Origin: a cyanobacterium endosymbiont of Rhopalodia gibberula
GTDB lineage: Bacteria; Cyanobacteriota; Cyanobacteriia; Cyanobacteriales; Microcystaceae
Assembly (NCBI RefSeq): GCF_003574135.1
Contig: NZ_AP018341.1
Location: 1,612,001 to 1,676,000 of the forward strand
Direction: 5' to 3'
DNA length: 64,000 nucleotides
Below the pieces are notes generated by a model that had not been told where the DNA came from, did no database searches, and saw only the letters and a program-made list of their open reading frames with translations. Numbering within the stretch: position 1 is the first letter of the stretch; each line of letters opens with the position of its first letter. A program made the translations under genes and the position numbers. Below, in pieces: positions 1-64,000 of the stretch.

Positions 1-3000
1 GTTCCTTTTTCAATAGCAACAGTGAGGGGGTTCTCAACTTGAGGTTGGGACTCAAATAAGGGTAATACTCCGGCAATGATCAGGTTACTTTGGGCAAAGG
101 TTCCTTGCAGTTGGGAAATTTTTATGGCTTGATCATCGAGGTTAATTTCTCCGCTAATAGTTAAAGGTTCAGGCAAAGCGGCACTTTGGAAAATAGCTTC
201 ACTTAGGAGTATTTTTCCTTGGGCGTTTAAATCATTAACTGTCATTCCATTAAAAAGATTAATGCGTCCTTGAACTTGGGCGTTAACTTGTCCCTCTCCG
301 CCAATTAAGATTACTTGTTCTCCAGTCAAAACGCTTACTAACTCTAGTGCGTCTGTGCCTAGTTTTGCCTCAATGTTGAATACATCATTATTGGGGGTAA
401 TGGGAAAAGGAATATTAACTGCTAAGTACACAAAGGATGTATCGGTAGTAGCGAGTCGAAACCGACTATCTTGATAGCTAAATCGCCCTTGTAGGTTTTT
501 TCCAAGTGATCGCCCTTGAAATGCTCCTGTTAAAAAGGCAAACTGTCCTTGTATTTCTGGTTGAGTAGGGGTTCCGCCTAGAGTTCCTGACACATTAACA
601 AACCCATCAATATCGACGGGAAGTTTCACAAAATTACCTACGGTATCAACAGATAAGCGTTGCACTCTCCACTCAGAATCGATGTTTTGTGAAGAAAAAT
701 TTCCTTTTAAAGCTAATAATGTTTCTTTTAGTCGTATTTGAGCGTATTTAACTTCAATTATTCCATTTTTTGACTTAGCCTGGACTTTTACAGAGTTAAT
801 GGGAATAAATTGTTCATCTAATATCACCAATCCCAAGGGTGGCACAATGTCGGGGAATGGTTGTTGAGGATGCCATTCCCACTTATTTCCCATGAATTTT
901 AGGTTAAAAGTGGGGTCCAATAAAGTTCCTCCTAGGGCAACATTGGCATCGAAGTGACCGCGAATATCCAATTCGGTAGGAATTCCTCCTGCTTTACGAA
1001 GAGCAGCTAATTGGCGTATTTTTTGATCGATAACCCCTAATAAGTTTACTTGTCCGGCAATGGTTGCTTGAGCATCTCCGACAGATTGTGGAGGGATGGC
1101 CTCGGCAGTAGTATAGTCTGGGGGTTGTAATTTAATTACGTCTAAGACCTGTTCAAGGTTGGTGACGTTTAAGGCCGTCAACAGATCTTCTACGCGACCA
1201 TCATTAACCGTTAATTTTCCTTTTAAAGCTAATGATTGAAGATTAAGTGACCCTTGCACACTGTAATCACTCTTTCCTAATTTCAGGCTTGCATTGTGTA
1301 AAAAAGCCACATTATTTTTATAATGGACATTTGCGGTGAGTTGTCGCCCTTCAATAAATCCTAACTTTGGTTTGTGAATAGTGAGGGTTCCCCGTCCTTC
1401 AAGAGTAGAAGTATTGATCTCTAATTGGCTGCTAACCGAACCTGAAAGATAACTAGGGACGCCATATTGTTGACCTAGAGAAATTCTAGCCAATTTTAGA
1501 GGTAATACTTCAATTTTGGTAGTAAGGCGATCACCTTCTAGCATTCCTTGGACAAGGATAGGGGATTGTTCTCCGGCAGTTTGACGTAATTCAAAAGAGG
1601 CGGGAACATAAGGAGCAAAACATTTTTTTTGAGTGCAAGGGGTTAAGACTGCAGTAATTTTATCTTCTTTTCCTTCTAAATTTAGAGCTATTTTTTCTCT
1701 AAAAGTTGCCTTAATAGTTCCTGTTAAATTTTTTTCAAAAACCTGATCATTAAAGACAAAATTAGTAAATTTTAAATTCCCTAATAATTGGAGATTACCT
1801 GGGTATAAAGGAGAGGTTAAAAGGTTTTTCCCTAAAAATTTTCCAGTAAATTCTCCCTGACCTTCTACGTTAAGTTCTCCGAGAAGGAATTTTTTATCTA
1901 GGGGAATATTAGAAAATAATTGAGTTAAGGGTAATTGATCGAAATTAGAACTTGCATTAACCGATAGGTTAATATTGACAATATCAGGGTTGCTCCAAAG
2001 ATTAGACAATTGCAAATTTCCTCGGGCATTTAAAATTTGTCCATCGGCTTGAACGGCAATATTATTAACTTGAACAGGAATAAGGCTCTTTCTTTCCAGT
2101 AAATCTTCTATACTGCCAGAAAATTTAATTTCTGCGTTAAAGTTAAAAATTTTAGTTAAGGATGCTTGGGGAATATTTTTCTCTAAAATCAGAGCAGGAT
2201 TGAGATTAGATGCATTGATGTTTGTTGTCCACCGATTATTATGTAATCGAGTAATGGTATTTATGTTACCTTGGGCGGCAGAAAGCTGTAAATTAGCTAT
2301 TAGTTCGAGACTACTTGCATCAGGTTTAGGAGAAAATAAAGGTGTTAATTGACTAGAAAATTTAATTTTTCCACCTATAACTTTTGCAGCAACAGGTAAG
2401 GTAGTAACAAGTTTATTAAGGTATAATTCACCAAAGCTAACTAACCCATTTACTTGACCATTTCTTAGCTTTCCTGTAAGTTTAACTAAACTATCCTCTA
2501 CGATAAATTGTGCCTCAACATTAGCTTTTAAACTATTTAAAATCGAGTTTTTTTCTAAAGATAAAAGAATAGAATTTAGATTTCCTGTTAAGGTCAAATT
2601 ACTCTTAATTAACTTAACATTAACGAATAAATTAGGAATGATTTTGTCAAGGGAAATTTGACAGGTACTTACCACTGTTTGTAAGATTCCATCGCTTAAA
2701 TCTATAGTTGCATTAACAGGACTGCCATCAATGGTTAATTGGGAATTTCCCTTTGCTTGGAAATGGTTAATATTTAAAGTTAAATTTTCTAAGAGTTTGT
2801 TCAATGAACCTGATAGATTAAAGTGACTTTCTGTTACTTTTATAGGAACTACCAAATTAGAAATATAGGGATTAAGATAAATTTCTGATATACTAACAGT
2901 GGAGTTTATATTGTTATTAGTAAGACGACTACTCATGACGATTATACCACCATCAACATTGACAGTTAAATTTACCTGACCATTAATTTTAACTAAATAA

Positions 3001-4817
3001 AAATTGTCTATTTTGCCAGATAATTTTATATTACTCTTAGTAAGAGTAACTGACTGACGATAAACTTGATTAGGACAAGTAGTAACAGAACAAGTAATCA
3101 TTAAAAATGGGCTGATAGAAAAGGTATCAGCTTTCAAAGCTATCTTCCACTTTTTATCTTTTAAACTCCCTAAACCATGAATGGTAACATGTCCTTTTGT
3201 CGACTTTAAAATTGTTTCTTGAAGTGAAATTTCTAGTCCTGATAATAAAATTTTTCCTTTCCCTGAAATCTGTTCTTTTGAATTATTAATTAGATTCGGA
3301 GAATGCCATTCTATTTGACCCAATGGGTTTCCTAAAGTTCCGATAATTGTACCTTTAGCGGTAATCTTTCCTAAACTAATATTTTGTTTATTTTTATAAT
3401 AGGGAGTTACTAATTCTTCAGTGGGAACTTGAATATCAAAAGCAAAGAAAAAAGGGATTTTTTTCCAATCAATCTTTTTTTGTTTTTTTGTTTCTTTTAG
3501 AACTCCTGGCTCTATTTTTGCTCTAGCCATAATCTTTCCCCCAGCAGCAGGAATAATTCTGACTTTTTCGAGGATAAATTGATCTAAATCAGCTTTAAAA
3601 TTGCTTGTAAATGTCTTAATAATAACCTGATCGATTAGCAAAAGTTTTGTGTTGCTAATTGTTCCAGTCAAAATAGGATCCCTAATTTTTCCATTAAGTT
3701 GAATTTTTCCGTTAATTTCCCCCTTTAGTTGAAGAGGTAACTTCAGAGGAACAATAGCAAGTAAATCTTTTAGAGAAACTGGATTAATATCAACATTAAC
3801 ATTATAACCTTGGTCCCAATTAATTTTCCCAGTAATTTTAGCAATCAATTTTCCTAGACTAATTTCTGTCTTTTGTAAGAGAACAGTTTTTCCTTGAAAA
3901 TCTAAACCAAAGTTAACTTTAAGGGGAGTTTTTAAGGGTTTAATATTTGCTTCAAAAGTAGAGATATTAAATTCTCCTAATCCTGTAAATTTTTTTATTT
4001 CTTCTAAAGAAGGAATAGAAAAATTTAAATTACTATTTAATTGTCCACTTTTGAGGGTAATAGGTAAATTAGGAATCAAAGAAACTAACTCAGCTAATCC
4101 TAGTTTATAAACCTGTAATTGTGCTTGAGTTTTCCAACTCTTAATATTAGTTTCTCCTTCTATATCAATCTCACTGTTGAGAACATTAACCTCGAAAATA
4201 TAACTAAGTTGTTGATTGTCATTGGACTGATAGTTATAATTTACTTGTCCGTTTGCTTCCAGAGATAGAGGTTCTTTAAATCCGTAGGGATGGACCTTAA
4301 TATCTGTATCTTCAAGACGAATCCTAGCATCAACATTAATTGGAAGATTAAGTTCTCCTGTTTCTTTAATTATGGGTAATCTAATCCATTCTCCTGTTTT
4401 ATTCTGTTCGATAAAAAGATTAGATTTTTTGAAAGTAATATCAATAATTAAAGGTCTACCAATAAAGATTGGCAGAGGATTAAAACTGATGGCAACTTTT
4501 TCAGATTCAGCATAATCAGTATCCGTCTTAGTTGTAAGAATATAAGAATGTCCAACATTAATACTATTAATAGAAAAGCTTTCTACTTCACCTACTTTAA
4601 CATCTCTCTCAAGAAGTTTACTGAATTCCTTAGAAAGTAGAGGTGATAATTTTTTATAGACAAAATAATTAATTCCACTATAGGTTCTTATCCCCAACAT
4701 TAACAACACTCCACCTATTACAAGGGTAGAAGGCCGCCTAGCAAAATTAGCTAATTTAGTTAAAAAATTATTTTTTTTAGACGGTTCTAGTGGTGAATTT
4801 GGAGGATTAGTTGTCAT
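1..4817 (-). CDS. tamB: TamB/TIC236-like translocation and assembly module protein, C-terminus beyond window
   Basis: This is a very large open frame starting at ATG 4817-4815 and running off the left edge, with 1605 codons visible. The N-terminus has a basic stretch (KLANFARRPS) followed by one hydrophobic segment (about residues 25-42), as expected of an inner-membrane anchored TamB protein. The rest is a long, low-cysteine, beta-rich chain of repeated short strands, typical of the AsmA/TamB superfamily (plastid TIC236 in plants). Known family role: it spans the periplasm and helps insert outer-membrane proteins or move lipids. The frame was read directly near both ends and the middle and was open at each point checked. 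The C-terminal DUF490 domain should lie outside the window. It faces away from the next intact gene. The family call rests on architecture and composition, so it is good but not certain. Confidence 0.8.
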   Translation of the reverse strand, partial: MTTNPPNSPLEPSKKNNFLTKLANFARRPSTLVIGGVLLMLGIRTYSGINYFVYKKLSPLLSKEFSKLLERDVKVGEVESFSINSINVGHSYILTTKTDTDYAESEKVAISFNPLPIFIGRPLIIDITFKKSNLFIEQNKTGEWIRLPIIKETGELNLPINVDARIRLEDTDIKVHPYGFKEPLSLEANGQVNYNYQSNDNQQLSYIFEVNVLNSEIDIEGETNIKSWKTQAQLQVYKLGLAELVSLIPNLPITLKSGQLNSNLNFSIPSLEEIKKFTGLGEFNISTFEANIKPLKTPLKVNFGLDFQGKTVLLQKTEISLGKLIAKITGKINWDQGYNVNVDINPVSLKDLLAIVPLKLPLQLKGEINGKIQLNGKIRDPILTGTISNTKLLLIDQVIIKTFTSNFKADLDQFILEKVRIIPAAGGKIMARAKIEPGVLKETKKQKKIDWKKIPFFFAFDIQVPTEELVTPYYKNKQNISLGKITAKGTIIGTLGNPLGQIEWHSPNLINNSKEQISGKGKILLSGLEISLQETILKSTKGHVTIHGLGSLKDKKWKIALKADTFSISPFLMITCSVTTCPNQVYRQSVTLTKSNIKLSGKIDNFYLVKINGQVNLTVNVDGGIIVMSSRLTNNNINSTVSISEIYLNPYISNLVVPIKVTESHFNLSGSLNKLLENLTLNINHFQAKGNSQLTIDGSPVNATIDLSDGILQTVVSTCQISLDKIIPNLFVNVKLIKSNLTLTGNLNSILLSLEKNSILNSLKANVEAQFIVEDSLVKLTGKLRNGQVNGLVSFGELYLNKLVTTLPVAAKVIGGKIKFSSQLTPLFSPKPDASSLELIANLQLSAAQGNINTITRLHNNRWTTNINASNLNPALILEKNIPQASLTKIFNFNAEIKFSGSIEDLLERKSLIPVQVNNIAVQADGQILNARGNLQLSNLWSNPDIVNINLSVNASSNFDQLPLTQLFSNIPLDKKFLLGELNVEGQGEFTGKFLGKNLLTSPLYPGNLQLLGNLKFTNFVFNDQVFEKNLTGTIKATFREKIALNLEGKEDKITAVLTPCTQKKCFAPYVPASFELRQTAGEQSPILVQGMLEGDRLTTKIEVLPLKLARISLGQQYGVPSYLSGSVSSQLEINTSTLEGRGTLTIHKPKLGFIEGRQLTANVHYKNNVAFLHNASLKLGKSDYSVQGSLNLQSLALKGKLTVNDGRVEDLLTALNVTNLEQVLDVIKLQPPDYTTAEAIPPQSVGDAQATIAGQVNLLGVIDQKIRQLAALRKAGGIPTELDIRGHFDANVALGGTLLDPTFNLKFMGNKWEWHPQQPFPDIVPPLGLVILDEQFIPINSVKVQAKSKNGIIEVKYAQIRLKETLLALKGNFSSQNIDSEWRVQRLSVDTVGNFVKLPVDIDGFVNVSGTLGGTPTQPEIQGQFAFLTGAFQGRSLGKNLQGRFSYQDSRFRLATTDTSFVYLAVNIPFPITPNNDVFNIEAKLGTDALELVSVLTGEQVILIGGEGQVNAQVQGRINLFNGMTVNDLNAQGKILLSEAIFQSAALPEPLTISGEINLDDQAIKISQLQGTFAQSNLIIAGVLPLFESQPQVENPLTVAIEKG

Positions 4818-5032
4818 TTTTGCTTAAGCAGAATTCAGCAGGATTTACTGATCAAGTTAACATACCTGGCTAGTTACATTAGCATCTATTTCTCATAAGC
4901 GACGGAAAATTTTTAAGTGGATCTTTGCGACTTGCCTAAATCACACTCTTATTATTTAAGTAAATCAACTTCGGCTAAACATTTCTTCTATCTCTTTTGT
5001 CTATAAACCTAAGCTGTATTAGGGAAGAGACA

Positions 5033-5585
5033 ATGGGGAGAAAATTAGCTTTAGTAAGCTTAATTTTAATGTTTGCTACAATCAGCCAATCTTCCAGTTT
5101 GGCTAGTGGGATTTTGAAAAAAATTAGACAAAATGGAGTGATTATCGCTGGAAATCGTAAAGACGCTATTTTTTTTTGTTACGTTAATGACTAGGGAAAA
5201 TGGGTGGGATATTCTTTGGATATTCTCAAAGTAATTCGTAGAGATATTCAAAAAAAAAATAGGTAAACCCATTAAACTTAATTTGGTAGAAGTAACTGCT
5301 AAGAATTGCTTCTCTTTTATTAAAAAAAGAAAGATTGATATTGAATATTCTTCAACAAGAGTAACTTGAAAACGAACTCAAACAGTAGATTTTACGGTGA
5401 GTTATTTTGCCAGTGGTACCAAAATTTTAGTTAAAAAAGGGAGCGGACTAGAAACAATTGACCCCCTCGCTGTCCGTCAAGTAGGAGTAATTCCTAAAAT
5501 TACCAATGCACGGGTGATTGAACAACAACAACCTGCTGCTAAAATATATAAAATTAATTATAAGATGAGTATAGCAAGTATTTAA
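5033..5585 (+). pseudogene. Amino-acid ABC transporter substrate-binding protein, pseudogene
   Basis: An ATG at 5033 preceded by a purine-rich GGGAAGAGA begins a signal-peptide-like N-terminus (MGRKLALVSLILMFATISQS) and then the mature start of a polar amino-acid binding protein (ILKKIRQNGVIIAGNRKDAI). The frame is broken by TAG at 5192-5194, by a frameshift at a run of ten A (5250-5259) and by TGA at 5367-5369. After these breaks the protein resumes with VDFTVSYFASGTKILVKKGS, a hallmark of the family (SBP_bac_3). It ends at TAA 5583-5585, well short of the usual 260-350 residues, so the C-terminal lobe is gone. In life it would capture amino acids in the periplasm. No permease or ATPase partner is seen nearby. 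Loss fits reduced import needs or supply by a host. Confidence 0.85.
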
Positions 5586-6906
5586 TGAGCTGGGTAAGTT
5601 ACTCGATTTAGTTTATTACAACCTTTGAGGTCAAAGTGAATATATATAGTATTTAGTAATCACCCGTAAAAACGATTATAAATAGCCGAGTAAAACAAAA
5701 AAACTTAATTAATTAAGTGAGTCATTTCTGATTCATGACAGAAAAATTAATGTAATTTTACAGACAAATAAACTGTCCTGGTGTTTTTAGTAAAATTTTA
5801 TTTTTTGTAAAAGATTTTTTGTTTATTATCCAACTTAGTTAATTTATAAAAAATATTTATTAAAAGTTTATATAAAGATAAAAATAAAAAGTTATATTTA
5901 CTGAATTTTTTTATAAAAAATTACTTAATTTATAAAAAAAATAGATTACAGAATTGTTAACTCTTATTTGACTGTTTATAGTAAAAACGCTTCATATCTA
6001 TTTATATATATTTTTGCTACTTTAAAAGTAAGTCCTGAACCAATAATAATATCAATATTTAAATTTCTATAAAATATAGATAATAAGGCTCAGATTTTAC
6101 AATTTTTATAATTATTTTATTTTCTTTTAGAAAATTATTTTTAATAAGAGTTAAAAGTGTATTTTGTGGTTTTGTTAAGTCTTATTTTTAAAATTGATTT
6201 TTTTCTCTTTTATTTATTGCTAAGTTTGTTTTGATAACAGTAATTGAAATACTGTAATAATATGCTCAAAGAGTTTCTTAATTCATAGGAAGTTTTTAAA
6301 AAGAATTGTGATCACATTTTACTAATTTCTTTTTATTGCTATATCGAAGTTGACTTGTGACCAGAAAACTTCTTCCAGAAGCAAAACAACAATATTATGT
6401 TTAAATATAAAAGTACATAGATTTAAAAAATGTAAATTTGGTAAAAGTTTTAAAAAACACAATGAGAAAAATAATTTACCATTTATAGATGGAATATTCA
6501 AGAAATAGAAAGAGTATGATCTTATACGATAGGTGGAATAAATAAGGACTTAAAAATAAGAAAATATAAATTTTATTAAAAAGCTCTTAGAAAAAGATGA
6601 GAGATTATAACAATTTCTAAAATTATTCTAGATAATTATATACTTTATATAAGTAGTTCAGTTAAAGCTGAATTAAAGTGGTAATAATAAAAAGGATTAT
6701 ACTTATTTTTTATACCAACTTATATTCCATGATTAAAATACCATACTAGGGACGATGTTTAAAAATGAATACAATTTAGCTTAGGTAGCTAAACAAAGTC
6801 TTACTTTAAGAAGTCAATATAAACAATTTTAGTTAAAACGACATGAATTTAACTCTGATTAGATTAGTCAATAATTATTAATTTATCATAAATATTTTTT
6901 GGTTTA
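5586..6906. other. AT-rich stretch without recognisable gene
   Basis: About 1.3 kb of very AT-rich sequence with frequent stops in all frames. I see no convincing protein remnant, RNA gene or repeat. It lies between the binding-protein pseudogene and the 3' end of the cupin gene and probably represents fully eroded DNA. Confidence 0.6.
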
Positions 6907-7542
6907 TTAAAATTTATGTGCTTGATGGGTAATTGGATCAAAATTAAAACGATTGGAGATAGTTTCGCCATAAAGATTTAAAGTAAAAGTAGGTTCGTCT
7001 CCTATTGCTTCTACTTGATGAATTGCATTGCTAGTGAAACTAATAATGTCTCCTGGACGAAGTATTTTTTCCTCAACTTTTTGAAGTTTATTGGAAACTT
7101 CTGAAGTTGGCAATCGTTTCCAAAAACTATTTTTTTGCTGTCCTCTCAAAGTAGCTACTACCCCCCAAGTCCCATGATTATGGATGGAGGTGGTAGTTCC
7201 TGGCAACATAATTTCGGTTTGAAGCGTTAAAGAAAATCCAGGTTCATCATAGAGTAATGATAACGCAGTACCTGTTTTAGGGCAGGGGTCAGGAATGATA
7301 GTTTTCACCCAGTAAACATTAAGAATCAACTTTCTTACCACTCGACGGATGGACTTAAGTAAATTCTTTTCCTTTTGGTTTGTCATTTCTCCTTGATTGA
7401 GAATATCTTCAAGTTCTTCCAAAAACCGATACAATCGATAGGGGTTAGTTTTGGATAACAAATCCCACTCCCTAGGAGAATCGAACCCTAAACAATTACC
7501 ATTTTCTGTGACTAACCAATCTTGTTTGGCCATTTGTTCCAT
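6907..7542 (-). CDS. Cupin protein of the cysteine dioxygenase-like family
   Basis: A 211-residue soluble protein. Residues about 112-130 carry the first cupin motif, with PGTTTSIHNHGTWG giving two histidines as metal ligands. The second motif, RPGDIISFTSNAIHQVEAIG, lies about 50 residues later and gives the third histidine. This is the layout of cysteine dioxygenase type I-like cupins in cyanobacteria, which bind iron and oxidise small thiols. The substrate here cannot be read from the sequence. The N-terminal 70 residues are helical and charged. A second ATG three codons inside (7533) is an equally possible start, and neither has a clear ribosome binding site. The frame is intact between two decayed stretches, so selection seems to keep it. 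Confidence 0.75.
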   Translation of the reverse strand: MEQMAKQDWLVTENGNCLGFDSPREWDLLSKTNPYRLYRFLEELEDILNQGEMTNQKEKNLLKSIRRVVRKLILNVYWVKTIIPDPCPKTGTALSLLYDEPGFSLTLQTEIMLPGTTTSIHNHGTWGVVATLRGQQKNSFWKRLPTSEVSNKLQKVEEKILRPGDIISFTSNAIHQVEAIGDEPTFTLNLYGETISNRFNFDPITHQAHKF

Positions 7543-7734
7543 TTATTTAAGTAACTTCTAGAGAATCATCTTCTCTTTCAACAAGTGTCAACTTATGAGT
7601 GCATTTAACTTTCTATCAAACCATTGAGATCTAATAAAACCCCATCTCTCGTTAATCACTTAGTAGCATTCAGTAGAACTCCTCCTTTAATTTAGTATAG
7701 AGTTGTTTTTGTCATCAATAGTATTTGCTGTGGT

Positions 7735-8165
7735 TGTTATCGCTTTTCTAACTCCTGCAAGCACTCGTTGATAACTGTTTGATTCAAAACATGATTTAGT
7801 AAAACAAACACCTTCTTCTAATTTAGCAGCTACTTGATAGTAATGATTAACCTATCATCAAGTTTGTAAAGTTACGAAAATTTCTGCTAATTGTGAAGAC
7901 TACATGCTGGGCAAGAATTCCAAACCGTTCATAAGTGGTATTGGAATGTCATGGAATACCAAATCGCAAGGTAGATCTGAAGCTATTTTTTTACAATCTT
8001 CTTAATCATTTGCTGATCATTAGGTTGAAAGATAAAGAGATTGACGGAGAATGAGTTGTCGATTGTGACAGTTCTGAATCAAATCAACTTACCAATTCAT
8101 CAAGTTTGCTGTCAGATTTTGATAACTCGAAGTTAATGGCTAAGTCATCTAGCAATTCAGTAAAG
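7735..8165 (-). pseudogene. Response-regulator receiver domain remnant (possibly of a CheA-like or hybrid kinase)
   Basis: Reading the minus strand from about 7982 gives ASDLPCDLVFHDIPIPLMNG, which matches the phospho-acceptor aspartate region of CheY-like receivers (normally D-x-x-M-P-x-M-N-G). Further on in the same frame is CFTKSCFES, matching the conserved T/S-K-P motif near the end of a receiver. Between them are TAG and a cluster of three stops. Upstream (8160-8000) lie more broken coding-like pieces such as LLDDLAINFELSKSDSKLDE, whose identity is unclear. The gene would have been a two-component signalling protein, and the remnant cannot be functional. The receiver assignment rests on two motifs with correct order and spacing. 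The extent upstream is approximate. Confidence 0.5.
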
Positions 8166-8406
8166 TTTTTATCAAAGGAATTATCGGTTAAGTTTCCTTA
8201 ATTGTGATAGTGTTGATTATGTCTTTATTCTATAGTTTTTTTCCTTGGTTATAGTAAATTAGCTTCTTGCAGTTAGAGTATTTACCTTGAGTTACAACAA
8301 TACTTATCTGTTGCTCAAGTTTTAGACGCCTGAAGTCTTACTTTTCTAAGTTTAGTTTGATAGAGTGACACGGACGGTAAATAAATAAGATTTTCTAGCA
8401 GTTTAC

Positions 8407-9366
8407 TTAGGAATGTACAGAAAGGATTTCTAATAACAAACATTCCCAAACTAATTGAGATTGTACATAACTCAAAAGATAGAGACGAGATTTTTCTAAA
8501 ATTTCTAATAATTTTCTATTTTTGAATCTTGTCCAATAATAATATTGCAGATATTTAACTAACCATAGTTGAGTTTGAATATCTAATTTTTCAACAATAA
8601 TTTTTGACAATTCTAATACTTCTATTTGATTAGAAGGTATTTTTTTGATTCTTTGATATAAGTCTTTTGGGATATTCTGTAATTGCTTACTAGCGATAAT
8701 TGCTTCTCCTGGACTTCCTTGAGCGAAAGATATTATCTCTAAATCTTGAACAATTTCTTTATTTCCTTGCTCGTTTAAAACCTTGATTAAATCTTCATAA
8801 GATAGACTATAAAAAGGAATTTTCTGACAACGAGATACTAAAGTTGGGATAAGCTCATCTGTACGAAGAGCTAACAGGATTAAAGTAGCTTTTCCTGGTT
8901 CTTCTAAAGTTTTTAATAATCCATTAGCAGCTGCTTCTGTCATAGTTTGAGCATCTTCAATAATGACTAGAGCTCGAGAGGCTTCTAAGGGGAGACGGTA
9001 AAGAAACCTGGTAACTTCTCTAATTTGCTCAATTCGAATTTGTGGAGGAACTTTGCGGGTTATTCCTAAATTTTTAGCTTCTTGAAGTGTAATTAATCGA
9101 CCTTGATATTGATAAGTTGGTTCTACCCACAATAAATCGGGATGATTTCTTTCTCTGATGCGTTTTTGAACTAATAATTGTTGTTTAGGAGGAATATTGA
9201 GGCAGAGCAAAGCTTCGCTGAAACATTTAGCCCCTAAACTACGTCCAACACCAACGGGACCGGTAAACAGGTATGCTGGAGCAATCCGGTTTTTAGCGAT
9301 TACTTGTTCTAACAATTCAACGGCTTGAGGCTGTCCAATTAGTTGCTGAAAAGGATTGATACTCAT
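8407..9366 (-). CDS. holB: DNA polymerase III delta-prime subunit
   Basis: A clamp-loader subunit of the AAA+ family, acting with gamma/tau and delta to load the beta clamp (dnaN is also in this window). Visible features are a P-loop-like GPVGVGRS near residue 38, with arginine in place of the usual lysine as is common in non-ATPase delta-prime subunits. There is also an acidic motif IIEDAQTM, the run EAAANGLLKTLEEP, and the SRC motif (VSRCQKIPF) whose arginine serves neighbouring subunits. An upstream in-frame ATG (9381) would add MPVIL. I prefer ATG 9366 because MSINPFQQLIGQ matches the usual N-terminus. Length is about 319 residues, normal for cyanobacteria. It is divergent from the small gene at 9423 with only 56 bp between them. 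Confidence 0.88.
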   Translation of the reverse strand: MSINPFQQLIGQPQAVELLEQVIAKNRIAPAYLFTGPVGVGRSLGAKCFSEALLCLNIPPKQQLLVQKRIRERNHPDLLWVEPTYQYQGRLITLQEAKNLGITRKVPPQIRIEQIREVTRFLYRLPLEASRALVIIEDAQTMTEAAANGLLKTLEEPGKATLILLALRTDELIPTLVSRCQKIPFYSLSYEDLIKVLNEQGNKEIVQDLEIISFAQGSPGEAIIASKQLQNIPKDLYQRIKKIPSNQIEVLELSKIIVEKLDIQTQLWLVKYLQYYYWTRFKNRKLLEILEKSRLYLLSYVQSQLVWECLLLEILSVHS

Positions 9367-9422
9367 TAAGATGACAGGCAACAGTTTGAATTAATTTATC
9401 TTGAATTAGGAATTTTAGATTT

Positions 9423-9770
9423 ATGGCTCGATATACTTCTTCTTATCTAGTTAATTTACCTTTGGACCAACTCCCTCAAGCAATCGACAGAGTTTTGCAA
9501 TCGTGTGGACTCGAATTGGTTTACCATGCAACAGATTATATGATGGCACGAGAAATTCCAGGTCAGGTAGTTTTCTCCAAATTAGTGACGGTGGAAATTC
9601 TTATTGATAGCACTAAAGCAAAGAGTGATGAGGTTCCTATTACTTGGGTTATCAAAAATGATGAATTACCCTTACAAGTTACTAATCATTGTAAACAACG
9701 ATTTGAACAGATTCAGGAAATAATTAGCCAACATCAACAATGGCATTTAGTTGCCTCTGCTACAAGTTAA
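9423..9770 (+). CDS. Conserved cyanobacterial hypothetical protein, 115 aa
   Basis: A short intact soluble protein starting MARYTSSYLVNLPLDQLPQA and ending in a polar, glutamine-rich helix. It has no signal peptide, membrane segment or known catalytic motif. The pattern of alternating strands followed by a C-terminal helix suggests a small alpha/beta fold. I believe homologues exist across cyanobacteria but cannot assign a role. It is transcribed divergently from holB, and the 56-bp spacer must hold both promoters. The intact frame in a decaying genome argues that it is functional. Confidence 0.65.
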   Translation: MARYTSSYLVNLPLDQLPQAIDRVLQSCGLELVYHATDYMMAREIPGQVVFSKLVTVEILIDSTKAKSDEVPITWVIKNDELPLQVTNHCKQRFEQIQEIISQHQQWHLVASATS

Positions 9771-9866
9771 TTATTATCAAGTACATCAAAAGCGATTAAA
9801 AATTTGGATGGGAAACTTCATCTCTCTGGGAGGGACTAAAGCAATTTTTTTCCGTAATCCAAGTCA

Positions 9867-12293
9867 CTAGTCGAATTTATTTGGAAATTGACGACGCAAT
9901 AACAAGGAATTGGTGACTACAGTAATGGAACTACAAGCCATTAACCCTCCCGCTAAAGCCGGACTTACACTTAATCCCAGGGTTGGTAGTAGGATACCTG
10001 CGGCAATTGGAATAGCTAGGATATTATATCCTAAAGCCCAAAAGAGATTTTGACGGATTTTATTGAAGGTTGCTAAACTCAGGTCAATAGCTTGAACTAC
10101 CGATAATAAATGTGTTCCCATCAAGACAATGTCTGCTGTATCCAAAGCTACTTCTGTAGCTCCTTGCAAGGACACACCCAGGTCTGCCTGGGCTAATGCT
10201 GGAGCATCGTTAATACCGTCTCCAACCATAGCAACTTTTTTGAGCCTGGGGTGAGAGGCTAAAAGAGAAGACATTTGAGCTTTGGTCTTCTGTTGTTGAA
10301 GAGAGTGGATGATGGTAGCTTTTTCAGCAGGTCGAACTTGGGCAAATACTTGATTAACACCTAGTTGTTGGGCGATGGACTCGGCAACAAACTGGCGATC
10401 ACCAGTTAATATAATAACCTCTAGTCCCTTTTCTTGAAGACGGGTTATGGTTTCTTTGGCATCAGGACGCAAGGTATCTTCGAGGACGATAACTCCCTGT
10501 ACTTCCTTGTCAAGTACTACGTAAACTAGGGTTTTATCTTCTTTGATTAAAGCTTGTCCCTCATTTAAGGTAATACCCTGTTCTTTCAACCAGTCTTTGT
10601 GACCTAATAAAACCGATTTCCCTCCGACTACTGCACTTACCCCTAGTCCTGCTTGGGTTTGGAAATGCTCAGCCTTCAGAAGAAGCAATTTCTGACGTTG
10701 AGCTTCTTCTAAGATAGCGGTCGCTAGAGGATGATTCGTGCCACTTTCAACCGTTGCAGCTAATTGCAACAGCCTTTGAGGGCTAATTTTGGTTAGGGAG
10801 ATACAGTCGGTTACCCTCGGACATCCGAAAGTTAAAGTTCCTGTTTTATCAAACACAATAGTATCAAGTTGATGTACTTTTTCTAAGACATCTCCTCCTT
10901 TGATCAATAACCCCCGTTCAGCTCCGATACCTGTTCCCACTAGAATGGCAGTAGGAGTCGCTAACCCCAAAGCACAAGGACAAGCTACTACTAAAACAGC
11001 GATTGCTAACCTTACACTTAACAATATAGGGGAAGAGGAGAGAGGAAGAGGAGATGACAAGAGGGCAACTTTTGCCTTTTGAACTCCTATTAGGTGGCCA
11101 TGACTGGTCATTTCCAAGACCTGAGGATAGATTTTTGTTCCAACCCCTAACCAAAATACTAAAGTCAGTAAAGCGATCACCATTACTCCATAGGCAAAAT
11201 AGCCAGCAACTGTATCAGCAAATTTTTGAATGGGAGCTTTGCGAGTTTGGGCATCTTCAACAGAGGCAATAATCCGGGCTAAGGTGGTATCGTTTCCAAC
11301 ATGGGTTGTTTTAATGGTGATCACTCCTGACTGGTTAAGAGTTCCGGCAATCACTTTATCTTTAGCTTGTTTAGGAATCAGTACTGATTCCCCTGTGACT
11401 AAAGATTCATTTATAAGGGTTTTTCCTGTTACCACTTCTCCGTCAACAGGAATCTTTTCCCCTGGAAGAACCCGTATCCATTCTCCTGTCTGCACTTGTT
11501 CGACAGGAATTTCAATGCTAGAAGTATCTTCGGTAAAGGGGTCACCGATTAAACGAGCAACAGACGGTTGTAGAGCAATTAAAGCACCTAGGGCATCGGA
11601 GGCACGGTTTCTTGCTTGTCCTTCTAAGGTGCGTCCTAATAAAATAAACCCCAACAGCATGACAGGCTCATCAAAGAAACATTCCCACCCCAAATGGGGA
11701 AAAAACAAGGCAATTAAACTTGCAACATAGGCACTCACAGTTCCTAAGCCCACTAGGGTATTCATATTGGCCATCCCGTAACGTAATCCCCGCCAACCAT
11801 CGATAATAATCTCCCGTCCAGGGATTAATAAAGCTAGAGTGGCCAGCCCCCCATGGAACCATACATTACCGATTACGGGAATCGTAAAATTTTCTAGATG
11901 TTGTAGGTGTCCTAGCCCTGAAAATCCTAATAAGATAACAGCAGTAGTCAGTTTCCATTGATATCGTCGTTTTTGTTGTTCCTTACGTTTAACTGTATTC
12001 GAATGGGTTAGACTTAGGAGCTGGTTTGACGACTTCCTTAAATTAGTGGGAAAGCCAAGGCTAGTCAATTTATCAGCTAAAGCTTGAGGTTGAACTTCCC
12101 CTAATTTATATTCAACAACGGCAACTTCGGTAATTAGGTTAACACAAGCAGATATCACCCCAGACTGTTGACTTAACTGCCTTTCTACTGCTTTGACGCA
12201 TCCGGCACATTTCATTTCGTACACGTCTAAGACAACGGTTTCTGTCTTGAGTTGGGAAGGAGTTTCTTCAGTTTTGGAGGACAGTTGCACCAT
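9867..12293 (-). CDS. ctaA: Copper-transporting P1B-type ATPase CtaA
   Basis: An 808-residue CPx-type ATPase. Residues about 20-85 form a heavy-metal-associated domain with MKCAGC (two cysteines binding copper). The usual glycine before this motif is glutamate here. Membrane helices follow, then the TGES loop, the CPC transport motif within ACPCALGLATP near residue 438, the phosphorylation site DKTGTLTF, and GDGINDAP near the end. The N-terminus (CVKAVERQLSQQSGVISACV) resembles cyanobacterial CtaA more than PacS, implying copper import into the cytosol for delivery to copper proteins. Between the sixth helix region and CPC there is a low-complexity insert (LLSSPLPLSSSPILL, encoded near 11020-11090) absent from the core fold. 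With photosynthesis apparently lost, cytochrome oxidase would be the likely remaining client (inference). Confidence 0.88.
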   Translation of the reverse strand: MVQLSSKTEETPSQLKTETVVLDVYEMKCAGCVKAVERQLSQQSGVISACVNLITEVAVVEYKLGEVQPQALADKLTSLGFPTNLRKSSNQLLSLTHSNTVKRKEQQKRRYQWKLTTAVILLGFSGLGHLQHLENFTIPVIGNVWFHGGLATLALLIPGREIIIDGWRGLRYGMANMNTLVGLGTVSAYVASLIALFFPHLGWECFFDEPVMLLGFILLGRTLEGQARNRASDALGALIALQPSVARLIGDPFTEDTSSIEIPVEQVQTGEWIRVLPGEKIPVDGEVVTGKTLINESLVTGESVLIPKQAKDKVIAGTLNQSGVITIKTTHVGNDTTLARIIASVEDAQTRKAPIQKFADTVAGYFAYGVMVIALLTLVFWLGVGTKIYPQVLEMTSHGHLIGVQKAKVALLSSPLPLSSSPILLSVRLAIAVLVVACPCALGLATPTAILVGTGIGAERGLLIKGGDVLEKVHQLDTIVFDKTGTLTFGCPRVTDCISLTKISPQRLLQLAATVESGTNHPLATAILEEAQRQKLLLLKAEHFQTQAGLGVSAVVGGKSVLLGHKDWLKEQGITLNEGQALIKEDKTLVYVVLDKEVQGVIVLEDTLRPDAKETITRLQEKGLEVIILTGDRQFVAESIAQQLGVNQVFAQVRPAEKATIIHSLQQQKTKAQMSSLLASHPRLKKVAMVGDGINDAPALAQADLGVSLQGATEVALDTADIVLMGTHLLSVVQAIDLSLATFNKIRQNLFWALGYNILAIPIAAGILLPTLGLSVSPALAGGLMACSSITVVTNSLLLRRQFPNKFD

Positions 12294-14046
12294 TTTACTT
12301 AATTTGTGAGTATTTAATTCTATTAGGATTGAGATTAATTACAAAGTTAGACTCAGATCTAAATTCTAGTCAGCCTTGGGAGGATGGTGCATCTTGGAGT
12401 AATTATTTTAACGTCATCTTCAACATTTGTCAGGCTGGTTATGCGACGTTGTCAACTACCTCGAGTTCAGCGATAGCAAATCGAGGTTTGCATCTAGACT
12501 CCAACTTAACTCTAAGAATTTTTTTAAGTCCTTAACTTCAGCTTCAAGGTCTAATAACGGCGGTTTTCCATGTAATGGAAAACAGGCAAAGCGTTTTCAA
12601 GTCAATTCATAGTTTTGCTAATCGTCTCTTTAGACATTAGGAAGCAATGATAAGCATATAACTATTCCCTCACGATGGAGAAAACCTCCCTTTAATTGGT
12701 GCAGAATAACTTAAATATTATGGAATAATTACTGGAACAAGATAACGATGATATTCTGCAAGAACTAAGCACTCGCTTACAAGAAAAAATAGGTGTTAGA
12801 GTTGGTATCACTACCATATGTCGTTTAATTCAAAAATTTAACTTAATCCCCAAAAAAGATACTCCACATGAATTACTCGGTACATTCGATTTCGTTGCCA
12901 CTTTTCCTTATGGAGAATACGCAAGTGAAGGAGCTTTTATAAATGCAACGAGGTTAACCATCACCTAGAATAGTAATCGTCAACAATTAGAACTGTAATT
13001 TTTGTTTAAAGATAAAAAAAGCGAGACTATACTACCTTCTTACCTTAATCGTAATAAGTTTTTTATGTAAACTACGTATAAGCCGTTAATCGAGCAAAAA
13101 AGTTAATAAAATAGTTCCAAACACTGTGATTTATCAAATGTTAAATCTGAGAAATATTTTTAGATTGATCGTTAATTGTTTCAATTAAATAAAACTTACT
13201 AAGTTACACTGTATATATTAAATTTCACTAACCGTTACCTCGTAATCGACAAAAGACAAGGAGTTATTTGAAGTCCTTGTTGATAGAACTTTTCCAAGAA
13301 TTTTTGAGCAATATATTCTTAGTATCTAAATCGTTTGTCAATTAAGTCTTGAATTAACTCAGGAACAGGCTCACATTTATCTGTTTTGCCTTAAACTAAC
13401 TTAAAAATCAATAATTAATCGTAGTAATTTATGATTAAACGTAGTTTAAATCTGTAAGATTAGACCACAAATTTTTTATTTCATTCAATTAAACTTTTAA
13501 AAACTCGGTGTATACTCCACAATAAACTTAATGGAAGATTGCAATTGGAGTAGTTTTGATAAAACTAATTCCTATAATTTCTTCGTCACAAATCAGAAAA
13601 AAACAGCACAGCAATATCACTATCGAGAGTATAAGCTCCAAAAAACAATCATAGCTGACTAGATTTAAGAAGTGTTTTTCTGCAATGGGAAAAGATCTGC
13701 AATGGATTTTACAAATTATAGGTTCGATGTTTTGAGCTGCAAAGAGAAACCACAATGGTCATAACTTTACCTCTTTTCATTTGTGACCATTTTTTGTTTA
13801 AGCTCGCTATTTATTGTGGTCCAATAGTTGAGACTAATGTAGTTTATCGTCTATCATAGTCGTTTTGACTCATCATACAAATTCTGATCAATTTCATTCA
13901 ACTAGACGGGAGTAACACTGAACCTGACCCCATATTTTCCTTTTGCTACAGCAGAGGGCTTAAGACCCTCGAAGTGAAGAGTTTCCAAAAAAGAAATTTA
14001 TAAGTCAACTTTCATAATTAGATTTGGGTATTAGATAATGAACAGC
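12294..14046. other. Decayed intergenic stretch between dnaN and ctaA
   Basis: About 1.75 kb without an intact gene. It holds an IS630-type remnant (12730-12910), a 9-bp perfect inverted repeat with a 3-base loop (12563-12583, GTTTTCCAT/ATGGAAAAC) and a broken minus-strand reading, GKPPLLDLEAEVKDLKKFLE, at about 12520-12570 that I cannot identify. The remainder is AT-rich with no convincing signal. Short open frames here look like chance or debris. Confidence 0.55.
12730..12910 (+). pseudogene. IS630-family transposase remnant (N-terminal helix-turn-helix part)
   Basis: Reading from about 12730 gives LLEQDNDDILQELSTRLQEK, then IGVRVGITTICRLIQKFNLI and PKKDTPHE. This is the pattern of the second helix-turn-helix of IS630/Tc1-mariner transposases (charged helix, G-V-x-V-S/G-x-x-T-I-x-R-x-L, then L-x-x-K-K). 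The catalytic DDE part does not follow. The downstream sequence changes character and contains stops. A C-terminal remnant of the same family lies at about 31130-31450, but the two need not come from one copy. Confidence 0.6.
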
Positions 14047-15228
14047 TTATCGTACAATCTGTACAGGCATCACTAGATAGATCATTTTTATTCCCCCCAA
14101 AGGAGTCAAGATTACGGGTTGATTACCTGCATTTAATTGCATCTGAAATTCCTTAGTCGGTAACGCCTTGAGTCCATCCATAAGATATTTAACGTTAAAA
14201 GCAACATCGCCGCTTTCTCCGGTGATTTGAGCCGGTATAGATTCCTTGGCCTTGCCCAAGCCCTGTGCTTCTACCGATAAAGATATTTGCCCTTTTTCTT
14301 TATCAATTGTACATTTCACTAAATTGTTTCTTTGATCAGCCAAGACAGCTACCCGTTCAAGACTACTTATAAATTGCTTTCGATCTAGACTCACTGTCCG
14401 TGCAAATTGAAGGGGAATTAGTTGATCATAGGAGGGGTATGTGCCATCTAATTTACGACTGGTGAGTCGTTGTTCTCCCAATTCAAAGACTATTTGAGCA
14501 TTATCCACATATAAGGCTACTGTATCTGTACCCTGATGATTAGCAAACATTCGCTCTAATTCCCGTAAAGCCCTGGCAGGAATAGTGACCGCAAATCTTG
14601 CAAAATCTCCTTCAGGCATTCCTTTTGCCTCTTCTTCTCTATCTGTTTCAGTTTGTAGAGGGGTTTTCACCACCGCTAAACGGTGTCCATCAGTAGCAGC
14701 GAATTCCAAACCATCAATGTTTCCAGCAACATGAACTCCTGTTAAAACTTGTTTAGTTTCATCACTGCTGGCAGCAAACAAAGATCCTTTTAACCCTTCG
14801 GTTAACATGGCGATAGGTAATTTGAGGGTGTCTCCTCCTTCTACTGTAGGAAGTTTAGGAAATTCTTCAGCACTCATAGCTTGTAGTTGAAACTGTCCTG
14901 ATGCAGATTTCAGGATAATTAATTGGGTATCGTTCTCTAGATCATCTTTGTTAGTTATAAGGGTAATTTCTCCTTCTGGAAGTCGTGAAACAAGCTCATT
15001 GAGTAGTTTAGCTGGCAGGGTAATTTTTCCTCCTTGGGTAACATCAGCATTAAAGCTGGTTTCAATGCCTAAACTGAGATCGAAAGCGGTAAGGCTAACT
15101 CGTCCTTTGTCGGCATCCACCACCACTAATACATTGCCTAACACAGGGTGAGTAGGACGAGAGGGAACAGCACGACTGACTAAGGAAAGGTTACTGTTAA
15201 GTTCACCTTGACTGCAAACAAATTCCAT
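14047..15228 (-). CDS. dnaN: DNA polymerase III beta subunit (sliding clamp)
   Basis: A 393-residue protein with the three repeated clamp domains. The start MEFVCSQGELNSNLSLVSRA and the end MPVQIVR are typical, the latter forming the client-binding C-terminus (M-P-x-x). The internal motif TDGHRLAVV belongs to the second domain. It forms a ring on DNA and tethers polymerase III, loaded by the complex that includes HolB. Length is close to the family norm of about 370-395. It is flanked on both sides by non-coding DNA, and no dnaA or DnaA-box cluster is visible beside it. Confidence 0.95.
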   Translation of the reverse strand: MEFVCSQGELNSNLSLVSRAVPSRPTHPVLGNVLVVVDADKGRVSLTAFDLSLGIETSFNADVTQGGKITLPAKLLNELVSRLPEGEITLITNKDDLENDTQLIILKSASGQFQLQAMSAEEFPKLPTVEGGDTLKLPIAMLTEGLKGSLFAASSDETKQVLTGVHVAGNIDGLEFAATDGHRLAVVKTPLQTETDREEEAKGMPEGDFARFAVTIPARALRELERMFANHQGTDTVALYVDNAQIVFELGEQRLTSRKLDGTYPSYDQLIPLQFARTVSLDRKQFISSLERVAVLADQRNNLVKCTIDKEKGQISLSVEAQGLGKAKESIPAQITGESGDVAFNVKYLMDGLKALPTKEFQMQLNAGNQPVILTPLGGIKMIYLVMPVQIVR

Positions 15229-15631
15229 TGGGGAACACCTTCAGAATAAAGATAATCTCTTTCGAGAGACTATTTGTCAAAAAAACATTTCAGGAAAAAT
15301 TTTGTCGTTGTTTAAGGTAGTCAATGCTTCAGTGATATCTGACTCTGGTCAAGATATAGCAGTATTGAGGCATCTGATATTGCTAAAAGCTTTACCTTCT
15401 ACATACACACGCGGTGATATAATTTTCGAATATTTGCTCACTTTAACTGTCTTTAGACTTAATTGATAAGCTAAACAATATAAAGCAGTTTATCTATAGA
15501 TAAATTGCTCGGCTTATTGTCAACATAATTTCTACTCATTAATAAACAATACCAAAGGGCATGAACATTGTATGCCCTTGGATTTTGTTAAAACTTACCT
15601 CTAGCAAGTTACCTGTTAAACAGGACTGAAA
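15229..15631. other. Spacer between DUF2996 gene and dnaN
   Basis: About 400 bp. It contains the hairpin at 15552-15581 and presumably the dnaN promoter. I saw no DnaA-box cluster (TTATCCACA or TTTTCCACA) that would suggest an origin. Confidence 0.5.
15552..15581 (-). terminator. Hairpin terminator candidate downstream of the DUF2996 gene
   Basis: CCAAAGGGCAT and ATGCCCTTGG pair as a 10-bp stem with one bulged A and a 9-base loop. It lies 50 bases beyond the stop of the minus-strand gene. On the minus strand it is followed by the T-rich TATTGTTTATT. The plus strand is also followed by ATTTTGTT, so it could work in either direction. Confidence 0.5.
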
Positions 15632-16066
15632 TTAATTACGAGTGAGCCACTTTTGACCGTTAAGGCGTTGTAAAGTATACAATACCATTAAATCTAAAGT
15701 GACTTTTCGTTCATCAATCATAAACGATTCGATGGTACTTGGAGGAAGTCCATCAGTACCATAAGAAAAAGCTTTAGAGCCGCTAATATCTTCTTCTAGA
15801 AAGTATAAGTTGAACTGACGTTGACCCTTATTCCAAGTTCCGATAACTTGCCAATATGGTTCGTTAGTACTAACGCCAGGGATAGCCAATTTTCTCTTAG
15901 AAAAAGACAATTTAACGTCATTTAGTCCCGTTTCCATCAATTTTTTGTGCAAGGTTGGGGTAAAATGCTGCTCCATGAATTCAGTAAAAGGTTTATCTTC
16001 AAGAGCAGGGGGTTTTTCCTTTTTTTTAGCTGTCGGTTTAGCGTTAGGAGTAGTTTCTTCTGCCAT
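15632..16066 (-). CDS. DUF2996 family protein
   Basis: A cyanobacterial and plastid-type small protein of unknown function. It has a low-complexity basic and proline-rich N-terminus (NAKPTAKKKEKPPALEDKPF) followed by a compact alpha/beta domain containing GLNDVKLSF and WQVIGTWNKGQRQFNLYF. I place the start at ATG 16066 (MAEETT), giving 144 residues. An upstream ATG at 16114 would add a hydrophobic 16-residue extension that does not look like the family. It has no partner in an operon, and a hairpin follows its stop. Confidence 0.75.
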   Translation of the reverse strand: MAEETTPNAKPTAKKKEKPPALEDKPFTEFMEQHFTPTLHKKLMETGLNDVKLSFSKRKLAIPGVSTNEPYWQVIGTWNKGQRQFNLYFLEEDISGSKAFSYGTDGLPPSTIESFMIDERKVTLDLMVLYTLQRLNGQKWLTRN

Positions 16067-16318
16067 AATCGAATGATTGGGTAAAACGGTAATTACAAGA
16101 CAACAAATACTCAAAAGTACAGTATCTATATCAAAAGATACGTCAGATCTTAATCTATAATGAATCGTCCCCTAAAGACTACTAAGTTTTGACAGAGACT
16201 CGGAATTTCTCAAGATTATTCGGTTATGATTTGCCACTTCAGAAGAATTTAGGGATAATGACCAACGAAACCTTTGTGGATGATGAGGAAACATCAAGGT
16301 ATTATGGTCTTTTGAACT

Positions 16319-18250
16319 ATGAATCAATACACTAAACCGCTGATCGCAATCAGAGAATTTTCAGATAAAAAGAAAGTTGTTTTGAACCTGAGTCAATTAC
16401 CTTGGCAACTGTGGGTAATTATTCTTATTTTCGCGTCGGGAATGGTAGGATTTACTGCCACTTCTATGTTACTTAGACTGCCAAAATCCCCCCAATGTAC
16501 TAGAATTTTTTGGCCGATTGCCTCAGCCTCAATGCGAATCTATTGCGCTCAACTTGAAGCAGCTCAAGGAACTGTAGATAGTTTACTCAAGGCAATTAAT
16601 CTAGTAGAAGCCTTACCCTTAGATCATTCTCTGCGAAGTGAAATCAATAAAAGTGTAGAGGAATGGGCGATCGCTATTCTTGATATAGCTGAAGAAAAAT
16701 TCCAAAGTGGAAAACTCCAAGAGGCTACCACTATCGCTCGTAAAGTTCCTAGTCACGTTCAAGTTTATAGCGTGGTTGAAGAAAGAATCGAAAAATGGAG
16801 ATCACTGTGGCAAAAAGGAGAAGAAATTTTTGCCGAAGTTGAAGAGATGCTACGAAAATCAGAATGGAATCAAGCCTTCCGTTCAGCTGTTAAACTGCTG
16901 AGTCTACCAAACAAATATTGGGCAACAACCGAGTACGATGCGACTGTTAAACAAATTCAATTAGCCCAAGAAGAAAGCAAGAGACTTAGTAAAGCCTATC
17001 AGATTTTTCGTCAAGGAGGGGTCGATAATTGGCTGGCAGCGATTGCTGATGCCCAAAAAATTTCTAACGACAGTTACGTGCACCGAGAAGCCCAAAACTT
17101 AATTGAGAATGCTAAAAACAAGCTACTCAATCATATCGAAGGGTTATTCGAAGCTCGTCGTTGGCAACCCCTCCTCGATGTGGTTGAGCGCCTTCCCCAG
17201 AGCTTTTTATTAATAGAAGAAATGAATGACTGGAAAGATTTGGCTAATGCAGGTATGGAAGCAAAAATAGGTACGGTAGAAAGCCTGGAAATGGCCATTG
17301 CTTCAGCCCAAGTAATTGACGCGGATCGTCCTCTATACCAAAAAGCCCAAGATTTAATTAATCGTTGGCAACTCGAAATCGAAGATGTTACCCGTCTTAA
17401 AAAAGCTCAAAACTTAGCCAGAGGAGGAACTATTAACGACTTAAATGCCGCTATTACCTATGCCGAATTAATTCCTTCTGGCAACCCTCGCTACCAAGAA
17501 GTACGTCAAAAAATTCAAGCCTGGATTCTGGAAGTTCAACGAGTTGAGGATCAACCGATTTTAGATCAAGCTCAAGATATCGCCCGTGGAGGAACTGTTG
17601 TAGCTTTACAAAAAGCGATCACTAAAGCTAATCTGATCACCTTCAACCGTATTCTTTATGACGAAGCACAAAGAAATATTCATCAGTGGCGTGTGAGTAT
17701 TCAACGGCAAGAGGATCAACCGATTTTAGATCAAGCTATCTTTTTAGGAAATTCCAAAAATTATAATGGCGCAATTCAGGCTGCTAGACGAATTGGCCGA
17801 GATCGGGTTCTCTTTCGAGAAGCCCAAAATAAAATCAATCAGTGGCAACAAGAAATTAAAGCTCAAAAAGATCTTCAAGAAGCCTATCTCATTGCCCAAG
17901 GAGGAACATCCCAAGCCTTGGGATCAGCCATTGAAGTCATCGGCAAAATTCCCGGCTCTACTGAGGTTAGCAATCGAAGCCGACAAGCTCTCAATCGGTG
18001 GAGTTATCAACTGTTGTCTATTGCCGAAGATAAGGCTCGCAAAGCTTTGTTTCAAGAGGCCATTAATCTTGCCCAGATTATTCCAGCTGAGAGTACTTCC
18101 TATCATGGGGCTCAAACTCAAATTAGAGTTTGGCAAAGAGCACTTAACCCTCCTACTTCTTCTACTCCTCATGCTGTGACAAAACCTCCTGTCCCTCTTA
18201 AGTCTGCCGTTCCACTAACAAATGATCTCGTTATCGAAACTAATCACTAA
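16319..18250 (+). CDS. Membrane-anchored helical-repeat protein, function unknown
   Basis: A 643-residue protein with one N-terminal transmembrane segment (about residues 30-52, LWVIILIFASGMVGFTATSM) and a long all-helical exported or cytosolic part. From about residue 215 to 600 it is built of five or six copies of a degenerate unit of roughly 50 residues. The unit has the theme A-x-x-I-A-x-G-G-T, then A-I-x-x-A-x-x-I, then Y-x-E-A-Q-x-x-I-x-x-W, for example AQDIARGGTVVALQKAITKA and YDEAQRNIHQWR. Such solenoids usually bind other proteins. Cyanobacterial relatives are often annotated loosely as chromosome-segregation ATPases, but no nucleotide-binding motif is visible, so I do not support that name. 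The C-terminus is rich in proline and threonine. Confidence 0.75.
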   Translation: MNQYTKPLIAIREFSDKKKVVLNLSQLPWQLWVIILIFASGMVGFTATSMLLRLPKSPQCTRIFWPIASASMRIYCAQLEAAQGTVDSLLKAINLVEALPLDHSLRSEINKSVEEWAIAILDIAEEKFQSGKLQEATTIARKVPSHVQVYSVVEERIEKWRSLWQKGEEIFAEVEEMLRKSEWNQAFRSAVKLLSLPNKYWATTEYDATVKQIQLAQEESKRLSKAYQIFRQGGVDNWLAAIADAQKISNDSYVHREAQNLIENAKNKLLNHIEGLFEARRWQPLLDVVERLPQSFLLIEEMNDWKDLANAGMEAKIGTVESLEMAIASAQVIDADRPLYQKAQDLINRWQLEIEDVTRLKKAQNLARGGTINDLNAAITYAELIPSGNPRYQEVRQKIQAWILEVQRVEDQPILDQAQDIARGGTVVALQKAITKANLITFNRILYDEAQRNIHQWRVSIQRQEDQPILDQAIFLGNSKNYNGAIQAARRIGRDRVLFREAQNKINQWQQEIKAQKDLQEAYLIAQGGTSQALGSAIEVIGKIPGSTEVSNRSRQALNRWSYQLLSIAEDKARKALFQEAINLAQIIPAESTSYHGAQTQIRVWQRALNPPTSSTPHAVTKPPVPLKSAVPLTNDLVIETNH

Positions 18251-19273
18251 GAGTCTAAGCTTACTTGTTGCTCTAATTGGTTAATTATAAATAGCAGTAA
18301 TTCTATGCTGAAAGCAGCATTTATTAAAAATGGTATTGTGGATTAAAAGTCTTGTCTTGATCTCACTGAATTGTCTTGTGACTTGAACCGTTTCCATCAA
18401 AGATATGAACAGCATTTTAAATCTGTTCCTCGGTTGACAGCATTTATTTTGAATAATTGCAAAAAAACATTTTCTAATTTAGTTCAGTTATCATTATTTT
18501 CTAGGATTCATACCCTAGATAATGACTTTAATATATTGTTTTTTTATTAGATGTCAGCAAAAACTCTGTCCAAAACGCTTAAAGCTTATTGTAGAACTTA
18601 AGCACCAACTGTCTTGAAAATGTTGTTGGTCTTCCTGGCTGCTGATTAGACCCTGAGACTGCTATAGTGATAAGGATAAGAAACACCAAGAAGAATAATA
18701 TATTTTTTATTTTAGAGGGCAAATATTGACGAGTGATTAGTTTACGAAGTACTAAGCGGTCTTTACCTTCTCTCGAGGCATAATTCTAAACTGTACAACA
18801 AGCACTCAGTGTATGGTCAATCACCTCAAATTGTTGTCTATCTGAATATTACTTTATGTTGAGCATGTTAAACTAGATATCATTTTAATCCCCGCCAATA
18901 TCTCTGTCAGGATAAATGAACCTGTACAAACCTTTGAGCTGTGCATAGCGTCTCCGTGTACTGTCCTATTTATAGGTGGTATAAATCCTTGAATTCTGAG
19001 ACAGACTCAGGATAGAGATTATTGATTCAGGATTACTGTTTTGCCGAATAGGAAATCGGGTACTGACAACAGCAACTATTGCAGTTCTACCAAAAATAAA
19101 AGTTCGCCAAGTAATTTTGTTATTTATCGATAAAATGAGTTAATGTGTTGGGCTAAAAATATAATGAGCATGTTAAAAAAATTATTGTAGAGAGTTTCTA
19201 GACTTAGAAGTCAGAGAAAAAAAGAAATTAAAGATAGGAAAGAAGGAGACTGTCCTACAGAGAAGATGGTGAT
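18251..19273. other. Gene-free stretch, about 1 kb
   Basis: AT-rich with stops in all frames. I found no recognisable protein remnant, RNA gene or long repeat. Confidence 0.5.
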
Positions 19274-19933
19274 TTAGATATTATCTAACACTCCGATAGT
19301 TTTTAATCGCGGGTCACTAAAATCATGGATGATCAATTTAGCACCACATTCGGACAATACCTCATCCGAGTGAGTGGTAGAAATGCCCACGGTAAAAATT
19401 CCCGCACCTACGGAAGAATAAATACCAGTAGGGGAATCTTCAAAAACGAGGGCCTCATCGGGGGAAATATTCAAACATCGTAATGCTTCTTGGTAAGGAT
19501 AAGGGTCTGGTTTGGCTTTGGGTAACTCTTCCCCTACGATAACCGTTTCCCAGAAGTCATGGAGTTTAAGAACTTTTAGCATAAAATCAGCATTAGAACG
19601 AGGGGCATTGGTAACAACTGCCGATTTAAGCTGGCAATCCCTCAGCCAATCGAGTAGAGTGAACAGTCCTGTAAGCGGTCGTAATTGATCTTGTGCTATT
19701 TCCCGAAAATAAGCTTCTTTATCATTACTTAATTGTTGAATTTCCTCCTCAGAGAGTTCTGATAGCCATTGACGCAAAAAATCCGGATTGTGTCGGCCAT
19801 TAATATTTTGTTGGTAAAAAGATAAGTCAATGTTTAGCCCATATTTCTGTAGCCAAGATTGCCATATTGAGAAGTGAATTGTGTCAGTATGGGCAATTGT
19901 TCCATCCAAATCGAAGAGTATTGCTTTAAACAT
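19274..19933 (-). CDS. HAD superfamily hydrolase, beta-phosphoglucomutase-like subfamily IA
   Basis: A 219-residue phosphatase or phosphomutase. Motif I is LFDLDGTIAHTD (nucleophile Asp8 and acid/base Asp10), motif II is VVTNAPRSN, the motif III lysine lies in KAKPDPYPY, and motif IV is VFEDSPTGIYS. The helical cap between motifs I and II is of the C1 type. The family includes beta-phosphoglucomutase and sugar or glycolate phosphatases, and the exact substrate is not visible. Two imperfect copies of a 17-bp sequence lie just upstream of its start (19942-20006). The gene stands alone between long non-coding stretches. Confidence 0.82.
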   Translation of the reverse strand: MFKAILFDLDGTIAHTDTIHFSIWQSWLQKYGLNIDLSFYQQNINGRHNPDFLRQWLSELSEEEIQQLSNDKEAYFREIAQDQLRPLTGLFTLLDWLRDCQLKSAVVTNAPRSNADFMLKVLKLHDFWETVIVGEELPKAKPDPYPYQEALRCLNISPDEALVFEDSPTGIYSSVGAGIFTVGISTTHSDEVLSECGAKLIIHDFSDPRLKTIGVLDNI

Positions 19934-21039
19934 TGGTTAAGAAAAACGTTAGGATAGTGCTGCCATTATTGGAAATTATAGCATTGCACAAAAACGTTAG
20001 GACAGTTTCTAAATGAGAAAATTTTAGTATTTAAATAATTCGCTCGAGTAAAAAAAATATGCCTGTCTTATCGTTAGTTTTTGATCCACACAAAACCGAA
20101 TTTTTTTCTACTTATTCCTACTATGATGATCAATCTAACAGAAAAACCATATTTCTTTTGGTCCTAACATCCGGGGTAAGAATTAACTTAGTTTTTTTGT
20201 TATAATAGCTGGCAAGGCTTGATATGGAATACATTCAACATCCAGCACTAAATACACTAAGATTTTAAATGGTTTGCATTTATCTAATAATGGTTTCTGA
20301 TTAAAGAAATTACCTTTTCAGTATCGTCTGATTAATTTTATTAATATAGCGGGTTATTTGTGGAGTTTAGCAGACTATTCTCTTGTAGTAGCACGAAAAA
20401 ACGCATTTAGACAGACATTGCGCAAGATGAGTCTAATATCTGTGTCATAATCCATAAGACAGATTAAAGTTATGCCAAATATCTAAGTTGAAATCGAGGC
20501 AAATCAGAGGGACTTATTCGGGATAAACTTGACAATATGATTGCAAAATGTGGAGAGATAATTAAATGAATTTAAGACTATAATGCCATGGAGAGTTGTG
20601 AGTTTCATTTATCCATCTAGTTTTGGAAACCCAAGAAAAATAAATAAATGGTTTACATCTTTTAATAAATAAGACTAAGGTAGAGTTCACAATAGAATTA
20701 GGACTAAAGAAGTTAAAATTCTTGCCCAAGAAAAAAAAGAACTGAGCATTTAATCTCTAAAAGAAGCCATGGTTTTAGCTGGGTAAGAAGGGTCATACCT
20801 AGTACAAAGTAGCTCCTAAGGCTTTATCAATTCTTTATAAAATTACCGATAGAGAAGTAGTAACTGCAAACGCAGACGACTATATTTTATGTTGAAATTT
20901 AGCTGAAAACCACTACTACACAGACCAAAGAGACTTCCACATTAAAGTCAAGTTAAAGTGCTTGGTGCATAATGGTTTTAGGTTTTCAGCCGTCGCTCTA
21001 TTATCCCAGCTAAATTTAAATTAAACGCAAGTTATTGAT
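19934..21039. other. Decayed gene-free stretch upstream of the HAD gene
   Basis: About 1.1 kb. It contains the 17-bp direct repeat near 19950-20000 and a 10-bp perfect inverted repeat (GCTGAAAACC at 20902-20911 and GGTTTTCAGC at 20981-20990). Short coding-like scraps near 20690-20890 (LSILYKITDREVVTANADD) are interrupted by stops, and I cannot identify them. Confidence 0.45.
19942..20006. repeat. Two direct copies of a 17-bp sequence upstream of the HAD gene
   Basis: AAAAACGTTAGGATAGT (19942-19958) and AAAAACGTTAGGACAGT (19990-20006) match at 16 of 17 positions and are 48 bp apart. The first copy starts 9 bases upstream of the HAD start codon on the opposite strand. They could be operator half-sites or a chance duplication. 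Confidence 0.5.
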
Positions 21040-22668
21040 TTAAATAGGAACGACAACAATTCCTTCAAAAGGATTTAACGTTAAAGTTTTCTTAACGATT
21101 TTATCTTTTGATTGAACATGAGTGGATAAGAGAATTTTCCATGATGAATTTCTTTGATGGGGTAATTTTGCCAGAGAAAATTGAGCGTGATCATTCGACA
21201 TATTGAGCGCAATTAAAACAATTTGGTCCTCATAAAACCTCATGTATGCCAATACCGTAATATCATCTCCTAACATAGTTAATTGACCCAAACTTAATGG
21301 AGTGCAATGTTGCCGTAATTTGAGTAGTTTTTTGTAATGATTCAAGACGGAATTAGGGTCATCCGTTTGTACGGCAACATTGCGCATTTGATAATCTGGA
21401 TTAAGTTTATACCAAGGTTGACCAGTGGTAAATCCCGCTTGAGATTGACTATTCCATGGCATCGGAGTGCGACAGCCATCACGACCTTTATAGTCTGGCC
21501 AACGAATTCGACCTCGTGGGTCTTGAACTTCTTCGATAGTTTCTGGAGGACAGTCTCGAAGTCCTAATTCTTCTCCATAGTAAATAAAAGGGATACCTCG
21601 TAGAGTTAACAACAAAGTAGCTAACAATTTAGCCATCGCATCGGAATTTTCTTCTGTGGCATAGCGACTGGTTGCTCGTTCAAAATCATGGTTACTTAAA
21701 ACCAAAGTAGTTAGCAGATTTCCTAGAATTTGCTGAAACTCCACAATCATTTCTCGAAAATAGTGAGCATTCCCTCGGGGAAGGGTACTTAAAAAAAAGT
21801 TAAAAGGCAATTGGATTTCATCATCGTTTTCTCCATAAAATCGCCTGATTTCATGAAAATTTGGAACCCAAACTTCCCCGATTAATAAAGGGTCGTCTTG
21901 ATGATTTATTTTGATATGATGACGTAGTTTTTTTAAGATTTTATGGTTGTCGGGATGATTGATAGTGTAAATAGGATCTTGATTGAATTGATAAATATTA
22001 CGCAGGTAATCAGGAACTCTATCAAGGATAGGATTATCCAGCAATTGAGAATCTTCAACTAAGTAATTAATGGCGTCTAATCGTAGTCCTGCCACCCCCT
22101 TATTTAACCAAAAATCACAAATACTAAACATTTCTTCAACAACAGCTGGATTACGCCAGTTAAGATCAGGTTGTTCATGATAGTGAAAATGATAATAATA
22201 TTGATTAGTTTTAGAGTCAAAAGTCCATGTTGATCTCTCAAATCCTTCCCAATTATTAGGAGGACTACCATCGGGTTTTCCGTCACGCCAGATATACCAA
22301 TCTCGTTTTGAAGAGGTGCGAGAACAACGAGATTCAATAAAAAAAGGATGCTGATCTGAGGTATGGTTTAATATAATGTCGACGACAATTTTCAGATTAC
22401 GTTTATTAGCTTCTGAAATTAAGTCCTCAAAGTCTGACATATTTCCATAACGGCTATCAATATCCTTATGACTACTCACATCGTAACCAAAATCAACGTG
22501 GGGAGATTCATAAAATGGAGTAACCCAAATGGCATTAATTCCCAACTCTTGTAAATAATCTAAACGCTCTACTAACCCCCTTAAATCTCCGATTCCGTCT
22601 CCATTAGAGTCTTGAAAACTACGAAGATAAACTTGATAAAATACAGCTTCATTCCACCAACTTGACAT
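21040..22668 (-). CDS. GH13 alpha-glucosidase (oligo-1,6-glucosidase/trehalose synthase-like)
   Basis: A 542-residue cytosolic alpha-amylase family enzyme. The N-terminus WWNEAVFYQVYLRSFQDSNG is typical of GH13 subfamilies 17/23. Four conserved regions are visible: DIILNHTS, GLRLDAINY (nucleophile Asp near residue 199), LIGEVW (acid/base Glu near 262) and LSNHDFERA (Asp near 326). It likely hydrolyses alpha-1,4 or alpha-1,6 linked glucosides such as maltose or isomaltose. The exact specificity cannot be read. There is no signal peptide, so it works on internal or imported sugar. The frame is fully intact, which is notable in this decaying genome. Together with the GH38 enzyme it suggests that sugar processing is under selection. 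Confidence 0.87.
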   Translation of the reverse strand: MSSWWNEAVFYQVYLRSFQDSNGDGIGDLRGLVERLDYLQELGINAIWVTPFYESPHVDFGYDVSSHKDIDSRYGNMSDFEDLISEANKRNLKIVVDIILNHTSDQHPFFIESRCSRTSSKRDWYIWRDGKPDGSPPNNWEGFERSTWTFDSKTNQYYYHFHYHEQPDLNWRNPAVVEEMFSICDFWLNKGVAGLRLDAINYLVEDSQLLDNPILDRVPDYLRNIYQFNQDPIYTINHPDNHKILKKLRHHIKINHQDDPLLIGEVWVPNFHEIRRFYGENDDEIQLPFNFFLSTLPRGNAHYFREMIVEFQQILGNLLTTLVLSNHDFERATSRYATEENSDAMAKLLATLLLTLRGIPFIYYGEELGLRDCPPETIEEVQDPRGRIRWPDYKGRDGCRTPMPWNSQSQAGFTTGQPWYKLNPDYQMRNVAVQTDDPNSVLNHYKKLLKLRQHCTPLSLGQLTMLGDDITVLAYMRFYEDQIVLIALNMSNDHAQFSLAKLPHQRNSSWKILLSTHVQSKDKIVKKTLTLNPFEGIVVVPI

Positions 22669-23458
22669 ATTTTGCTTCCCTTTCCTAATACATAATAATT
22701 ATATCTCAATAGTCTCCCTGCATATTTAGTTAAGAGTTATTAACTAATAAAAACTAATATTTTTTGACTAAAGTTTGAACTCAGTCTGAAACAAATACAT
22801 TATTAGGTAGTCAATTTTTTTTATCTGAACAAGTTATTAATCTTCTTGCCACTGAAACCGAAAGAAACAGAACAAACTTTTTAAAATTGGAATATGTTAT
22901 CAGGACACAGCTAGTCATGAATATAAACTTAGTTTATGTGTCTTTTAATAAATTATTTATCCTATTTACTATTTAAGTTAAGAGTAGTCTTTCTTTAAAA
23001 GTCTGAGCTTTATTGACATTTTTGTTGAGTTACTTAGTAGCGATAACAAAACATTTACTGTAAGCGTAAATCAAACCACTGTTTTACCAAGAATTCTACG
23101 ACAGTTTTCCCAATAATTTCATAGAACACCTAATTGATATAAAAGGGGGTTTCTGTTTTCAGGGATAAAATTAACGACGATATAATCCATGATCACACTG
23201 GTATGACTTCCTCGCGATCTACAAATAAACATGGTCTCTCATAATTTAGTATTATAGTCCAACCAACGGATAAGAATCAAATTTAACCACAGACTTAACT
23301 TGAGAATTGGCCTGATTTTGGGTCTAGCCTCATGACGAATGGACTAAACAGGTTGCTACTTAGAGAGTTAGTAACTGCAAAAACATCAGGGCATTCGTGG
23401 AATTTCCATACTATCTCAAGAAAGGTATCAATGAGAATTGAACGTTTAAATTTCAGTA
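22669..23458. other. Gene-free stretch, about 790 bp
   Basis: AT-rich. A plus-strand run near 22800-22920 reads SEQVINLLATETERNR, then breaks. I cannot identify it. Nothing else recognisable was seen. Confidence 0.45.
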
Positions 23459-23998
23459 TCAGAATTGTAAATAGTGCATCAATTCAGAGATGATTGATCC
23501 TGTTAGGGCTAATCGTCGTTGTAAATCAACGAAGTTCTTATAACAACCGTTTTCGCGACGATTGTTGACCAGGTTTTGGGCAAGAATAGCATCAATAACG
23601 GGGATATCTTGAAGTTGTTCCAAAGTAGCGCAGTTGACATTTACCCGTTGGAACATCAACAAATTTTTGGGATCACGGTAGGAGAAAACGAGAATGGGAG
23701 CTAGTGGTTTAAGACTGTTTATTGGAAGACTCAAAGCAGCAGCTAAGTCTTCGATACAGAGTAACTCTACCCCCATTGAGACTAACGCTACTAGGGTTCG
23801 CCCTTGGTGGATAGAAAGTCCAGGTAATCTCAACCAATCATCCACACTTGCTTGATTAACATCAATTGTCAGCCCTAATTCTGCCGCGATCTCAACTTCT
23901 TCAAGGGAACAGAACCGATAGTAAGGATCATTGAGAATACGCTTACGGATAGCTTGCCGATTAAGATTGAGCTTTTTTGACCACCTAGAGAGTACCAT
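23459..23998 (-). CDS. ComEA-like helix-hairpin-helix protein
   Basis: A 179-residue protein with two or more helix-hairpin-helix modules. One is around residues 45-70 (IDVNQASVDDWLRLPGLS) and a second around 117-150 (VNVNCATLEQLQDIPVID followed by AQNLVNNRRENG). The N-A-x-x-x-x-L-x-x-(I/L)-P-G/V signature is that of ComEA/T2SK-type non-specific DNA-binding modules. There is no signal peptide or membrane anchor, unlike classical ComEA, so a competence role is doubtful. The protein probably binds DNA or acts as a scaffold. The frame is intact. Confidence 0.75.
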   Translation of the reverse strand: MVLSRWSKKLNLNRQAIRKRILNDPYYRFCSLEEVEIAAELGLTIDVNQASVDDWLRLPGLSIHQGRTLVALVSMGVELLCIEDLAAALSLPINSLKPLAPILVFSYRDPKNLLMFQRVNVNCATLEQLQDIPVIDAILAQNLVNNRRENGCYKNFVDLQRRLALTGSIISELMHYLQF

Positions 23999-24296
23999 AA
24001 ATTAATCTAAAAAAGTTTAGAAGATTGTGCTGTTTTTAATTCCATTGATGATACCAAATTCCAACAATAATTCCCCAGTTTTCCTTTGTGTTCCCACACT
24101 TTATAGTCAACTTTGTTTAAAAAGATGACTTTAAAATTAAAATGTAAATAGCCAATTTCTCTATCTTGTGGCATAATCTTGCGAATGGGATAACTACCTA
24201 AGTCCCAAGCAAGTTGTGGTGATCAACATGGTCAGGTAACATGCGCAAAATAAAACCTAACTACAACGGAAACATCGTTAAGGTGTGAGGAAAACT

Positions 24297-25730
24297 GTGT
24301 CAGTCAAAAAAACCTATCCGACAAGTCCTACCCCAGGTAAACAATTATCCTCAAAAAAGCCTAATGCCAAAAAGCAAAGGGGTAACTGGTTATTGATTGG
24401 ATTAGGATTAACCGCAGTATCCCTGGTTTCTGCTATGGCTGGCGCTTTTCTCTCCATATCATTTTCCGCTACTCCTCTAAGGCAAAGTAGCCTGACTCCT
24501 GGACAAGAAAAAGTTTTTAGTCGAGACAGCACTATTGCTTATAAAAATCTACGCTTACCTGAATTAAGTCGTCCTGTTAATCTTTTGGTATTGGGTACTA
24601 AAGTTCTAAGTTCAGAAGTGAATGAAAAACCTAAAGAAGACTTAGGATATCATGCCTTAGTGAATTCTTTCAAAGGGCTTTCAGATACAATGGTCTTACT
24701 ACGTTTTGATCCTAGTCAAGATAAACTCAGACTTTTATCAATCCCTAGGGATACTCAAGCCAATATTGGTCGAGGGATTCGGAAAATCAATGAAGCCAAC
24801 TATTATGGAGGAGCAGCCTTAGCTGCCGAAGCCGTTAGTACCCTTTTAGGAGGGGTTCCCGTTGATCGTTATGTCAGGGTGAACATTCAAGGGGTAGAAA
24901 AGGTGATTGATGCCTTGGGAGGCGTTAATGTTTATGTCCCCAAAAATATGAAATATACTGATCACAGTCAACATCTTTACATTGATCTTAAACAAGGCAA
25001 ACAACATCTAGATGGGGAAAGAGCGATTGCATTTTTACGCTTTCGCTATGACCGCTATGGAGATATAGGACGGGTACAACGACAACAAATGTTGATGCGA
25101 GCGGTGGTTGAACAAGCTCTTAGACCCCAGACAGTTCTAAAAATGCCTGAGATTCTTTCGGTGATTGGGACTTATATTGATACTAATTTAACTGTCGAAG
25201 AGTTAGTTGCTTTAGCCGGATTTGCTGCTCAGACTAGACGATCTAATGTGGAGATGTTAATGGTTCCTGGAGGCTTTAGTGGCGATGGCAAACAGAAGGT
25301 TAGCTATTGGATTCCTTACCCTCATAAAATCAGGGAAATGGTTGCAGATTACTTCGATCATGGTAATTACCAAGACTTTGAAAATAAAAATCCCACTCGT
25401 TTGAGAATTGCGATTCAAGATAGTGTTGAAGACCCAAAAGCTGTGAAAGCTATGGTTAACTATTTACGAGAGAGGGGTTATGGTCGAGTTTTTGTGAGTG
25501 ATAACTGGGGAGAACCCTTGACAACAACTCGAATTGTCGCGCAGCAAGGAGATGATTTAGGAGCGGCTTCATTGAAAGCCACCTTACGGGTAGGAGAAGT
25601 ATTAGTCGAAAGTACCGGAACTCTTTCCTCCGACATTACTATCATATTGGGACGAGATTGGCAACAACAGTATCCTAGTTTCGAAAGTCCTACTGCAGAG
25701 AACTTTTTACAGACTCAGCACAACAATTAG
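24297..25730 (+). CDS. LytR-CpsA-Psr (LCP) family phosphotransferase
   Basis: An enzyme class that attaches polysaccharides to peptidoglycan or another envelope acceptor at the outer face of the inner membrane. A basic N-terminus (KKPNAKKQRG) is followed by a transmembrane segment (about residues 30-52). The LCP core (about 90-280) has SDTMVLLRFDP, LSIPRDTQ and KINEANYYGG, where conserved arginines and aspartates bind polyprenyl-pyrophosphate. A C-terminal LytR_C-type domain follows (about 365-465, RLRIAIQDSVEDPKAV). I prefer GTG 24297 with GAGG 6 bases upstream over GTG 24285, which has poor spacing. The length of 477 residues is normal for cyanobacteria. Confidence 0.85.
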   Translation: MSVKKTYPTSPTPGKQLSSKKPNAKKQRGNWLLIGLGLTAVSLVSAMAGAFLSISFSATPLRQSSLTPGQEKVFSRDSTIAYKNLRLPELSRPVNLLVLGTKVLSSEVNEKPKEDLGYHALVNSFKGLSDTMVLLRFDPSQDKLRLLSIPRDTQANIGRGIRKINEANYYGGAALAAEAVSTLLGGVPVDRYVRVNIQGVEKVIDALGGVNVYVPKNMKYTDHSQHLYIDLKQGKQHLDGERAIAFLRFRYDRYGDIGRVQRQQMLMRAVVEQALRPQTVLKMPEILSVIGTYIDTNLTVEELVALAGFAAQTRRSNVEMLMVPGGFSGDGKQKVSYWIPYPHKIREMVADYFDHGNYQDFENKNPTRLRIAIQDSVEDPKAVKAMVNYLRERGYGRVFVSDNWGEPLTTTRIVAQQGDDLGAASLKATLRVGEVLVESTGTLSSDITIILGRDWQQQYPSFESPTAENFLQTQHNN

Positions 25731-25801
25731 TTCTTGTCTTTTCAAAAAAAAGTATTAGGGTGATCACAATTTACTGTTGAAATCTCCCAGAGGCCGAAGT
25801 A

Positions 25802-25830
25802 TTGACTTTATAAAAATAAAATACTATAAT
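25802..25830 (+). promoter_or_regulatory. Sigma-70 type promoter of tRNA-Leu
   Basis: TTGACT (25802-25807) and TATAAT (25825-25830) are separated by exactly 17 bases. This is an almost perfect vegetative promoter. The tRNA begins 18 bases after the -10 element, leaving a short leader. Confidence 0.75.
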
Positions 25831-25847
25831 AGTAGGCTCGAACGTGA

Positions 25848-25928
25848 GCGGACGTGGCGGAATTGGTAGACGCGCTAGATTTAGGTTCTAGTGTCCTTGA
25901 CGTAAGAGTTCGAGTCTCTTCGTCCGCA
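25848..25928 (+). tRNA. tRNA-Leu (anticodon UAG)
   Basis: The acceptor arms GCGGACG (25848-25854) and CGTCCGC (25921-25927) pair perfectly, followed by discriminator A. The anticodon stem CTAGA/TCTAG encloses the loop TTTAGGT with anticodon TAG. A class II long variable arm (TCCTTGACGTAAGAG region) and the T-loop TTCGAGT are present. CCA is not encoded, as is common in cyanobacteria. Confidence 0.96.
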
Positions 25929-26123
25929 TTCAGTCAGATGATAACAGACTAATTTTGTCTTAAAATATCATTGTTGTGGTATAAATTCTGTCAGGGCATA
26001 GTATAAATGAACATTGTGCAAGTTTCTCAGTCGGATGTGACACCTTCTCAATAGTTTGTCGATCCCCTGACGACAAGGTCTCATCCTGTTGTTAGAGTAA
26101 TAACATTATTGCCTTTGTACTGA

Positions 26124-27524
26124 ATGACCATGCTGTTGAGCAATCGTTATCAAATTTTAGAAACTTTGGGTCAAGGCGGCTTTGGAGAAACTTTTTTAGC
26201 TATTGACACTCAGATGCCCTCAACTAGAAAATGCGTTATCAAACAGCTTAAACCCACATTACAACAATCTCAATCAATTCCACAGTGGTTACAAGAGCGA
26301 TTTAAACTTGAAGCGGCTGTATTAGAAAAATTGGGCGAGAATCATCCGCAAATTCCCTGTCTGTATGCCTATTTTTCTGAAAATAATCATTTTTACTTAG
26401 TACAAGAATGGATTGAAGGGGAAACCCTTTCTCAAGTTCACCAAAGACGGGGAAATTTTTCGGGAACGGAAGTCAGGGAACTTCTCAGCAAAATCTTGCC
26501 GATTCTCGATTACATTCATGCTCACCATATTATTCATCGGGATATCAAACCCGATAACATTATTCTCCGAGCTATAGATGGTCAACCGGTTTTGATTGAT
26601 TTTGGTATTGTTAAAGACGCGGTAGCCACTATGATAAATAGCAATGGAAAAACTGCCTATTCTATCGCCTGGGGAACTCCTGGCTATATGCCATCTGAAC
26701 AGGCAGCTGGTCGCCCAGTTTACTCAAGTGACCTCTATAGTCTAGGGTTAACTGCCGTCTTTCTACTTACTGGAAAAACTCCTCAATATCTAGAGATTGA
26801 TTCCCACACAGGGGAAGTTCTCTGGGGTAAAGAAATTCCTGATCTTGATTCTGATCTGACTAGTATTATTAATCGCACTCTTTGCTTTCATCCGAAGGAT
26901 CGCTTCCTCACAGCAAAAAAAATGTTGGCTTCTCTAAACATTTCACTGCCTACTGTTACTTCCGCGACCATAGCGGTTGTACCTAGCTCTTCCTGTTTAA
27001 AACCCCAGTTGGCTTCATCTGTAAGCTCCTTAGAATACGACAGAGAAATCCCTTGGGCTCTTCTAGTATTAGGCTCCTTTTTAATTGTCAGTACTATTTT
27101 TGGAGCCTTGACCTTAGGATTTATTTTAACGACTAAAGAACGATCCAGTCCTTCTTCATCTCCCTCAAATGTCCCAAAATCGATTGAATTACCGGTAAAA
27201 ACTACTCCACCGTCTCAAATTCAACGTTCTCCTACGCCAGAACCAGAAGTTTCTCCTACGCCAGAACCAGAAGTTTCTTCTACACCAGAACCAGAAGTTT
27301 CTCCTACGCCAGAACCAGAAGTTTCTTCTACACCAGAACCAGAAGTTTCTCCTACTGATGAATTGCCGTCTATTCCAGAACCGACAAAAATTGTTCCTAT
27401 CCCCATTGAATCTCCCTCACTAGGCACTTCTTCTCAGCCTAGTTCTTCCGTGACAGAACCTAAGTTCACTCCTACTGCACCCGACATTATTATCGATGTA
27501 GAGTCTGAAAAATCCCGGCATTGA
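26124..27524 (+). CDS. Membrane-anchored serine/threonine protein kinase
   Basis: A 466-residue Hanks-type kinase. The glycine loop is LGQGGFGETF near residue 14, followed by the ATP-anchoring lysine in CVIKQLKP. The catalytic loop is HRDIKPDN near 138 and the metal-binding motif is LIDFGIV. A GTPGYMPSEQ activation segment is also present. One transmembrane helix follows at about 308-332 (LLVLGSFLIVSTIFGALTLG), then a proline/glutamate-rich exported tail with five 8-residue repeats (see 27231-27350). It probably senses an envelope signal and phosphorylates cytosolic targets. The substrates are unknown. Start is MTM or the second ATG at 26130, and neither has a clear ribosome binding site. An AT-rich hairpin overlaps the stop. 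Confidence 0.88.
   Translation: MTMLLSNRYQILETLGQGGFGETFLAIDTQMPSTRKCVIKQLKPTLQQSQSIPQWLQERFKLEAAVLEKLGENHPQIPCLYAYFSENNHFYLVQEWIEGETLSQVHQRRGNFSGTEVRELLSKILPILDYIHAHHIIHRDIKPDNIILRAIDGQPVLIDFGIVKDAVATMINSNGKTAYSIAWGTPGYMPSEQAAGRPVYSSDLYSLGLTAVFLLTGKTPQYLEIDSHTGEVLWGKEIPDLDSDLTSIINRTLCFHPKDRFLTAKKMLASLNISLPTVTSATIAVVPSSSCLKPQLASSVSSLEYDREIPWALLVLGSFLIVSTIFGALTLGFILTTKERSSPSSSPSNVPKSIELPVKTTPPSQIQRSPTPEPEVSPTPEPEVSSTPEPEVSPTPEPEVSSTPEPEVSPTDELPSIPEPTKIVPIPIESPSLGTSSQPSSSVTEPKFTPTAPDIIIDVESEKSRH
27231..27350 (+). repeat. Five tandem 24-bp repeats in the kinase tail
   Basis: Units alternate between CCTACGCCAGAACC and TCTACACCAGAACC starts and encode P/S-T-P-E-P-E-V-S. Copies are nearly identical at DNA level, indicating recent expansion by slippage or unequal exchange. 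The reading frame is preserved. Confidence 0.9.
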
Positions 27525-27555
27525 TATAAAAAAGTCATCAATTGGCCTTTATATC
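27523..27555 (+). terminator. Weak hairpin overlapping the kinase stop codon
   Basis: GATATAAA (27523-27530) and TTTATATC (27548-27555) can pair across a 17-base loop and are followed by TTTTG. The stem is all A-T except for the outer pair, so termination is only a possibility. Confidence 0.3.
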
Positions 27556-27883
27556 TTTTGAAGAGATTTAAGTGAAGTGCCCACCATGTTTTGATTTAAA
27601 TCGCGAATATTTAGTGCGTATTTCAAAGACGTGAAAAAAGAAAGTTTTAGATCATTACGGTAATTATACTCGTACATCGTGCGAATAGGATGATATCAAA
27701 ATTCTCTAACTTAGCTGAATTCTACATAATCACAAATTAATTTTACTTCATAGTACGTGTACCCTTAATTTTTTAACTCTACTAAATAATTGATAATAAA
27801 CGCTTGAACTAAGTTTTTTACTTATTTCTACATATCTACTAACTTCCTCACATTCTGGCAAGCCAGGAACATAAGCTCCATAA

Positions 27884-28204
27884 TGGAACTTATGTTATGA
27901 ACAGTCTGTATGTGTTACTAGAGCAAATGTAAATCTTGTAGAGAGTATTACTATCGTTTCTGAGTTGCTTGATGAAGTTGATATTTTTCCTTTAAAAGAA
28001 GTAGATACCATCAGTTTTGGGGATGGAAATCTTTTTTCTACCTATGTCATCCTAGAAGAACCAAGAACAAAAGAAATTTGTCCTAATGGCGGATACTTCT
28101 TATTATCTTAGCCAAGAGACCCGTTAATTATCTATGCTTACAAACAGTGTAATAGCACAGATATTTCATACGGTGGCCATAAAGCAGAAGATTTTTTGAT
28201 CTAA
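27884..28204 (+). pseudogene. Unidentified coding relic interrupted by one stop
   Basis: One frame reads through about 105 codons with a single internal TAG at 28109-28111. Phrases such as TISFGDGNLFSTYVILEEPR and CPNGGYFLLS before the stop, and PRDPLIIYAYKQCNST after it, look like a real soluble protein. No ATG opens the frame, and the start is missing. I do not recognise the family. It lies between the kinase and a HAD pseudogene, in a 1.3-kb stretch with no intact gene. Confidence 0.4.
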
Positions 28205-28373
28205 ACCATAATTTTTTATTTTTATAAAAAAAAGTTGAATTTTATACTATTTCCTCTCTGAATTAATCTTTGTTAAGATAACCTGAAGCAATAGCCGCAA
28301 AAGTGACAATATTAAATTGAGTGAGCATCGGATCGATGCTCAAGTATTTTTTTCTAGTTCACAAAAGGCTCGT

Positions 28374-28760
28374 ATCTTAAAAGTAATTCTCTTTGATTTT
28401 AATGAAGTTATCATTAATAATGAAAGGATTCATCAATAGTTAACTAACGGAATTTTATTAATCAATAATTTATGTCCTGATGATCCAAAATATCAACGGT
28501 TTTGTTTCGGTAGAGGTAACTATGATTGTCTTTAATGTGTTTTCTAACATGGAGGTTGCTTATTCTATACAGATTATTTAAAAACAATAATTTATCAGAG
28601 AAGTGAAGCCGATAGACGACGTGTAGAAAATTTAGAAAATCTCTCCATTTATCAAAATTTAGAAGACTTTTGGAAACAAATTCAAGATAGAGCCTTAACA
28701 ATTAACATAGTTACTAGTTTTCTGTTTGATGCAAATGTTATCTTATTTAGTAATAAATTA
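28374..28760 (+). pseudogene. HAD-superfamily hydrolase pseudogene
   Basis: The reading begins with ATC, probably a mutated ATG (28374), then LKVILFDFNEVIINNERIHQ. This matches the N-terminal nucleophile motif of HAD hydrolases of the type LFDFNGV. Stops occur in frame (TAG after HQ, later TAA twice), and a frameshift near 28560-28580 is needed to continue into DYLKTIIYQRSEADRRRVEN and then the motif II region INIVTSFLFDANVIL. The second half of the gene is gone. It was a small-molecule phosphatase of unknown substrate. Confidence 0.65.
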
Positions 28761-28847
28761 CATTTTGGAGTTGTAAATAGAAATAAATAGTAGTTAAGTA
28801 ATTTTAACTAAACTCAATCAAACAACTAAGAAGTTGGATAGTTTTTT

Positions 28848-29534
28848 TCAAAAAAACCTATGTTTACTTACTATTTCAACCTGAAAAACATCAGCAAAAG
28901 CCAAAGCAACTTTTTGACGTACTTTTGATAATTTAATGTTAGGAATGAGTTGCTGTAAACTACCTAAAGGTTTATCTTTAATTCCACAAGGAATAATCTG
29001 TTTAAATCCTTTTAGATCAGGGTACACATTCAAGGAAAACCCGTGCATTGTAATCCAACGACTAACTTTAATCCCGATGGCTGCAACTTTATATCCTTCT
29101 ACCCAAACTCCTGTTAAACCAGATATTCTTTCTCCTTTAAGTCCATATTCTTGAAGCACTTTAATAATTACTTCTTCGAGTTGTCGCAAATACCAATGTA
29201 AGTCTTGTTGGTAATGGCGTAAATTGAGAATGGGATAGCCTACTAATTGACCTGGACAATGATAGGTAACTTCCCCTCCCCTTTCAATACGATGGACTTC
29301 GTAAGAAGTAGTGGTAAGGTCAAATTTTAGGAATTCTAGACTAGATCCGGTTCCCAAAGTATAAACAGGGGGATGTTCAAGCAGTAGAAGGATATCCTCT
29401 AAAGTCGGGTCCTTTAGGCGTTCCTTAACTAGTGAGTGCTGAGTTTTCCAGGCTAACTCATAGGGGATAATTCCTTCCTGGTAGACAACACATCGTCGTT
29501 GTTGTCCTTGATGGTTGAAAGTAATTTGTCTCAT
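28848..29534 (-). CDS. lipB: Octanoyl-(acyl-carrier-protein):protein N-octanoyltransferase
   Basis: This enzyme transfers octanoyl from ACP to lipoyl domains of 2-oxoacid dehydrogenases and the glycine cleavage H protein, in the cytosol. The signature [18 protein letters not shown] is present near residue 84, followed by the catalytic lysine region [10 protein letters not shown] with the HGFSLNV motif. The catalytic cysteine is in QIIPCGI. Length 228 is normal. The frame is intact and stands alone. It was probably retained because lipoate is needed by pyruvate dehydrogenase and the glycine cleavage system. Confidence 0.93.
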
Positions 29535-30076
29535 CTCATGAAGATAATTTTAAGAAACATCAAGATGTGTAAAGGAAAATGAAAAGAAGATAAAAAGCAA
29601 CGCTAGAAACAATACAAACGTGTTAGTCTGGATATGTCGGGTGGTTCCATTTAAGTGGGAGATTGGGGGTAAGACCTAGGTCTGTTGTTTTTTTCCGTTT
29701 GACCCTTTTCCCTAATTAGTAAATACAGTCAAAAGATAGGGAAGTATCCTAACATTTCTGACATTGAGCCTTAAGAGACCACTAAAGTAAAACAAGAGAC
29801 GAAATACAAGTTAACAAACCTACATAAGTTATTTTCCTTCTGCACTCTATCATTAATCCGTCTTAATATAAAGATACAATGAAGAAGAGATAAACCACAA
29901 TTAAGATTTCTAAAAAAAGGTCATAAAACTGATGAAAAAATACGAGATATCTGAGACTTTAGCTCGAATCAGTAGCATTGTTAAGATACTAATTTATCTT
30001 TTTTTAGAAGTAAGTAGCTAGTTTCTTTATTGCTGTTTGATGTAATTAAAGTTTAATGAATAATGGAGTATTAAAT
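29535..30076. other. Divergent spacer between lipB and lrtA/hpf
   Basis: About 540 bp holding the upstream regions of both divergent genes. Long untranslated leaders are known for cyanobacterial lrtA, so part of this may be the hpf leader. I see no clear fold or consensus promoter. Confidence 0.4.
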
Positions 30077-30676
30077 ATGAAGCTTTTGATCCAGGGTAAT
30101 AATATCGATATTACCGATTCTATTAATAACTACGTACAAGAAAAGCTCCAAAAAGCAGTCAGACATTTCCAAACAATGACAACGAAAGTTGATGTACATT
30201 TATCGGTAGCTCGCAATGCTCGGATCACTGATAAGCATAAAGCAGAAGTAACGGTTTATGCCAATGGCACTGTTATCAGAGCTCAAGAAGGCAGCGCAAA
30301 CCTCTACGCTAGTATTGACTTAGTGTCTGATAAAATTGCTCGTCAACTTCGCAGATATAAAGAAAAACTCAATAACAAGAAGCCTCACAGTCTAGTCAAA
30401 GCGGCAGAAATTGTTGAGGAACGTCCAGTAGAAGGGGACTTAATTGGTGATCGCACCCCAGAATTACCACCTGAAGTCATCCGTATGAAATATTTCGCAA
30501 TGCCACCGATGACTATTGATGAAGCCTTACATCGATTGGAATTGGTAGACCATGATTTCTATATGTTCCGCAATAAAGAAACTAATGAAATCAATGTTGT
30601 TTATATTCGCAATCATGGTGGATATGGTGTAATTCAACCTCGTGGAACTAATGAAAATGGCAACACTTCTCACTAA
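30077..30676 (+). CDS. hpf: Ribosome hibernation promoting factor, long form (LrtA)
   Basis: A cytosolic ribosome-binding protein that stabilises or dimerises idle ribosomes. The N-terminal HPF/YfiA domain (about residues 1-100) has the typical start [20 protein letters not shown], and the C-terminal long-form domain (about 140-190) has [20 protein letters not shown] and [17 protein letters not shown] choose ATG 30077 with GGAG at 30064-30067. An in-frame ATG at 30056 would add seven residues that the family lacks. In cyanobacteria this gene is known as lrtA, a light-repressed transcript, so retention in a dark-living symbiont would make sense. A hairpin follows the stop. Confidence 0.93.
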
Positions 30677-30704
30677 ATTTATAGTCAGCCAACTAATTTG
30701 ACTC

Positions 30705-30732
30705 AGTCCAATACTATAGGACGGATTGGACT
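30705..30732 (+). terminator. Hairpin terminator candidate after hpf
   Basis: AGTCCAAT (30705-30712) and ATTGGACT (30725-30732) form an 8-bp stem with a 12-base loop, 29 bases after the hpf stop. It is followed by the pyrimidine-rich CTATTCCTCTTGTCTTTT. The T-tract is interrupted, so efficiency is uncertain. Confidence 0.45.
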
Positions 30733-31114
30733 CTATTCCTCTTGTCTTTTCGCCGCTTAATTACTCAGAAAAGTTAAAATAATTAACCTAAAATAGTGAT
30801 ACTTTGTCCATTTTGTGCCAGAGATGCTGAGGATTTAGGCTCGATTAGCCTAAATCTCGGATGAAGGCAAGGGTAATGTGTAAGCTAACATAGGTGCTAA
30901 AACAATTAAATTCTTCTGAGGTTAAGGGTTAAACTTTGTTAAAGTTGAAACGGCAAGCAATAGGCTGAATCCGATTGATCGAAATTTAGCAAGGAACGAG
31001 CCTATAGGAAATGTCTCAATAATCGAGGAAAAAATATTACGTTAATTGGATAGCTCGCTAAATCATTTTTTTTACCTTTTTTATTTTTGAATGATAGATA
31101 AATTCAAGAAACGT

Positions 31115-31450
31115 TTTTCACTGATGAAACAGAAGTACTGATACTATTGTAGCTAGAGGCTTGTATGGTCATTTATAATTTATCAACTCATAAAGCAACA
31201 AAAGTTAAAGAACTGATGGAATCTATAGGAACACAAGTTGCATTCTTATCTCCTTATTCTGCTGATTTTAATTCCATTCAAAACTCTTAGTTGAAAAGAA
31301 AAAAATATTTGAGAACTTAATGATTTTTAAGCTCTTAAAATCTCGACCAGGCTATTAATGAAGTGATTGATTTAATAACTTATGAAGACATAATTGGTTG
31401 ATTAACTGACTGCTATTATTATGAGCTACCTAATTTAAAACCACTATCAT
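31115..31450 (+). pseudogene. IS630-family transposase remnant (C-terminal DDE part)
   Basis: Plus-strand reading gives EACMVIYNLSTHKATKVKEL then MESIGTQVAFLSPYSADFNS. This is the second catalytic aspartate region (V-x-D-N-x-S/P-x-H-K) and the L-P-P-Y-S-P-x-L/F-N-P-I-E region of IS630 transposases. The aspartate is replaced by tyrosine and the final glutamate by glutamine, and several stops are present. Later pieces (NEVIDLITYEDIIGWL) match the C-terminal end in another frame. It is a dead insertion sequence, and no terminal inverted repeats were recognised. Confidence 0.72.
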
Positions 31451-31662
31451 GCTAATTTCTTGAAGTATTACTACATATTTCCTTAGGAGTCATAACGTCC
31501 ATTAACTCCTACAATATCAACATCTGTAGTCAGAGTTGATGAAAATAGGATCAATCAAAATTGAAGTGAGGCAGGGGGTAGAAAGGTTTAAAAACTCTAG
31601 AAGAGAATGGGGGTATGAGAACCGAATTTAGTATCGTGTGAGAGCTCCCCATGGTTTAACTT

Positions 31663-34600
31663 CTAGATTTCTTGAAGCTCTACTTTTGCTTTAAGGCTAA
31701 CTATTTTCCACGGAGCAATTTCAAAAAAATTGGGAATAGGTTCTTCTAAAAGATTTACTTGATTAATAAATATTAAATCTAGGTTAGTAGTCACAAAAAT
31801 CAAGGTGGTTTTCCCCTCACATTCGTAACATCGTAAAACCCAAGCATTCGAGTGATCTTCTGCTGGTTTAAAAGCTGACAGAATTAGGTTATCTGAACCC
31901 AAATTTAAAAATTGATTGACTGGTGGTAATCTCGTCGGTTGATTCATTTTATTTTTTGGAGCAAAAACCACATTCATGGGAACGTTTAATTCATATCCTC
32001 GCTGTACAGTTTTTGCTTCTTGCCAACTTCCTTGATGTGGATATATGGCATAGGTAAAATGGTGCAAACCGCGATCACAATTAGAATCGGGCCAACGGGG
32101 ACTTTTTAAAAGAGTAAGTCTTAGGCGATTACTTTGACTATCATAACCATATTTACAGTCATTTAAAATACTTACTCCATAATTTTGAGACTTATCTGTT
32201 AAATCCGCCCATCTTAATGCAGGGACTTCCCATTTAGCTTTTTCTTCCGGAGTTTTAGGACAGTTCGTTCGTTCAATGGCAGCAAAAGGAATTTCATAGG
32301 TTGTATAATCACTGTCTAAATTCAGCGAAAAAGAACTTTTCACCAATACATGGGTTTCTTGCCAGTTAACTTTTGTTTTAATTATGATAACTTTTGAATT
32401 AATTCGTAAACTATAATCTTGACAAAATTCTGAGTTTTCTAGTTGTCGAATCACTCTTATTGTCCATTGTATAGGACCCATTTCTAAATACTCAATGGTC
32501 TTCAATTCAGTTCCTGGCAAGAGATAATCATTATAATTGGGATCGATATTCCAAGCATCCCAATATTGTCCTTGATCTTGAAATCCTTGCAATTGATTAC
32601 ATTCTCCCCTAACAACTTCCCGCTGAACAATTTTATCAAAAATACTATTTATATTTCCTGTTTCAGGATTGATAGTAACTTTTAAGTATTGATTCTCAAG
32701 ACTAAAATCATTATTATTAATTTTATCAGTATTTTCTGGAGTTTTGTCGGTAGGACATAACCAGAAAATGCGATATCCAATTGATGGAATATTTTCTGCA
32801 AAGAATAAAAGTTTATTATCGTTTGATAGTTGATAAGTTAATTTATTTCCTTCTAAATCATAAATTTTACAGTTATTTTCTTTTACTGTACATTCAATTA
32901 CTTCTGATCTTTGCCAGTTAAGAGAGTTAAAAATTATCAGGGGAATAGCATTGGTTTGAGGTGATTTTGGCAATGAGATTCTAGAACTAATCTCTTGAAA
33001 AGAATCGTCTAATAAGGATTGACTAATTTTTAACGCTTTCTGCCAATCTTTATTAGCTTGAGTAAAAACTCCAGGAATAGAAGTTCCAGGCAAAATATCA
33101 TGAAACTGATTAAACAAAACTTTTTTCCAGGCTTTTTCTAAAGAATTTTTGCTATCAATATTAATATTTTCCCTTTGAATAATTGTTGCAATAGAAAACC
33201 ATAATTCAGCTTGATATAGCAAATTTTCACAGCGACGATTATAAAATTTTTGATCAGCATGAGTTGTATAGCAACCCCGATGTAAATCTAAATAAAGTTC
33301 ATCATCCCAAACCGGAATAGAATCAGAAATTTTTACTAGTTTATCTAAATAATCAATAGCTTTAGTAAAACTGATTTTAGGAAAAAAAGGAGATTGTCTC
33401 CAGCGGTTTTGAACAGTTAACATATCACGAGTTGGACCTCCTCCATGATCTCCCACTCCAGGCAACCACAAAGCATCTTTTAAGCCTGTTTGTTGCTTCC
33501 ATGAAATGGAATAATCAGTCATTCTTAGAGGATCAGTATCCATAACTCCAGCGACATTTGGAGGAGAAATCAGAGTTAATAATTGGGTTCCATCGGGAGA
33601 TTGCCAATAAAAAAAACCATAAGGAAATTTTACATTAGTATTCCAGTGAAGTTTTCCAGTTGCAAAATATTTAATTCCACTCTGGTGGAAAATCTGTGGC
33701 AATTGCCAAGTAAAACCAAAACTATCAGGAAGCCAAGCAACCTCAGTTATTTTTCCAAATTTTTCTTTAAAAAAACGTTGTCCATACAATAGTTGTCTAA
33801 CTATTGATTCTCCAGATGCTAAATTTACTTCTGGTTCAACCCACATTCCTCCTAAAATTTCCCATTTCCCTTGTTTATATACTTTTATAATTTCTTGAAA
33901 AAGCTGAGGGCGATGTTTTTCTATCCATTCATAAAGGGCAGGGGTTGTATGACCGAAAATAAGTTCTGGAAACTCTTTCTGTAGATTTATAACAGAAGAA
34001 AATGTCCTCTCTCCTACATCCCAAGTTTCATTGACTAGCCATAACCAAGCCATATCTAAATGAGCATGTCCTAATAAATTTAAAGAGTATTGTTTTATAT
34101 TCTTTGCTAAAGGTTTAAGCATATTACGTAATTCTAATAAATGAAAATTAAATTCCTCTCTATTATCAACAATATCCCAGTTTATTTGATTAATTAATAC
34201 TTTAAATAAGTCTATTTTTTGAGGTTCAAAATTAGATAAATAATTGTGTAATATAGTTAGCTCGTCAGCAACAAAACCAGGGTCTATCAAACCTATATTT
34301 GTTTCATAAATAAGTTTAGAACTCATTAGTCCACCAATATCATGACTAGGGCTAACTAAACGTAATAAAATCAAAAATTCCTCTTTTGGTTTAGCAGATA
34401 GACTTACTAAAATCCTAGCTGAAGAATCAAATAAGTCTCCTTCTTGTACTAATTCTTTATTTATAAAAATTTCTGCTTTTTCTGCCCACCAAGTTAAAGC
34501 TAATTTGACAGTTAATCCTGATAGAGGATAATTCCTAATTTGTTTAGGAATTATAAGCTTTTTAGCTAACCATTTAACCTGTTTTCCTGCCGGCCAAATA

Positions 34601-34749
34601 ATATAACCTTTCTGATTAAGATTAACAGGTTTCCAAGTATCTATATTAATAGAATCAAAAGATATTTCATCAGAAATACTAAGCCAAGAAGATTGGATAT
34701 CAATCTGTGTTAATTGGCGGAGTTTATCAAGTATTTCAGTAATCATCAT
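31663..34749 (-). CDS. GH38 alpha-mannosidase
   Basis: A 1028-residue zinc-dependent glycoside hydrolase. The first zinc motif is HAHLDMAW (near residue 227), the nucleophile aspartate is in VAWLPDSFGFTWQLP (near 338), and a further zinc histidine is in FNQFHDILPGTSIPG (near 555). The middle helical and C-terminal beta-sandwich domains follow (for example LQGFQDQGQYWDAWNIDP). There is no signal peptide, so it acts in the cytosol, presumably releasing mannose from alpha-mannosides. The length is typical for bacterial GH38 enzymes. The full frame is intact despite its size, a strong sign of purifying selection. The gene stands alone between gene-poor stretches. Confidence 0.9.
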   Translation of the reverse strand: MMITEILDKLRQLTQIDIQSSWLSISDEISFDSINIDTWKPVNLNQKGYIIWPAGKQVKWLAKKLIIPKQIRNYPLSGLTVKLALTWWAEKAEIFINKELVQEGDLFDSSARILVSLSAKPKEEFLILLRLVSPSHDIGGLMSSKLIYETNIGLIDPGFVADELTILHNYLSNFEPQKIDLFKVLINQINWDIVDNREEFNFHLLELRNMLKPLAKNIKQYSLNLLGHAHLDMAWLWLVNETWDVGERTFSSVINLQKEFPELIFGHTTPALYEWIEKHRPQLFQEIIKVYKQGKWEILGGMWVEPEVNLASGESIVRQLLYGQRFFKEKFGKITEVAWLPDSFGFTWQLPQIFHQSGIKYFATGKLHWNTNVKFPYGFFYWQSPDGTQLLTLISPPNVAGVMDTDPLRMTDYSISWKQQTGLKDALWLPGVGDHGGGPTRDMLTVQNRWRQSPFFPKISFTKAIDYLDKLVKISDSIPVWDDELYLDLHRGCYTTHADQKFYNRRCENLLYQAELWFSIATIIQRENINIDSKNSLEKAWKKVLFNQFHDILPGTSIPGVFTQANKDWQKALKISQSLLDDSFQEISSRISLPKSPQTNAIPLIIFNSLNWQRSEVIECTVKENNCKIYDLEGNKLTYQLSNDNKLLFFAENIPSIGYRIFWLCPTDKTPENTDKINNNDFSLENQYLKVTINPETGNINSIFDKIVQREVVRGECNQLQGFQDQGQYWDAWNIDPNYNDYLLPGTELKTIEYLEMGPIQWTIRVIRQLENSEFCQDYSLRINSKVIIIKTKVNWQETHVLVKSSFSLNLDSDYTTYEIPFAAIERTNCPKTPEEKAKWEVPALRWADLTDKSQNYGVSILNDCKYGYDSQSNRLRLTLLKSPRWPDSNCDRGLHHFTYAIYPHQGSWQEAKTVQRGYELNVPMNVVFAPKNKMNQPTRLPPVNQFLNLGSDNLILSAFKPAEDHSNAWVLRCYECEGKTTLIFVTTNLDLIFINQVNLLEEPIPNFFEIAPWKIVSLKAKVELQEI

Positions 34750-35305
34750 AAATTTTTCTCGTAGACTTTTTACAAATTAAACTTGAAGACTATAAGATAG
34801 ATAAATTTTAATGGATTTCTTTAATAAGATTACATTAATAGATCTTTGCTCATCCTACAAAATTTATACTATGTGTTGAGAACAATAAGAATTATTAAAA
34901 TTAGTCAAGCAATAGTTAAAATTTTCTAAATTTTTTAGTAGAAACGAGATAAGAAACGGTTTGTAATATACAGGTATTTATAAATAAATACAATAGCTTA
35001 GGCTTATTTAAGCTAAAATCTAACAAGTACGGTTAGATAAAAAACAAGTAATATAATATCCATAACTTATTTAGTGAATAATAGCTTTACATCAAAGGAT
35101 TGCATCGACCATTAAGATAATGAACAATAAGATATTGCCAATATGAAAAAGTCTTTCATAATAAAATTCATACGAATGCAAAGATTTCTCAATAGATCAT
35201 TGTCCATATTTGTGAAACTAAATTTCTAACAATTTCCATCATGTTGGATGAATCTGTCTTGGACTAAAAAATATGACTCATGTTAGCTGAACTTGCCCAT
35301 CATTT
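34750..35305. other. Divergent spacer between GH38 and gloB genes
   Basis: About 555 bp of AT-rich DNA holding the upstream regions of two divergent genes. No clear promoter, repeat or remnant was recognised. Confidence 0.4.
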
Positions 35306-36085
35306 ATGGATATTAAACGACTTTCTGCCCTACGTAACAACTATATTTTTGTGCTTCATAATCCTACTGATCACACTACAGCTGTAGTTGATCCAGCTGA
35401 GGCGACTCCTGTTTTGCGATGTTTGGATGAGCTAGAAGCTCAACTAGTAGCTATTTTTAATACCCATCATCATTATGACCATGTTGGGGCGAATAATATT
35501 CTAATTGAAAAGTTTCCTAACCTTTGTGTCTATGGAGGGGTAGAAGATAGGGGAAGAATTCCTCACCAACAGGTATTCTTGAAAGAAGGTGATCGCGTTG
35601 AATTTGCTAACCGAGTGGGAGAAGTTTTCTTCGTCCCTGGACATACTCGCGCTCATATTGCTTACTATTTTTTCCCAGAATCAGCTCAAGACACCGGAGA
35701 ATTGTTCTGTGGCGATACTTTATTCTCGGGAGGATGCGGACGATTGTTTGAAGGTAATCCAGCACAAATGGTTAATTCATTAGATAAGTTACGGAATTTA
35801 CCCGATAAAACTCGTGTGTGGTGCGCTCACGAATATACTTTAGAAAATCTTCAATTTGCAGTAACAGTTGATCCTGATAATGCACTCTTAAAAAAGAGAT
35901 TTAATCAAGTTAAAAAACTCCGTCAACAACGACAAGCAACTGTTCCTTTTTTATTAGGAGAAGAAAAACAAACTAACCCCTTTTTGCGATGGGATAGTAT
36001 TAGTTTGCAATCAATAGCAGGTGTGAGAAAACCGGAACAAGTTTTTAGTAAAATTCGAGCTATGAAAGATAATTTTTATAAATAG
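35306..36085 (+). CDS. gloB: Hydroxyacylglutathione hydrolase (glyoxalase II)
   Basis: A cytosolic metallo-beta-lactamase-fold enzyme that hydrolyses S-lactoylglutathione to lactate and glutathione, the second step of methylglyoxal removal. The metal motif NTHHHYDHVGAN is at about residues 51-62. Further ligands are in VPGHTRAHIAYYF, FCGDTLFSGGCGRLFEG and CAHEYTLENL. The C-terminal substrate-binding helices end with the typical NPFLRWD. Length 259 is normal. No clear ribosome binding site precedes the ATG. A 20-bp perfect inverted repeat begins 20 bases after the stop. Confidence 0.93.
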   Translation: MDIKRLSALRNNYIFVLHNPTDHTTAVVDPAEATPVLRCLDELEAQLVAIFNTHHHYDHVGANNILIEKFPNLCVYGGVEDRGRIPHQQVFLKEGDRVEFANRVGEVFFVPGHTRAHIAYYFFPESAQDTGELFCGDTLFSGGCGRLFEGNPAQMVNSLDKLRNLPDKTRVWCAHEYTLENLQFAVTVDPDNALLKKRFNQVKKLRQQRQATVPFLLGEEKQTNPFLRWDSISLQSIAGVRKPEQVFSKIRAMKDNFYK

Positions 36086-36104
36086 AATTATGCTTATTCA
36101 AGCA

Positions 36105-36150
36105 ATAACTATCAAATAGTTTAATATTTGTTAAACTATTTGATAGTTAT
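36105..36150. repeat. Perfect 20-bp inverted repeat just downstream of gloB
   Basis: ATAACTATCAAATAGTTTAA (36105-36124) and its exact reverse complement (36131-36150) flank a 6-base loop, TATTTG. The stem is AT-rich and not followed by a T-tract. It may be a 3'-end stabilising hairpin, a terminator variant or the relic of a miniature mobile element. Confidence 0.85.
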
Positions 36151-36708
36151 AAACTAATCGTAATTAATTCATTACATAAGTAATGTTGTCTATTTTTGCT
36201 ATTTTAAATAGTTCCATACAGAGAGACTAATAAATTTTTGCGAATGAACAACCTAGCCTGATAAAATTTTTGTTACCAAACTACCAACATGGCTTGAGTA
36301 GCAATACATGATGTAATATCTGTAGATTTTGTGCTAGTCTTATAAGTCTACGGCGATAATTAAACCCTAATTCTTAAATATACCTTTCTAAACTTTACTA
36401 ACGTTCGTCATAAACATGCAAGTCAGCAAGATATACTGGGCTTTGACTATTCGTTGCATAGGTCGTTGCATAGGTTTTTTTAAAAAAAATTGCGTTCATC
36501 ATCGTTTACTAACGACATAGTGAATATTAAGTTTTAATAAAAATTAACTATGTCGTTTAATAAAATCTACAATGTTTGTAACAGCAATTGCTCTTACAAC
36601 TGCCTAATTAAAATTCATATCTTCAACAATTATTTTGCTATTTAGTTGCAATATCTCTTTAACCTCTTCTCAGGTAACTTAATTACCAAATTTAGTTGTT
36701 TCTATGGT

Positions 36709-36739
36709 TTTGTCACACCCCTAGTAGGGGTGTGACAAA
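36709..36739. repeat. 31-bp perfect palindrome between convergent gloB and sir
   Basis: TTTGTCACACCCCTA (36709-36723) is the exact reverse complement of 36725-36739, with a single central G. The stem is much richer in G+C than its surroundings. It lies in the convergent spacer but lacks a T-tract on either side, so a standard bidirectional terminator is not clearly supported. Confidence 0.85.
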
Positions 36740-36944
36740 GAACTTGTTAGTTAGCATTATCTTGAGAAGTATATCTCATAGTTATTAAACTTAGACAGAA
36801 ACTAACTTCGTGAATTTGTAAGCTAGATCGTTTATCTATAGCATTTTTGGGTGATTATGAAATATGGCAGAATCAATTTATAAATCAATCCCACCAGTAC
36901 AATTGGAGTATAAGTTTTGTAATTTAATCTTCTATCTTTATTGA

Positions 36945-38858
36945 CTACGATTTTTCTTGACTAAAATAAGTCTCTAATGCTTCATGAACAATCTGATTCA
37001 TCGGTCGTTTGTCTGTTTCTGATACAGCTTTAAGTTGAACAAACATCTCATCAGAAATACTTACCCGATGTTGATTTTTGCGAATACGACGCGGTTTTAT
37101 AGGCTTATAAGTTTTACTAAACTCTCTTAGAGACTCAAAGCCGACTCGACGACAAAATTGACCAAAACTTTCTTGTTCTATCTTCTCTTGCTTAAAATAG
37201 ACAAATAGAGGCTCTAAAAATTTTTCTATGTCTTTGTCAAGTAGTTTCTGGAGGTAAGGTTCAGCTAAGTTAGTTTGATTAGGACTTCCCCCTAACCAAA
37301 TTTGGTAGGTGTTTGGCGCACTTCCTACAAATCCCAGTTCAGCCATGTAGGGACGGGCGCAACCGTTGGGACATCCAGTCATCCGAATTACAATTTTCTC
37401 TGATGCCATGTCTAATTTAGATAAAACTGTTTTAATCCGCTCAATGATCCCAGGTAGGACGCGTTCTGATTCAGTAATAGCTAACCCGCAAGTTGGTAAA
37501 GCTGGACAGGCTATCGAATAACGGGTCAAATCATCAATTTCTTGAGGATTAGTAATTACACCACAATCTTGTAAAATCTTTTCAATCGCCTCTTGATGAC
37601 TAGGCTCAATCTCATAGAGAATAACGTTGTGGTTAGCTGTTAACCGCATAGGTAAACTAAATTGTTCGGTGATACGGCGTAGAGCGGTTTTGAGTCGTAA
37701 GTTTCCTTCGTCTTTCACTCGACCATTTTCAATCGAAATTCCCAGGAACAACTGACCATCTCCCTGTTCATTCCAGCCTAAAAAGTCTTTATATTTCCAT
37801 TTAGGAAGTGTTTTAAAAGGATATAGAGACTTACCAAAGTATTCTTCAACTTTAGCGCGGAATTTTTCTACTCCCCAGTCATTAATCAGATATTTCATGC
37901 GGGCGTGACGACGTTGAACTCGATCGCCGTAATCCCGTTGAGTGGCAACAATAGCCTTTAATACGTCATAAACATCTTCTTTAGCTACATAACCGATGGG
38001 GTCAGCTATCCTTGCAAAGGTTTCTTCCTTGTTATGGGTGCGTCCCATGCCACCCCCTACAAGGATGTTAAATCCTTGTAAGGTTCCCTTGTTGTCCGTC
38101 ATCACTACTAAACTGACATCATGGGTATAGACATCGATGGAATTATCTCCTGGAACAGTGACACTACATTTAAATTTACGGGGCATATAATGTTCCCCAT
38201 AAATAGGTTCCTCTTTGCCAGCAAAAATGGCTTTATTGGTATTGCATTGACGGGCAGCCACCACTTCGGGGGACTCTTCCACACTGAGAAATTTTTCTCC
38301 ATCAAGCCAAATCTCATAATAGGCTTCAGTTTGGGGTCTGAGCAAATCAGCGATTTTATCAGCATATTCCCAGGTGTATTGGTACTCAGGGCGATTTTTA
38401 AACGGTGCAGGAGGAGCCATAACGTTGCGGTTTAGGTCTCCACAAGCTCCAAGGGTTGATCCCATGTTTTTTACAATTGCTGACACTGCTGCTTTGAGAT
38501 TTTTCTTCAAAATACCATGAACTTGAAATCCCTGGCGTGTTGTCACCCGTAAGGTATGGTTTCCATATTCATCACTAAGGCGATCAAGAGTTAGATAAAG
38601 TTCAGGTGGGACAAACCCTCCAGGATTGCGAGTCCGCAACATCATTTGATAATCTTTTTCTTGTCCTTTAACTCTATTATCTCGGTTATCCTGTTGATAA
38701 GATCCATGAAATTTAAGAATTTGAACAGCATTTTCCGTAAAATGAGTTGTCTCTTCTAAAAGTTCTGTAGCTAGAGGTTCTCTTAGAAAGTTACTCTTCT
38801 CCTTAATTGCTTCTATCTTAGATATTTGCCTGGTGGGTGAAACTGAAGTATTGACCAT
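36945..38858 (-). CDS. sir: Ferredoxin-sulfite reductase
   Basis: This assimilatory enzyme reduces sulfite to sulfide with six electrons from ferredoxin, using siroheme and a [4Fe-4S] cluster. Cluster cysteines are in [17 protein letters not shown] and [17 protein letters not shown]. The N-terminal half shows [20 protein letters not shown] and the siroheme-binding [16 protein letters not shown]. Length is 637 residues. The last 50 residues (from about 588) read like a ribbon-helix-helix module, with [20 protein letters not shown]. The gene is divergent from aroC across 374 bp. Its retention implies that the organism still makes its own cysteine sulfur. Confidence 0.92.
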
Positions 38859-39232
38859 TTCTATAAAATTAAACGAGGAACAAATTTGGATATTCTCGCC
38901 CTTAAGCTAAGTTAGACTTTGGTTTATATCCTCAGATCTTAACGTTATTAAACCATACTAATTCTTTAAAAAAGATGACAGTTTTATGTAAACAGTGCTT
39001 CGAATTACTTCTATAATTATTCTTTAATAAACCGGAATAATTTTTATTACATAAAAGTAACTAAATTTCTAAACAAAAAACATTTCTATATTCTTTATTA
39101 TCTGTATGTTTGTTATATATTAACTTCTGTTTTTTGAGTTTTACATCATTTTACCTTGCCTATTGGCTATTGACTACTCTAGACTAGAAAATAGGACCGC
39201 AAAAATTAACAGATATTAATTAACAGGTATTT
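38859..39232. other. Divergent spacer between sir and aroC
   Basis: A 374-bp AT-rich region that must hold promoters for both genes. No consensus element or known operator was recognised with confidence. Confidence 0.4.
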
Positions 39233-40321
39233 ATGGGCAATATCTTCGGCCACTTATTCCGCATCACCACCTTTGGTGAGTCCCACGGTGGAGGGGTTGG
39301 AGTTGTTATTGATGGTTGTCCTCCACGCTTAGAAATATCCGAAGCCGACGTTCAGGTCGACTTAGATCGTCGTCGTCCTGGACAAAGTAAAATTACTACC
39401 CCTCGGAACGAAACCGATACCTGTGAGATCATATCAGGAGTTTTTGAAGGAAAAACCCTAGGAACCCCCATCACTATTCTAGTTCGAAACAGAGATGCGC
39501 GATCGCAAGATTATGATGAAATAGCTATGAAGTTTCGTCCCTCCCATGCGGATGCCACCTACGAAGCGAAGTATGGAATTCGTAACTGGCAAGGAGGAGG
39601 AAGAGCTTCAGCAAGAGAAACTATTGGGCGAGTAGCCGCAGGGGCAATCGCAAAAAAAATTCTCAAACAAGTAGCCAATGTGGAAATTGTCGGTTATGTT
39701 AAGCGGATAAAAAACTTCGAAGGAATTATTGATCCGTCAACAGTTACACTAGAAAAAGTAGAAAACAGTATTGTACGTTGTCCTGATGAAGAAACCGCAA
39801 AAAAAATGATTGATTTGATCGATCAAACTCGACGAGATAATAATTCTGTCGGTGGGGTAGTTGAGTGTGTGGCGCGTCAGGTTCCTAGAGGGCTCGGACA
39901 GCCTGTTTTTGATAAGTTAGAAGCAGATTTGGCAAAAGGAGTGATGTCTCTTCCAGCGAGTAAAGGGTTTGAAATTGGCTCAGGGTTTTCCGGGACCTTA
40001 CTAACAGGAAGTGAACATAATGACGAATTCTACACCGATGTAAATGGAGAAATTCGCACTACTACTAACCGTTCTGGTGGAATTCAAGGGGGAATTAGTA
40101 ACGGAGAAAATATTATTATTCGGGTTGCTTTTAAACCTACAGCAACTATTGGAAAAGAGCAACAAACAGTGAGTAAAATAGGACATAAAACCACATTGTC
40201 CGCGAGGGGAAGACATGATCCTTGTGTGTTACCTCGCGCTGTTCCAATGGTAGAATCAATGGTTGCTTTAGTTTTATGTGATCATCTCTTGCGTCAACAG
40301 GGACAATGTGGAGTTATTTAG
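39233..40321 (+). CDS. aroC: Chorismate synthase
   Basis: This enzyme converts 5-enolpyruvylshikimate-3-phosphate to chorismate with reduced FMN, the last step of the shikimate pathway, in the cytosol. Signatures are [17 protein letters not shown] near the start, [17 protein letters not shown], the GGRASARET motif, and [20 protein letters not shown] near the end. Length 362 is standard. A HIP1 octamer GCGATCGC sits at 39499-39506. The gene is followed after a 35-bp heptamer-repeat spacer by hddC on the same strand. Confidence 0.96.
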
Positions 40322-40355
40322 TTAATGGTTAACAGTCGATAGTTGATAGTTGAAG
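40321..40355 (+). repeat. Five degenerate heptamers in the aroC-hddC spacer
   Basis: The spacer reads as consecutive 7-base units GTTAATG, GTTAACA, GTCGATA, GTTGATA, GTTGAAG. Short tandem heptamer repeats are a known class (STRR) in cyanobacterial intergenic regions. It begins on the last base of the aroC stop. Confidence 0.6.
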
Positions 40356-40356
40356 C

Positions 40357-41091
40357 ATGAGAAAGATCACATCAGTTATTCTAGCAGGGGGGTATGGAAC
40401 GCGAGTTAAACACTTGCTTCCAAACGTTCCTAAACCAATGGCTTCCGTCGCTGATAAACCTTTTTTAGAGTGGATTTTAAGATATCTTAAATCTCAAGGA
40501 ATTACCCAAAATATTCTCTCAACGGGTTATTTATCAGAAGTCATTGAGGAGTATTTTCAAAATCAGCCTGTCCCAGACATAGAGGTTTATTGTTGCAAGG
40601 AAAAGCAACCTTTAGGAACTGCAGGCGGTTTTCTTAATGGAGTTGAGCAGACTAATATTTCTTCTAATGCTTGGTTGGTAATGAATGGAGATTCTTTAAT
40701 CGTTGCCCAATTCAACAAAATGATAAGTTATTTAGACAATTATGAAGTTGATGGAGTAATTTTAGGAGTATCTGTAGAAGACACTTCTCGTTATGGTTCC
40801 TTAGTGATTGATAAGTCGGGAAATCTTATAAGTTTTGCTGAAAAACGCCAAGGTGCAGGAATTATTAATTGCGGAGTTTATTTATTTCGTCATCAGGTTT
40901 TGGAGAAGTTTCCGTCAAGATTTCCCCTAAGTTTTGAATATGATGTTTTTCCGGCACTACTCAAGAAAAAAAATTCAATTAAAGTGCACCAAATTAAAGC
41001 TCCATTTTTAGATATTGGAACTCCTGAAACCTTACCCAAAGCAGAAGCTTTTATCCTAGAAAACTTTAGCCAACTACTTAACCCATGCTAA
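40357..41091 (+). CDS. hddC: Sugar-1-phosphate nucleotidyltransferase, HddC-like
   Basis: A 244-residue nucleotidyltransferase with the N-terminal signature VILAGGYGTR and KPM (residues 26-28, binding the nucleotide phosphate), followed by EKQPLGTAGGFL and VMNGDS, which holds the metal-binding aspartate. It is most like D-glycero-alpha-D-manno-heptose 1-phosphate guanylyltransferase, which makes GDP-heptose for surface glycans. The strongest support is the coupled downstream kinase gene hddA, whose ATG overlaps its last 7 bases. Hexose-specific relatives share these motifs, so the exact sugar is inferred from context. The steps made by GmhA and GmhB are not in the window. Confidence 0.8.
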   Translation: MRKITSVILAGGYGTRVKHLLPNVPKPMASVADKPFLEWILRYLKSQGITQNILSTGYLSEVIEEYFQNQPVPDIEVYCCKEKQPLGTAGGFLNGVEQTNISSNAWLVMNGDSLIVAQFNKMISYLDNYEVDGVILGVSVEDTSRYGSLVIDKSGNLISFAEKRQGAGIINCGVYLFRHQVLEKFPSRFPLSFEYDVFPALLKKKNSIKVHQIKAPFLDIGTPETLPKAEAFILENFSQLLNPC

Positions 41092-42065
41092 TCTCACGCG
41101 CACCAGTTAGAATTAGTTTTTTTGGCGGCGGAACCGATTATCCTGAGTATTTTATACAACATGGAGGTGCAGTATTAGCAACTGCAATTGATAAGTACTC
41201 TTATGTTACGGCAACTCCGTTTCCTAGTCACTTGTTCGATTATTTAATTCGGGTATCTTACCGAAAAGTAGAATTGGTTAAAACCGTTGATGAATTAGAG
41301 CATGATGTTTATCAACAATGTTTAAAATTCTGTGGTTTAGAAAAGGATATTGAGTTGCACAATGTAGCTGACTTACCGGCGTTTACAGGGTTAGGTTCTT
41401 CTTCTGCTTTTACCGTATCTTTACTCCAAGCACTGCATAGTTTTAAAGGGGAATTTGTGAAGCCCTTAGATTTAGCTTATGAAGCTATTTATGTAGAACG
41501 CTATTTAGTTAAAGATCATGTAGGATGTCAAGATCAATTAATGGCAGCGATGGGGGGATTTAACTTAGTAGAGTTTAGGACTGAAGAAGATATAATTGTC
41601 ACTAGAATCCCCCTATCTTCCCAAAGATTAGCGGAGTTTGAATCTCATATTTTTATTGTTTTTACTGGAATTAAACGGAAAGCATCCCAAGTGGTGGCTA
41701 AACAGTTAAAACGGGTCGCTGATAACACCGATATTCTTAAAAAAATGCGGAAAATGGTCGACCAAGGATGGGATATTTTAACCACTAATCAATCCTTATC
41801 AGCTTTCGGAGAATTATTACACCAAGCATGGATAGCCAAACGTAGTTTAGATACCATTATTTCTAACCCAGAAATTGATAATCTTTATAAATTAGGTCGA
41901 GAATCAGGGGCTTGGGGTGGTAAACTGCTAGGAGCAGGGGCAGGAGGGTTTATGTTGTTTTTTGCACCTCCAGAGTCGCATGAAAACCTAAAGCAAACTT
42001 TTACCCACCACGAGGTGCTTTCAGTCAAAATCAATGCCCCAGGTTCTCAAATCATTTTTTCATAA
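41085..42065 (+). CDS. hddA: GHMP kinase, D-glycero-D-manno-heptose 7-phosphate kinase-like
   Basis: A 326-residue sugar kinase. The N-terminus SRAPVRISFFGGGTDYPEYF binds sugar, and the ATP-binding loop is PAFTGLGSSSAFTVSL near residue 97. The third GHMP motif, KLLGAGAGGFMLFF, lies near 286. This pattern is characteristic of HddA, which makes heptose 1,7-bisphosphate for GDP-heptose synthesis. The gene is translationally coupled to hddC (ATGCTAA overlap). Together they feed an LPS, capsule or S-layer glycan, matching the O-antigen ligase found later in the window. Confidence 0.83.
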   Translation: MLISRAPVRISFFGGGTDYPEYFIQHGGAVLATAIDKYSYVTATPFPSHLFDYLIRVSYRKVELVKTVDELEHDVYQQCLKFCGLEKDIELHNVADLPAFTGLGSSSAFTVSLLQALHSFKGEFVKPLDLAYEAIYVERYLVKDHVGCQDQLMAAMGGFNLVEFRTEEDIIVTRIPLSSQRLAEFESHIFIVFTGIKRKASQVVAKQLKRVADNTDILKKMRKMVDQGWDILTTNQSLSAFGELLHQAWIAKRSLDTIISNPEIDNLYKLGRESGAWGGKLLGAGAGGFMLFFAPPESHENLKQTFTHHEVLSVKINAPGSQIIFS

Positions 42066-42120
42066 TTTAGATTTGTTCTATATTTGTTAACTTTATTTTG
42101 GACTAGGTCTTACATTAATC

Positions 42121-42450
42121 GTGAACTATCCTATTGCTGTTGTTTCAGGTCGGATCAAAGCCGAAGAGACCTATACAGCTATCGAGAAAGCTAGTATTTC
42201 CTTTGATCAAATTGCTCTTCTGGGGAAAGTAGACAAAACTGTTAATGGATTTATTTCGTTGATACCAGTCGAAAAATCAAAAAATAAGCAATTTATGATG
42301 GCATATTGGTTAATTTACTTAGGTTTTTTGGGGAGGAGTTTGTTTGCTCTTATTACCGAAGTGGATGTCTTTGTATGAACAAGAAAACCAGCTAATTCTA
42401 TTTTGGGAGGCGTTGCTGATGCAACAAAAGTAACGAGTAATGTTTTTTAG
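42121..42450 (+). pseudogene. Small membrane protein pseudogene
   Basis: A GTG-started frame (NYPIAVVSGRIKAEETYTAI) runs into a hydrophobic segment (YWLIYLGFLGRSLFALITEV), then meets TGA at 42376-42378. The same frame continues with SILGGVADATKVTSNVF to TAG at 42448-42450. The pattern, an N-terminal soluble part, a transmembrane pair and a glycine-rich second pair, matches a cyanobacterial membrane protein family of unknown role. Part of the C-terminus appears missing. Truncated translation to 85 residues is conceivable but unlikely to be functional. Confidence 0.6.
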
Positions 42451-42660
42451 GGATTGAGTTGACGCTTATCCATTTTCAGTGGAGACGCTTCGCAGTATGG
42501 TAATTAATTGAATTAGACTAAGTATATTAAATTAGGGTAAGTATATTTTTTTGATTTAAAGATCTTTAATTACTCAGAAATAAGTACACCGAGATTCTAG
42601 AAAAATGTAACCCTAAAAATATCTAATGATATAGCTACTATAGTGAATAGTTAATGGTTC

Positions 42661-43440
42661 ATGTTACCCAGAGAAAAATTATTAAAAGGAATTAAAAATC
42701 GAGAAGCGATTACTCGTATTCTTGAGCAAGCGGAAATAGCCTTAAAAACTTGGGAAATCGTAGTCAGTGACTTTCTTTGTCCTCCTGTTATAGCTGAAGT
42801 TCAAGAATTGTTTCAAAGATTGACTGAAGTTGAAATTGTGGTGTGGGGAGGTTATCCTCAAGCAGAACGGCAACGAGTCGGTATAGCTCGTTCGGAAATT
42901 TCTTTAGACATCTCGGAGATTCCACTAGCCGCTCTGTGTATTGCCGGAAACTTTTTATTTGATCCTGCTAACCATCAAGATTTCTTAGGGGCAATTTCAG
43001 GAGCAGGGATCGTCCGCGAACAGGTTGGGGATATTTTAGTGCCAGGAGAGCGGGGGGCGCAGGTAATAGTGGTACCTGAACAAGCTAAATTTCTTGAAAC
43101 TTCGCTTGTTCAGGTACGTTCAGTTCCGGTGAAAACCAAATTAATAACATTGAGTGAATTAAAAATACATCCTCCCAAAACTAAGAAAATGACCACCGTA
43201 GAAGCGTCTATGCGCTTAGATGCAATCGCCTCAGCAGGTTTTGGAATGTCTCGTAGTAAAATGGCTAATTCAATTAATTCGGGAGATGTACGAGTTAATT
43301 GGAAAGACATTACTCAGGCAAGCCATATTGTTGAATCTGGGGATTTAATCACCGTTCGAGGTAAAGGACGTTTAGAAGTTGGGGAAGTTGCTATTACTAA
43401 AAAACAACGTTATCGGATTCAAATAACCAGATTTAAATAG
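42661..43440 (+). CDS. Photosystem II S4-domain RNA-binding protein (YlmH-like)
   Basis: A 259-residue protein with an N-terminal YlmH-type domain (VIVWGGYPQAERQR-like region near residue 60, read as IVVWGGYPQAERQRVGIARS) and a C-terminal S4 RNA-binding domain (about 180-250; MRLDAIASAGFGMSRSKMAN, INSGDVRVNW, ITVRGKGRLEVGEV). Cyanobacterial members are named photosystem II S4-domain proteins from their link with PSII function. YlmH relatives bind ribosomal RNA or rescue stalled ribosomes. It is intact although chlorophyll synthesis has decayed, suggesting that its essential role is in translation rather than photosynthesis (inference). Confidence 0.87.
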   Translation: MLPREKLLKGIKNREAITRILEQAEIALKTWEIVVSDFLCPPVIAEVQELFQRLTEVEIVVWGGYPQAERQRVGIARSEISLDISEIPLAALCIAGNFLFDPANHQDFLGAISGAGIVREQVGDILVPGERGAQVIVVPEQAKFLETSLVQVRSVPVKTKLITLSELKIHPPKTKKMTTVEASMRLDAIASAGFGMSRSKMANSINSGDVRVNWKDITQASHIVESGDLITVRGKGRLEVGEVAITKKQRYRIQITRFK

Positions 43441-43960
43441 GGTAAAATATAATTCAATCTATACTTTTTTATAGAGTAAATAAAAGGTTTTTAACTTCTA
43501 TCTTTTTAGAAGCTATATGTTTTCTAGAAAATATTTAAAAGTTACTTTATTTCTGTTTTATTACCATAAGTGATTGCCCTCTCTTTCTCTTTATTTGACG
43601 GGGATGATGTCTTTACAAAAATCTAGGATATTCTCTTGGACTCCTGTACAAAACATAAAAAATTTGCTAGGTTATATATACATGATTAAGTTAACGCGAG
43701 AATTAAGTTAACGCAAGGCCGAGCATTTGCCCCAATGGCTTGATTTAAATCTTTGAATTAAATCGTCAATCTTCGAGATAAACATTACTCAAAAATAAGT
43801 TGGGAATGAAAAAACGATTTAAAGTAACTCAGAAAAATATATATTATCATCAAGTATTCAGTTAATAAAATAGAAATTACCTTAATCTCCAGAATTAAAC
43901 CGACTACCTAGGTATCAGACTTGATATTTTCTGACGTATCCTAACTAAACTAACCATAAA
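43441..43960. other. Upstream region of the sigma factor gene
   Basis: About 520 bp, AT-rich, holding a 13-bp direct repeat (43685-43714). No protein remnant was recognised. Confidence 0.5.
43685..43714. repeat. Two perfect 13-bp direct repeats upstream of the sigma factor
   Basis: ATTAAGTTAACGC occurs at 43685-43697 and again at 43702-43714, 17 bases apart start to start. Each contains the palindrome GTTAAC. The pair lies about 250 bp upstream of the start codon and could be a regulator site or a tandem duplication. Confidence 0.75.
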
Positions 43961-44845
43961 ATGGCTAAATCAATTGACAGCATCCGTATCTATTTGCAAG
44001 AAATTGGACGAACCCCTTTACTAAGTCCTGAAGAGGAATTTAACCTCGCTTCTCAGGTCAGAAAAATGGTGTATTTTTTAGGTAAAGAAAAATTAACTAC
44101 GGAAGAACAAAAAACAGTCAAGCGAGGAGAACAAGCTAAGCAGAAAATGGTTAAGGCCAACTTACGTTTAGTGGTTTCCATCGCTAAAAAGTATCAAAAC
44201 CGTGGATTATCTTTATTAGATTTAGTTCAAGAAGGAAGTATTGGTTTAATGCAAGGAGTTGAAAAATTTGATCCTGATCGGGGTTATAAGTTTTCTACCT
44301 ATGCTTATTGGTGGATTCGTCAAGCCATTACGCGAGCGATTGCTCAGCAAGCGCGAACCATTCGTCTTCCCATTCATATCACCGATAGTCTCAATAAAAT
44401 TAAAAAAACACTGCGGGAACTTTCCGTTGAATTAGGACGGAAACCTACCGAAGAAGAAATAGCCCAAAAGCTAGAAATTACTCTAGAGAAATTACGAACT
44501 ATCAGTCAAGCTGCTTATAAAACAAACTCTCGCAGTTTAAACATTGTTCTAGACGAACATAATACAGAGTTAGAAGATATTCTACCCGATGAAACAAGAT
44601 CACCAAATGATTTTGTAAATCAACAAGAACTTGAATCGAAAATTGATGAATTATTAAACAATTTACCTCCTAGTCAAAGAGAAATTATTGCTTTACGTTA
44701 TGGTTTACAAAATGGAAAAAGAATGAGTTATAAAGAAATTGGACAACAATGCGGGTTAAGCCATGAAAGAGTAAGACAATTAAACAATCGAGCTATGAGG
44801 ACCTTGAAACGGAAAGCTGTTCCCTTTCAAGAATTAACAGGATGA
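43961..44845 (+). CDS. RNA polymerase sigma factor, sigma-70 family, group 2 type
   Basis: A 294-residue sigma factor lacking region 1.1. Region 1.2 is [20 protein letters not shown]. Regions 2.1-2.4 run through [37 protein letters not shown] and [18 protein letters not shown]. Region 4.2 is [20 protein letters not shown]. Strong -10 and -35 recognition residues suggest recognition of standard promoters, as for cyanobacterial non-essential SigB-SigE types. I cannot tell which paralogue it is. The 294-residue length is short compared with SigA. Confidence 0.9.
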
Positions 44846-45139
44846 ATAGCATTTTAGGGTAGTGGGCAATGCCTACCTGGAGATCTCATCTTAGATCGTG
44901 TAGATAGTGACTTACATATTGGTACCAATTCTGATCCCATCTCATTTAAGACCTGACAATCGGTAATGTTGAGTCCTTCTAAGGTTAGAATTTCATTGAT
45001 TCAACTGAGTTGAGCATTTATAGCTATAAATTAAGTTAGAGTGTCGGGCCTAGCATAATTTGATTTAGACACAACACCTCTAGAAAAATCTCAGGACAAA
45101 ACTTTTTGATCATTATAAACACACTGAAGTTGGAAAGTG

Positions 45140-47698
45140 TTAGCGAGGAACTCCTTGAATAACTGGACGAATTCCTGTTCCATCAAATGGACCTGGATCA
45201 CCACTCCAATTAAAGTCGCTGATTCGTAAGCTGATAGAACCTACTTGAAGACGGCTATTGTAACGTAGGAGAATATTATAAGTACGGCGACTATATTCAA
45301 GGAATAAATCCGTGTTAATTTCGTCATCAGTATCGATATTTAAGGCGCTTTGAACACCAAAGCGTACAGGTCCATACAGCTGTTGGGTTAATGCCCAAGA
45401 GATGGTTTTGAGATCGGCAAAACGATCGAATAAAAATGGAGAAGGATCTCCGCGCAATGCCTGACTAAAGGAAAGATTAAACCCTGTATAATCGAAAAAG
45501 GGGCGAGAAAAATTGCCTAATTGTCCTGAGACTCCAATACTTCCTGAAATCGAAGGTTGAGAATCACCATTACCATAGAGACTGGCTACTCCTGTAACAC
45601 TGGTGGAGAGCTGAACAAAAGGTAGGACAGGAGTAGAAGTGTAACGTAGCCCTTCTTTAGCAGTTGGGGGCAAGGCTTTTCCTACCCACAACATAAAGGG
45701 TCGGCTCACCGATGCGGCTCCTTGGGTACGAAAGAGAGTAACACGATTATTTTCTCGAATTGGAGCGAGCAACTCTGGTTGATCCGTGTCAGCATTGACA
45801 TTTTGCAGAGATGCTTGATAACTCAGCAGCAGTAACCCTTTCTCATCGAGAGGAATTTGAGGAGATACGAATAGCAACCCCAAACTATCCCGGACAGTTT
45901 GGAAACCCAAGGAGCCATTAAAAAGACGTTCACGATAATTATATTCAAACCGCAAATCATTATTCATGTTGAACAAGGGGACTTTCTGTTCAAAATAGGT
46001 TTTCGTTCGGATATGTTCTTCAGTGCGGTTATTAAAATCCAGACTCGTTAGTGAGGTTCGAGAAAATAATTTAGTATTCTCACTAAAGTTAGCCTCAACT
46101 CTGTTGATAAGTCCAAATGTTGGGGGACTAATAGCATCAATGTCGTCTGTGTCCGCATCAAATAGATCAGTATTGGGATTGTCTGTAGTGATACTGTCGG
46201 GAAATAATCCTTTTTGGATGTAATATTGGGGCTTAAGTTCCCAACTGACCGTATCATTATCAACTAGATTAAAGCCCCGTTCCACATATAATCCTCCGCG
46301 ATCGCGGTCATCATAGCCGAAAGAAATTACCCCAGGTTGGCGATCACGCCGATCTAAAATCAACCGATCTTGGGTGGGAAAGGAATTTGTTTGATCAAGC
46401 ACCACTCGTGAGTTAGTCAATTTCACCTCATCTACCAAGGGTGCAAGATTGCGAAATGTTGCCGTTTCTGCTCGAATTTCTAACTCAGGAGGAGAGAAGG
46501 GATCATTAGTTAAACGAGCATTCGTGGCACTCCATCCATCTCCATCAAACTCCATTCGTTCGGACTGGAAACGGATGCGATTGATTTGTCCTCCTTTAGG
46601 CGGCACTTGGGCAGCCGGTAAATTAGGAACATCAGTTCCTAGTCCTAGGGCTTCCTTTCCAAAATCAAAGGAAGTTCCAAAACGAACCCCTTCAGTAGTA
46701 GTGATTCGTTGTAGAGGTTGATTGACCGCTAGGCGTTCATTTAACGTCTGGTTGGGAATAAGATCGTTAGTGGAATCGTTGGGTAATCTTGGCGAAAAGT
46801 CTTTTCCTGTTGTAGGTTGATAAATCTCTCCATTGGCGTTGAAAACTACCCCTTGGTCCTGCACAAAATAATACTCAAACTTTTCTCCGCGTAAGGTTTG
46901 TTCTCCTCGTTCAAGTACCACTTCTCCCTCGGCGACAACAAATTGATCGGGGAGGTTAACGAGCAGGCGCTTTGCTAATAGAACCCCATTAGCAAAGCGC
47001 ATGACTACATTGCCTTCGGCGTAGACTACATTTTGTTTAGAATCATATTCTTGACGATCAGCAATCAATTCCACTACCCCTATGGCTTCTTCTTGTATTG
47101 AGACAGTATTTAGCTCCGGTGATGATTCAGGAATAATTTCTAATGTTTGTTGACTTATAGAGGTTTCTTGTCCTTTCGGTGTAGAAGAGGTTAGAATCCT
47201 GAATTCTCGTATTGATCCTCCTCGTTTACGAGTAATAAGACGATGGACTGTATTTGAGAGACTGTCATGACTTCGATTTAGCCCAAAGACCAAGTTAGGA
47301 ACTGGATTAATCGCTGTTGATGTGATCTTTGTTGAAGAGAGTTGACCAACAGAAATCGGATTCCCTAATGCCCTAGCATTATTGTCTTCAGATGAAGAAT
47401 TAGGGGGTAAATACTTAGTGGTAATCTCTTTGGGGTCAGACAGATAAAATTCAATAACTCCAGGGGGTTTTGTCGCTGGGTTTTTTTCAGACGACTCCAA
47501 TGGTGGAGGTTCAGACGACTCCAATGGTGGAGGTTCGACCATTAAAATTGGGATCTGAGAAATAAGGGGGGGACGTTTCCCAAGGGGGAGGTGAGTGGAC
47601 AATCCTTCAGTCAGAATCTCCAGGCAATTGCCTTGGGGGTCAAGAGCTATAGATTGAATTAGCGCGGGTGGATTAGGTGGCGGAACGAATGGGGGCAT
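45140..47698 (-). CDS. DUF3769 outer-membrane protein with LptA/OstA-like domain
   Basis: An envelope protein of about 852 residues from ATG 47698 (MPPFVPPPN). An upstream ATG at 47716 would add six residues. An OstA/LptA-like segment lies at about residues 205-290 (ELIADRQEYDSKQNVVYAEG, then VVMRFANG and EGEVVLERGEQTLRGEKFEY). The C-terminal 450 residues alternate polar and aromatic residues like an outer-membrane beta barrel and resemble LptD. Cyanobacterial DUF3769 proteins are thought to fill the LptD role of placing LPS in the outer membrane. That function is inferred from architecture. The proline-rich N-terminus contains a short repeat, PPPLESSEPPPLESSE. The gene lies 130 bp downstream of psbI on the same strand. 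Confidence 0.82.
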   Translation of the reverse strand: MPPFVPPPNPPALIQSIALDPQGNCLEILTEGLSTHLPLGKRPPLISQIPILMVEPPPLESSEPPPLESSEKNPATKPPGVIEFYLSDPKEITTKYLPPNSSSEDNNARALGNPISVGQLSSTKITSTAINPVPNLVFGLNRSHDSLSNTVHRLITRKRGGSIREFRILTSSTPKGQETSISQQTLEIIPESSPELNTVSIQEEAIGVVELIADRQEYDSKQNVVYAEGNVVMRFANGVLLAKRLLVNLPDQFVVAEGEVVLERGEQTLRGEKFEYYFVQDQGVVFNANGEIYQPTTGKDFSPRLPNDSTNDLIPNQTLNERLAVNQPLQRITTTEGVRFGTSFDFGKEALGLGTDVPNLPAAQVPPKGGQINRIRFQSERMEFDGDGWSATNARLTNDPFSPPELEIRAETATFRNLAPLVDEVKLTNSRVVLDQTNSFPTQDRLILDRRDRQPGVISFGYDDRDRGGLYVERGFNLVDNDTVSWELKPQYYIQKGLFPDSITTDNPNTDLFDADTDDIDAISPPTFGLINRVEANFSENTKLFSRTSLTSLDFNNRTEEHIRTKTYFEQKVPLFNMNNDLRFEYNYRERLFNGSLGFQTVRDSLGLLFVSPQIPLDEKGLLLLSYQASLQNVNADTDQPELLAPIRENNRVTLFRTQGAASVSRPFMLWVGKALPPTAKEGLRYTSTPVLPFVQLSTSVTGVASLYGNGDSQPSISGSIGVSGQLGNFSRPFFDYTGFNLSFSQALRGDPSPFLFDRFADLKTISWALTQQLYGPVRFGVQSALNIDTDDEINTDLFLEYSRRTYNILLRYNSRLQVGSISLRISDFNWSGDPGPFDGTGIRPVIQGVPR

Positions 47699-47828
47699 CT
47701 TTTCGATAAAAATCAAGCTTAAGGGGTCAATTGCTACCTGCAGCGTGACTCAGCAGAAGAACGCTCGGGACGAGCCGTACCTCGCCCCTGTCGTCTTAAT
47801 CACCTAAGTTAACACAGTCAAATTATGC

Positions 47829-47945
47829 TTACTCGAAATCTTTCCGTCCAGGGTTACGAGTTGGGTCACTCGATAGAAAGCCGAAGACAAACAGAGAAAT
47901 GAATAAAGCAACGACTATATAAACTGCAATTTTTAGGATTAGCAT
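47829..47945 (-). CDS. psbI: Photosystem II reaction centre protein I
   Basis: A 38-codon gene reading [20 protein letters not shown], then [18 protein letters not shown] and TAA. This is a full-length, near-identical match in my memory to cyanobacterial PsbI: one transmembrane helix (residues 4-24) followed by the conserved [12 protein letters not shown] tail. In active phototrophs it sits beside D1 and helps early PSII assembly. AGGAG lies about 12 bases before the ATG, so it could still be translated. It is intact although the por gene in this window is dead. No other photosystem gene is present here. It is too short for routine gene callers and easily missed. Confidence 0.95.
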
Positions 47946-49096
47946 CTTAATTTGAATCTCCTAATTAAAATGGACTCCAGTTTCGAAATAAACGTTTCAT
48001 CCTGCTAACTTTATAGCATTTTAGGATTGAGTTGGAGAGGGTCAGAGGCTAACAGACTGATGAAGTCATGCAGTGACACGGTGATAGAGTCGTCAAACCT
48101 AACTAAGATAGTTGACATCACAAGATCCCAACAACCTTTATTTAATCTAAAAATAATTCCTGATTGTACCAATTTTAGTTTTTAGTGAATTAGACCTTTT
48201 TTTATTGAACCATATCAACATTTTTTCAGCCTAACGCTGTTTTGGTTCGTGGTATAGATAATCCTCACAGTTTACTAAAATAGTATACAAGTTTAGTCGA
48301 CTTTTTCTTGTACAAGAAACACTATAGTTGTCGTTATTTTTTTGGTGAAAAAATACACTTATAAGCCCAGAGCGCATCTAACTACAAGATTTTCTAATTC
48401 CATAGATGTCGTAATATTTATAGATAGTTTTATAAGTTACAAGGTTTAATATTTTTATTTAAATTAGTTTAATATTATTGTAATATATAAATTTTATATT
48501 AATATTTTGTAACCTTATTGACAAGAATCTTTTTAGACTGTATTGATTATTTCTGTACAAAAAATTATTTAAAAAATACATATTCTGATAATTCAGAAGT
48601 GCAAATTTATTTGATTAAATTTTTTAAAAAAAAAATTAATTTATAAGTAAGTGTTTAGAACAAGCTAAGTCAAGCTATTTTTTCAGAAACTTTAAATATA
48701 AATATTATAATAATATTTATTAAGCTTTAATTTTTGATTATGTAAAACTGCAATTTTTTTAAAAAAATAATAGTGCTGATATTAAAAACAATTAAAGTAG
48801 TTAAACTTCTATTTTTTATGTTAGATAACAACGTCTAATTATTTAATTTATTGTCTATTTATTTTTTATATAAATTATTAAATTTTATTCAACTTGTATT
48901 AGTCAATTTTTTGTTCATTTTGCCTACAATAGATAAAATAATTTTTTATGTATTAGACTAGCTAAAACTTGTTCAATAATAACCGACTTAACAGGTAACT
49001 AAATATTCTAATAAATAAAAAATAAGCTAAGTTTAAAATTATATTGTTTAGAATTAAACCTAATAATGGGTGATTATACTAATATTTGATGTTAAG
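47946..49096. other. Gene-free AT-rich stretch upstream of psbI
   Basis: About 1.15 kb, extremely AT-rich from 48400 to 49080. No protein remnant, RNA gene or repeat was recognised beyond the psbI leader. Confidence 0.55.
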
Positions 49097-49960
49097 TCAA
49101 ATATAAATTGACTCTTTATCCTTAGTAACAATATCTACCGATTCTATGGAACCGCCATCACTTAATTCAGTCACTACGGCAGCAGGATTAATATCCACAC
49201 AAACCTTTTTGAGTCCTACTGAAGTTATTTTACCAACTCCAATGGAAGGTAATACCAATGTCCTTGACTTACAAGGACTACCCATTCTATATCAACTCAA
49301 CTCCTAAAGTGGTTTTCAGCTTATTTAATATAATGAACAGCTATCGTATTTTTCATGAAAATAAAAAATAGCTATTTTCAGCCAAAAATATTTTTTTTTC
49401 TACAAAAAAATAAAAAATACTGTATTACTTGAACTTACTGTCATTTAATCCTCCCTGGCGTTCACTCGAGACACCCGTTCTCATAAGAGTAAATTCTTAT
49501 TTTGCGCTGCAGATTTCCCTGTCTTAGGTTTGACAGATGGTATAAATACCATCGATCTTTACCATAACTTAATCACCAACTTTGAAATCTCGTAGCAACT
49601 TAACAATTTAATATTTAGTAATATCTCTAGTTTCGACAGACTGAAGCACAATGGCAGCATTCACCCATCAATGTTCGAATCCAATCCATTTATAATTAAT
49701 GAACAATTTGGTGGGATAGATTATACTAAATATAAAAGTCGTTAGAAGCGACTTCCTCTTGGGTCACAATTTTCGTGTTAACCTCAAAAACTTCTTGGAG
49801 ATGGACGACTGCGCCGAGGTCGATCAACCTTCTTATAATTTCTTAAATAATCTCACGTCAGAAAGCTTGTCTCCCTGTCTAAAACGATTCTGACACTCTT
49901 AGGGTCAAACATTTAGCCGCCCCCGCTTTGAAAAATTCTGTTAAACAGGAGTCATCAGAC
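49097..49960 (-). pseudogene. Unidentified decayed coding region
   Basis: The minus strand holds three coding-like pieces with many stops. 49097-49285 reads RTLVLPSIGVGKITSVGLKK and SDGGSIESVDIVTKD. 49480-49620 reads VKLLRDFKVGD and VMVKIDGIYTIC with stops between. 49735-49960 reads LIDLGAVVHLQEVFEVNTKI after several stops. They may belong to one or more degraded genes on the same strand. I do not recognise a family. The first piece is an open frame of 62 codons and could by itself be called a hypothetical gene, but its position among ruins argues against that. Confidence 0.4.
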
Positions 49961-50091
49961 AGTTTTTGCAGGTGTTCACATCTCTATGAAGGGCGATTTG
50001 AGTAATCATCAAAAGCAAGAGGAATAATAAAGCAAATGACCACCAGTGAGAGAACAAAAACAGGTGTCTAGATGGTAAAGTCTCTGGTCAA

Positions 50092-50349
50092 TCAAGTGTA
50101 GAGGGAGAACTTCTGTATTAAACCATTCGGTGATATAAGGGTGTGAATCGAGTTCAGATTAAAAACTGTATCTTGTCCCTTCAAATTGAAAGTTGCTAGA
50201 TCTTTGATAGTTTGATAGAGATTCTGCCACTGTTCCACCACACAATCACGGTTTGATTTGTGAATATTCCCTTCCATCCATAGATTAATAACATAATCTA
50301 CGTCATAAAGATCCGAAGAGCACATGAGAAAACGAATCAAATCAATCAT
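50092..50349 (-). CDS. Short hypothetical protein or surviving fragment, 85 aa
   Basis: An open frame starting MIDLIRFLMCSSDLYDVDYV and ending with LISPNGLIQKFSLYT and two consecutive stops. The composition is protein-like (IHKSNRDCVVEQWQNLYQTI), with helices and no membrane segment. I do not recognise the family. No clear ribosome binding site is seen. It lies upstream of the decayed pieces at 49097-49960 on the same strand, so it may be a surviving fragment of a former larger gene or a true small gene. Confidence 0.35.
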   Translation of the reverse strand: MIDLIRFLMCSSDLYDVDYVINLWMEGNIHKSNRDCVVEQWQNLYQTIKDLATFNLKGQDTVFNLNSIHTLISPNGLIQKFSLYT

Positions 50350-51493
50350 ATATAAATACTTCTCAAAGGGTAATCAGTGAATAAAAGACCGCAATAATTT
50401 GATGTCTTTATTGACTAGTCTATAGTTGTGACCAGGATTGTGTTTTGACTCCTCAGAAAAAACTTTACTATATTCCTTAGTTATTTTAGAGAACAAGTTT
50501 TCTTCTACCTTATTGAGTTATTTTTCTCTAGTCTATCTCTAGTTATTTAGGGTATATAACTCATAGGTTTGTTACTTATTTAAGAGATAATTTAACTTCT
50601 TAAATAGATGTTAACAATAACATGCCTAATTTCTTGAATAAACTGTAGTAGTATTTTAAAATATCTTCTTCGAAATTGTTAGATTCTTATAATATTGCCG
50701 GTTTGTTTATTTATTCTTCTGTTATAACAGTTATCCATATCATTAACTAATTGATTTTTCTTCTTTCGATAGTTGTATTGTTATTTCTTTTATTTCTACT
50801 TTTATCATATTTATAGTTACAGTTCTGTATCTTAATACAAGAATCTTAACTTAAGATAAATCAAGTGTATATCCAAGTCAATTTTTTCAAATTTTCTATC
50901 CGATTAGTTCTCATCTACTAGACTGAAGTAGTATCAAAAGTATATGTAATAAATTTTTTAATAAAGTGCTATCTAAATAAATTACTTCTCTGAAAGATAA
51001 TTAAAAATCAAGTAAGTTATTGATACTTTAGTATATTATATTTAATATACTAATTAATATTGTTTTTGTTTTCTATAAAAATTAGATTTTAGTGGTATTA
51101 ATACCTATTAAATTTTATGTTAGTAAAAAATTATGTCAGGTGACCTGTGAACATTATAACTTTTTATATCGCTCATATATGAGTAGCTTATTTACGATTT
51201 AATAAATTTTATTAAAATAGGTGTTCAGGATCACTCATGGGTTTACAAAAAAAAATATAGTATGCCATTATATAAATAATATTTTATTGTGTTCAACTTT
51301 AAGTTTTTACTATAAAAAGGTATAATTAAACATCTTAAATTCATAAAATTGAAAGAAAGTATAGATTCAGTATTGCACAATTTTTAATAAAACTATCTAT
51401 ATAGTAACAGAATACATATTGATACCCTTAAAGATATCACCCTTAAGGGTATTGATCAAAATATAAAGAATTAAATTGCAGGAGAACAACTGA
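50350..51493. other. Gene-free AT-rich stretch upstream of acnB
   Basis: About 1.14 kb, strongly AT-rich. The only structured element recognised is the inverted repeat at 51422-51452 just before acnB. Confidence 0.55.
51422..51452. promoter_or_regulatory. Inverted repeat in the acnB leader
   Basis: ATACCCTTAA (51422-51431) and TTAAGGGTAT (51443-51452) are perfect reverse complements separated by 11 bases. They lie 42 bases before the acnB start codon. The symmetry and place suit an operator or a leader hairpin. The regulator is unknown. Confidence 0.5.
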
Positions 51494-54073
51494 ATGTTAG
51501 AAAGTTATCACAAACACAAGGAAGAACGCGCAAAACTCAAAATTCCTCCTTTACCCTTAACGGCAAAACAAACTTCGCAACTATGTAAACTTTTAAAAAA
51601 TCCTCCCGCAGAACTCAGAGAAGAACTTTTAATGTTACTACGAGATAGAATTTCCCCTGGTGTAGATGAAGCGGCTTATGTTAAAGCAGGATTTTTAACA
51701 GGAGTAGCTAAGGGTGAGATAAACTGTCCTATAATCTCCCCTCAAGGAGCAGTGAACTTATTAGGAACCATGATGGGGGGCTATAATATACAATCATTGG
51801 TTGGACTGCTTAAATCTCCCGACAGCAACTTAGCATCAGCAGCAGTCACCGCATTAAGTGGAACCATCTTAGTCTTCGATGCGTTTAATGAAGTCTTAGA
51901 ATTATCGAAAACTAACTACTACGCTAAACAGGTCATCGATGCTTGGTCTAATGCTTCCTGGTTTATCAAAAAACCTAAAGTCCCTGAAGTCATTATCGTC
52001 ACTGTCTTTAAAGTTTGTGGAGAAACCAACACCGATGACCTTTCTCCAGCTCCCCATGCAACTACAAGATCGGACATTCCTTTACACGCTTTAACTATGC
52101 TAGAATCTCTTTTCCCAGAGGGAATAGAGACTATTGCTAGACTCAAAGATAAAGGCTATCCCATTGCTTACGTAGGGGATATTGTTGGAACCGGTTCCTC
52201 CCGCAAGTCTGCTATTAATTCTGTTTTATGGCACATTGGGAATGATATTCCCTTTGTTCCCAACAAACGTTCAGGAGGATACATTATTGGCGGAAAAATT
52301 TCCCCCATTTTCTTCAATACGGCTGAAGACTCTGGTGCATTTCCTATCGAATGCGATGTCAGCGAAATGGAAACTGGAGACCTTATCATTATCCATCCCT
52401 ACAAAGGGGAAATTACTAACGAAGCAGAAAAAGTTATTGCAACCTTTATCCCTAAACCCGAAACCATCTTAGACGAAGTACGCGCAGGGGGACGCATCCC
52501 CTTACTTATTGGGCGCGCGTTAACCGACAAAACTCGTCATGCATTAGGACTTGAACCTAATACTATTTTTATGCGTCCTATCCCTTCTATCGAAGACGGG
52601 GGAATACCTGGATTTACTCTAGCACAAAAAATGGTTGGTAAAGCTTGCGGTTTACCCGGGGTTCGTCCAGGGGATGCTTGCGAACCCATGATGACGACTG
52701 TAGGTTCTCAAGATACCACAGGGCCCATGACTCGTGATGAATTAAAAGAGTTAGCCTGTCTAGGGTTCAATGCAGACTTAACTCTACAAAGTTTTTGTCA
52801 CACTGCCGCGTATCCCAAACCTGTCGATGTCAAAATTCATAAAGAGTTGCCGGACTTCTTCTCAACCCGTGGGGGGGTTGCGTTGCATCCTGGGGATGGT
52901 ATCATCCACTCTTGGTTAAACCGAATGTTATTACCCGATACCGTCGGGACTGGGGGTGACTCCCATACTCGCTTCCCCTTGGGTATATCTTTCCCAGCAG
53001 GTTCAGGGTTAGTTGCATTTGCAGCAGCATTAGGAGTGATGCCTTTGGATATGCCAGAATCCGTGTTGGTTAAATTTACTGGAGAATTACAACCTGGGGT
53101 AACTTTACGGGATATTGTTAATGCTATTCCTTGGGTAGCTATACAAGAAGGTAAATTAACCGTTGATAAAGAGAAAAAAATTAATGTTTTCAACGGTCGT
53201 ATCATGGAGATAGAAGGTTTACCGGATTTAAAGGTTGAACAAGCATTTGAATTAACAGATGCTACGGCAGAAAGGTCTTGTGCAGGATCTACTATTAAGT
53301 TAGGAAAAGAGACTATTGCTGAATATTTACAGTCCAATGTTGCTCTAATTAAAAATATGGTTGTGCGAGGTTATCAAGACTCTAAAACTTTGGTGCGTCG
53401 TGCGGAAAAAATGGAACAATGGTTGAAAGAGCCTATATTGCTGGAAGCAGATGAAAATGCTGAATATGCAGATACTATTGAAGTTAATTTAAGTGAGATC
53501 AAAGAACCTATTGTTGCTGCACCAAATAACCCAGATAATGTTAAACTGGTGTCCGAATGTTCAGGGGAAAAAGTCAATGAAGTATTCATCGGTTCTTGTA
53601 TGACGAATATTGGACATTATCGCGCTGCTGCTAGAATTTTAGAAGGACAAAAAATAGGAGAAGATAGCGGTTTGCACGTACGTTTATGGATTTGTCCCCC
53701 AACTCGAATGGATGAAAAACAGCTCCGGGAAGAAGGTGTTTATGATATTTTTGCAGCTGTTGGTGCGCGGATAGAAGTACCTGGATGTTCTCTCTGTATG
53801 GGAAATCAAGCACGTGTAGAAGATAATACAACGGTATTTTCTACTTCTACCCGCAACTTTAATAACCGTATGGGGAAAGGGGCTCAAGTTTACCTTGGTT
53901 CTGCAGAATTGGCTGCGGTGTGTGCCTTGTTAGGAAAAATCCCAACAGTTGAGGAATACATGTCCATTTTTACAGAAAAAATTAAGCCCTTTTCTAGTCA
54001 ATTATATTGTTATTTAAATTTCAATAAAATTGAAGGTTTTCAAGATGAAGGACAGGTTATTTCGTTAGAATAA
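51494..54073 (+). CDS. acnB: Aconitate hydratase B
   Basis: This [4Fe-4S] enzyme isomerises citrate to isocitrate in the cytosol (also 2-methylisocitrate dehydratase activity in the family). An N-terminal HEAT-like domain (about 1-160, [20 protein letters not shown]) and a swivel domain (about 165-380, [20 protein letters not shown]) come before the catalytic core. Cluster cysteines are in [14 protein letters not shown] and the [11 protein letters not shown] pair. [14 protein letters not shown] is the substrate loop. Length 859 is standard. GGAG lies 9 bases before the ATG, and a symmetrical leader element lies upstream. It supplies 2-oxoglutarate for ammonium assimilation, fitting for a nitrogen-fixing symbiont if that is what this is. 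Confidence 0.96.
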
Positions 54074-54909
54074 ATGCCAAAAATTGAAGATATTTTAGGG
54101 ATTAAAAAAGGAGCTTCAAGTTAGAACAATAGGGAGGGTAATGTCCGCAGTTTGACAAAAATGGGGGAGACACAGACAAGTAGTAAATCTATGCCAGGAG
54201 CAGCATTTATTAAGGTTAGGTGCTATGAATATAAAATCCAATCTTGATCTTGACCCAAGTATTTTGTTATCTAGATTATTTATATCAAAGATTTGAATGG
54301 CATTGTCATTATGCTCCTTAATTGACAGCATTAAAAAAAAAGATGATGTTCTCGTTTAAGATAAGGTGATGTTATGACTATTGTAATGACTTTTTATAGG
54401 TCAGAATATCGAAATTTTAAATGGCTTTAAATATTACAGATGCTTCCCCATCGTAAAAAGTATTTCCCAGTCTAGTCGACTATAATCGTCATTTTATTCA
54501 ACCAGGTTAAAGTTTAATGTAAAATTTATGCCAACTAATATCTTTATTACTTTTGAGTTTGTTTGTCTGAATTTTTTTAGTATAAATTGATGGTTTATTT
54601 GATTTTTAAGTGATTTTTAATATAGCATTGTTTATTGACGTCTAACTATTAAGGTATTGCAGTTGAATTATTAAAATAAGCTATACCTAAAGACTATTTT
54701 TTAGCCTTTCACGATCTTGAAACTCGTAAATGTACTGAATTTACGGTCAGATAGTGTGCCTTTTACGTCTCTTAAACAACTAGATCAATATACTTAATTA
54801 AGTTTATGAGTATTTGTCCCAACGATCACCTATCGATGAAGATTGATAGTTTAGTGGTATAAGATTGCCCTTAAGACAGTAATTTTTGGACGATGAAGTA
54901 TCAGTATAA
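54074..54909. other. Decayed stretch between acnB and the por pseudogene
   Basis: About 835 bp. A plus-strand scrap near 54680-54760 (KDYFLAFHDLETRKCTEFTV) looks coding but is flanked by stops and unidentified. No RNA gene was recognised. Confidence 0.45.
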
Positions 54910-55875
54910 ATGAAATTAACTCAAAAAACTGTAATTATCACAGAAACTTAGTCATGAGTTAGATTAGACACAATTAAAGCTCTCACTTAGAAGTGGAATT
55001 GCCACGTTGTCATAGCTTATCGCAATTTTAAAAAAAATCTGCAAAGTAGCTCAGGAACTAGGAATCCCTCAAGACAACTACACCGTCTTGGCCTATTTAA
55101 TCTAGAAAGCTTGGAGAGTGTTCGACAGTTTGCAGAAACTTTTTGGGACATTAGGAAATCTTTAGACGCTCTATTGTGCAATGCAGCCATTTATATGTCA
55201 TTGCTCAAATAACTTTTGGGATTACCTGAAGGCTATGAGTTAACTATGATTACCAACTATTTGGGATATTTTCTTCTATATAACTTGATGTTAGACTATC
55301 TCAAATACTTACCATCTTCGAACCCCAGACTGGTTATGTTAGGAACCTTTACCCAAAATCCGGATGAACTAGGTGAAAAAATTCTACTATGACCAGATTT
55401 AGGAGAGCTTCAAGGGTTTATAGAAGGCTTTAAAAACCTCTATTTCATGATTGATAGAAAAGCTTTTGAACTAGAGAAAACTTATAAAGACAGTAAAATA
55501 TATAATGCTATGAGTATACGAGAACTACATTGACGGTATTATGAGTTGACTGGCATTACTTCTAGTTCCCTTTATCCTGGATTTGTGGTTACTACCGCTC
55601 TTTTCCGTAACTATCATCGCCTGTTTCAGAAACAAATCCCTTTGTTCCAAACATGTATCACTAAGGGATTTGTTTCTGAAGAATTAGTAGGAGAACAAGT
55701 AGCCGAAGTCATCACTGCTCGTGAGTATAATCAATCGAGAGCTTATTAGAGTTTTGGAAATAGACAAAAGAAGGATAGCCAGTCTTTTGTCCAAAAGATT
55801 TCTCTCCAAGCTAGGGATAATAAAAATGCCGAGCGTTTGTGAGATTCTAGTGTAAAGTCAGTAGGACTTACTTAA
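54910..55875 (+). pseudogene. por: Light-dependent protochlorophyllide oxidoreductase pseudogene
   Basis: The intact enzyme reduces protochlorophyllide to chlorophyllide with NADPH and light. The relic spans 966 bp, the length of an intact cyanobacterial por (about 322 codons). It starts MKLTQKTVIIT and then loses the Rossmann TGASSG motif at TAG 54949-54951. Recognisable pieces follow: ELGIPQDNYTVLAY (shifted frame), SLDALLCNAAIYMSLLK, EGYELTMITNYLGYFLLYNL, TYKDSKIYNAMSIRELH (catalytic Tyr and Lys still visible), ELTGITSSSLYPGFVVTTAL and the C-terminal GNRQKKDSQSFVQKISLQAR. In-frame stops include TGA at 55390-55392 and 55531-55533. A frameshift lies near a run of eight A at 55030-55037. Two conserved cysteines are replaced by tyrosine (ACRN to AYRN, LCN to IYN). 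It is clearly non-functional. Confidence 0.93.
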
Positions 55876-55955
55876 TTTTCGATAGGGATAGTCCTCGGTT
55901 AGCTATATTAGCTAGCCTCTAAGTCTCATTAGTCATCTAACGAGATTTCAATCGA

Positions 55956-56141
55956 TCATGGTAATGGCTGAAAATTTTCTATAGAGGTCTCTGGTCTAAC
56001 TCGACGATTTTGTGGAGAATAATAAGCAATGGCAAACATCGGTAAGGTAAGTGTTAACAAAGCGATCGTGGTTCCTATAATATAAGCCCACCTGTGAGCC
56101 GGAGGCTCTACAACCTTCCCTGACGGGGTACTATATTCCAT
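55956..56141 (-). CDS. Small single-helix membrane protein, function unknown
   Basis: A 61-residue protein if started at ATG 56141 (MEYSTPSGKVVEPPAHRWAY). A TTG at 56168 would add nine residues. It has one transmembrane helix (about residues 20-41, IIGTTIALLTLTLPMFAIAY) and a polar tail (SPQNRRVRPETS). The frame is intact, and the short soluble-helix-tail layout resembles small subunits of cyanobacterial membrane complexes, possibly photosynthetic, but I cannot name it. It lies downstream of and convergent with the dead por gene. No ribosome binding site is evident. Confidence 0.5.
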   Translation of the reverse strand: MEYSTPSGKVVEPPAHRWAYIIGTTIALLTLTLPMFAIAYYSPQNRRVRPETSIENFQPLP

Positions 56142-56669
56142 AAAAATGGCTAATTGACCTGAACTCAATAAATTGTTATCAATGAGGTTTTAATGATAAC
56201 CTCGTTACTCTCATTGTAATAATTTTTTCTTGACAAGTGTTTAGTGTTGTTAATTCTTAATTAAATTTCAGTGAAATCTATAAAAAAACGATACTAAAGG
56301 ACGGACAGTCATCCTAAGCAATCGGAGACTAATAATTGATTTTATCTTTTATTATTTAATAAGTAATGAAACCTGTAATGTGTATGTAACTAGTTTGACA
56401 GTTAATTTTCTAATATGCGATAGTCCTAATTATTTTTTTTAATAGGCTTTAAGGGGCTTTTGAAGAAAATAAATGGAGAAATGTTTCAAAGTAGAAAAAG
56501 AACCATAGGTCAACTAACGTCAATGGTAATTGCCAATCAGCAACTTTTAACTGCCCTGTAGAAAGCATGGGAAGGTGAACGAGGTCAGATTTAAACAGAG
56601 GACAAGGTATGTTTGTGCAGTAACAGTAGGTAAAAATAAGGGGTAAACCCCAAAATATTAACCATAGTT

Positions 56670-57125
56670 TTAATCTAAAATAGACACATCTGCCGCCGAT
56701 GTACCCAGAATCTCTAATAAACTAGGTTGGACATCAATCGGTCCATTGCCTTCATGTTTAATAGAACCCAATGGTTGAATTAGAGTTGATTGTCCGTGCC
56801 GTTTTTACTAGCTTTTCCCAAAAGTGTTTAATGTCTTTGCCTGCCTTCATGTGCCATCAAGCTTTTATTTTTCCTGGCACACATCCAAAGAAATTTTTGA
56901 CTCCCAAGGTTAGGGTAAACTGCAGGTTGGCTCTAACTTTTAGAAGATTAATGAGCACATCAAGGCTTTCCTCCCACATCTTTGACCAACTCAACCATAT
57001 AATGAACTACTTCAGGGTCGTTATATATATCCCTTAGTGAGGCTGCTGTTAAAAGGTTAGGTTTTAGTAGGATGTGCTTACCTGGTTCAACAAAGCTTGC
57101 TATGTCCCTCAAAGACTCTAATAAT
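56670..57125 (-). pseudogene. DUF362 (iron-sulfur protein family) pseudogene
   Basis: Reading the minus strand from about 57121 gives IASFVEPGKHILLKPNLLTA and NDPEVVHYMVELVKDVGG, the N-terminal pattern of DUF362 proteins (V-K-P-G-x-x-V-L-L-K-P-N-L-L). Further along comes RANLQFTLTLGVKNFFGCVP and GKIKAWWHMKAGKDIKHFW-like text in another frame (one codon is a stop), then GNGPIDVQPSLLEILGTSAA and TAA at 56672-56670. Stops and at least two frameshifts separate these, and the middle and C-terminal ferredoxin-like parts are missing. DUF362 proteins are of uncertain function and often carry [4Fe-4S] domains. Confidence 0.75.
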
Positions 57126-57206
57126 TTTTATGAGGACATTTATAAATTAGGCAGATCATTAAGATTTGGTATAAATTAGATTGACAGTAGATATTACATT
57201 GTTTTA

Positions 57207-57700
57207 AACATTGGGTACGATTCATTATCGAGGAAATACTCATTTATATTCGTTGAAGCAGCAATGTTGGGAAAAACAATTCAGAGCATGTTTAACCCAA
57301 ACCAGAAGTGGAGCTTATGCTCTGGGCAATGATTTTGCTGTACGGTTTTTTACCGACTCGCAAAGGAGAAATCACACGAATTAGTTTCTCCCAACTCTAC
57401 TCCAATAGGAGTCTTTCATCAGTCTCGCAGTGGAGTACGCTGAGTTTTTTAAAGTACAGTTGGACAGGGTTAAGTTCTGTAGTATATTATTTTTCATCTA
57501 AACTATATCTGATTATAAACAACTGCGGTTAATTGTTGGCTTTTAAGTTTACTTCAGGCAACAATTACGGTGGACTTATTCCCGGATTAAGATTAGATTT
57601 AATTGCAAAATTGTTTGGAGACCGAGAAATTCTTATTAATAGAACTTTTTTAAAAACCCTATCAACAAGAATTTTAAACAATCACTTTTTATCAACAGGA
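57207..57700 (+). pseudogene. Unidentified coding relic
   Basis: A plus-strand frame reads GTIHYRGNTHLYSLKQQCWE, KQFRACLTQTRSGAYALGND and FAVRFFTDSQRRNHTN before a stop, then SFISLAVEYAEFFKVQLDRV after another. A later piece near 57555-57640 reads NYGGLIPGLRLDLIAKLFGD. The text looks like real protein but I do not recognise the family. Stops and missing start mark it as dead. Confidence 0.4.
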
Positions 57701-57850
57701 TAAAAAGTAAAAGTTAGTAAAAATTGTTAATTATCGTTGTAGGTTAGCTTAAATTCTCGAGAATAACAACCGTGTTTTAAACCTCTTATAATCCACATAA
57801 ATAATTATATTTTATAGTAGTTGAAGTCTAAATTAGGACATATTGAAAAG

Positions 57851-59140
57851 TTAACGTTTAACCTCTATCATACCGGCGATAGCTGATAACAAAAACCATC
57901 CCAACAGATTGACCCGAACATCAAAAAGAGTAACATCAAATAAATTGAATAAAATACAACTGCAAAAACTTATTAAATAAGTAAACAGTAGTAAATGTTC
58001 TCGACGTTTTTCTTGCTTATTAGACCATTGAACTAAATTTCTTACCCCTTGAAATATCACATTTCCCACAATGCCACAAAAAAGTAAAGTTCCAGGGATG
58101 CCAATTTCAGCAAACAACATTAAAAATAAGTTATGAGGATGTCCCATCCACACATTCATTTCAGTTTGGTAGACTGGTGTAAAATTCCTTAGTCCCCATC
58201 CTAACAAAGGCTGTTCTAATATCATCTCTCTAGCGACTCTCCATTGGGTAGTCCGTAAAGCAGTGACGTAGCGATCATCATATAATTCATCCGTCAATCT
58301 TGTCCAAAAATAAGCAGGAATCAGTTCACGCATAGTTCCCTGTCCCCAAGGAGCCCAGGCAGCCCAAACAACCATCCCAACGGCGATAACCGTTAGGTAA
58401 ATGACCCAATACCGACGTAAATAAACAGCAAAGGCCATCACCCCTAACAAGGCTAATCCCCAGACACTGCGAGAATTGGTGAAAATTAGTCCCAGCCCAT
58501 CCCCTACCACCGCAAGACTGAGAATAGTTAGTTTCCCAATCATCTCCCCTTTGTGTTTCTCTTGCCGGTGACGATAGATATCAATCCATAACCCTATGGC
58601 TAACAAAAAAGAAATTAGAAGGTAAATGGCCAGTGTATTAGCATACATTAAAAAAGAAGACATTCGGCCATCAGGGTTACCATAAGCCAGTAAATTAATC
58701 CCAATACTCCTAAAAAGAAGGGGGCTTTCCCAACCCCATCCTAGTTGCATAAAACCTAACCCACTCAGAAGAATAGACGTTAAAACCACCCACCAAGCAA
58801 ACTGATACAATCGATATAAATTAGCAAAAAAAATGGGGAAAGCGGCCAATAAAAGAATTCCTGGCAAAAAATTAGGCAATCCTTGTAAGGCAAGAATAGG
58901 TTGAAAAGCAAAAAATGTTGTAATAACAAGCCAAAGACTGAATACCCCTAAGCTCCAGGTAAACCGCTCAGAAATAATTTGGTGAAACCGTTGCTGCCAC
59001 AGGCTAAACAAGGCAATCACTAAACCTACACCCCCAATAGTGGCAGAAAAGGGGAATAAAAAGACCCCAAACTTGAGGAAATTCTCTACCCATTGAAGAT
59101 CATTAGATCTTGACCGGGGACTCGACAACAAAGACTTCAC
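57851..59140 (-). CDS. O-antigen ligase family membrane protein
   Basis: A 429-residue polytopic membrane protein with about ten to eleven predicted helices (for example FLFPFSATIGGVGLVIALFS and FLMYANTLAIYLLISFLLAI). The Wzy_C region holds TNSRSVWGLALLGVMAF, a long extracytoplasmic loop with PLLGWGLRNFTPVY, and MGHPHNLFLMLFAEIGIPGT, the hallmark of ligases that join glycan to lipid A core or a similar acceptor. It probably acts at the periplasmic face on lipid-linked glycan. Length is normal. It lies 66 bp downstream of the YaaW-family gene on the same strand, so the two may be co-transcribed. Confidence 0.85.
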   Translation of the reverse strand: MKSLLSSPRSRSNDLQWVENFLKFGVFLFPFSATIGGVGLVIALFSLWQQRFHQIISERFTWSLGVFSLWLVITTFFAFQPILALQGLPNFLPGILLLAAFPIFFANLYRLYQFAWWVVLTSILLSGLGFMQLGWGWESPLLFRSIGINLLAYGNPDGRMSSFLMYANTLAIYLLISFLLAIGLWIDIYRHRQEKHKGEMIGKLTILSLAVVGDGLGLIFTNSRSVWGLALLGVMAFAVYLRRYWVIYLTVIAVGMVVWAAWAPWGQGTMRELIPAYFWTRLTDELYDDRYVTALRTTQWRVAREMILEQPLLGWGLRNFTPVYQTEMNVWMGHPHNLFLMLFAEIGIPGTLLFCGIVGNVIFQGVRNLVQWSNKQEKRREHLLLFTYLISFCSCILFNLFDVTLFDVRVNLLGWFLLSAIAGMIEVKR

Positions 59141-59206
59141 AATATCAATTAAATAGTTGACAATATTTAGAATATAAACTATAAATATTGACTATTTTTT
59201 ACTTAT

Positions 59207-60055
59207 TTAAGTCGTTTCCCAACATTCGGTACGAGTAAGGCGAATCTGAGCTAAGGCAAAAATGACTGGGATAATGCGACCGTAATTAGTAGCAATCGCT
59301 CGCCATCCTAAATCAGCCAACAACCAACCCCATAACACCGGACCAACAAAAGCAAAAACTCCACGAAACGTCCCATAACGGGCGGCTGTCGTCACCATTC
59401 CTTGTCTAGCGGTGTTAAGCACAATTTGATTGGCTGCCACTGCCCCACCCCCAACTACAGCTTGTTTGGCAACTTGATAGCGAGAAAAATGGAGAATAAA
59501 TTGTTGAGCAATATGTTTAAGTAGCCAGGGCTTAACGAAAGAGTTTATGGCGATCACGCCGCTGCTTTTTAACAAAAAACTAAGACGATTGTTTTGAAAG
59601 TCAGCATGGCAGGGTTCGCCCCGGTTAGAGTTAGCCAATGATAGCTCTATTTCTTTAATCAGGGTCTTTTGTTCGCAAAGAGGAAGTTTTTTCCAAGCCT
59701 TACTGACCAAATAAAGAAAAATGTCTGCTTCAATATCGGTGGTAGTCATCTGGTTAGAATAAGGAATTTTTAAATACTGGCAAACACGAATAAGAATTTG
59801 ACGGTAGCTAACTTGATTACTCTTTTTTCGTAGGACCGTGATGCCATCAGCTCCCAGATAGCGAAATCGTTTCTCTACCGCATCTATCCAACTTCCCCAG
59901 TCTTGGCTTTCTACTTCAATAGGGTCAGGAGTTTGCCAATAATCGAGGGGATTAAATTTACGACAAAAAAGAATTTGGGTTAAATGACGTAGATCGTCTT
60001 CTGTCGCCAATTCTAGCACTATTCGCAGTTCATCCAATGTTGGGACCTCCATCAA
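59207..60055 (-). CDS. YaaW family (UPF0174-like) protein
   Basis: A 282-residue protein with a soluble N-terminal half. It starts with TLDELRIVLELATEDDLRHL and contains FCRKFNPLDYW. The C-terminal part has glycine/alanine-rich hydrophobic segments (about 200-222 and 232-275, FAFVGPVLWGWLLADLGWRA). This pattern matches YaaW/DUF3944-type proteins, whose function is unknown. It may be an upstream partner in one transcript with the O-antigen ligase gene, 66 bp away. The frame is intact. Confidence 0.72.
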   Translation of the reverse strand: MMEVPTLDELRIVLELATEDDLRHLTQILFCRKFNPLDYWQTPDPIEVESQDWGSWIDAVEKRFRYLGADGITVLRKKSNQVSYRQILIRVCQYLKIPYSNQMTTTDIEADIFLYLVSKAWKKLPLCEQKTLIKEIELSLANSNRGEPCHADFQNNRLSFLLKSSGVIAINSFVKPWLLKHIAQQFILHFSRYQVAKQAVVGGGAVAANQIVLNTARQGMVTTAARYGTFRGVFAFVGPVLWGWLLADLGWRAIATNYGRIIPVIFALAQIRLTRTECWETT

Positions 60056-60319
60056 GGGATTTTAAGATTTACCTGATCTTATCGATTTTTAGATTTACTG
60101 TGAGTTAGTATATATCACAAGTAGTAAGACAGACTGATATACCAAGCAACTTTCCAAAAGTTGCCTCAACCATCTAGGTCTTCTAGAGTTAAGTCTATAA
60201 CCTATGACTGTAAACTGAATATTTGTATGTCATCAGGTACAGGTAAGAGAGAAGTTGACTTACAAACTTCACAGGGTGAGCAATAGGTAACTATATCGTG
60301 GAATTATGTATTTCTCTCT

Positions 60320-60820
60320 AGGGTAAATAAGCTGTTAATTGCTTTTCTCCTTTGCAGTCAAAACGTGCTTCATAATAAAGAATTTGTTCCCGTCTTCCAC
60401 CTACTAATTGCAAGACTAATTACCTTCGGAAAGGTCCGACGCCGCAACCGAATAAAATTGGTTCTAATAAAACAGAATTAACAAAATTATATGAGTCATC
60501 TCTTCGTTCAAAACTTATATACTGAATGGTATAATTAACAGTTTGGGGTGGCATCCATATCCACTAATAAAAACTCTAAGGGACAATATTTAAATGTTCC
60601 CGGACCTTTATTTCTACCCCAGTAATATTTTGCTTAGAAATAACTCTCTCCACAATGGTTTGATGAAAATGGAACCTTTCTTCTTATACCACCGGATTTA
60701 ATGTCGAGATGAACATCCCGAAATGCATCATGTCCTCTGTTTTAATGCTTATACGTCCATGAATATGAGTTAATTAACAAATCATCTTTGTAGGGAATTT
60801 GTGGTAATCGAGTTGTCATG
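60320..60820 (-). pseudogene. Unidentified decayed gene
   Basis: The minus strand begins MTTRLPQIPYKDDLLINSYS at 60818 and meets TAA after about 27 codons. Shifted frames then read QTVNYTIQYISFERRDDSYN, VNSVLLEPILFGCGVGPFRR and REQILYYEARFDCKGEKQLT down to about 60330. The pieces are collinear and look like one soluble cyanobacterial protein broken by several stops and frameshifts. I cannot name the family. A phycobilin-lyase-like or other small beta-barrel protein is only a guess. Confidence 0.5.
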
Positions 60821-62317
60821 GATAAGTTATAGTTACCACAACGCATCTAAGGACAATCTAAAAACGTATTTCTCTTTGTTCTTATAAAATTATCTCTTTC
60901 CAGTGAGTTAGTCTCAGTCCTTTCTAGATTATTCTATCTACATAGTCTTAATACTAATTGGTAGGTTAGTTGTTTAAGTAGTTTATCAATTAATCAGGAT
61001 TTCTATCATCCCCTTTATTTCAAAATCTTATTCCTTAGATTTATAAATTATTTGTTTGATTTATTATCTTTATTAAATACATTTTTTATATGAAAAATGT
61101 ATTTTTACAGAAAATACACTCTGTTTAAGTGTTAATTTTTGAGATATTATTAAAAATAAATGTCATTTTGAGACTTAAGTAAATGAAGATTTAGAGAGGA
61201 CTAATATTTTCTAGACATCGTTTTTATCTAGATTATTTCCCTATTATTAGAAATTGATTTTTACAGGATATTTACTATTATATTTATTTCATTGTAAGTA
61301 AGTACATCCAGTATAAATCTAAAAAAGATAAATTATATTTAATTACTATATTAAGGTATACATAGTTAGATTTTTAATGCTTCAATTTTTTAAAAAATAA
61401 TTATATTAAGCAGGATTTTTTTAGTAGCTATAGCTATAAAATATGTGTTTTTAAGTATATATACAGTAATCTTATAATTTTGTATTATATGCTATTTTCC
61501 TACTATCGTATTTGATTTTTTACTTTTATTTAGTCAAGTTACGTATATGTACTGAATCATACTCGAGAATTATTACTGTATTTCTTCCCTTATTATCTTA
61601 TATTATTTTTAGGTTTATTTAAAAAAAATATAAGTTTTTACTACATCTTAATAAGACAGAATTTAAATTATTATTTAATTCTAGTTAAACTACTAAATTT
61701 GGTTGATTTACTTGTTTAAATCTTTGTATTTTTCATTAGTCTACTGTTTTTGAAGAAAAAATTATAGTATTTTTACTTTTTATTGCTTTGCATTTAAACA
61801 TAAATATTATGATATTATTCTAATTTTAGAGAGTATTCTTGGATGGTTATAATTTAATTTTTATAGTTATTATTTCTTTAGTTATACTAATTTCTAGATA
61901 AAATTATATCTAGAAATTAGTTTATTAAAAGCTATATTTATATGTTTGAAATTATTTGAGTTTACCTACTTAACTAACCATTTATTTTACTTATTTTAAA
62001 ATAATTAGAGCTTAAAATAGACTACTTTTAAAATAAATCTAAGTATACTTTTAGGGTAAAAAAATTAGTGCAGTAGTTAAAAACCACACTAATTTAAGAA
62101 AACTTAACAAATAATATAAAGAAAATAAATTAGAAATAGAGAAAATAGAATAGTTTTTTAAAAAAATTTATTAATTTAATTTTTATTGAAATGGTATATT
62201 ATCACTTAAGACTAAGTTAAGAAGCTTCAACAATTTTTTCGATTCAAGAGGAAGATTTGAGACTACAATAGCCAAGGTGAGATAGAGACGGTGGCTTAAC
62301 TCTAGGAAGTAATATTT
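60821..62317. other. Gene-free AT desert upstream of argC
   Basis: About 1.5 kb, among the most AT-rich stretches in the window (61000-62200), with dense stops in all frames. One AT-rich inverted repeat, AACTAATTTCTAGATA and TATCTAGAAATTAG near 61885-61920, is visible. No gene, RNA or known element was recognised. Confidence 0.55.
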
Positions 62318-63376
62318 ATGGGTGAATCAGAGAAAATACCAGTCGGGATTATTGGAGCTTCAGGGTACGGTGGTATACAACTGGTGCGGATATTACTAGA
62401 ACATCCAAATATAGATATTGTCTATCTTGGAGGAAGTAGAAGTGCAGGAAAACCCTATTGGGATCTCTACCCCCATTTAGTACATCGCTTTGATCTGACT
62501 ATCGAACCTATCGATATAGATGTGGTAGCTTCCCGTTGTGAAGTAGTATTTTTGGGACTTCCAAATGGACTGGCTTGCGAACTAGTCCCCAAATTACTGG
62601 TAAAAGGCTGTAAAGTCCTCGATTTGTCCGCAGACTATCGTTTTCGTAATTTGGACACCTACACTGCCTGGTACAACAAGGACCGCACTGATCACGAAAC
62701 CGCAATTCAATCTGTCTATGGGCTTCCTGAATTGTACCAAGAAGAAATTAAATCTACTTCTTTGGTTGGATGTCCTGGATGTTACCCTACAGCCAGTTTG
62801 ATGGCTTTATCTCCCCTCCTCAAACAAGGCTTAATTCTTCCTGAAACCGCTATTATTGACGCTAAGTCAGGAACATCGGGGGGGGGACGTCAAGCTAAAA
62901 CTCATCTCTTACTCGCAGAAGCACAGGGGTCATTCATGGCTTACGAAGTAGCTAAACATCGCCACACACCAGAGATTGAACAAATTTGTTCCGATTTAGC
63001 TGGGCATGAAGTTCGGGTTCAGTTTACTCCCCATTTACTCCCCATGGTCCGAGGTATTCTAGCAACGGTTTATGCATCTCTGCGAGATCCTGGGCTAGTT
63101 AGAGATGATATTCTAACCATTTATAGTGCATTTTACCGTTCTTTCCCCTTCGTAAAAATTCTACCTCACGGTATTTATCCTCAAACCAAATGGGCCTGGG
63201 GAACTAATCTTTGTTACATTGGAGTTGAAACAGATCCCCATACTGATCGTGTCATCGTTATGTCTGCTATTGATAACCTAGTCAAGGGTCAAGCAGGACA
63301 GGCGGTGCAATGTTTGAACCTAATGATGGGTTGGGATCAGACCTTAGGACTACCTCAATTGTGTTTTTATCCCTAA
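62318..63376 (+). CDS. argC: N-acetyl-gamma-glutamyl-phosphate reductase
   Basis: This cytosolic enzyme reduces N-acetylglutamyl phosphate to the semialdehyde with NADPH, the third step of arginine synthesis. The nucleotide-binding motif [15 protein letters not shown] is near residue 9. The catalytic cysteine is in [15 protein letters not shown] near 151. [11 protein letters not shown] and the histidine in [10 protein letters not shown] follow. Length 352 is normal. AGGAAG lies 8 bases before the ATG. Arginine synthesis evidently remains under selection. Confidence 0.96.
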
Positions 63377-64000
63377 TAAGAAACAGGCGATGGCAACAAT
63401 TTTAGTTTTCTATTGACCTTGACAATGTCGATTCGTGCTCCAGATGAGGAATTTTTGAGGAATCGTTGATGGACTTGATTCTTTACAGGATTTAGGTTTT
63501 ATTGTCTTAATGTTTTAATCCTATTTTTCAGTTTGCTAGTAATTATCGTTATCACACCTATGATTACTATACAGTTGATCTCCTTTTAGGCAGAAATGAA
63601 GCTTTTGAAAAATTGTATAAAAGAAGCCTATAAGCTTAACTTTGAAGTTATTTAAGATGTTTTTTATTCTTAGCATTGTATTTTTCTGAGCTATATAGTC
63701 AATTCATAGTGGAGCGTCCAATTAATATGAATGAGAGTAAATTTTGGCCTCTGCGTGGGAGCACTATACTCCAAACAATAGAGACACATTAAAATCATAG
63801 AGAGATTCCACAGTGTCTTAGCGTCGAGATGAAAATATGGTCAGGGCTTGAGATAAAGCTATAGAAACTGGAACACAATGAGTCTAACTAACGTCTGGAA
63901 ATAGGCTAAAAAATCAAAGGACGAACCTCGAGTTTGGGACAGTTAGGATATGTATCCATAGACCGCGCTAGATAGTCGAAAACGCGGAAAAACCAGAAAA
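63377..64000. other. Gene-free end of window
   Basis: About 620 bp. A minus-strand scrap near 63410-63470 (SSGARIDIVKVNRK) looks coding but is short. No intact gene, RNA or repeat was recognised. Confidence 0.4.

Follow-up and report, generated by a model that had tools for sequence, protein, structure and literature searches.

A 31-base perfect palindrome at a deletion junction in the genome of the Rhopalodia gibberula spheroid body, a probable scar of replication template switching

The stretch analysed here (64,000 nucleotides, hereafter the window) belongs to the genome of the Rhopalodia gibberula spheroid body (RgSB; contig NZ_AP018341.1, positions 1,612,001 to 1,676,000), and contains a gloB-like gene and a sir gene that converge on a common spacer (Table 1). 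Both names had been proposed in a first-pass annotation made from the letters alone, and both are backed by Pfam (HAGH_C and Lactamase_B for the former, NIR_SIR and NIR_SIR_ferr for the latter). The spacer carries a palindrome at 36709-36739, 624 nt beyond the gloB stop and 206 nt beyond that of sir, which reads TTTGTCACACCCCTA-G-TAGGGGTGTGACAAA. The first-pass annotation had described it as a perfect palindrome of 31 bases that was unlikely to have arisen by chance, and our analysis confirms the description: the arms are complementary at 15 of 15 positions around a single central G, with G or C at 7 of the 15 bases of each arm, in a window of 35.5% GC. Folded as RNA, the 40 nt from 36705 to 36744 reach -24.1 kcal/mol, a stability equalled by none of 200 shuffled sequences, and the 141-nt stretch 36660-36800, considered as a possible larger structured RNA, gives a fold z of -3.5, with a centroid structure that retains a 7-bp outer stem. 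We defined a perfect hairpin as one with arms of at least 15 nt and a loop of at most 16 nt; such hairpins numbered 0.00 on average in first-order Markov versions of the window (n = 3) and 0.0 in third-order Markov versions of 464 kb of RgSB (n = 2). A chance origin of the palindrome is therefore rejected, in line with the earlier claim.

The main genomes used for comparison were those of the Epithemia turgida spheroid body (EtSB), of a close relative whose kinship and composition lead us to regard it as a spheroid body (G001), of uoEpiScrs1 (G004), of what is apparently the MAG UBA12306 (G005), and of PCC 8801, which is free-living.

Table 1. Features of the gloB-sir spacer and its neighbours (positions in the window).
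Feature	Coordinates	Strand	Details
gloB-like hydroxyacylglutathione hydrolase, left neighbour	35306..36085	+	ORF of 259 aa; Pfam HAGH_C, Lactamase_B
Deletion junction	36708..36740		In both relatives (EtSB, G001) the flank alignments reach the palindrome on either side, with 0 nt between
Left arm, read as the ancestral (template) arm	36709..36723	+	Gap-free against EtSB at 11/15, continuous with the flank (35/40)
CTAG, self-complementary tetramer, putative first switch point	36721..36724		CTAG at the aligned place in G001 (after a 2-nt gap)
Right arm, interpreted as copied in reverse complement from the left arm	36725..36739	+	Inner 8 nt match the relatives poorly
TGACAAA, putative return microhomology	36733..36739	+	7/7 against the right flank in G001, 5/7 against EtSB
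sir, ferredoxin-type sulfite reductase, right neighbour	36945..38858	-	ORF of 637 aa; Pfam NIR_SIR, NIR_SIR_ferr; 94% identical to EtSB

The palindrome had also been judged not to be a standard terminator, and this too is borne out, since no T-tract follows it on either strand and a terminator scan of 35900-37100, which reported three other sites, made no call there. An Rfam search of the window at the gathering score returned one tRNA as its sole match, and hence no known RNA family at the palindrome. A functional RNA hairpin, serving as a bidirectional terminator or as a 3'-end stabiliser common to the gloB and sir transcripts, would suit the convergent spacer and the stable fold, and in its GC-containing stem the palindrome does resemble an intrinsic (rho-independent) terminator; it differs, however, in having no U-tract, in lying far from both stops and in being absent from EtSB and G001, where no conserved pairing is seen near the stop codon. 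The distances are also at odds with the peak at 50-80 bp after stop codons that is reported for bacterial perfect repeats (PMC13155455). On these grounds we regard an RNA function as unlikely, although so stable a hairpin may in the meantime have acquired an influence on transcripts that reach it.

A second perfect hairpin lies in the same spacer at 36105-36150, about 20 nt past the gloB stop, with AT-rich arms of 20 bp and a loop of 6 nt. In the gap that matches it, the best perfect hairpin in G001 measures 12 bp and differs in sequence, and EtSB has none of at least 9 bp.

Most of the window aligns collinearly with both EtSB and G001. Between the same flanks, G001 has 909 bp and EtSB 924 bp where RgSB has 31 bp, and the difference in length falls exactly at the palindrome. 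The longer segment is about 75% identical between G001 and EtSB, and stops are found across all six of its frames. Part of it resembles a 157-aa ORF (L117:16-489) located directly downstream of sir in G005, for which Pfam gave matches below cut-off only; this ORF is decayed in EtSB and G001 and gone from RgSB. On another contig of G005, a 149-aa ORF resembles the stretch that spans the right breakpoint. The presence of similar ORFs in G005, including one adjacent to sir, makes a loss in RgSB the more economical direction of change, and the alignments suggest that the segment is most readily explained as old, decayed gene DNA now missing from RgSB. The gloB-sir gap of G004 is only about 420 nt long and has no match to the lost segment at that place, so that two of the four spheroid-body-type genomes are without it; the absence in G004 presumably represents a separate loss.

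The two arms of the palindrome relate differently to this ancestral DNA. The left arm is collinear with EtSB: taken with the central G, it aligns without gaps at 12 of 16 positions, and the collinear place is its best match within the whole EtSB segment. A match of 11/15 does arise by chance among some 900 positions (the right arm gets one at an unrelated place in G001) and is weak when taken alone, and the homology of the left arm therefore rests on its gap-free continuity with the flank. The right arm, read onward from the left, agrees with EtSB at 4 of 15 positions, and its inner 8 nt are dissimilar to both relatives (2/8 for EtSB and 3/8 for G001). At the place of the CTAG tetramer EtSB reads TTAG, followed within 3 nt by CTAGCTAG. 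Three marks of template switching are thus found at the junction: one homologous arm beside one copied arm, by a margin that is modest since the arms are short; a switch back at a microhomology, the TGACAAA shared with G001; and a derived state in one lineage, both G001 and EtSB keeping the longer state with the palindrome absent, and G004 also being without the segment.

We consider it probable that a single replication template switch, or a deletion and then such a switch, left the palindrome as a scar in decaying non-coding DNA of RgSB. The growing strand would have copied the left arm as far as CTAG or thereabouts, would then have turned back on itself or moved over to the sister strand and copied the left arm in reverse, and would finally have re-annealed at TGACAAA some 880 bp further on; the same step would yield the perfect hairpin and remove most of the recognisable remains of two dead genes. 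A different order, with the deletion first and a later correction of a weak inverted repeat, would fit equally well. The order of the steps, the strand and the point of the switch are what we infer from the junction, as is the absence of a selected function. The template-switch reading is favoured by the abundance of lineage-specific perfect hairpins in this and related genomes, considered below. Against it stand the chance-level occurrence of 11/15 matches elsewhere, the lack of the segment in G004, an asymmetry between arms that is not universal among those hairpins, the imperfect counterparts that some of them keep, the absence of any tested repair loss that would explain their excess, and the amplification of the RgSB DNA before sequencing.

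Template switching has been described as a source of perfect hairpin stems (PMC8794818), and the stems treated there resemble the RgSB palindrome: one arm copies the neighbouring ancestral arm in reverse complement, pairing is perfect, the loop is tiny and the structure arises in one lineage. They are unlike it in two respects, as the return point in RgSB lies about 880 bp downstream, so that a large deletion accompanies the hairpin, and the DNA concerned is that of a bacterial endosymbiont rather than of RNA genes. In E. coli, a template-switch mutation associated with quasipalindromes has been described (PMC7202029), and there too an inverted repeat is made perfect by copying of the nascent strand; a difference is that the relatives of RgSB show no strong prior quasipalindrome at this place, just a short TTTGTCA/TGACAAA-like pair with about 900 bp between its members.

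An imperfect hairpin at 36511-36557, with the ends AACGACATAGT and ACTATGTCGTT, adjoins a place where about 42-44 bp are deleted, as judged against both EtSB and G001. It was considered as a further template switch, rejected and left uncounted, a deletion and one substitution being sufficient. At 43072-43117 the window has a near-perfect inverted repeat (22 nt, 91%) whose EtSB version is perfect over 19 bp; G001 keeps the right arm at 19 of 19 positions and the left at 14 of 19, which from the alignment looks like a quasipalindrome correction.

The palindrome is a single-copy sequence. A 13-base arm with at most one mismatch has no second copy in the RgSB genome, the 25-base core with at most two mismatches is found in none of 290 further genomes from the order, which were sampled from a larger group, and searches of phage and plasmid collections gave no match. 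Outside RgSB, the 15-base arm with one mismatch gave 14 matches in 58 genomes, which is the level of chance, the reversed control giving 15. A 10-mer common to the arms was found in just one of the 496 pairs formed by 32 RgSB hairpins. A repeat family, MITE or REP element is therefore rejected, the sequence being single-copy, the phage and plasmid collections blank and the hairpins without a common motif. The first-pass annotation had proposed such a copy search, taking a lack of copies and absence from relatives to favour a chance or one-off structure, and by that measure the palindrome is a one-off structure. Its suggestions of a regulator site or of the end of a miniature or mobile element gain no support, for the reasons that follow.

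As a remnant of a mobile element, the palindrome would represent a MITE, or terminal inverted repeats that fused after loss of the interior, the parent ending in TTTGTCACACCCC. Its perfect inverted arms with nearly no spacer could be read in this way, and 22 decayed IS elements are reported for RgSB (PMC5638926); REP repeats (PMC3733652) and MITEs are likewise extragenic palindromes of 20-40 bp. Unlike these, however, the RgSB palindrome exists in one copy and has no motif in common with the other sampled hairpins, its arm matches other genomes no better than the reversed control does, and no flanking direct repeat is seen by eye (ATGGT before, GAACT after), hence no target-site duplication. 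The relatives carry decayed gene DNA at this place, and what RgSB is missing resembles a relative's genes and not an insertion. We hold this origin to be very improbable. A binding site of a dimeric regulator would account for the perfect dyad symmetry, yet a convergent spacer is upstream of neither neighbouring gene, and the sequence is unique in the genome and absent from the relatives. The arms read TCACA...TGTGA, the reverse order of the CRP consensus, which also counts against a regulator site, and the probability that we would give it is close to nil.

Perfect hairpins are numerous in RgSB and in related genomes: RgSB has 32 in 464 kb, G001 has 52 in 447 kb and EtSB 87 in 500 kb, while G004, G013 and PCC 8801, each examined over 400 kb, have 45, 26 and 5. 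The density is thus 65-174 per Mb in five known or presumed endosymbiont genomes versus 12 in PCC 8801, the single free-living genome compared. Mirror repeats, used as a control for composition, were nearly absent (one each in EtSB and PCC 8801; none in RgSB, G001, G004 or G013), and the only Markov control that departed from zero was that of G013, with a mean of 0.33 over three first-order versions against the 26 observed. Per Mb of non-coding DNA, the figures are 146 for RgSB and 44 for PCC 8801, or about 109 and 11 for arms of at least 18; because the excess is smaller when counted per non-coding base, part of it is explained by more neutral DNA.

The hairpins avoid coding sequence. None of the 32 in RgSB lies inside an ORF of at least 150 aa, where 16.8 were expected, and the corresponding counts are 1 of 52 in G001, 3 of 87 in EtSB, 3 of 45 in G004, 1 of 26 in G013 and 1 of 5 in PCC 8801; with ORFs of at least 100 aa, 1 of 29 hairpins of an RgSB sample was inside an ORF. 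This bears on the possibility of an amplification or assembly artefact, in which a phi29 inverted chimera with a deletion would have entered the consensus. Amplification chimeras can resemble an inverted joint with an intervening deletion. The methods given in PMC5638926 include REPLI-g amplification of RgSB DNA before MiSeq sequencing, but also a bulk fraction, S1 debranching and a closed chromosome. Moreover, an artefact would ignore genes; the avoidance of coding DNA therefore argues against it as a general cause, and for the palindrome we think it quite unlikely.

The position of hairpins relative to genes was compared with expectation in a rough test, in which genes were taken as plain ORFs of at least 100 aa and hairpins not between two called ORFs were left out (10 of 29 in the RgSB sample and 11 of 72 in the EtSB sample). 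The observed/expected numbers of hairpins lying no more than 100 nt from the 3' end of a gene were 1/2.0 in the RgSB sample, 1/0.3 in the window, 1/1.1 in G001, 0/1.1 and 9/5.8 in EtSB, 2/1.0 in PCC 8801 and 13/7.0 in G013. The enrichment of long hairpins in G013 is what an RNA function would lead one to expect, but the counts in the RgSB sample and in G001 are near expectation and speak against it here. A possible conserved terminator, and a contrast to the palindrome, is the RgSB hairpin at L136:18940-18991, whose G001 counterpart is paired though both arms have changed, and is followed by a T-run.

The hairpins also turn over between relatives. In a survey limited to perfect hairpins, and to those with both flanks in the fetched stretches (which left out 9 of 32 in RgSB and 22 of 52 in G001), 21 of the 23 testable RgSB hairpins had no perfect hairpin of at least 14 bp at the orthologous place in G001, and 2 had one; some of the 21 keep an imperfect counterpart there (L147 8945, L151 11447). 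Conversely, for 6 of the 30 flanked G001 hairpins the RgSB gap contained some perfect hairpin of at least 13 bp, and just one of these (K 5194) was judged by eye to be the same hairpin. Many hairpins of these genomes are thus lineage-specific.

The clearest example of a copied arm is a 25-bp perfect hairpin of G001 (K 8484-8538, L230), in which the right arm matches RgSB at 20 of 25 positions and the left at 10 of 25; here the left arm replaces RgSB-like sequence. The hairpin at H 441, with arm matches of 17/19 and 13/19, shows the pattern plainly as well. Over 21 scored hairpins, the better arm showed a mean of 0.21 edits per nt, the worse arm 0.31 and shuffled arms 0.36; hairpins in which a flank was displaced by over 30 nt were left out, as was one of the remaining 22 whose gap was too short. 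Four hairpins (A 13915, D 9982, K 17833, L147 18729) show no asymmetry, both arms being equally, and well, diverged. The palindrome itself falls outside the 21, as its flank match in the survey lies 245 nt away, and its tight alignment was made separately.

We considered loss of a repair nuclease as the cause of the hairpin excess. SbcD and RecJ were above cut-off in all 10 genomes searched and SbcC in 8 of the 10; in the other two, G013 and G021, SbcC is below the curated cut-off, yet both have full-length open frames. XseA, the large subunit of exonuclease VII, had no match at E <= 0.001 in nine of the 10 genomes (G000, which is RgSB, G001, G003, which is EtSB, G004, G006, which is PCC 8801, G008, G012, G013 and G021), and is present in G002. 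As SbcD, SbcC and RecJ are present and XseA is also missing in PCC 8801, loss of any of these four nucleases is rejected as an explanation.

The palindrome alone is an ordinary scar. The mechanism is already known, and what is of mild interest is how many such scars there are. The highest frequency of inverted repeats has been reported in Buchnera (PMC10434271), and an excess of inverted repeats in endosymbionts is therefore not new as such; among the matches listed in our literature search, none dealt with template-switch hairpins in spheroid bodies or UCYN-A. It is conceivable, though we advance it with more doubt than confidence, that the genomes of the nitrogen-fixing endosymbionts of diatoms (and of haptophytes, if G013 is UCYN-A), as they shrink, undergo or tolerate template switching to an unusual degree, this process leaving the 65-174 long perfect hairpins per Mb and sometimes deleting dead genes at once, which would make it a countable route of genome reduction. 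Before a hairpin in such non-coding DNA is called a terminator or a regulatory RNA, additional proof should be required. As a class, these hairpins suggest that in genomes evolving towards organelles the non-coding DNA preserves a record of template switches, and where a perfect hairpin is tied to the loss of pseudogene DNA, as it is here, a deletion mechanism of genome reduction becomes testable across close strains.
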